From an uncultured Collinsella sp. (GTDB taxonomy: Bacteria; Actinomycetota; Coriobacteriia; Coriobacteriales; Coriobacteriaceae): a stretch of DNA of 28,989 nucleotides. Shown piece by piece: positions 1 through 28,989 of this stretch. The stretch covers positions 1 through 28,989 of the forward strand of contig CAKUBM010000029.1 in NCBI GenBank assembly GCA_934643145.1. The letters run 5' to 3'. The notes beneath the pieces were generated by a model. It worked only from the letters and a program-made list of their open reading frames with translations. It was not told the DNA's origin and made no database searches. Position numbers and translations under genes: made by a program. Each line of letters begins with the position of its first letter. Position 1 is the stretch's first letter.

Positions 1-3
1 GTG

Positions 4-75
4 CCGCAGATTGACGTGAAAGAGGAGCGAAGCGTACTTCGGTACGCGAGCGACGGTTTGAACGTCAAGGTGCGG
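4..75. repeat. Palindromic repeat, copy A (REP-like or structured RNA)
   Basis: Imperfect palindrome just upstream of nanE. Nested arms visible: CCGCA (4-8) with TGCGG (71-75); TTGACGT (11-17) with ACGTCAA (62-68); GCGTAC (32-37) with GTACGC (42-47) closing a TTCG tetraloop. The reverse complement of 20240-20319 has the same architecture and much of the same sequence, and stem changes are compensated on both sides. It may begin before the window. Function unknown. Confidence 0.8.
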
Positions 76-113
76 TGTCTCAGAAGGCTATTTTGAGAAA
101 GGTTGAGTCGAAC

Positions 114-800
114 ATGACCGTTGATCCTTTGATTCAATCCCTGAAGGGTAAGCTCGTCGTGAGCGTTCAGGCGTATATGGGCGAGCCGCTTCGTACGCCC
201 GAGACCATGGCTCAAATGTCTCGCGCTTGCGAGCTCGGCGGCGCCGCCGCCATTCGCTGCCAGGGCCTTGCCGACATCGCCGCCATTAAGGGCCGCTGTG
301 AGATCCCCGTCATCGGCTTGTGGAAGGATGGACACGAGGGCGTCTACATCACGCCGACGCTGCGCCATGCTCGCGCCTGCGTTGCCGCCGGTGCCGACAT
401 CGTGGCGATCGACGCCACTGATCGCCCGCGTCCCGATGGCAAGACCGTCGAGGACACCTTCCGTCCGCTGCACGAGGAGGGCGTACTCCTGATGGCTGAC
501 TGTGCCACCATCGAGGATATTCGTCGTGCTGTCGACATGGGCTTCGACCTGGTGTCAACCACGCTTTCCCACGGTGTCGCCGCTATCGATTGCACTATGG
601 CCGACGGTCCCGATTTGCCGCTTCTGCGTCAGGCGACCGAGGAATTCCCCGGTCTTCCCATCATCTGCGAGGGCCGCGTGCACACGCCCGAGGAGGCTCG
701 CGCCGCGATCGATGCCGGCGCCTGGGCCGTTGTCGTCGGCACCGCCATCACGCACCCCACGAGTATTACGAGTTGGTTCAAGGCTGCGCTTGAGGCGTAA
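114..800 (+). CDS. nanE: N-acylglucosamine/N-acetylmannosamine-6-phosphate 2-epimerase
   Basis: Cytoplasmic TIM-barrel enzyme that converts N-acetylmannosamine-6-P to N-acetylglucosamine-6-P in sialic acid catabolism. The 228-residue product has the family length. Visible family motifs are GLWKDG...VYITPT, with the likely catalytic Lys71, and ICEGRVHTPEEA, with Glu186; the residue roles come from family knowledge. The ATG at 114 is preceded by GAGAAAGG (95-102). A GTG at 75 would add 13 residues but overlaps the palindromic repeat, so it is less likely. No other sialic acid genes are in the window; the rest of a nan cluster may lie to the left. A strong terminator (852-890) separates it from rapZ. 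Confidence 0.88.
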   Translation: MTVDPLIQSLKGKLVVSVQAYMGEPLRTPETMAQMSRACELGGAAAIRCQGLADIAAIKGRCEIPVIGLWKDGHEGVYITPTLRHARACVAAGADIVAIDATDRPRPDGKTVEDTFRPLHEEGVLLMADCATIEDIRRAVDMGFDLVSTTLSHGVAAIDCTMADGPDLPLLRQATEEFPGLPIICEGRVHTPEEARAAIDAGAWAVVVGTAITHPTSITSWFKAALEA

Positions 801-827
801 GACAGGCCTCGTATCCGCTCGGGGCGG

Positions 828-833
828 TATACT
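828..833 (+). promoter_or_regulatory. Possible -10 box upstream of rapZ
   Basis: TATACT lies 28 nt after nanE stop and 69 nt before the rapZ start. No good -35 is seen 16-18 nt upstream. If used, the transcript would run straight through the terminator-like hairpin at 852-890 before reaching rapZ. Confidence 0.3.
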
Positions 834-851
834 CAATATAGGCAATTGACC

Positions 852-890
852 GCGCGGGATCCGGGTTGCTGGGTCCCGCGCTTGTTTTTG
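852..890 (+). terminator. Intrinsic terminator or attenuator between nanE and rapZ
   Basis: An 11-bp stem with one G.U pair (852-862 with 871-881), an 8-nt loop, then TTGTTTTT. The T-run ends directly at the GGAGG ribosome site (891-895) of rapZ, so the hairpin is either the nanE terminator or part of the rapZ leader. Confidence 0.75.
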
Positions 891-901
891 GGAGGCAGCA
901 C

Positions 902-1822
902 ATGCAAAAGGGAGATGCCATGGATGCGGCGGAGCGCTCGGAGCGCATCCCCGATATCGTCATCATCACCGGAATGTCCGGATCGGGCCGCACACAGGCC
1001 ATGCACGTGTTCGAGGACATGGGCTATTTTTGCATTGATAACCTACCTCCGCGTCTCATCGCCCAGCTTGCCGAGCTCGTCGGCATCAATACGGGCGTGG
1101 GCAGGCATCTCGCCGTCACCTGCGATTTGCGTAGCCAGGGACTGTTTGACGAGTTGCTCGATGCGGTCGCCGCGCTCGAAGAACGCGAGATGAGCTGCGA
1201 CATCGTGTTCCTGGAGGCTTCTGACGAGGTGCTGATTCGTCGCTACAGCGAAAATCGCCGCCGTCATCCCATTGCCAAGCCGGGGGAGACTACGGCCGAT
1301 GCCATTCAGCGCGAGCGCCTTCAGCTGCAGGGCGTGCGCGATCGAGCCGATATGATTATCGACACGAGCCGTCTGCGCACCTCTGCGCTGCGCAACAAGC
1401 TACGTATGGCATTTTCCGAACTGTCCGACCAACAGCTCATGGACGTCCATGTGTTCTCGTTTGGCTTTAAGCACGGCATGCCCGTCGAGGCGGACATTAT
1501 GATCGACGTCCGCTTCCTGCCCAATCCGTTCTACGATCCCGAGATGCGCACGATGACCGGTCTCGATAAAAAGGTCTCCGATTTTGTTCTGGACCATCCC
1601 AAGACGCAGGAGTTTTGGAAGGCTTGGACACAGCTGCTCGATACGGTGATGCCGGGCTATATCGCGGAGGGTAAACCGCAGCTTTCTATCGCCATCGGCT
1701 GCACGGGCGGACAGCACCGTAGCGTCGCCATTGCCGAGGCCACGGCCCGTTACCTGGAAGGCGCCCAGTATCACGTGAGCATCTCCCACCGCGATCTGTC
1801 GCGCGCCAACACGAAGGCATAG
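902..1822 (+). CDS. rapZ: RNase adapter / nucleotide-binding protein RapZ (YvcJ family)
   Basis: Cytoplasmic P-loop protein of the RapZ/YvcJ family. In E. coli RapZ guides RNase E to the sRNA GlmZ to control amino-sugar synthesis; the role in actinobacteria is less clear. A 306-residue product carries the P-loop GMSGSGRT (24-31), with Arg where many homologues have Lys, followed by EDMGYFCIDNLPP. The C-terminal family block GCTGGQHRS is at about 266-274. The ATG at 902 has GGAGG six bases upstream; a second ATG at 920 also has a GGGAG, so the first six residues are uncertain. It lies 6 nt before whiA and is presumably co-transcribed with it. The yvcK (cofD-like) gene usually found between these two is missing. 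Confidence 0.93.
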   Translation: MQKGDAMDAAERSERIPDIVIITGMSGSGRTQAMHVFEDMGYFCIDNLPPRLIAQLAELVGINTGVGRHLAVTCDLRSQGLFDELLDAVAALEEREMSCDIVFLEASDEVLIRRYSENRRRHPIAKPGETTADAIQRERLQLQGVRDRADMIIDTSRLRTSALRNKLRMAFSELSDQQLMDVHVFSFGFKHGMPVEADIMIDVRFLPNPFYDPEMRTMTGLDKKVSDFVLDHPKTQEFWKAWTQLLDTVMPGYIAEGKPQLSIAIGCTGGQHRSVAIAEATARYLEGAQYHVSISHRDLSRANTKA

Positions 1823-1828
1823 GCCTGC

Positions 1829-2758
1829 ATGTCATTTACCGCTGAGGTGCGCGACGAGCTTGCGCGCTGCGAACCCGAATGTGAATACTGCGACTTGTCG
1901 ACACTTGCCGCCCTCACGCGCGTGAGTGGTACGCTCTCGCTTACCGGCTCTGGGCGGTATCGTTTGACAGTTGCGACTGAGACGGGAGCCGTCGCGCGCA
2001 CGATGATCACGCTGACGCATCGCATCCTTAAGCTCAAAACGGAATTCACCGTTCGTAAATCGGTCTTGCATAAGGTCCGTAACTATCTCATTACCCTGCC
2101 CGATCAACCCGACCTGGACAAGGCTCTGGTGCTGCTGGGCATTCTAGACCGCAGGGGAGGGCTCGTCGCTGGTGTTCCCCGACACATCGTTGCCCGCCCC
2201 TGCTGCAGGCTTGCCTACATCCGCGGCGCGCTCATCGCGGGCGGCTTCGTGGCCGATCCACGCGGCGATTTTCATTTGGAGATCGCGGTGCAGGGCGAGC
2301 AATATGCTAAGGGGCTTTGCGACCTGTTGGGGCAGATTGGGGTCCATGCTCGTGTTAATGCACGGCGGGGGTCATATGCCGTGTACATTAAGAGCGCCGA
2401 GGAAATCGAGCATCTATTAAAGCTGATTGGTGCCAAGCGCAGCGTTGCCGAGATTGAGGAGGCGCGCGCGGTCAAGTTGGTTAAGAACGATGTGAACCGT
2501 CGCGTGAACGCCGAGCTCGCCAACCAGACCAGAAGCGCCGGTGCTGCCCAACATCAGCTTGCGCTTATCGATGAGCTCGAGCAGCGCGGCCTTCGCGATG
2601 CGCTTCCGGATGCCTTGGCGGTCTTTTGCGACCTGCGCGAGCGCTACCCCGATCTGTCGCTGCGTGATTTAGGGGAGATGGCTGACCCTCCCTTGTCGAA
2701 GTCGGCCCTCTATCATCGTGTTTTACGGCTTGAAAAGCTCATTGAAGCAAACGGGTAG
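1829..2758 (+). CDS. whiA: DNA-binding protein WhiA (sporulation/cell-division regulator family)
   Basis: WhiA proteins join a LAGLIDADG homing-endonuclease-like domain that has lost nuclease activity to a C-terminal helix-turn-helix. They control sporulation genes in Streptomyces and division/chromosome segregation in other Gram-positives. The 309-residue length is typical. The N-terminus SFTAEVRDELAR and the C-terminal block LRDLGEMADPPLSKSALYHR are characteristic. The start lies 6 nt after the rapZ stop with only a weak AAGG upstream, which suggests translational coupling. The organism is not expected to sporulate, so a division-related role is more likely (inference). No terminator is seen in the AT-rich gap before gap. 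Confidence 0.93.
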   Translation: MSFTAEVRDELARCEPECEYCDLSTLAALTRVSGTLSLTGSGRYRLTVATETGAVARTMITLTHRILKLKTEFTVRKSVLHKVRNYLITLPDQPDLDKALVLLGILDRRGGLVAGVPRHIVARPCCRLAYIRGALIAGGFVADPRGDFHLEIAVQGEQYAKGLCDLLGQIGVHARVNARRGSYAVYIKSAEEIEHLLKLIGAKRSVAEIEEARAVKLVKNDVNRRVNAELANQTRSAGAAQHQLALIDELEQRGLRDALPDALAVFCDLRERYPDLSLRDLGEMADPPLSKSALYHRVLRLEKLIEANG

Positions 2759-2803
2759 TTTAAAGTATCGACTTATATACGGATTTAGCTGCTATTTTAT
2801 TCT

Positions 2804-2817
2804 TTAAAACGTTTTAA
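2804..2817. promoter_or_regulatory. 14-bp perfect palindrome upstream of gap (candidate operator)
   Basis: TTAAAACGTTTTAA stands in the AT-rich 193-bp gap between whiA and gap. A possible -10 (TATATT, 2874-2879) follows 56 bp downstream, but no convincing -35 is seen. No matching regulator gene is nearby. AT-rich palindromes of this size can occur by chance in such a stretch. Confidence 0.35.
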
Positions 2818-2951
2818 CGTAAATTTGATTTTCAATTTCGACTATTCTCGTGAAATTCAAGTCCAAAAAAAGGTATATTAGGCGAGTGGTTAGTTTGTGG
2901 GCCTCAACGGCGGGCGCTGTAGCTTGCGGGGGCCTTACGAAAGGAGACACA

Positions 2952-3977
2952 ATGGCAGTAAAGGTTGCTATTAACGGCTTCGGTCGCATCGGTCGTCTGG
3001 CTTTCCGTCAGATGTTCGGTCATGAGGGCTCCGAGATTGTCGCTATCAACGACCTCACCTCTCCCGATATGCTCGCTTACCTGCTGAAGTACGACTCCAC
3101 GCAGGGCAACTACGCTCGCGATCACGAGGTCGTTGCTGGCGAGGATTCCATCACCGTTGACGGCAAGGAGATCAAGATCTACAAGGAGGCCGACGCCAAC
3201 AACCTGCCTTGGGGCGACCTCGACGTCGACGTCGTGCTCGAGTGCACCGGCTTCTACACCAGCAAGGCTAAGGCTCAGGCCCACATCAACGCTGGCGCCA
3301 AGAAGGTCGTCATCTCCGCTCCGGCCGGCAGCGATCTGCCCACCATCGTGTACAACGTCAACCACGAGACGCTGACCGCTGAGGACAACATCATCTCCGC
3401 TGCTTCCTGCACCACCAACTGCCTCGCCCCGATGGCCAAGGGTCTGAACGACTTCGCTCCCATCGTGTCCGGCATCATGACCACCATTCACGCCTGGACC
3501 GGCGACCAGATGCCGCTCGACGGCCCGCAGCGCAAGGGCAACAAGCGTCGTAGCCGCGCCTGCGCCGTCAACATCGTCCCCAACACCACCGGTGCTGCCA
3601 AGGCTATCGGCCTGGTTCTCCCCGAGCTCAACGGTAAGCTCATCGGTGCCGCCCAGCGCGTCCCGACGCCGACCGGCTCCATCACCAACCTCTACGCTGT
3701 TGTTGACAAGAAGGTCACCGTCGACGAGGTCAACGCCGCTATGAAGGCCTACGCTTCCACCATCTCCGAGACCTTCGGTTACAACGAGGACGACATCGTC
3801 TCCACCGACATCATCGGCGAGACCCACGGCTCCATCTTCGACGCCACTCAGACCATGTGCTCTGACCTCGGCAACGGCCAGACCCTCGTTCAGGTCACCT
3901 CTTGGTACGACAACGAGAACTCCTACACCTCTCAGATGGTCCGCACCATCAAGTACTTCGAGAAGTTCGTTGCTTAA
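2952..3977 (+). CDS. gap: Glyceraldehyde-3-phosphate dehydrogenase, type I, NAD-dependent
   Basis: Glycolytic enzyme that oxidises glyceraldehyde-3-P to 1,3-bisphosphoglycerate. The 341-residue product starts [18 protein letters not shown] (Rossmann fold), with Asp34 consistent with NAD specificity. The catalytic Cys153 is in [12 protein letters not shown], and His180 follows. The ATG at 2952 has AAGGAG five bases upstream; an in-frame GTG at 2850 would add 34 residues unlike any GAPDH and is rejected. Codon choice is strongly biased, as expected for a highly expressed gene. A terminator follows at 4017-4062, yet pgk, tpiA and gpmI lie just beyond, so gap may be transcribed at a higher level than they are. 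Confidence 0.98.
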
Positions 3978-4016
3978 TTTAGCTTTTAGCGAATAGCTCG
4001 TTGAGCGTCTAAAGAA

Positions 4017-4062
4017 GGGCGCGGCCTTATAGGGCTTACACCCTAGGGTCGCGCCCTTTTTA
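4017..4062 (+). terminator. Intrinsic terminator after gap
   Basis: A 10-bp GC-rich stem (4017-4026 with 4047-4056, one G.U pair) with a smaller inner TAGGG/CCCTA hairpin, followed by TTTTT. Confidence 0.85.
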
Positions 4063-4117
4063 TAAGAAATCGTCTGCCGTAATGGGAGGCAGACACGTAC
4101 GAAAGGTAGAAGCAAAC

Positions 4118-5308
4118 ATGGCCTTTACCAAGAAGACCGTCCGCGACATCGATGTCGACGGCAAGCGCGTTCTCGTCCGCGTTGACTTCAACGTGCCTAT
4201 CAAGGATGGCGTCGTTGGCGACACCACCCGCATCAAGGCTGCCCTGCCCACCATCAACTACCTCGTTGAGCACAACGCTCGCGTCATCCTCATGAGCCAC
4301 CTCGGCCGTCCCGAGGGCACCGGCTTCCAGCCTGAGCTCTCCCTTGAGCCTGTCGCCAAGAAGCTCGCTGAGCTCTCTGGTCTTGACGTTGCCTTTGTCG
4401 CCGACACCTACGGCGAGAAGGCTGCTGAGGCTGTCGCCGCCGTCGAGCCGGGCAAGGTCCTCGTTCTCGAGAACGTCCGTTTTGACAAGCGTGAGAAGAA
4501 GAACGATCCCGAGATCGCCAAGAAGCTCGCTTCCTATGGTGATGTCTTCGTTCTCGATGCCTTCGGCACCGCTCACCGCGCCCAGGGTTCCGTCGTGGGC
4601 CCCGCCGCTTACCTGCCTGCCGTCGCCGGCTTCCTGCTCGAGAAGGAGGTCGACACGCTGACCGGCATCTTCGCCGAGCCCGAGCGCCCCTTCGTCGCCA
4701 TCGTCGGCGGTTCCAAGGTTTCCTCCAAGATCGGCGTTCTCGATCACCTTATCGACTCCGCTGACACCCTGATCATCGGTGGCGGTATGGCCTACACCTT
4801 CTTCCTGGCTCAGGGCCTGTCCGTTGGTCAGTCCCTCAAGGAAGAGGACTGGGTCGAGCGCGCCGGCGAGATGCTCAAGAAGGCCGAGGAGAAGGGCGTC
4901 AAGATCCTGCTCCCCATCGACAACCGCGTTGCCGATCACTTTGGCGAGGACGCTGTCCCCGAGGTTGTCGCTTCCGACGCTATCCCCGACGATCGTGAGG
5001 GCATGGACATCGGCCCCAAGACCGAGGAGCTCTACGCCGAGGCCGTCAAGGGCGCCAAGACCGTGTTCTGGAATGGCCCCATGGGCGTCTTCGAGTTCGA
5101 TAACTTCGCTCACGGCACCCAGGCTATCGCCGAGGCTGTTGCCGAGGCCGACTGCACCTCGATCATCGGTGGCGGCGACTCTGTCGCAGCTGTCAACAAG
5201 TTCAACCTGGCCGACAAGATGAGCTGGATCTCCACCGGTGGTGGCGCTTCCATGGAGCTCGTCGAGGGTAAGGCCCTGCCCGGAGTGGAGGCGCTTCTCG
5301 ATGCCTAA
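4118..5308 (+). CDS. pgk: Phosphoglycerate kinase
   Basis: Transfers the acyl phosphate of 1,3-bisphosphoglycerate to ADP, giving 3-phosphoglycerate and ATP. The 396-residue length is standard. Signatures visible in order: RVDFNVP near the N-terminus, SHLGRP, GGGMAYTFF, FWNGPMGVFE and IIGGGDSVAA. The ATG at 4118 is preceded by GAAAGG; an ATG at 4082 lacks a ribosome site. The stop overlaps the tpiA start by 8 nt, pointing to coupled translation of the two neighbours. Confidence 0.98.
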   Translation: MAFTKKTVRDIDVDGKRVLVRVDFNVPIKDGVVGDTTRIKAALPTINYLVEHNARVILMSHLGRPEGTGFQPELSLEPVAKKLAELSGLDVAFVADTYGEKAAEAVAAVEPGKVLVLENVRFDKREKKNDPEIAKKLASYGDVFVLDAFGTAHRAQGSVVGPAAYLPAVAGFLLEKEVDTLTGIFAEPERPFVAIVGGSKVSSKIGVLDHLIDSADTLIIGGGMAYTFFLAQGLSVGQSLKEEDWVERAGEMLKKAEEKGVKILLPIDNRVADHFGEDAVPEVVASDAIPDDREGMDIGPKTEELYAEAVKGAKTVFWNGPMGVFEFDNFAHGTQAIAEAVAEADCTSIIGGGDSVAAVNKFNLADKMSWISTGGGASMELVEGKALPGVEALLDA

Positions 5309-6068
5309 TCGCACCCTTCTTATCGCTGGTAACTGGAAGATGAACAACGACGTCGCCGAGGCCGCCAAGCTCGCCGACGAGCTGGCTCAGGCTCTGCCCG
5401 AGGTTCCGGCTGGCGTCGAGGTGCTCGTCTGCCCTCCGACCATTGACATCACCACGGTTCATGACCGCATTCAGGCTGCCCCCATCGCCCTCGGCGCACA
5501 GAACGTGTACTGGGAGGCCAAGGGTGCCTACACCGGTGAGTCCTCTTGCGACATGCTCAAGTCCGCTGGCTGCACCTACTGCATCATCGGTCACTCCGAG
5601 CGCCGTGACTACTTCCACGAGACCGATGAGGACCAGAACAACAAGGCCAAGGCTCTTGTTGCCGCTGGTATCGTCCCCGTCTTCTGCTGCGGTGAGTCCC
5701 TCGAGGTCCGCGAGGCTGGCACCTACGTCGAGCACGTCGTGAACCAGGTCAAGGCTGGCCTTGCCGGTCTGGACATCCACTGCCCCAAGCAGGTCGTCGT
5801 CGCCTACGAGCCCATCTGGGCCATCGGCACCGGCAAGACCGCTACGGCCGAGGACGCCCAGGAGGTCTGCGGCGCTATCCGTGAGACCCTCAAGGAGATG
5901 TTCGGTGAGGAGCTCGCCAACGGCATCCGCGTTCTCTACGGTGGTTCCGCTAAGCCCGGTAACATTGCCGAGCTCGTCGCCAAGCCCGACGTTGACGGCG
6001 CCCTCGTGGGCGGCGCTTCGCTCAAGGCTGCCGACTTCGCCGCTATGGTTGTCAAGGCAGGCGAGTAG
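5301..6068 (+). CDS. tpiA: Triosephosphate isomerase
   Basis: Interconverts dihydroxyacetone phosphate and glyceraldehyde-3-P. The 255-residue TIM barrel shows GNWKMN (Lys13), IIGHSERR (catalytic His98), AYEPIWAIGTGKT (catalytic Glu170) and LYGGSAKPGN (phosphate loop). It starts inside the end of pgk (8-nt overlap), with GGAGG nine bases upstream. The gpmI start follows its stop by 5 nt, so pgk-tpiA-gpmI form one tight transcription unit. Confidence 0.98.
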   Translation: MPNRTLLIAGNWKMNNDVAEAAKLADELAQALPEVPAGVEVLVCPPTIDITTVHDRIQAAPIALGAQNVYWEAKGAYTGESSCDMLKSAGCTYCIIGHSERRDYFHETDEDQNNKAKALVAAGIVPVFCCGESLEVREAGTYVEHVVNQVKAGLAGLDIHCPKQVVVAYEPIWAIGTGKTATAEDAQEVCGAIRETLKEMFGEELANGIRVLYGGSAKPGNIAELVAKPDVDGALVGGASLKAADFAAMVVKAGE

Positions 6069-6073
6069 GACAT

Positions 6074-7627
6074 ATGGCACAGCGTCATCTTCCTGCACTC
6101 CTGATCATCATGGACGGCTGCGGCCTGGCTCCTGCTGACGGCGAGAATGCCGTTGCAGCCGCCAAGACGCCCTTCCTCGATAGCCTGTACGAGAAGTACC
6201 CGCACACCACGCTCGGCGCTTCGGGCGAGGACGTGGGTCTTCCCGACGGTCAGATGGGTAACTCCGAGGTGGGTCACCTCAACATCGGTGCCGGCCGCAT
6301 CGTGTTCCAGGAGCTTTCGCGCATCAATAACGCCATCAAGGATGGCTCCATCGCCAAGAACGAGGTTTTCGTCAAGGCCATGGACGATGTCAAGGCCGAG
6401 GGCAAGACTCTGCACCTTATGGGCCTTATGAGCCCTGGCGGCGTTCACTCTCACATGAACCACGTCGAGGCTCTGGTCAAGATGGCCGCCGAGCACGGTG
6501 TCAAAACCGTTCGCGTTCACGCCTTCATGGACGGCCGCGACGTCGACCCGCAGTCCGGCGCCGGCTACATGAGTGAGTTCTGCGCCTTCCTGGCCAAGAT
6601 CTCCGAGGAGACCGGTTGCGACGCCCGCGTCGCCACCGTCTCGGGCCGCTATTGGGCCATGGACCGCGACAACCGTTGGGAGCGCATCCAGCGCGCCTAC
6701 GACGTCATGGTCAATGCGTCCGATGCCGATACCGACCCCGTTGCCGGTATCAAGGCCTACTACGAGAAGGATCCGCGCGGCGACGAGTTCGTCGAGCCCT
6801 TCGCTGCCCATAACGAGGGCATCCACGAGGGCGACGCGGCCATCTTCTTCAACTTCCGTCCCGACCGCGCCCGTCAGATGACCCGCGTGTTCACGGACAA
6901 GGAGTTCGACGGCTTTGAGCGCGAGCAGATCAAGCTCTCGCACTTTGTGACGATGACCGAGTACGATCCGACGTTTGACGTCGAGGTCGCCTTCCCCAAG
7001 ACGTTCCCCGAGAACGTCCTGGCCGACGTCATCGCCGCCAACGGCCTGAAGCAGCTGCACACCGCCGAGACCGAGAAGTACGCCCACGTGACGTTCTTCC
7101 TTAACGGCGGCATCGAGGAGCCCAAGGAGGGCGAGGAGCGCGTGCTTGTCGCTTCCCCCAAGGTTGCTACCTACGACCTGCAGCCCGAGATGAGCGCTCC
7201 CGAGGTTACCGAGAAGCTCGTCGCCGCCATCAACGAGGGTCGCGCTGATTTCTACATCGTGAACTTCGCGAACTGCGATATGGTTGGTCACACCGGTGTC
7301 TTCGACGCTGCCGTCAAGGCCGTCGAGGCTGTTGACGATGCTCTGTCCAAGGTTGTCCCGGCGATTCTCGCCAAGGGCGGCTTTGCGCTGATTACCGCCG
7401 ACCACGGCAACGCCGACCATATGTTTGACGTTGCTTCCGACGGTTCCAAGCATCCGTTCACGGCTCACACCACCAACCGCGTGCCGTTCATCATCGTTGA
7501 TGAGAAGGCTCAGCTCGCCGGTATCGAGGACGGCCGTCTCTCCGATATCGCCCCGACCATGCTCACCATGGCTGGTCTGGAGCCTTCCGCCGAGATGACG
7601 GGCCGCGTGCTCGCCACCGAGGCCTAA
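6074..7627 (+). CDS. gpmI: 2,3-bisphosphoglycerate-independent phosphoglycerate mutase
   Basis: Mn-dependent enzyme of the alkaline-phosphatase superfamily that interconverts 3- and 2-phosphoglycerate. The 517-residue length fits the family. IIMDGCG provides metal ligand Asp14, and MGNSEVGHLNIGAGR provides the phosphorylated Ser64. DHGNADHM near the C-terminus holds further metal ligands. It is the last gene of pgk-tpiA-gpmI, with a terminator right behind it. Confidence 0.97.
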   Translation: MAQRHLPALLIIMDGCGLAPADGENAVAAAKTPFLDSLYEKYPHTTLGASGEDVGLPDGQMGNSEVGHLNIGAGRIVFQELSRINNAIKDGSIAKNEVFVKAMDDVKAEGKTLHLMGLMSPGGVHSHMNHVEALVKMAAEHGVKTVRVHAFMDGRDVDPQSGAGYMSEFCAFLAKISEETGCDARVATVSGRYWAMDRDNRWERIQRAYDVMVNASDADTDPVAGIKAYYEKDPRGDEFVEPFAAHNEGIHEGDAAIFFNFRPDRARQMTRVFTDKEFDGFEREQIKLSHFVTMTEYDPTFDVEVAFPKTFPENVLADVIAANGLKQLHTAETEKYAHVTFFLNGGIEEPKEGEERVLVASPKVATYDLQPEMSAPEVTEKLVAAINEGRADFYIVNFANCDMVGHTGVFDAAVKAVEAVDDALSKVVPAILAKGGFALITADHGNADHMFDVASDGSKHPFTAHTTNRVPFIIVDEKAQLAGIEDGRLSDIAPTMLTMAGLEPSAEMTGRVLATEA

Positions 7628-7652
7628 GAGAAAACTCCAAGCGTTTTCTTGC

Positions 7653-7688
7653 AAGGGGGTTGTCCGCATTCGGGCAGCCCCCTTTTTT
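7653..7688 (+). terminator. Intrinsic terminator after gpmI
   Basis: GGGGGTTGTCC (7655-7665) pairs with GGGCAGCCCCC (7672-7682), including G.U pairs, and is followed by TTTTTT. Confidence 0.88.
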
Positions 7689-7792
7689 GGTATTTCTGCC
7701 ATTTCTACCCCGTCCCTAAATGGCAGGTGGGGGAGGGCTGGGGGTTGTGGTACAGTACTGGAGTTTGAATTGTTCTATTAAGGAGCTTATCT

Positions 7793-8047
7793 ATGGGTCC
7801 GTTCCAGATTCTTCTGTTTGTCGTTTGGGCTGTCTCTGCCGTGGCGCTGACGATTCTCGTTCTGATGCACTCCGGTAAGGGTACCGGCGTTTCGGATATG
7901 ATCGCTAGCTCGCTGTATAACTCCAGCTCTGCCACGGGCGTCATGGAGCAGAACCTCGATCGCCTGACGGTGATCATGGCCGTCGTCTTCGCCGTGTGCG
8001 TCGTCCTGTGCATGTTCTTCTTCCCGCAGGGCATCGTCGGCTACTAA
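7793..8047 (+). CDS. secG: Preprotein translocase subunit SecG
   Basis: Small membrane subunit of the SecYEG channel. The 84-residue product has two predicted membrane helices (about 4-24 and 58-78) joined by a loop with HSGKGTGVSDM, the SecG-type linker. The ATG at 7793 is preceded by AAGGAG. Its position after the triose-phosphate genes matches the actinobacterial gap-pgk-tpi-secG order. Flanking terminators make it a monocistronic unit; TACAGT at 7750-7755 may be its -10. Confidence 0.93.
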   Translation: MGPFQILLFVVWAVSAVALTILVLMHSGKGTGVSDMIASSLYNSSSATGVMEQNLDRLTVIMAVVFAVCVVLCMFFFPQGIVGY

Positions 8048-8070
8048 GCGTCGGCTTGTATACGTTTGTA

Positions 8071-8105
8071 AAGGGTCCCGCAAGTGCGGGACCCTTTTTG
8101 TTTAC
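8071..8105 (+). terminator. Intrinsic terminator after secG
   Basis: GGGTCCCGC and GCGGGACCC form a 9-bp perfect stem (extended by flanking A/T pairs) with an AAGT loop, then TTTTTGTTT. Confidence 0.92.
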
Positions 8106-8188
8106 AGTTTTGTAACAGTGTCAAAATATCCCCACATACTTCGCCCAACTAAAGAATTTCTCGACCGTTAACCGGAATTAGGCGCCAT

Positions 8189-8216
8189 TTGTGCATAAAA
8201 TGCGCTACTGTATTGC
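8189..8216 (+). promoter_or_regulatory. Candidate oppA promoter
   Basis: TTGTGC (8189-8194), a 16-bp spacer, and TATTGC (8211-8216). The decamer TTGTGCATAA occurs at the -35 and again inside the downstream hairpin loop region (8231-8240), which may mark a repeated regulator site. The match to consensus is moderate. Confidence 0.35.
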
Positions 8217-8267
8217 AAAACGTTGGCCCGTTGTGCATAACCAGCCATTGCAATGGGCCGCGTTTTG
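8216..8267 (+). promoter_or_regulatory. Long hairpin in the oppA leader
   Basis: CAAAACGTTGGCCCGTTG (8216-8233) is nearly complementary to CAATGGGCCGCGTTTTG (8251-8267), with one bulge and one G.U pair. The loop of about 17 nt contains ACCAGCC. It lies 72 nt before the oppA start with no T-run after it, so it is unlikely to be a plain terminator. It could be an mRNA-stabilising 5' structure or a regulator binding site. Confidence 0.55.
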
Positions 8268-8338
8268 ATGGTTTAGATCGGGTGTCTCGACATAAGTCCG
8301 GTCTACCTATTTTTGTCCTATCTCATAAGGAGGATGGC

Positions 8339-10015
8339 ATGGCTGATTCTATGTTCCACCAGCCCGTTATGGGTCGTCGCGCCTTTGTTGGCGGCACCCT
8401 CGCTGCGAGCTCCATGGCTTTTCTTGCCGCATGCGGCAAGAAGGGCGGCGACGCTTCCGGTTCTGAGTCCGGTTCGACGCTGAACTTCTACATCAACAAC
8501 CCGGTTTGCATCGAACCCTACAATGTCCAGGAGGACCAGGGCACTCAGGTCGAGTACCAGCTCTTTGACGCTCTGACCTCTTATGACGCCGAGAAGGGCG
8601 AGATCGTTCCGCTGGCTTGCGAGTCCTTCGAGGCCAACGACGACGCCACCGAGTTTACCTTCAAGATCAAGAAGGCCAAGTTCCACAACGGTGACGACGT
8701 TACCTCCAAGTCCTTCAAGTTCGGTTGGGAGCGCTTGGTCAACACCAAGTCGGCTATCGCTACCGAGTATGGTCCTTCCGAGGTCGCTTATCACCTTTCC
8801 ATGGTCGAGGGCTATGACGATCTGCTTGCCGGTAACGCTACCGAGCTCACCGGTGTCACCTGCCCCGACGATGAGACCCTCGTCGTCAAGCTGACTTCCG
8901 CCTACGCCGACTTCCCCTTCGTCGCCACCCACCCGGCTCTGGCCCCGGTTCCCGAGTGCGCCGAGTCCGATGCCAAGAGCTTCTACCTTGCCCCGATTGG
9001 TAACGGCCCGTTCATGATGGACGGCAAGTGGGAGGATGGTCAGGAGATCAACCTCAAGAAGTTCGACGATTACTATGGCGACAAGGCCAAGATCGACGGC
9101 GTTCACTTCCAGGTCATCAAGGACATGGAGACTGCTTACAAGGAGTTCCAGGCCGGTAACCTCGACGTCTGCGACGTTCCCGTTGCTCAGATCGATGCCG
9201 CCAAGAAGGACCGTGGCGAGTCCAAGGATGGCTACACCATGAGCGACGGTCAGCGTATGCTGCTCGGCGCTGAGCCTTCCACGTACTATCTGACTTGCAA
9301 CACCACGGCCGAGCCGTTCAACAACGCCGACCTGCGCAGGGGCATCTCCCTGGCCATCAACCGCGAGGCCATCTGCAAGACCATCTTCAAGGGCACCCGT
9401 ACTCCCGCCGACGGTATCGTTCCTCCGGGCATCGATGGCTACAAGGAGGGCGCATGGGAGTTCTGCGCCTATGACGTCGACAAGGCCAACGAGTACCTCG
9501 ACAAGGTTGCTCCTGCCGACGCCAACGGTGACCGTGGCATTAACGTGACTCTGTCCTACAACCAGGACGGTGGCCACAAGGAGATCATGGAGTCCATCAT
9601 CGGCGACCTCGCCAAGGTGGGCGTCAACGCCGTCTCCGATACCCCCGAGTGGTCTGCCCTGCTCGAACAGTATCAGAACTTCAACTACCAGTTTGGTCGT
9701 CTGGGCTGGATCGCCGATTACCCGATTATGGACAACTTCCTGTATCCGCTGTTCCACTCCGACTCCCTCGGTGGCGACAACCGTTCCGGTTACAACAACC
9801 CCGAGTTCGATGCCAAGGTCGACGAGGCTCGTACCACGGTTGACGACGAAGAGCGTATCGCGAAGATGCAGGAGGCCGACGCCATGGTCGCTGCCGACAG
9901 CCCGGTTATTCCGCTGATGTTCTACACGCACACCCTCGCTGGTTCCGACCGCATCAAGCACCTCTATGTTGATCCGCAGAAGCATGCTGATCTGGGTACC
10001 GCTGAGCTCGCATAA
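8339..10015 (+). CDS. oppA: Oligopeptide ABC transporter, substrate-binding lipoprotein
   Basis: SBP family 5 extracellular solute-binding protein, lipid-anchored to the outer face of the membrane, that delivers peptides to OppBC. The 558-residue product carries GRRAFVGG (12-19), a hydrophobic stretch and the lipobox FLAAC with Cys32 as lipidation site. The twin Arg could mean Tat-type export. The motif [19 protein letters not shown] and the long bilobal length fit the family. The ATG at 8339 has AAGGAGG just upstream. Whether the ligand is di- or oligopeptide cannot be told. Codon bias suggests high expression. A hairpin (10111-10140) separates it from oppB. Confidence 0.93.
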
Positions 10016-10110
10016 GATTTGCAGCTTTGGTGAGGGTCAAGTTTTTACGTAGACCTCATGGGAAACATACAGTTCCCCCTAACCTGGGGTAAACTGGCTG
10101 ATGGTAATTT

Positions 10111-10140
10111 TGGGATGCCGGTCTGGCGATCGGCATCCCA
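10111..10140 (+). promoter_or_regulatory. Intercistronic hairpin between oppA and oppB
   Basis: TGGGATGCCG and CGGCATCCCA form a 10-bp perfect stem with a 10-nt loop, followed only by ATTTAGG. Without a T-run it is more likely a 3'-end stabiliser or partial terminator that leaves oppA mRNA in excess over oppBCDF, a common arrangement for binding-protein genes (inference). Confidence 0.65.
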
Positions 10141-10170
10141 TTTAGGTTAATCCCTAGATAGGGGAGTGGT

Positions 10171-11208
10171 ATGGGTAAGTACATCGTTAAACGTGTGCTT
10201 CAGTTCATCCCGGTATTTTTGGGCGTTACGCTGATTCTGTTCGCCCTCCAGAATATCGTGCCGGGAGACCCGATCAAGCTGATCGGTGGAGACAAGGCTC
10301 TGTCCCCCGAGGTGGAGCTTCAGCTTCGCGTGCGCTATCACCTGGTCCAGTCGGACGAGGACGGCAACGCGATCCTTGACGAGAACGGCGATCCCGTTCA
10401 AACGTCGCTCGTGGACCGTTACGTGTATTACATGAACGGTCTGCTTCATGGCGATTTGGGCAATTCGTATCAGCGCAAGCTGCCGGTTACGGATATCTTT
10501 GCCCAAAAGTATCCGTATACGGTCAAACTTGCCGCGTGCGCCATCGTGCTCGAGGCAATCATGGGTATCGGTGCGGGTATCATTTCGGCGGTAAAGCGTT
10601 ACTCCTTCTGGGATATTTTGGTAACGCTGACCACGTCGATCCTCGTTGCCGTTCCTGCTTTCTGGCTCGGTATGCTGCTGCAGCTGTTCTTTGGCGTCAT
10701 CCTCAAGGATGCCACCGGCGGCGCATTCTCCATGCCGATTTCGGGTGCCGGCGGTGCTAGCTCTCAGTATCAGGATTGGATGCACTATGTGCTTCCGACT
10801 ATCACGCTGGCTTCGGTTTCGACCGCCTATGCTGCCCGCATCATGCGCTCGCAGTTGCTCGACGTTATGAACCAGGATTACATCCGTACGGCAAAGGCCA
10901 AGGGTCTCTCCAATCGTGCGATCATCATCAAGCATGCGCTTAAGAATGCACTGATCCCTGTCGTCACCTATATTGGTGTCGACTTTGGCGGTATGCTTTC
11001 GGGCGCCATCCTGACCGAGACGGTCTTTAACTGGCCCGGTATCGGCTATGAGGTCTATCGCGCCATTAGCATGCGCGACTGGCCCATCGTTATGGGCGGC
11101 GTTACGCTCATCGTCGTCGTCGTCATGGTGATCAACCTGCTCGTCGACATTAGCTATGCATTCCTCGACCCGCGCATCCGCCTTGGCGGTCCGTCGGATA
11201 AGGCCTAA
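10171..11208 (+). CDS. oppB: Oligopeptide ABC transporter permease OppB
   Basis: Integral membrane permease of the BPD type. The 345-residue product begins with the OppB/DppB N-terminal helix (YIVKRVLQFIPVFLGVTLIL) and LQNIVPGDP. The EAA-type cytoplasmic loop reads DYIRTAKAKGLSNRAIIIKH. A periplasmic insert of about 50 residues follows the first helix. Start at 10171 with GGGGAG upstream. The oppC start lies 14 nt beyond the stop. Confidence 0.95.
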   Translation: MGKYIVKRVLQFIPVFLGVTLILFALQNIVPGDPIKLIGGDKALSPEVELQLRVRYHLVQSDEDGNAILDENGDPVQTSLVDRYVYYMNGLLHGDLGNSYQRKLPVTDIFAQKYPYTVKLAACAIVLEAIMGIGAGIISAVKRYSFWDILVTLTTSILVAVPAFWLGMLLQLFFGVILKDATGGAFSMPISGAGGASSQYQDWMHYVLPTITLASVSTAYAARIMRSQLLDVMNQDYIRTAKAKGLSNRAIIIKHALKNALIPVVTYIGVDFGGMLSGAILTETVFNWPGIGYEVYRAISMRDWPIVMGGVTLIVVVVMVINLLVDISYAFLDPRIRLGGPSDKA

Positions 11209-11222
11209 GGGAGGTACGTCTC

Positions 11223-12158
11223 ATGCAGGAAACTGATTCTCAGTCTCAGGAGCAGGCTACCGCCACCAAGGCCGCATCTGCTCCCGCCAAGTCCCGCACG
11301 CTGTGGGGCGACGCTTTTAAGCGTCTTCGTAAGAACAAGCTCGCCGTTATCGGTGTCTGCTGGATTATCATCGTCGTTGTGGTTGCCCTGACCGCCGATC
11401 TGTGGGCTAAGCCCTGGCTCGGTTCGCCGACGGCTTCCGATTCGACTACCATGGCCGAGACTTCGCTGCTGGCTCCGTGTGCCGATCACCCGTTTGGCAC
11501 CGACTCCCTTGGTCGCGACATTCTCGTCCGCGTTATCTACGGTGCACGCGTTTCGCTTTCCGTCGGCATCATGGCCACTGCCATCTCCACGGTGATCGGT
11601 CTGATCATGGGTGCCCTCGCCGGTTTCTACGGCGGCATCTGGGATACGATCATCATGCGTTGCGCCGATATCTTCCTGGCGTTTCCGTACGTGCTGTTCG
11701 TTGTCGCCATGATCGCCGTTATCGGCCGTGGTCTCCAAAACGTCTTTATCGCCATCGGTATTCTCGGCTGGCCTTCGATTGCACGTGTCTTCCGCTCGGC
11801 AATCCTGACGGTCAAGGAAAACGACTATGTTGACGCTGCGCGCGCGATGGGTGCATCTGATGCTCGCATCGTCGTGCGTCACATCTTCCCGAACTCCGTT
11901 GCCTCCATCGTCGTCTACGCGACTATGAACATTGGTGGCGCCATTCTGACCGAGTCCGCTTTGTCCTTCCTCGGCATGGGCGTTATTCCGCCTACGCCTT
12001 CGTGGGGCTCCATGATTCAGGACGGTCAGCAGTATCTCCTGACTGCTCCCTGGATGATGATCATGCCCGGTCTGGCAATTCTCTCGACGGTGCTCGCTTT
12101 CACCCTGCTGGGTGACGGTCTGCGCGACGCCCTCGACGTCAAGATGAAGGACGCATAA
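11223..12158 (+). CDS. oppC: Oligopeptide ABC transporter permease OppC
   Basis: Second permease of the importer. The 311-residue product has a Ser/Ala/Lys-rich N-terminal tail of about 25 residues, then TLWGDAFKRLRKNKLAVIG typical of OppC/DppC and HPFGTDSLGRDILVRVIYGA. The EAA loop reads DYVDAARAMGASDARIVVRH. GGGAGG precedes the start. oppD begins 2 nt after the stop. Confidence 0.95.
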   Translation: MQETDSQSQEQATATKAASAPAKSRTLWGDAFKRLRKNKLAVIGVCWIIIVVVVALTADLWAKPWLGSPTASDSTTMAETSLLAPCADHPFGTDSLGRDILVRVIYGARVSLSVGIMATAISTVIGLIMGALAGFYGGIWDTIIMRCADIFLAFPYVLFVVAMIAVIGRGLQNVFIAIGILGWPSIARVFRSAILTVKENDYVDAARAMGASDARIVVRHIFPNSVASIVVYATMNIGGAILTESALSFLGMGVIPPTPSWGSMIQDGQQYLLTAPWMMIMPGLAILSTVLAFTLLGDGLRDALDVKMKDA

Positions 12159-12160
12159 GG

Positions 12161-13252
12161 ATGAAGAAGAACAAGAACTATGTGGACCTGAAGGACCAGC
12201 CGGTTCCCGAGGGCCAGCATCTGCTCGAGGTCGATGACCTTAAGATGTATTTCCACACCGAGGATGGCGTCGTTCGCGCTGTCGACGGTGTCTCCTACAC
12301 GCTCGATCGTGGTGAGACCCTGGGCGTCGTCGGCGAGTCCGGCTCCGGTAAGTCCGTGACCGCCATGACCATCATGGGCCTTATCTCGATGCCTCCGGGA
12401 AAGATTGAGGGCGGTGACGTTCGCTACCGCGGCCGTTCTATCCTCGAGATGACCGAGGAAGAGATGCAGCACATTCGCGGTAACGACATCGCGATGATCT
12501 TCCAGGATCCTATGACCTCCCTGAACCCGGTCTACAAGATCGGCAAGCAGGTGGGCGAGGGCCTTCGTCTGCACCGTGGTTACTCCAAGCAGGAGGCGCT
12601 CAAGCGCGCCACCGAGCTTTTGGACCTCGTCGGTATTCCCGAGCCCGAGAAGCGCGTCAACGAGTATCCGCACCAGTTCTCCGGCGGTATGCGTCAGCGC
12701 GTCATGATCGCCATGGCTCTTGCCTGCGACCCCGATATTCTGATTGCCGACGAGCCCACGACTGCTCTGGACGTTACCATCCAGGCTCAGATTATTGAGC
12801 TTATGCAGGAGATGCAGGAGAAGAACGGCAACGCCATCATCATGATCACCCACGACCTGGGTGTTGTCGCCGATATGGCCGATAAGATCATGGTTATGTA
12901 CGCCGGCCGTCCCGTCGAGTTCGGTACTGCTGAGGAAATCTTCTACGAGAGCCGCCATCCCTACACCTGGGGTCTTATTCGTTCCATTCCGGAGCAGGCC
13001 ATCGAGGAGAAGAAGCCGCTTACGCCGATTCACGGCAACCCGCCTTCGCTCATGAACCTGCCTGAGGGTTGCGTCTTCTCTCCTCGCTGCCCCTATGCGA
13101 CGGACAAGTGCCGCAAGCAGCGCCCCGAGCGCGTTGTCACCGAGTCTGGTCACTACTCTGCGTGCCACTACTCCGGTGACCCCGAGTTCCTCAAGAACGC
13201 TCCTGAGACGTCCCGTACGCGCAAGGATTCCAAGAAGGGAGGCGAGGCGTAA
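12161..13252 (+). CDS. oppD: Oligopeptide ABC transporter ATP-binding protein OppD
   Basis: Cytoplasmic ATPase that powers OppBC with OppF. The 363-residue product shows Walker A GESGSGKS (58-65), signature FSGGMRQRV, Walker B ILIADEP and an H-loop MITHDLG. The C-terminal peptide-importer domain carries [12 protein letters not shown] and a further Cys (SACHY); in some DppD proteins this set binds an Fe-S cluster, but whether it does here is unknown. The last 30 residues are charged and likely disordered. The stop abuts the oppF start. Confidence 0.96.
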
Positions 13253-14281
13253 ATGGCAGACAATAACGAGCGTACTCCGCTGCTGAAGGTCGAGCACCTC
13301 TCTAAGGAGTTCCCCGCAGAGTCCGGCATGTTCGCCAAGCGTTTTTCCAAGCGCGTCGTCTCTGCTGTAAATGACATCTCTTTTGAGATTTATCCGGGCG
13401 AGACCTTTGGTCTGGTCGGCGAGTCTGGTTGCGGTAAGTCCACCACGGGCCGCACCATCATGCGTCTGACCAAGCCGACTGCCGGTAAGGTGTTCTTCCA
13501 GGGCAAAGATGTTGCCGAGATGAGCAAGCATGAGATCAAGGACATGCGTCGCGAGATGCAGTTTATCTTCCAGGATCCTTACGCTTCGCTCAATCCTCGT
13601 ATGACCATCGGCGAGATCGTCTCCGAGCCCATGACCATTCACGGCGTGGGCACCAAGGAGGAGCGCATTGAGCGTGTCCGCGAGCTTCTCGACGTTGTCG
13701 GTCTGAACCCTGAGCACATTAACCGTTATCCGCACGAGTTCTCTGGCGGTCAGCGCCAGCGTGTCGGCATTGCCCGCGCATTTGCGTTGAAGCCCAAGCT
13801 GATTATCTGCGACGAGCCGGTTTCAGCTCTGGATGTGTCCATTCAGGCCCAGGTTCTGAACCTGCTCAAGGAACTTCAGGACAAGTTCGGTACGGCGTAT
13901 CTGTTTATCGCCCACGACCTGTCCGTCGTGCAGCACATCTCCGATCGCGTCGCCGTTATGTATCTGGGTAAGATGGTCGAGGTTTCGGACTGGAAGACGC
14001 TCTATAGCGAGCCTCACCATCCGTACACGCAGTCGCTGCTGTCTGCCGTGCCGGTGCCCGATCCTGATATCCAGAAGACCCGCAAACGCATCATCCTCGC
14101 TGGCGATCCGCCGTCGCCGCTGGATCCGCCGACCGGCTGCCGTTTCCACACGCGCTGCCCGATCGCGCAGGGCATCTGCTCCGAGAAGCTTCCTGAGTTT
14201 AAGGAAGTCGCTCCGGGCCACTGCTGCGCGTGTCACTTCGCGGAGCCGTTCCCGATTAAGGAATCGCACATCGACCTGTAG
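13253..14281 (+). CDS. oppF: Oligopeptide ABC transporter ATP-binding protein OppF
   Basis: Second ATPase of the importer. The 342-residue product has Walker A GESGCGKS (56-63), FSGGQRQRV, IICDEPVSALD and the C-terminal Cys motif FHTRCPIAQGIC...CCACH. The ATG directly follows the oppD stop, so the two subunits are made in equal amounts. The last codons (14253-14269) reappear inverted at 16028-16044 on the far side of the insertion sequence (16 of 17 bases). The operon's own terminator seems to have been pushed away by that insertion. Confidence 0.96.
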   Translation: MADNNERTPLLKVEHLSKEFPAESGMFAKRFSKRVVSAVNDISFEIYPGETFGLVGESGCGKSTTGRTIMRLTKPTAGKVFFQGKDVAEMSKHEIKDMRREMQFIFQDPYASLNPRMTIGEIVSEPMTIHGVGTKEERIERVRELLDVVGLNPEHINRYPHEFSGGQRQRVGIARAFALKPKLIICDEPVSALDVSIQAQVLNLLKELQDKFGTAYLFIAHDLSVVQHISDRVAVMYLGKMVEVSDWKTLYSEPHHPYTQSLLSAVPVPDPDIQKTRKRIILAGDPPSPLDPPTGCRFHTRCPIAQGICSEKLPEFKEVAPGHCCACHFAEPFPIKESHIDL

Positions 14282-14295
14282 TCGGTGATCTGTCC

Positions 14296-14324
14296 GGGCC
14301 CGTGCTGGACTTAGTTTTCAGAAC
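14296..14324. repeat. 29-bp inverted repeat, left copy flanking the IS110 element
   Basis: Begins GGGCCCGTGCTGG and ends TTTTCAGAAC. It is a perfect reverse complement of 15978-16006. No direct repeat (target duplication) is seen outside the two copies. It starts 14 nt after the oppF stop. Confidence 0.95.
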
Positions 14325-14330
14325 GTCCTC

Positions 14331-14390
14331 GACCATGGAAACCCCCTTATCCTGCTCCTTCGGAGCTGCGGATAAGGGGGTTTCCTGGTC
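14331..14390. terminator. Strong hairpin at the IS right end (bidirectional terminator-like)
   Basis: Arms 14331-14352 and 14370-14390 pair over 21 bp with one bulge (GACCA...TGGTC outside, GGAAACCCCC...GGGGGTTTCC inside). The tip is GCTCC-TTC-GGAGC (14354-14366). It lies 8 nt beyond the transposase stop. There is no clear T-run on either strand, so it may block transcription into or out of the element rather than act as a classic terminator. Confidence 0.6.
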
Positions 14391-14398
14391 TGACGCTC

Positions 14399-15688
14399 CT
14401 ATTTGGCAAGGTCTTTTTTGGAATTCATTTTTCGCTCCGCCTCGAAGGCCTGCCTGTCCCAATCGAGCGGAAGTCCCGCCTCGACCCATGCCTCGTAGGC
14501 CCTCCTTATGGGCTTCAGGTCCCTTTGGCCCCTCTCCAGCATCGAGATGTACTTCTCGCTGGTTCCGAGTATGGACGCCGCCCTCACCTGGCTGACCTTC
14601 GCCGCGCGCCTGGCCGCCACGAGGGCCGAGGCGTCCTCGGGCCTCCTGATTTCATACGGGTGCATCAGCGCCCGGTACGCCTCCCTGGCCACGTAGCGCT
14701 TGAGGCACCTCATGACCTCCCTGTCGCTCTTCCCCCGCGCCCTGGCCCTATCGGCGTACTCGGCCGTCTCGGGGTCGCGCATGACCCTCTGCCTCGCGAT
14801 CTCGTACAGCGCGCTGTTCGCCTGCCGGTCGCCGCCCCTGTTGAGCCTGTGCCTCACGGTCTTGCCGCTCGAGGCGGGGATGGGGCTGGCGCCGCATATC
14901 GCCGCGAACGACGCCTCGGAGCGCAGCCTGCCCGGGTTGTCCCCGGCGGCCACGGCGAGCTTGGCCGCGCTGACGGGCCCGCACCCGTACATCGCCAGCA
15001 GCGCGGGGCAGTTCTCCTCCAGGGACGCCTCGATCGCGCGCTCCATGTCGAGCGCCGCGTCGCGCGCCGCCGCCCACAGGTCCGCCAGGGCGCCGAGCGC
15101 GGCGCCCAGCGCGCCCTCCGACCGCACGGAGGGGAGCTCCTCCATCAGCCTCGGCCCGCCCATGCCGCGGAACCTCGACCTGAGCCCCTCCGGGGCGGTG
15201 GTGAGCAGCGACCTCGCGGTGTTGATCGCCGAGGTCCGCGCCTTCACCGCCCCGGAGCGAGCCGCGAGCATGCAGCGCACCCCGTCGACCCAGCCGTCCT
15301 GGCTCTTGGGGGTCCCGAGCTTGGAGCCGGACATCGCCGCGCGGGCGGCCCTCTCCGCGTCCGCCTCGTCGCACTTGCCCTGCCCCGGGCGCCTCCTCTG
15401 CATCCTCGCCGGGGAGAGCGCCTCGCGCACGGGCATCCCCAGCGACGCGAGGTGCCTGGTGAGGCCCGCCCCGTAGGACGACGTCCCCTCCATCGCGATG
15501 CAGGCGGGCTCGCCGGCCCCGGCGATGGCCCCGGCGAGAGCCTCGTAGCCCGCCGCGTCGGCGGGGAACTGGCGGGACAGGACCTTGCGGCCCCTCCAGT
15601 CCAGGACGCACAGCCAGTGCGTGTCGGCGTGGGTGTCGACCCCGCAGAAGACCGGCCCGCGGGCGTCGGGTGTCGATTCGGTTCGCAT
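14399..15688 (-). CDS. IS110-family transposase (DEDD recombinase) with C-terminal HTH extension
   Basis: Product of 429 residues. The RuvC-like N-terminal domain shows FCGVDTHADTHW (Asp18), CIAMEGTSSYG (Glu67) and KCDEADAERAA (Asp107, Asp110), the DEDD set. The C-terminal IS116/IS110/IS902 domain shows YGCGPVSAAKLA and GASPIPASSGKT, with the likely nucleophile Ser273 or Ser274. Residues about 356-405 (AARRAAKVSQVRAASILGTS, then EKYISMLERG) look like an added XRE-type helix-turn-helix, not part of the usual IS110 protein. The ATG at 15688 has GGAG six bases upstream; a 59-codon in-frame extension to 15865 has no such site and runs into the non-coding end. Family members are guided by a bridge RNA. 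Confidence 0.93.
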   Translation of the reverse strand: MRTESTPDARGPVFCGVDTHADTHWLCVLDWRGRKVLSRQFPADAAGYEALAGAIAGAGEPACIAMEGTSSYGAGLTRHLASLGMPVREALSPARMQRRRPGQGKCDEADAERAARAAMSGSKLGTPKSQDGWVDGVRCMLAARSGAVKARTSAINTARSLLTTAPEGLRSRFRGMGGPRLMEELPSVRSEGALGAALGALADLWAAARDAALDMERAIEASLEENCPALLAMYGCGPVSAAKLAVAAGDNPGRLRSEASFAAICGASPIPASSGKTVRHRLNRGGDRQANSALYEIARQRVMRDPETAEYADRARARGKSDREVMRCLKRYVAREAYRALMHPYEIRRPEDASALVAARRAAKVSQVRAASILGTSEKYISMLERGQRDLKPIRRAYEAWVEAGLPLDWDRQAFEAERKMNSKKDLAK

Positions 15689-15699
15689 GTCTCGCTCCG

Positions 15700-15970
15700 T
15701 TCTTTCCGTGCTCGCCTGGACCGGGCAGACGGCACACTGACGGGGACGCGATAGAATGCGGTTGTTCGGGTCCGCGGTATCGCTCCATGCTCCTATTAGG
15801 TCATGCGGCGGTCTCGGCTCGCCGCGGGCCGCGCGGGACATGTCAGAAAACGAGGGCAGCCCCATGGGCGCCAGCGGAATGTGGGGTCACCGCGCGGTCC
15901 GCATCTGATGGTGTCGACGCCAATGGTATATGGATACGCCATCGGCGTCTTCAATTCAGAAGATATCAGT
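15700..15970 (-). ncRNA. Candidate bridge RNA in the IS110 left end
   Basis: IS110 elements encode a structured bridge RNA between the left end and the recombinase gene. This 289-bp non-coding end sits in that place and orientation. It holds a hairpin at 15914-15950 (GACGCCAATGGTAT pairing with ATAC-G-CCATCGGCGTC, one mismatch). GCGGAATGT (15874-15882, plus strand) exactly repeats the element's own end (15971-15979), as a donor-guide loop should. Exact ends are not determined. Confidence 0.45.
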
Positions 15971-15977
15971 GCGGAAT

Positions 15978-16006
15978 GTTCTGAAAACTAAGTCCAGCAC
16001 GGGCCC
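15978..16006. repeat. 29-bp inverted repeat, right copy flanking the IS110 element
   Basis: Begins GTTCTGAAAACTAAG and ends CAGCACGGGCCC; perfect reverse complement of 14296-14324. Joined directly, the two copies would give a 58-bp perfect palindrome centred on ACGT. Confidence 0.95.
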
Positions 16007-16071
16007 TGCGTTAACGAGGCAGTGGTAGTGCGATTCCTTGATCGTTTACTTAATCTAATAGGAAATTGAGC

Positions 16072-16126
16072 GAGGCCGGAGCTTTAGCTCCGGCCTCCCC
16101 ATATAAGGGCTCGGCAAAGCCGAGCC
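16072..16126. terminator. Two tandem hairpins, possibly the displaced opp terminator
   Basis: GAGGCCGGAGC-TTTA-GCTCCGGCCTC (16072-16097, 11-bp perfect stem), then GGCTCGGC-AAA-GCCGAGCC (16108-16126, 8-bp perfect stem). Neither has a real T-run. Without the insertion the first would lie roughly 100 bp behind oppF, a reasonable distance for the end of that operon. Confidence 0.5.
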
Positions 16127-16187
16127 ACCAAATTCGCATCAGCCCCCAGAACATGTTTGAGAACAGTGCCTGGAGTACGTGCCCCTA

Positions 16188-16312
16188 GGGCCGGAATGAG
16201 GTCGCTTTCCAACGCATTCCGCAGGGGGCGGCATTATTTTGTAGCGCGAAGCGCGAATCAAAATAATGCCGCATGCCCGAGGACGCGTTGGAAAGCAACC
16301 TCATTCCGGCCC
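16188..16312. repeat. Long imperfect palindrome (~125 bp), element C
   Basis: Outer arms 16188-16215 and 16285-16312 match at 27 of 28 positions, the odd one being a wobble pair (GGGCCGGAATGAGG...). Inner arms GCGGCATTATTTTG (16228-16241) and CAAAATAATGCCGC (16259-16272) pair perfectly, with AGCGCGAAGCGCGA in the tip. It stands between the IS/opp region and the tRNA-Leu promoter and encodes no credible protein. Confidence 0.85.
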
Positions 16313-16348
16313 GAACAGGTCAGTCTACCTGCGCAATTACAAATTCGT

Positions 16349-16399
16349 AAACTTTTTTCAAAAAAGTGCTTGCACAGTTCTCGAATCATAGGTTATTAT
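16349..16399 (+). promoter_or_regulatory. tRNA-Leu promoter with symmetrical A/T upstream element
   Basis: AAACTTTTTTCAAAAAAGT directly precedes TTGCAC (-35, 16370-16375). After an 18-bp spacer comes TATTAT (-10, 16394-16399). The same arrangement precedes the tRNA-Gly genes at 19882 and 22395. Confidence 0.75.
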
Positions 16400-16456
16400 C
16401 TTCCTCGTTGAACGCGCGGGTCGAACAAAACGAACTGCGAATCAACAACATAGCAT

Positions 16457-16546
16457 GTCGGAGTGGCGGAATTGGCAGACGCGCTAGCTTGAGGTGCTAG
16501 TGACCGCTTTTTGGTCATGCGGGTTCAAGTCCCGCCTCCGACACCA
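16457..16546 (+). tRNA. tRNA-Leu (GAG anticodon)
   Basis: 90 nt including encoded CCA. Acceptor stem GTCGGAG/CTCCGAC, anticodon loop TTGAGGT (GAG), a long variable arm (GTGACCGCTTTTTGGTCAT region) typical of tRNA-Leu, and T-loop GGGTTCAAGTCCC. Confidence 0.97.
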
Positions 16547-16558
16547 TCGCATTTGAGA

Positions 16559-16579
16559 AGCCTCTTCGGAGGCTTTTTT
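16559..16579 (+). terminator. Intrinsic terminator after tRNA-Leu
   Basis: AGCCTC-TTCG-GAGGCT followed by TTTTTT. It lies only 27 nt before the SpoIIE-type gene, which therefore needs read-through or a promoter within it. Confidence 0.9.
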
Positions 16580-16605
16580 GTTACCGATAGACGGTGGGGT
16601 CCACG

Positions 16606-18951
16606 ATGGAAACGCTTGAACGCAACGAGTGGGCAGACGTTGCCCAACTAGTCGAGATCACGAGCGATGCTGTCATCATCTGCGAGCTCGACGGAACCAT
16701 TCTGCATGTGAATAATCGCTTACTTGGTTTGATGTGCGAGGAACGCGCCGACGTCATCGGTGGAGATGTTAAAGACGTCCTGTACTCGTCCGCTTTTGAA
16801 CGTGCGACGGAACATCGTCTGCCATTTGAAACCGATGGCTCCGAGAACGAACTGATGCTCAAGTTGAGTGACGGCTCTTTTATTCCCGTCTTGGTTCGTG
16901 CGGGCTCCGTAACGCCTCCACGCATCTTTGGGCGCCGCGCACCACGTGTTCTGGTGGCGCTTCACAGTATCGAGGAACAGTATTCTCACGACCGGCAACT
17001 CAAGCGTGCGTTATCGGAGCTTAGGGTGGCGAACAAGCGTCTCTCTGGCACGCTCTCGGTCATTATGAGCACTGTGGGCTCCGATGAGTTACCCAGCCTG
17101 CTTGATACCGTTTTGAACCAGCTTGTAGGAACGCTCGATGCTTCGGGTGCCGCTATCTATTTTTCTGAGAGCGGCGGCTTTAAGCTTCGCGGTGTTTCCA
17201 AGGAGCTGTACGACAGCTACCTGCCCGAGTTTTTGCCGTATGGCGCTGGCATTCCGACGTATGTTCTTCGCGAGTCGCGTGCCTGTCGCTTGTCGATTCA
17301 ACAGGACCTTGAGGGCGATAAGGCCGCCTCCGGTATGTTCATGGACCTGGATAATCGTTCTAAGCACCTGTTGCGCATGCAGGATATGCCTCCGTACCGC
17401 AGTGAAATCTGTCTTCCCGTTTTTTACGGTACGCAGATCCTTGGCGTGCTGGAAGTTGGTTGGAAACGCCCCCAGGCACCGCTCGCCTATGACGTTAATG
17501 TGCTCGAGGTCATTTGCGATTACCTGTCTATCCAGCTGGTCGGCATGGCATCGAGCCTTCGCTCCCGTCGCACGGCCGAGCTTGGCCGCTCGCTCAATGT
17601 CTTGCGGGATGAGTTGTTTACCTTTCTAGACGATTCCGCCGCGGCTACCCAGGCGGTATCGTCCGAGATCTGCAATATGCTCAACTGCCATTTTTGCCCT
17701 ATTGAGTATGACGCCAGTCTGGATTCCTACGTCATAGATTTTGAAGGCGGCAGTCGCGTTGCTTTGCCGGACGATCCCGAGAAGCTTTTCTTTTCCACGA
17801 CGGCGCCAGCGGCACGTCTGGGGGCTGGCCCTGATGGCTTTGAGGCATCTGTTTTGGGCGGCACGAGTGCCGAGGACCTTAAACATGTCCGTATAACTCG
17901 CGTTGACGAATCGATGCCTATGGGAGGCTGGCTTAGGGCACATGGCCTGCCTTGCCAGGGTCTCTACGTCGACGCCGGCATCGAGGCGGGGCGCCCGCGC
18001 TCTGAGGGCGATGGCAAGCACAGTAACGACGCGATCGTTCCTGCTTCTGTTGCGAAGGGCCCGACGACGCGCGCGCTGCTGCTTCGTGATGGTAGCCAAG
18101 AGCCGATTGATGACCTTGAATATGACTACTTGGTGCACTTGGCTCATGACTTTGAACTGATCTATGAAGGCGAATCTCAAAAGCGTGAGGAGCGCCATAT
18201 CGCTCAGACCCTTCAGATTGGCATGAGAAATTCACTGGGGGATGTTCCGGGTATCGCAACCGATTCGGTGTACCTGTCGGCCACGAACTCGGCGTTGGTC
18301 GGCGGCGATTTCTATACGCTCATCCGTCTTCCCGACGATTGCGCCGTCATGATTCTGGGCGATGTGTCTGGCAAAGGCATTGAGGCTGCATCGATGTCCG
18401 CGCTCGTCAAGACGGCCCTGACGGCATATGCCTGGGAGGGCGCTGGACCGGCCCGCATGGCACGCTCCCTTAACAGCATGCTCATGGGCTTTTCGAGGGT
18501 CGAGACGTTCGTGACGGCCTTTATCGCCAAGATTGACCTTAAAGCCGGACGCGCAACGTATTGTTCGGCGGGCCATCCTCCGACCATGGTCATCAGGCCA
18601 GAGTCGATGCCGCTGGGTGGCGACGAGGCTCGTGGGGGAGAGGTCGAGCTGCTTGGATGCCAATCGGGGGTAATCGGTGCCTTTGAGAGCATGGTGTACG
18701 AGACAGGCGTGTTTACGTTCGCTCCTGGTGACATGCTATTTATGTACACCGACGGAACAATCGAAGCACGTGACCGCTCGGGTGCTTTCTTTGGCGAGCA
18801 GCGCCTTCGTGACCTTCTGCTCTCTGTCTCGGGTGAGGGCGTATCGGGAATCTGCGGCAAGGTCTTGGGCGAGCTCGACCGATTTACCGAATCGGCGCTG
18901 GACGATGACATTGCATTGGTGTCCCTTGAGTTTTTACGGGGTCGTTCATAG
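16606..18951 (+). CDS. PAS-GAF-SpoIIE (PPM/PP2C) serine phosphatase
   Basis: Signal-responsive phosphatase of the RsbU/RsbP/SpoIIE group, probably acting on a STAS-domain phosphoserine. In the 781-residue product a PAS-like domain covers about 8-120 (ITSDAVIICELDGTILHVNN). A GAF-like domain covers about 155-312, an unassigned region 330-520, and the PP2C domain 535-778. Metal-binding Asp residues are visible in GGDF (Asp568), GDVSGKG (Asp586), YTDG (Asp716) and DDDIAL (766-768). There are no membrane segments, so it senses inside the cell. The ATG at 16606 follows GGTGGGG. The next gene encodes a likely substrate and partner. Confidence 0.9.
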   Translation: METLERNEWADVAQLVEITSDAVIICELDGTILHVNNRLLGLMCEERADVIGGDVKDVLYSSAFERATEHRLPFETDGSENELMLKLSDGSFIPVLVRAGSVTPPRIFGRRAPRVLVALHSIEEQYSHDRQLKRALSELRVANKRLSGTLSVIMSTVGSDELPSLLDTVLNQLVGTLDASGAAIYFSESGGFKLRGVSKELYDSYLPEFLPYGAGIPTYVLRESRACRLSIQQDLEGDKAASGMFMDLDNRSKHLLRMQDMPPYRSEICLPVFYGTQILGVLEVGWKRPQAPLAYDVNVLEVICDYLSIQLVGMASSLRSRRTAELGRSLNVLRDELFTFLDDSAAATQAVSSEICNMLNCHFCPIEYDASLDSYVIDFEGGSRVALPDDPEKLFFSTTAPAARLGAGPDGFEASVLGGTSAEDLKHVRITRVDESMPMGGWLRAHGLPCQGLYVDAGIEAGRPRSEGDGKHSNDAIVPASVAKGPTTRALLLRDGSQEPIDDLEYDYLVHLAHDFELIYEGESQKREERHIAQTLQIGMRNSLGDVPGIATDSVYLSATNSALVGGDFYTLIRLPDDCAVMILGDVSGKGIEAASMSALVKTALTAYAWEGAGPARMARSLNSMLMGFSRVETFVTAFIAKIDLKAGRATYCSAGHPPTMVIRPESMPLGGDEARGGEVELLGCQSGVIGAFESMVYETGVFTFAPGDMLFMYTDGTIEARDRSGAFFGEQRLRDLLLSVSGEGVSGICGKVLGELDRFTESALDDDIALVSLEFLRGRS

Positions 18952-19029
18952 ACGACGCTGGGCGGGCTGAATCCGTACGGTTGGGGAAACGAATGCATCG
19001 AGTGGGCTTTTTTGGGGAACCATGGTCGT

Positions 19030-19776
19030 ATGAATGAGTGGAATGACATAGCGGTTTTGACGCCACCAGGCGATATCGACATCGCCACGGTGCCTGCGCT
19101 GCGTCGGCGGTTGGATGCTTTGATTGGCCGCGGCGTGCGTCGTGTCGTCATCAACTGTCAGGCTGTTAGCTTTATCGATTCGACGGGCTTGGCATTCCTG
19201 CTTACGCGCGCTCGTGAGCTCATGAGGCGAGAAGGCCTGCTTTCGCTCGTCAATGCATCAGGTGAAGTTGTTCGCTTTTTGGAGATTGCTCGTCTTGTCG
19301 ATATTCTTCATGTCGCGGGGCCGGCACGGGAGTCTATTCCCGCCATTCCGGTGGGGGAGCTGCCTCGCTGGAGTAAGAGCGTCGAGGTCCGTCAGGGTAT
19401 CGAGAATCTTCCATACTACCGACATCGCATCGCCGAACTCCTTGAATCGCTTCCGTTGCGCCGTGACGAGCGGTACGATGTCGCATTGGCGTCGGGGGAG
19501 GCGCTGGGTAATGCCTATGACCATGCGGGCGGTATCGGGTGCGTCCTGACGGTTCAGGCCTATGGCGATCGCGTTGTGGTTGAGGTGCTTGATCGAGGTG
19601 CCGGCTATTCTATCGATGAAACGAGCGAACCGGTCGCATCAGAGGAGCGCGGCCGTGGTATCAAGCTTATGCGTATGCTCGTCGATAACGTGGAGGTTGC
19701 TCGTCGTACGGACGGCGCCGGTACGCGCGTGCAGATGGTGAAGCTGTTTAGCGGAGCGTTGGAATCGTGTGCCTAG
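19030..19776 (+). CDS. STAS-HATPase fusion: anti-anti-sigma and anti-sigma kinase-like protein
   Basis: Two halves of a partner switch on one 248-residue chain. The N-terminal STAS domain (about 1-105) has NCQAVSFIDSTGLAFLL with the phosphorylatable Ser51. The C-terminal GHKL ATPase domain (about 125-240) has the N-box SGEALGNAYDHAGG, DRGAGYSID and ERGRGIKLM, resembling RsbW/SpoIIAB. The upstream SpoIIE-type phosphatase would dephosphorylate the STAS serine. No sigma factor gene is nearby, so the output is unknown. ATG at 19030 was chosen because the STAS domain begins there; the nearest GGGGA is 12 nt upstream, so a TTG at 19012 remains possible. The gap to the phosphatase gene is 78 nt. Confidence 0.85.
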   Translation: MNEWNDIAVLTPPGDIDIATVPALRRRLDALIGRGVRRVVINCQAVSFIDSTGLAFLLTRARELMRREGLLSLVNASGEVVRFLEIARLVDILHVAGPARESIPAIPVGELPRWSKSVEVRQGIENLPYYRHRIAELLESLPLRRDERYDVALASGEALGNAYDHAGGIGCVLTVQAYGDRVVVEVLDRGAGYSIDETSEPVASEERGRGIKLMRMLVDNVEVARRTDGAGTRVQMVKLFSGALESCA

Positions 19777-19820
19777 CCAATCGCTTTAGCGCGTTTAGCT
19801 GCTAAGAACATGCGGCAGAC

Positions 19821-19869
19821 AAGTTTTTTGAAAAAAGTACTTGCGTCTTTTGGACAACTCGCGTAAATT
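19821..19869 (+). promoter_or_regulatory. Promoter of the Gly-Cys-Gly tRNA run
   Basis: AAGTTTTTTGAAAAAAGTAC, then TTGCGT (-35, 19841-19846), 17-bp spacer, TAAATT (-10, 19864-19869). tRNA-Gly begins 12 nt later. It is the only promoter seen for the three tRNA genes. Confidence 0.75.
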
Positions 19870-19881
19870 AATAACCCGCAA

Positions 19882-19957
19882 GCGGACATGGCTCAGTTGG
19901 TAGAGCACAACCTTGCCAAGGTTGGGGTCGCGGGTTCGAGCCCCGTTGTCCGCTCCA
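19882..19957 (+). tRNA. tRNA-Gly (GCC), copy 1
   Basis: 76 nt with encoded CCA. Acceptor GCGGACA/TGTCCGC, anticodon loop TTGCCAA (GCC), T-arm GCGGGTTCGAGCCCCGT. Identical in sequence to the copies at 20108 and 22395. Confidence 0.97.
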
Positions 19958-19967
19958 TTGCATTTTC

Positions 19968-19990
19968 GGACCGTTTAGGCGGTCCTTTTT
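19968..19990 (+). terminator. Terminator-like hairpin between tRNA-Gly and tRNA-Cys
   Basis: GGACCG-TTTAGG-CGGTCC then TTTTT. The T-run ends one base before tRNA-Cys, leaving no room for a separate promoter. Confidence 0.8.
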
Positions 19991-19991
19991 C

Positions 19992-20065
19992 GGCGAAGTG
20001 GCCAAGTGGTAAGGCAGAGGCCTGCAAAGCCTTTACCCCCGGTTCGAATCCGGGCTTCGCCTCCA
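19992..20065 (+). tRNA. tRNA-Cys (GCA)
   Basis: 74 nt with encoded CCA. Acceptor GGCGAAG/CTTCGCC, anticodon loop CTGCAAA (GCA), T-arm CCGGTTCGAATCCGG. Confidence 0.97.
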
Positions 20066-20074
20066 GGCAACATC

Positions 20075-20100
20075 CGGGCGCTCCGGCGCCCGTTTTGTTT
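20075..20100 (+). terminator. Terminator-like hairpin between tRNA-Cys and tRNA-Gly
   Basis: CGGGCGC-TCCG-GCGCCCG followed by TTTTGTTTT. The next tRNA begins 7 nt after the T-run without a recognisable promoter between. Confidence 0.85.
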
Positions 20101-20107
20101 TACATAT

Positions 20108-20183
20108 GCGGACATGGCTCAGTTGGTAGAGCACAACCTTGCCAAGGTTGGGGTCGCGGGTTCGAGCCCCGTTGTCCGCTCCA
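20108..20183 (+). tRNA. tRNA-Gly (GCC), copy 2
   Basis: 76 nt with CCA, identical to the copy at 19882. It must be expressed by read-through of two terminator-like hairpins or from a promoter not recognised here. Confidence 0.97.
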
Positions 20184-20192
20184 ACTATGTTA

Positions 20193-20219
20193 CGCGGTTC
20201 TAACGAACCGCGTTTTTTG
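20193..20219 (+). terminator. Intrinsic terminator after tRNA-Gly copy 2
   Basis: CGCGGTTC-TAAC-GAACCGCG followed by TTTTTTG. It ends the tRNA run. Confidence 0.92.
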
Positions 20220-20239
20220 TTGACGCTGCGCGAGCCCCG

Positions 20240-20319
20240 GGCACCCCATCTTGCCCCTCAATCGTCGGTCGCGTACATAAAGTACGCTTCCCTTCTCTTT
20301 CACGGCAACCTGGGGCACC
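20240..20319. repeat. Palindromic repeat, copy B (same family as 4-75)
   Basis: In reverse complement it aligns with copy A: GTGAAAGAG, AAGCGTACTT, GTACGCGA and CGACG blocks in the same order. Inner stem GCGTAC (20271-20276) with GTACGC (20282-20287); outer pairs TTGCC/GGCAA and CCCCA/TGGGG. The region 20184-20519 holds otherwise a terminator (20193-20219), a smaller hairpin (20386-20430) and the alpha-glucosidase ribosome site. No gene is seen there. Confidence 0.8.
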
Positions 20320-20519
20320 CGGAGCCCGCTCGCTGTCGTGGCCGGGGGAGTGAGTCTTCCATTCTTTTCGCCTCATTGGTCAATCCGCCCCAGGGAGCTC
20401 GAACCCGAGAGGGAGCGAGCGTTTGGGGCGTGGCCGTGGCGTTGTTTGCCGCGAATGTCCGCTTTGGGCGTATCATCGAGGGCATCTCGCAAAACCTCGT
20501 TGCAAGGGAGACTCATCCC

Positions 20520-22253
20520 ATGGCTACAGAAAAGTTCTCGTCGCGCTCATGGATGTCCGATGCCGCGATCTATCAGATCTACCCGCGCTCGTTTAAGGAT
20601 TCGACTGGTTCGGGTCTGGGCGATATCGCGGGCATTACCCAGCAGATGGACTATCTTGAGCAGCTGGGTATCGAGGCCATCTGGCTGAGCCCGTTTTACC
20701 CATCGCCTCTTGTTGATGGCGGCTATGATGTGGCGGACTACTGCGATGTCGACCCACGTCTCGGCTCGCTTGACGATTTCGATGACATGATCGCTGCGGC
20801 TCACGCGCACGGCATCAAGGTCATCGTCGACATCGTGCCCAACCATTCGTCCAACCAGCACCCCTGGTTCAAAGCCGCTCTTGCCGCCGGCCCCGGATCG
20901 CCCGAGCGCGCCCGTTATATCTTCCGCGATGGTCGCGGCGAGCACGGCGAGCTGCCTCCCACCAATTGGAATGCCAACTTTGGCGGCCCCGCCTGGACGC
21001 GCGTCGCGGACGGTCAGTGGTATCTGCACATGTTTACGCCCGAGCAGCCGGACTTTGACTGGTCGTGCCCCGAGGTTCATGCGTTCTTTTGCGACGTCCT
21101 GGCGTTTTGGAGCGATCGAGGCGTCGATGGCTTTCGCATTGATGTGGCGCACGGTCTCGCCAAGGATCTCGACCGCGATGACCTCGACCGGTGGCATCTC
21201 GCCGAGGGCGATGACATGGTTGAGGACGGCTCCCATCCGCTGTGGGACCGCAACGAGGTCCACGAGATCTATCGCGAGTGGCGCCGCGTGTTCGACCGCT
21301 ATGATCCGCCACGCAGCGCCGTTGCCGAGGCGTGGGTGCTGCCCGAGCGCCAGTATCTCTACGCGCGTCCCAGCGAGCTTGGCCAGACATTCAACTTTGA
21401 GTTTGCCAAGGCCACTTGGACCTATGATGACATGCACGCTGCAATCGAGGAGGGCTTGAAGGCAGCTATAGAATCCGATTCCGCCTCGACCTGGGTGCTC
21501 TCCAACCACGACGTGCCGCGCGTGGCGACGCGCTATGCCCTGCCGCAGATCAAGGCGACGCGCTACCACCAGATTGCGCTCGACTGGCTCTTACGCGACG
21601 GGTCGTCTTATGACGAGGACCGTGAACTCGGCGAGCGCCGCGCGCGGGCGGCCCTTTTGCTCGAGCTGGCGCTTCCGGGCTCGGCATACGTGTATCAGGG
21701 TGAGGAGCTCGGCCTTTTTGAGGTGGCTGACATTCCGTGGGCTGCACTCGAAGATCCTACTGCGACCAATACGCACGGACCGAAGCGCGAGAAGGGGCGC
21801 GACGGCTGCCGTGTGCCCCTGCCGTGGGTGGCGGCGGACGATCCCGCGCAGGGCGGATCGTTTGGGTTTTCACCGGCGGACGCCGATGCGGCGCCCCATC
21901 TGCCGCAGCCTGCATGGTTTTCCGATTACGCTGCCGATAGGGAAGAAGCGGACCCGACATCGATGCTTGCGCTCTATCGTGACGCCCTCTGGCTGCGGCG
22001 CAAGCTGCGCGGGTGCGCCAACGATCTCGCGTGGCTCGATCTTGACGGGCGCACCGGCCTTGCGGATGGTGCCGAGGGCGCTGGGGGCGGCGTCATCGCC
22101 TATCGCCGCGACAACGGCTGGGCGTGTGTGACGAACTTCGGTGCAGCACCCGTGGAGCTGCCGGCGGGCAGGGTCCTGCTCACCTCATCACCGCTTGCAG
22201 ACGGCAGGCTCGCGCAGGACAGTTCTGCCTGGATCATGCTCGCTGAGTTGTAG
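20520..22253 (+). CDS. GH13 alpha-glucosidase (oligo-1,6-glucosidase-like)
   Basis: Cytoplasmic glycoside hydrolase that releases glucose from short alpha-glucosides such as maltose or isomaltose; exact specificity is not readable. The 577-residue product shows the GH13 regions DIVPNHSS (104-111), GFRIDVAH with nucleophile Asp208, VAEAWV with acid/base Glu270, and LSNHDVPR with Asp331. It most resembles actinobacterial alpha-glucosidases. No signal peptide is seen. The ATG at 20520 follows AAGGGAG (20504-20510); a longer upstream reading frame runs through a tRNA gene and is not coding. It stands alone, without transporter genes beside it. Confidence 0.92.
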   Translation: MATEKFSSRSWMSDAAIYQIYPRSFKDSTGSGLGDIAGITQQMDYLEQLGIEAIWLSPFYPSPLVDGGYDVADYCDVDPRLGSLDDFDDMIAAAHAHGIKVIVDIVPNHSSNQHPWFKAALAAGPGSPERARYIFRDGRGEHGELPPTNWNANFGGPAWTRVADGQWYLHMFTPEQPDFDWSCPEVHAFFCDVLAFWSDRGVDGFRIDVAHGLAKDLDRDDLDRWHLAEGDDMVEDGSHPLWDRNEVHEIYREWRRVFDRYDPPRSAVAEAWVLPERQYLYARPSELGQTFNFEFAKATWTYDDMHAAIEEGLKAAIESDSASTWVLSNHDVPRVATRYALPQIKATRYHQIALDWLLRDGSSYDEDRELGERRARAALLLELALPGSAYVYQGEELGLFEVADIPWAALEDPTATNTHGPKREKGRDGCRVPLPWVAADDPAQGGSFGFSPADADAAPHLPQPAWFSDYAADREEADPTSMLALYRDALWLRRKLRGCANDLAWLDLDGRTGLADGAEGAGGGVIAYRRDNGWACVTNFGAAPVELPAGRVLLTSSPLADGRLAQDSSAWIMLAEL

Positions 22254-22332
22254 GGGCCTCTTGCGGCGAGTTCGCGCTTGCCTGCGCTTTCCGTGGTGGC
22301 TGATGTCTTTGCGAGGTTCGCGAGGGCGTCGC

Positions 22333-22382
22333 AAAACTTTTCAAAAAAAGTTCTTGCATAGGATGCGGGTATCACGTAAGAT
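22333..22382 (+). promoter_or_regulatory. Promoter of the tRNA-Gly/tRNA-Val pair
   Basis: AAAACTTTTCAAAAAAAGTTC, then TTGCAT (-35, 22354-22359), 17-bp spacer, TAAGAT (-10, 22377-22382). tRNA-Gly starts 13 nt later. Same layout as the other two tRNA promoters. Confidence 0.78.
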
Positions 22383-22394
22383 TAATCCTCGTAA

Positions 22395-22470
22395 GCGGAC
22401 ATGGCTCAGTTGGTAGAGCACAACCTTGCCAAGGTTGGGGTCGCGGGTTCGAGCCCCGTTGTCCGCTCCA
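22395..22470 (+). tRNA. tRNA-Gly (GCC), copy 3
   Basis: 76 nt with CCA, identical to copies 1 and 2. Only three bases separate it from tRNA-Val, so the pair is one transcript. Confidence 0.97.
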
Positions 22471-22473
22471 TTT

Positions 22474-22548
22474 GGGCGTTTAGCTCAGGGGGAGAGCGCT
22501 TCCCTGACACGGAAGAGGTCAGAAGTTCAAATCTTCTAACGCCCACCA
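22474..22548 (+). tRNA. tRNA-Val (GAC)
   Basis: 75 nt with CCA. Acceptor GGGCGTT/AACGCCC, anticodon loop CTGACAC (GAC), T-arm AGAAGTTCAAATCTTCT. Confidence 0.96.
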
Positions 22549-22556
22549 AATGTTCG

Positions 22557-22593
22557 CAGCTCAGAGGCTATGTCCTCTGGGCTGTTTTGTTTT
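22557..22593 (+). terminator. Intrinsic terminator after tRNA-Val
   Basis: CAGCTCAGAGG (22557-22567) pairs with CCTCTGGGCTG (22574-22584), one G.U pair, followed by TTTTGTTTT. Confidence 0.9.
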
Positions 22594-22930
22594 GGTCGCC
22601 AAATGGGTCGCCAAATTTCGAGTTTTTGATCTTCCGGGATGCTTCTCAGTAGTCATCCGAGGAAACTCTCATCTTCTCCGTTTGCATACACATATCTTTT
22701 AAGGATTCGTGCCGCGGTTGCATGAGGCACGGCAAGGCACGACCGCAACATGTTGGTCAAGCATAATCTTTTGGAATCTTTTGGCGCGAGTGGCTTGATT
22801 TTGGCGCTATTTGGCGGCGGCTCGGTTGAGGGGGTTTCAAAACTGCCGCGCAGGTAGTCGAGTTGATAACGTTTTAGCAGTCTGCCAAGAGGCCTTCATT
22901 TTTAATGCGTCTGCAAAATGACTAATTGCC
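22594..22930. other. Gene-free stretch behind tRNA-Val with an 11-bp direct repeat
   Basis: GGTCGCCAAAT occurs at 22594-22604 and 22606-22616. Beyond it no convincing gene or RNA is seen up to the nrd promoter. Less GC-rich patches suggest non-coding or decayed DNA; a former integration next to the tRNA is possible but not shown. Confidence 0.4.
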
Positions 22931-22943
22931 TTGACCTGCTAAA

Positions 22944-22993
22944 ACACTATATGTTGTGTTTGACCTAAAAAAAGAATACAGGATATAGATACC
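22944..22993 (+). promoter_or_regulatory. nrdD promoter with NrdR boxes
   Basis: ACACTATATGTTGTGT (22944-22959) matches the NrdR box closely. TTGACC (-35, 22960-22965) follows directly, then an 18-bp spacer and TATAGA (-10, 22984-22989). A weaker second box, ACAGGATATAGATACC (22978-22993), covers the -10 at a distance of 34 bp, about three helical turns. Known NrdR represses nrd genes when (d)ATP is high. A leader of about 220 nt follows, containing the inverted repeat GCCAAAC/GTTTGGC (around 23152-23178). Confidence 0.75.
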
Positions 22994-23218
22994 TCTTTGT
23001 CGTATGATAGATGGCGGACAGAGAACGAGAACCTTATTCGCCTCATTATTTGGATGGATCTTTGAACCCCTGGATTGGTTGCGAGGATTGTCCGCATGAG
23101 GGCCTATGGTTATCGAGAACACAGATTGCGCGACGGCGCCGCAAGACAGGGCCAAACCCTGCCGGGCATCGTTTGGCTCTGAAGCGCAATGAGGCTACGA
23201 TGCGAAAGAGGCAAGAGG

Positions 23219-25441
23219 ATGAAGATCATCAAGCGCAGCGGCACCGAGGTTACTTTTGACATCGATAAGATCGTCAATGCGATCCGCGCCGCAAACTTGG
23301 AGGTCGAGGAGAGCTCTCGTCTAACCGACCGCCAGGTGGTTTACGCGGCACAAAACGTCGCCGAGGCATGCGAGAACGCGGGCCACACCGTTTCGGTCGA
23401 GGAGATTCAGGATCTGGTCGAGGACGAGATTATGCGTCTCGACTGCTACGAGGTTGCCCGCCACTACATCATCTATCGCTATGTTCAGAGCCTGAAGCGC
23501 CAGAAGAACACGACCGACGACAAGATTTTGTCGCTGATCGAGTGCAATAACGAAGAGGTCAAGCAGGAGAACTCTAACAAGAACCCGACCGTCAATTCCG
23601 TCCAGCGTGACTATATGGCCGGCGAGATTTCCAAGGACCTGACTCAGCGTGTGCTGCTGCCCCAGGAGATCGTGGATGCCCACAATGAGGGCCTGATCCA
23701 CTTCCACGATTCCGACTACTTTGCCCAGCACATGCATAACTGCGACCTGGTGAACCTGGAGGACATGCTCCAGAACGGCACCGTTATCTCGGGCACGCTG
23801 ATCGAGAAGCCGCACAGCTTCTCGACTGCTTGCAACATCGCGACGCAGATTATCGCCCAGGTTGCTTCCTCCCAGTACGGCGGCCAGTCTATTTCGCTGA
23901 CCCATCTCGCCCCCTTTGTTGAGGTGAGCCGTCAAAAGATTCGCGGCGAGGTCGCCCGCGAGCTCGAGGAGCTCGGTGTTTCGGCATCTGCCGAGAAAGT
24001 CCGTGAGGTCGTTGAGGACCGTCTGCGTGACGAGATCCGTCGCGGCGTCCAGACGATTCAGTATCAGGTCGTGACCCTTATGACCACCAACGGCCAAGCG
24101 CCGTTCGTGACGGTCTTTATGTATCTCAATGAGGCCCGTACGCCCCAGGAGAAGCACGACCTTGCCATGATCGTGGAGGAGACGCTTCGTCAGCGCTATG
24201 AGGGCGTTAAGAACGAGGCGGGCGTGTGGATTACTCCGGCATTCCCCAAGCTTATCTATGTACTCGAGGACGATAACGTTCACGAGAATTCCCCGTACTT
24301 CTACCTGACCCAGCTGGCTGCCAAGTGCACCGCCAAGCGCATGGTGCCCGACTACATCTCCGAGAAGAAGATGCGCGAGCTCAAGCTGTCTAAGGGCGAG
24401 ACCGCCGGCAACGGCGATTGCTACACCTGCATGGGTTGCCGCAGCTTCTTGACGCCCGACCGCTCCGGTAACGGATTTAACAATGTGGCCAACGCGCTGA
24501 ACTATGACCCGAACAAGCCCAAGTACTACGGTCGCTTTAACCAGGGCGTTGTGACCATCAACCTGCCCGATGTCGCGCTGAGCTCGCATCAGGACATGGA
24601 CAAGTTCTGGAAGATCTTCGACGAGCGCCTCGAACTGTGCCATCGTGCCCTGCTGTGCCGTCATGAGCGCCTGATGGGTACGCTCTCTGACGCCGCACCG
24701 ATTTTGTGGCAGTACGGTGCCCTCGCTCGCCTGAAGAAGGGCGAGACGATCGACAAGCTGCTCGTGGGCGGCTATTCCACCATCAGCCTGGGATATGCCG
24801 GCCTGTATGAGTGCGTCAAGTACATGACGGGCCACAGCCACACCGAGAAGGAGGGCACGCCCTTTGCCATGGCCGTCATGCAGCGCATGAACGACAAGTG
24901 CGCCGAGTGGAAGGCCGAAAGCGATATTGACTTCTCGCTGTACGGTACCCCGCTTGAGTCGACGACCTACAAGTTCGCCAAGTGCCTGCAGCGTCGTTTT
25001 GGCATTATCCCGGGCGTGACGGACAAGGGCTACATCACCAACAGTTACCACGTCCACGTGTCCGAGGAGATCGACGCATTCGACAAGCTCAAGTTCGAGG
25101 GCATGTTCCAGCAGCTTTCGCCGGGCGGCGCCATCTCTTACGTCGAGGTTCCCAACATGCAGGACAACCTCAAGGCTGTCATTCGCGTGATGCAGTACAT
25201 CTACGACAACATCATGTACGCCGAGCTCAACACCAAGAGCGACTACTGCCAGGTGTGCGGCTACGATGGCGAGATCAAGATTGTCGAGGATGACGGCAAG
25301 CTGGTGTGGGAGTGCCCCAACTGCGGCAATCGTGACCAGGAGAAGATGAACGTCGCTCGTCGTACGTGCGGCTACATCGGTACCCAGTTCTGGAACCAGG
25401 GCCGAACCGAGGAGATCCGCGACCGCGTGCTGCATCTCTAA
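23219..25441 (+). CDS. nrdD: Anaerobic (class III) ribonucleoside-triphosphate reductase
   Basis: Oxygen-sensitive glycyl-radical enzyme that reduces NTPs to dNTPs. The 740-residue product opens with an ATP-cone (MKIIKRSGTEVTFDIDKIVN) for allosteric control. The active-site segment is NGDCYTCMGCRSFL. The C-terminus carries the zinc site CQVC (677-680) and CPNC (699-702), and RRTCGYIG with the radical Gly718. The ATG at 23219 has AGAGG upstream. NrdR boxes lie upstream. Its activase NrdG is encoded 426 nt downstream, past a terminator and two palindromes, an unusually long gap for this pair. Confidence 0.97.
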   Translation: MKIIKRSGTEVTFDIDKIVNAIRAANLEVEESSRLTDRQVVYAAQNVAEACENAGHTVSVEEIQDLVEDEIMRLDCYEVARHYIIYRYVQSLKRQKNTTDDKILSLIECNNEEVKQENSNKNPTVNSVQRDYMAGEISKDLTQRVLLPQEIVDAHNEGLIHFHDSDYFAQHMHNCDLVNLEDMLQNGTVISGTLIEKPHSFSTACNIATQIIAQVASSQYGGQSISLTHLAPFVEVSRQKIRGEVARELEELGVSASAEKVREVVEDRLRDEIRRGVQTIQYQVVTLMTTNGQAPFVTVFMYLNEARTPQEKHDLAMIVEETLRQRYEGVKNEAGVWITPAFPKLIYVLEDDNVHENSPYFYLTQLAAKCTAKRMVPDYISEKKMRELKLSKGETAGNGDCYTCMGCRSFLTPDRSGNGFNNVANALNYDPNKPKYYGRFNQGVVTINLPDVALSSHQDMDKFWKIFDERLELCHRALLCRHERLMGTLSDAAPILWQYGALARLKKGETIDKLLVGGYSTISLGYAGLYECVKYMTGHSHTEKEGTPFAMAVMQRMNDKCAEWKAESDIDFSLYGTPLESTTYKFAKCLQRRFGIIPGVTDKGYITNSYHVHVSEEIDAFDKLKFEGMFQQLSPGGAISYVEVPNMQDNLKAVIRVMQYIYDNIMYAELNTKSDYCQVCGYDGEIKIVEDDGKLVWECPNCGNRDQEKMNVARRTCGYIGTQFWNQGRTEEIRDRVLHL

Positions 25442-25456
25442 TAACCATCCCAGACT

Positions 25457-25586
25457 GCCCCGTAGCGAGGCCCCGGACCTTTACTCGCTATTTCGGACAG
25501 TCCTGGCTCACGACGGAGGCGCCACTGGCGCCTCCTGTTCGTGCGGAACTCATATCGAGCAAAGGTCCGGGGCCTCGCTACGGGGC
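25457..25586. repeat. Long imperfect palindrome (130 bp), element D
   Basis: Arms 25457-25487 and 25556-25586 match at 30 of 31 positions, with a wobble at the exception (GCCCCGTAGCGAGGCCCCGG...). The inner hairpin GGAGGCGCCA-C-TGGCGCCTCC is flanked by CACGA/TCGTG. It begins 15 nt after the nrdD stop. It has no T-run and no coding potential. Confidence 0.85.
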
Positions 25587-25677
25587 GGCCAAGCTGACGT
25601 AGCTGAGATGCAGCATGCGGTCTGCTCACTCCTCGAAGTTCTTAGCGGAAATGAGTCGACTTGCAATAACGGTTTGC

Positions 25678-25713
25678 TTGCAGCAACGGTTGAGCTGCAA
25701 CAAATTTTTTATT
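25678..25713 (+). terminator. Intrinsic terminator after nrdD
   Basis: TTGCAGC (25678-25684) and GCTGCAA (25694-25700) with a 9-nt loop, then CAAATTTTTTATT. It lies 237 nt beyond the nrdD stop, after element D, so nrdG probably has its own promoter. Confidence 0.65.
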
Positions 25714-25768
25714 GGACCTCGAACCCCATGCTCGATGTTCGCTTCGTTCATTGAGTTGTCCTTTGCAT

Positions 25769-25852
25769 GAGGCCGGGACAAATCGTCCCGCCCGCAGTTT
25801 CGCAGGCCAAAGGCCGAGAATGTTTGAGGACGGGATGATATGTCCCGGCCTC
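25769..25852. repeat. Long imperfect palindrome (84 bp), element E, in the nrdG leader
   Basis: Arms 25769-25790 and 25831-25852 pair at 20 of 22 positions plus one wobble (GAGGCCGGGACA... with ...TGTCCCGGCCTC). The inner hairpin is GGCC-AAA-GGCC. It ends directly before the GGGAGAG ribosome site of nrdG and 15 nt before its start. Confidence 0.8.
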
Positions 25853-25867
25853 CCGGGAGAGTTACCT

Positions 25868-26449
25868 ATGAACTACGCGAACATTAAGTATTTCGACATT
25901 GCTGATGGGGAAGGCGTTCGTACTTCTCTGTTTGTGAGTGGATGCCGTCGTGGGTGCAAGAATTGCTTTAACTCTGTTGCGTGGGACTTTGCTGCGGGTG
26001 AGTCGTTCGATCGTGCCGTCGAGGACAAAATTATTGAGAGTCTCGACCATCCCTTTATTGATGGCCTGACGATTCTGGGTGGCGAGCCTATGGAGCCCGA
26101 GAATCAGGCCGGACTTGTTGACTTTATCGAGCGTGTTCGCGCTGCTTATCCTACGGGGTCGGGGAAGACCATTTGGTGTTTTACTGGTGATGTGCTCGAG
26201 GAACTTATGCCGGGTGGTCGTCATCATACTGAGGTGACGGACCGTATTCTTGCCTGTCTCGATATGTTGGTGGATGGCCCGTTTATTCAGGATCTGTACG
26301 ATATCACGCTGCGCTTTAGGGGCTCGAGCAACCAGCGCGTGATCGATATGAACGCTACGCGCGCCCGTGCTGAGCGCGAGGGTGTTGCGCTTTGTGATGC
26401 GGTTGAACTTTGGCGGGACGATCCGGTCTATTCGACCCATACTATGTAG
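25868..26449 (+). CDS. nrdG: Anaerobic ribonucleotide reductase-activating protein (radical SAM)
   Basis: Uses S-adenosylmethionine and a 4Fe-4S cluster to create the glycyl radical on NrdD. The 193-residue product carries SGCRRGCKNCFN, the CX3CX2C cluster motif (Cys26, 30, 33), and the SAM-binding ILGGEPM. The ATG at 25868 has GGAGAG upstream. The preceding palindrome E could fold close to the ribosome site and affect translation (inference). folE starts 66 nt downstream. Confidence 0.96.
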   Translation: MNYANIKYFDIADGEGVRTSLFVSGCRRGCKNCFNSVAWDFAAGESFDRAVEDKIIESLDHPFIDGLTILGGEPMEPENQAGLVDFIERVRAAYPTGSGKTIWCFTGDVLEELMPGGRHHTEVTDRILACLDMLVDGPFIQDLYDITLRFRGSSNQRVIDMNATRARAEREGVALCDAVELWRDDPVYSTHTM

Positions 26450-26515
26450 CTTGTGGTCGATGCCGGAGGGCGTGGTACCATAGCGCGAACGTGAAATCGG
26501 AAAAGTGAGGCCCAG

Positions 26516-27073
26516 ATGGTCGATCAGGAAAAAGTCGAGGCCGCCATCAAGCTGTTGCTTGAGGGTATAGGCGAGGACCCAACTCGTGAGGGCCTGCTGG
26601 AGACCCCGGCGCGCGTTGCCCGTATGTACGGTGAGATTGCCGGCGGTATGGATCAAAGTGCCGAGGAGCACCTGTCCAAAACCTTTGCCGTCGCCTCGAA
26701 CGATTTGGTTATTGAGCGCGACATCACGTTCTATTCGCTGTGCGAGCACCATCTGCTGCCGTTTTATGGCAAAGCCGCCATTGGTTATATCCCTAACGGT
26801 CGGGTGGCCGGGCTTTCCAAGCTTGCCCGCACGGTGGAGGTCTATGCCCGCCGTCTGCAGCTGCAGGAGCAGCTGTGTGCGCAGGTTGCCGATGCCCTTA
26901 TGGACTATCTTGCCCCCCAGGGGGCGATTGTGCTCATGGAGGCCGAGCATATGTGCATGACCATGCGCGGCGTGCAAAAGCCCGGCACCAAGACCGTGAC
27001 GCTCGCTCGCCGCGGCGTCTTTGAGACCGATCCCGCGCTCGAGGAGCGTTTCTTTAGGATGCTGGGCCGCTAA
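26516..27073 (+). CDS. folE: GTP cyclohydrolase I
   Basis: First step of folate synthesis: GTP to 7,8-dihydroneopterin triphosphate plus formate. In the 185-residue product the zinc ligands are Cys76 and His79 in [10 protein letters not shown] and Cys147 in [14 protein letters not shown], in register with the E. coli enzyme. The HD-domain gene begins 2 nt after the stop and folB follows, so this is a small folate operon; folP and folK are not in the window. Confidence 0.97.
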
Positions 27074-27075
27074 CC

Positions 27076-27657
27076 ATGAGAGTCGTCAACGACTTTACAT
27101 CGAAGACCGATGAGGGGACGTCGCGTCGCGGCTTTATGGCTTCGGGCCTGGCCCCCTTTGGCGCCATGCCTCGCATTGATTACATTTGTGCCAACGGGCT
27201 GTTCCGGCGGCACCTGGGCAACATTGCACAGTTGGAATCGGGGCGCATCTTCTGCCGCCACGGTATTGACCATCTGCTCGATGTCGCTCGCATTATGTGG
27301 ATCAAGAATCTCGAGGAGCAGCTCGAATTTGACCGCGAGGTCATTTACGCCACGGCACTTCTTCACGATATCGGCAAAGATGAACAGTACGAATCGGGTA
27401 TATCCCATGATGTTGCAAGCGAGCGCGTCGCTGATGCAATACTCGCCGGCATGCCCGATGACGTGGCGTTTGAGTCGGCCGATGCCGCGGCCATTAAGAC
27501 GGCTATTCTGGGCCATCGAAAGCTGCGCGTGAACAGCCAACCGCTTGAGCGTCTGCTCTATGCAGCCGACAAAGCGTCGCGCGCCTGCTTTGCATGCCCC
27601 GCGCGCAATGCTTGCAACTGGAGCGATGATAAAAAGAACCTGTCGATTCGCGTGTAG
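27076..27657 (+). CDS. HD-domain phosphohydrolase in the folate operon
   Basis: A 193-residue HD-superfamily protein. Metal-binding motif: CRHGIDHLLDVARI (His62/His66), LLHDIGK (His97-Asp98), SHDVASERV (His111) and ADKASRA (Asp165). The C-terminus has ACFACPARNAC, three Cys that may bind a metal or cluster. The first 35 residues are not conserved-looking; starts at Met21 or Met31 are possible. It lies tightly between folE and folB, and the phosphatase step from dihydroneopterin triphosphate to dihydroneopterin is the one these two neighbours leave open. That role is an inference; a general nucleotide phosphohydrolase is the alternative. Confidence 0.8.
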   Translation: MRVVNDFTSKTDEGTSRRGFMASGLAPFGAMPRIDYICANGLFRRHLGNIAQLESGRIFCRHGIDHLLDVARIMWIKNLEEQLEFDREVIYATALLHDIGKDEQYESGISHDVASERVADAILAGMPDDVAFESADAAAIKTAILGHRKLRVNSQPLERLLYAADKASRACFACPARNACNWSDDKKNLSIRV

Positions 27658-27700
27658 TTGATTTGCGCGGTCGGGGTTCTAAACGAAGGAGACGATCGCG

Positions 27701-28186
27701 ATGAGTAACAAGAAACTGCCCGAGAGTGCAACCAAGACTGAAGGCGCCGAGCTCGCCCGCCGTGGAAGGGGCGAAATATCCACCGCAACGGCGGTGCCTC
27801 ACGTGAGCTATGACGATCTGCGCCATGCCGATCGTATTGTCATTGACGGCCTTGAGGTTTTTGCCAACCATGGCGTGTATCCCGAGGAGAACGCGCTGGG
27901 TCAGAAGTTCATCGTTTCTCTGGTGCTCTATGCCGACCTGCGCGCGGCGGGGGAGCACGATAACCTGGATGCCTCGATTGACTACGGCTCGGTGTGCCAC
28001 GATGTTGATGGCTATCTGCGCGAGCATACGTTTAAACTCATCGAGGCGGCAGCCGAGGGGACGGCCCAGATGCTGCTGCGCCGTTATCCCTCGCTGCTTG
28101 GTGTGCGCATAAAGCTCGATAAGCCGTGGGCTCCTGTTGGCCTGCCCCTGGCAAGCTGCGGTGTCGAGATCGAGCGCGTGCGCTAG
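27701..28186 (+). CDS. folB: Dihydroneopterin aldolase
   Basis: Cleaves 7,8-dihydroneopterin to 6-hydroxymethyl-dihydropterin and glycolaldehyde. The DHNA domain occupies about 43-161 with DGLEVFANHGVYPEENALGQ (Glu62/63) and the catalytic Lys141 in KLDKPWAPVGLP. The product has 161 residues against about 120 for the family, because of a polar N-terminal extension of about 40 residues. AAGGAG nine bases before the ATG supports this start. Its stop lies 6 nt from the stop of the convergent gene, without an obvious terminator. Confidence 0.92.
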   Translation: MSNKKLPESATKTEGAELARRGRGEISTATAVPHVSYDDLRHADRIVIDGLEVFANHGVYPEENALGQKFIVSLVLYADLRAAGEHDNLDASIDYGSVCHDVDGYLREHTFKLIEAAAEGTAQMLLRRYPSLLGVRIKLDKPWAPVGLPLASCGVEIERVR

Positions 28187-28192
28187 TCGACG

Positions 28193-28969
28193 CTAGAGCT
28201 TGTTGAGGGGTGGCTGCTTGAGCCGCTGCGACAGAGCTCTATTGTTAGGGCAGTACGTGTCGAGCAGGGCGTGAAACCGCTGGTTGTGGCTTGGCTCGAG
28301 CAAGTGGACGAGCTCATGGGCGACAACCATGTCGAGGCATTCGACGGGGTAGGCGGCGAGCTCGCGCGCGATGCGAATGGCGCCGGATTTGGGCGTGCAT
28401 GAGCCCCAACGCGTTTTCATGCTGCGTACGGAAATGCGGGAAACGGCGACACCCATTGCGATTTCATATGCGTGCACCATATCGCGCAGCGCCGATGCGA
28501 CCTCGGACGCATAGAGCTGGTCGATGTGGGCTTGGAGCTCGTCGGACGTTAGGCCGTCGAGGATTGCGCGCCGCTTAGCCTGTGGGCTTTCGTCCGATTC
28601 GTCGGTACCCATAAAACTTGCGAAGGTGGCCTGCTTGGGTCGCGGTGCGGGCGATGCAAAGTTGTGATCGAGTGCGTCCTGTACCGTGATGGGCTTGCCC
28701 CAAAGTGCAATGATGGACGAGGGACTGAGCGGCTCTTGCGCTGTCGCCTGACGTTGCTCGCGCTGGGCAAGTCGGCTGATAATCCAGGCGCTGTTGCGCT
28801 TCACAAACGCTTCGATGCGCTCGCGACTGGCGCCGAGCGGTGCACTGGCGTGGACCTCGCCGCTCGATGTGACGCGTAGGTTGAAGTTCTTGACGCGCTT
28901 TTTTGTAACGATGACGGGCAAGGACGTCCCATCCGGTCGGGATACAGAAATCGTAAATTGCTGCGTCAA
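28193..28969 (-). CDS. YgjP/DUF45-type zinc metallopeptidase-like protein
   Basis: Putative cytoplasmic metal-dependent hydrolase of the YgjP (SprT-like gluzincin) family; physiological substrate unknown. The 258-residue product shows RWGSCTPKSGAIRI (187-200) and VVAHELVHLLEPSHNQRFH, with the HExxH motif at 218-222 and His228 as probable third ligand. The middle (about 75-135) is Ser/Gln/Asp-rich and probably unstructured. The start is TTG at 28969, supported by AAGGA eight bases upstream. It is convergent with folB. Confidence 0.85.
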   Translation of the reverse strand: MTQQFTISVSRPDGTSLPVIVTKKRVKNFNLRVTSSGEVHASAPLGASRERIEAFVKRNSAWIISRLAQREQRQATAQEPLSPSSIIALWGKPITVQDALDHNFASPAPRPKQATFASFMGTDESDESPQAKRRAILDGLTSDELQAHIDQLYASEVASALRDMVHAYEIAMGVAVSRISVRSMKTRWGSCTPKSGAIRIARELAAYPVECLDMVVAHELVHLLEPSHNQRFHALLDTYCPNNRALSQRLKQPPLNKL

Positions 28970-28989
28970 AAGCGGTCCTTCAGATTGGA

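Follow-up and report, generated by a model that had tools for sequence, protein, structure and literature searches.

Does the non-coding stretch beside an IS110-type recombinase gene in an uncultured Collinsella sp. encode an RNA that guides insertion of the element, and which sequences would the guides of such an RNA read? Collinsella is a genus within the class Coriobacteriia, and the window, the whole stretch of DNA that was analysed, comprises 28,989 nucleotides of one contig (CAKUBM010000029.1). A preliminary description had proposed a bridge RNA here with donor and target guides, pointing to a nine-base sequence, GCGGAATGT. The repeat was confirmed: the window contains just two exact copies, at 15874 and 15971, both on one strand. 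Of the window's 9-mers taken from elsewhere than the left end, about 0.24% have a same-strand copy in the left end. We conclude that the region is very probably the left end of an IS110-group element, encoding a two-loop bridge RNA with which the recombinase is guided to insert at a host repeat. By its sequence, the element is a further member of the IS110/IS621 bridge-RNA kind, an assignment based on the ends, the empty sites, the guide matches and the covariation of the fold, together with a predicted recombinase fold. The RNA of the preliminary description was strongly supported by sequence, and its assignment of the guides was partly wrong.

The element was found to be 1,579 bp long, with a left end of 281 bp, a right end of 6 bp and a gene for a DEDD recombinase of 429 residues. 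Copies elsewhere, empty sites and lengths placed it, with both core copies (the 1,579 bp and the second CA), at 14391 to 15971 of the minus strand, on which all features given below lie unless stated otherwise. The flanks in the window were joined with one CA to give a query of 132 bases for BLAST. In six of the 30 loci searched (L075 to L104), namely L076, L083, L085, L090, L091 and L094, the joined flanks matched without gaps at 98.5-100% identity, and the uninterrupted target site was visible at orthologous places in related genomes. Because the match was gapless, the core dinucleotides, both CA in the sense orientation, lie at 14391-14392 on the right and at 15970-15971 on the left (coordinates checked), and the insertion was scarless around the shared core. 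Copies of the element at other locations showed sharp divergence on either side. In the alignment of copies, a few rows of which are one contig entered twice, CCGCA preceded the left end in all 16 rows, with an additional CA in L013 and L029, and, of 15 rows, only L016 lacked CAG after the right end. In L013, the additional CA separates the target from the left end. In L105, the first stretch of the left end is tandemly duplicated.

Empty-site comparison thus put the ends and cores elsewhere than the preliminary description had. The right end implied there, near 14333-14338, is about 55-65 bp too far out, and the dinucleotide shared by the mapped junctions is CA in the sense orientation, not AC. 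The 9-mer at 15971-15979 had been taken for the element's own end; 15972-15979 turned out to be host DNA that is present in the empty sites. The two copies of CCATGG pointed out there carry no meaning, since the window contains 19 of them. The preliminary description had named such a remapping as a ground for refutation, yet the bridge-RNA hypothesis survived it because the corrected ends fit the guides. Two other structures were rejected as parts of the element: the 29-bp inverted repeat at 14296-14324 and 15978-16006, considered as its ends, is the outer stem of the host repeat, and the hairpin at 14337-14385 also belongs to the host repeat. The search for subterminal inverted repeats gave no pair of at least 12 bp between the mapped ends among the 16 listed.

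The left end (15689 to 15969) was recognized as RNA-encoding by its fold, by covariance models from which the window's lineage was held out, and by the alignment of copies. The putative RNA begins with a 5' stem-loop (15916 to 15949), assigned from the fold. It is followed by a target-binding loop with its stem (15824 to 15902; held-out model R1 and fold) and by a donor-binding loop with its stem (15711 to 15818; held-out model R2), the outermost pairs of which were proposed by eye. In the sense orientation, the target in the window reads CATTCCG-CA-GACC. Since 15971-15979 is host target, the inner copy of the repeat at 15874-15882, ACAUUCCGC, is the left target guide: it agrees with the host half-site there in all nine positions and does not duplicate an end of the element. 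The recurring 9-mer is a guide, as had been proposed, but for the host half-site. The right target guide, UCUG (15844 to 15847), is the complement of CAGA at target positions 8-11. The 12-mer ATGTCAGAAAAC that had been singled out at 15840 does exist and contains this guide; its likeness to ATGTTCTGAAAAC is incidental, because ATGTTCTGAAAAC lies in the host outer stem. The donor guides are located at 15789-15797 and 15735-15740. The left one, AAUAGGAGC, is identical to the right-end DNA at 14395-14403, a donor half-site recognized by this repeat match and overlapping the recombinase stop codon. The right one, UCAGUG, is the complement of CACTGA in the left end (15966 to 15971).

Only four nucleotides of the right target guide pair in the window, the left target guide lacks the second core base (U in place of the expected A), and the left donor guide has, by eye, a mismatch adjoining the core. 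In an alignment of the window with six near copies, the left end was almost invariant, with a mean column identity of 99%. A double change from C-G to T-A between the window and these copies, seen by eye, preserved a pair in the 5' stem-loop. The window carries UCUG where all nine other listed copies of the element carry CCUG, and where its target has CAGA, CAGG stands in five of the seven further copies whose right half is known. The correspondence is no more than suggestive, because L131 and L133 combine CAGA targets with the CCUG guide.

We examined the fold in 12 relatives from eight lineages, leaving out the lineage of the window. The two-loop fold was conserved with base-pair covariation. 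The target loop contained 21 pairs, 14 of them with two-sided changes, and scored 0.549, against 0.153 for shuffled alignments (none of 500 reached it) and 0.097-0.149 when the structure was slid. The donor loop contained 17 pairs, eight with two-sided changes, and scored 0.306, against 0.115 shuffled (0/500) and 0.033-0.149 when slid. Each held-out model found a single match in the 29-kb window: R1, for the target loop, at 15813-15906 of the minus strand (61 bits, E 2.3e-10), and R2, for the donor loop, at 15702-15822 of the same strand (73.7 bits, E 8.6e-20). R1 also matched 21 of 26 further loci at E up to 1, missing L017, L118, L135, L136 and L140, and its matches were weak in lineages K, M and N. 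The left end folded more stably than its shuffles (z -2.88), with one of 200 equally stable. At the gathering score, Rfam found only tRNAs in the whole window; at E up to 5, it gave two chance-level matches in the left end, far below their cut-offs.

Natural variation among the relatives allowed the guides to be compared with their targets. At least 38 elements were sampled within the same class and sorted by eye into 13 lineages. For the left target guide, every left end was scanned with the last nine nucleotides of the left half of each target. The summed fit of the lineages to their own targets was 105; the permutations averaged 83.9 (sd 3.3), and none of 100,000 over the 13 lineages reached the observed sum. 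Here and below, such figures serve as guides rather than exact probabilities, because the lineages are related and some of them have the same target. The own target was the row maximum, ties included, in nine of the 13 lineages, the others being B, G, J and N. Matches in nine of nine positions were found in L111 (CTGACCTGC), L121 (TACACCAAC), L112 (TTTTCCGTC), L114 (ATTGGGGAC) and L139 (CAACCTGAC). L028 has an additional base in the half-site and was missed by the 9-mer scan. The right target guide was scanned in 11 representatives over three stretches, the first of which omits the guides of lineages K and M. By stretch, the fit was reached by 22 (38 with another seed), 1 and 0 of 100,000 permutations, and the own target was the row maximum in 6/11, 8/11 and 9/11. 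In the widest scan, the window's own 5/6 arose from GGGCTG outside the loop. The fit of the right donor guide was equalled in 29 of 100,000 permutations, and its pairings included CACCGA with UCGGUG, CTCCGA with UCGGAG, and CAGTGA with UCACUG. The loops were thus complementary to target and donor, with covariation for both target guides and the right donor guide, the three covered by the permutation tests; the left donor guide was assigned from sequence identity. Across the other lineages, the target loop varied with the host target, and most donor ends remained ATAGGAGC/CACTGA-like. A TAG stop inside the donor motif ATAGGAGC was observed in several lineages (14395-14403 in the window; L114, L115, L139 and L142).

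The recombinase gene (14399 to 15688) was identified from Pfam, NCBIfam, alignments and structure comparison. The protein has the domains of the IS110 family, a RuvC-like DEDD domain and a Tnp domain with a conserved serine, matching PF01548 (8.6e-22) and PF02371 (3.2e-17), and it scored 172.3 bits with the NCBIfam model "IS110 family RNA-guided transposase" (cut-off 140). The predicted structure indicates that it has the IS621 fold. Residues D18, E67, D107 and D110 were invariant in 18 aligned proteins, and also in 46. The comparison with IS621 used the residue numbers of that protein. In the SSG motif (S273-S274), the PDB alignment paired S274 with the serine of IS621, and S273 was the invariant one among the 46 proteins; the acting serine may be either of them.

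A C-terminal region at about residues 354-417 (14438 to 14629) resembled a helix-turn-helix, with a Pfam HTH_3 match of 5.9e-4 that is below the cut-off. The structure model placed helices at 354-362, 367-374, 378-385 and 392-403, and no solved chain covered residues 351-429 among the structure matches listed, a comparison that hardly probes segments of this kind. The domain was clearer in relatives, above the cut-off in L111 (E 2.8e-8) and L106 (E 5.7e-6). The XRE-type helix-turn-helix was weaker in L107, L108, L112, L114 and L124 than in these two, and none appeared among the Pfam matches for L139. The recombinases of L116, L134 and L135 are too short to contain it. By sequence comparison, the fused domain is probably the one departure from a known kind; it stands out in relatives and is fainter in the window. 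Among the titles and opening lines of abstracts listed from the open-licence literature, none described this element or an XRE-fused IS110. A tentative proposal is that the clade added an XRE-type domain, and that the RNA picks target and donor while the domain represses the circle-junction promoter or anchors the enzyme at palindromic repeats.

This domain also raises the possibility that the bridge RNA is real but that the protein reads DNA as well, the two sharing the choice of target or promoter. Such sharing is doubtful, though it has some points in its favour: the domain exceeds the cut-off in L111 and L106, 84 of the 120 matches listed for L111 carry PF01381 or PF13560, and the model has helices at 354-403. 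Against it, the window protein's own HTH_3 match is below the cut-off, none of the 120 matches listed for it carries PF01381 or PF13560, and the sites are already explained by the RNA guides. A choice shared by RNA and protein supplements the bridge-RNA explanation and does not replace it. It is very improbable that the 9-mer serves as a donor guide, or that it repeats the element's own end subterminally. It does reach the junction, since base 15971, its first, belongs to the core, but its other eight bases are host DNA found in empty sites; in other lineages, moreover, the loop with the inner copy tracks the host target and most donor ends stay alike. Equally improbable is that the left end is no more than an untranslated leader, or an attenuator, for the recombinase gene and that the guides match by chance; it lies directly 5' of the gene, and a plausible ribosome site can be made out by eye, but the covariation of guides and fold and the single held-out model matches argue against this.

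Under the bridge-RNA explanation, the RNA would be about 240 nt long, transcribed in the recombinase sense and ordered as 5' stem-loop, target loop (ACAUUCCGC and UCUG) and donor loop (AAUAGGAGC and UCAGUG). On the RNA-loaded recombinase, one loop would pair with the joined ends of the element, the other with a host site of the form CATTCCG-CA-GR, and the RNA would bring circle and target together. Strands would be exchanged at the common CA and no duplication would be left. In the excised circle, the ends would meet as ...AATAGGAGCGT-CA-CTGATAT..., which would give rise to a promoter for the bridge RNA. By eye, a possible -35 (TTGCCA, 14404 to 14409) would stand 17 bp from a possible -10 (TATCTT, 15960 to 15965); the candidate -35 is weak, and the joined ends of relatives showed TTGAC...GATAAT-like letters by eye. 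We infer the circle-junction transcription, RNA length, RNA binding and strand exchange from IS621 and ISEc21.

A bridge RNA is to be expected in this family: in a 2024 paper, 85.7% of IS110s have a predicted one. The present element resembles IS621 (PMC11208160, PMC11208158) in the predicted DEDD recombinase fold, in a left end encoding an RNA with the order 5' stem-loop, target loop and donor loop, in matching the bottom strand with the 5' guide side and the top strand with the 3' side, in a right target guide of 4 nt, and in insertion into REP-type repeats. It differs in its core (CA here, CT in IS621), its longer left end (281 bp against 191 bp), its 6-bp right end with a stop codon in the donor motif, its additional C-terminal helix-turn-helix, its host repeat and guides, and, by eye, a shifted position of the left donor guide. 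The ISEc21 seekRNA system, also of IS110 type (PMC11187229), shares the upstream non-coding region, the bottom-strand match 5' of the top-strand match and the absence of a target duplication. A circle-junction promoter is shown there for ISEc21 and would be expected here by analogy, and ISEc21 targets IS3-family genes, whereas the present element targets a host repeat. The IS1111 group has a related recombinase and RNA-guided targeting, but its RNA lies in the right end and its subterminal inverted repeats are 7-17 bp. An IS1111-type long right end with an RNA is not present at this locus, where the mapped right end is only 6 bp and, as in the IS110 group, the RNA-encoding left end is the longer one.

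The element splits a host REP-like repeat, recognized from the inverted repeat and the empty sites, into a right half (14296 to 14390) and a left half (15972 to 16006). Repeat comparison revealed an unoccupied member of the family next to the element, at 16188-16312 of the plus strand, which itself carries a TTCCGCAG target. In this double-hairpin repeat, TCCGCAG and CGAGGACG are constant and the stems vary; its constant loop forms the target. A loose pattern gave 320 matches, some resembling coding sequence, against 69 for the reversed control. Of the 42 genomes examined for the genus, 41 contained it, with up to 17 matches per genome. A strict subtype gave 60 matches in 21 of the 42 genomes and none in the control. 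In the window, the repeat matched no Rfam family at the gathering score. Since the guides match only the constant part, one guide can serve repeat subtypes, and since the host site is the constant loop, one guide fits many sites per genome. This suggests that such an element spreads by targeting the constant part of a dispersed repeat. From a gut genus, the locus supplies a predicted bridge RNA together with its guides, the mapped ends of the element and the empty sites. The natural relatives, in which guide and target vary in step, should help in choosing new RNA-guided recombinases, among them one that combines a CA core, a 6-bp right end and a fused DNA-binding domain.

The double-hairpin repeat was dispersed through Collinsella-like genomes. 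A sister lineage (L116 to L119 and L134) targets TTGTCATC-CTGAGCG-like sites in repeated sequence, and its right guide fits in six of six positions in L116 to L119 and in five of six in L134. By eye, the relatives L109, L110, L135, L136 and L143 are apparently inserted in IS3-like transposase genes, for L109, L110, L135 and L143 a likeness to ISEc21. The IS110 copies in L131, L132 and L133 appear broken by other insertion sequences, and nested insertions seem to occur.
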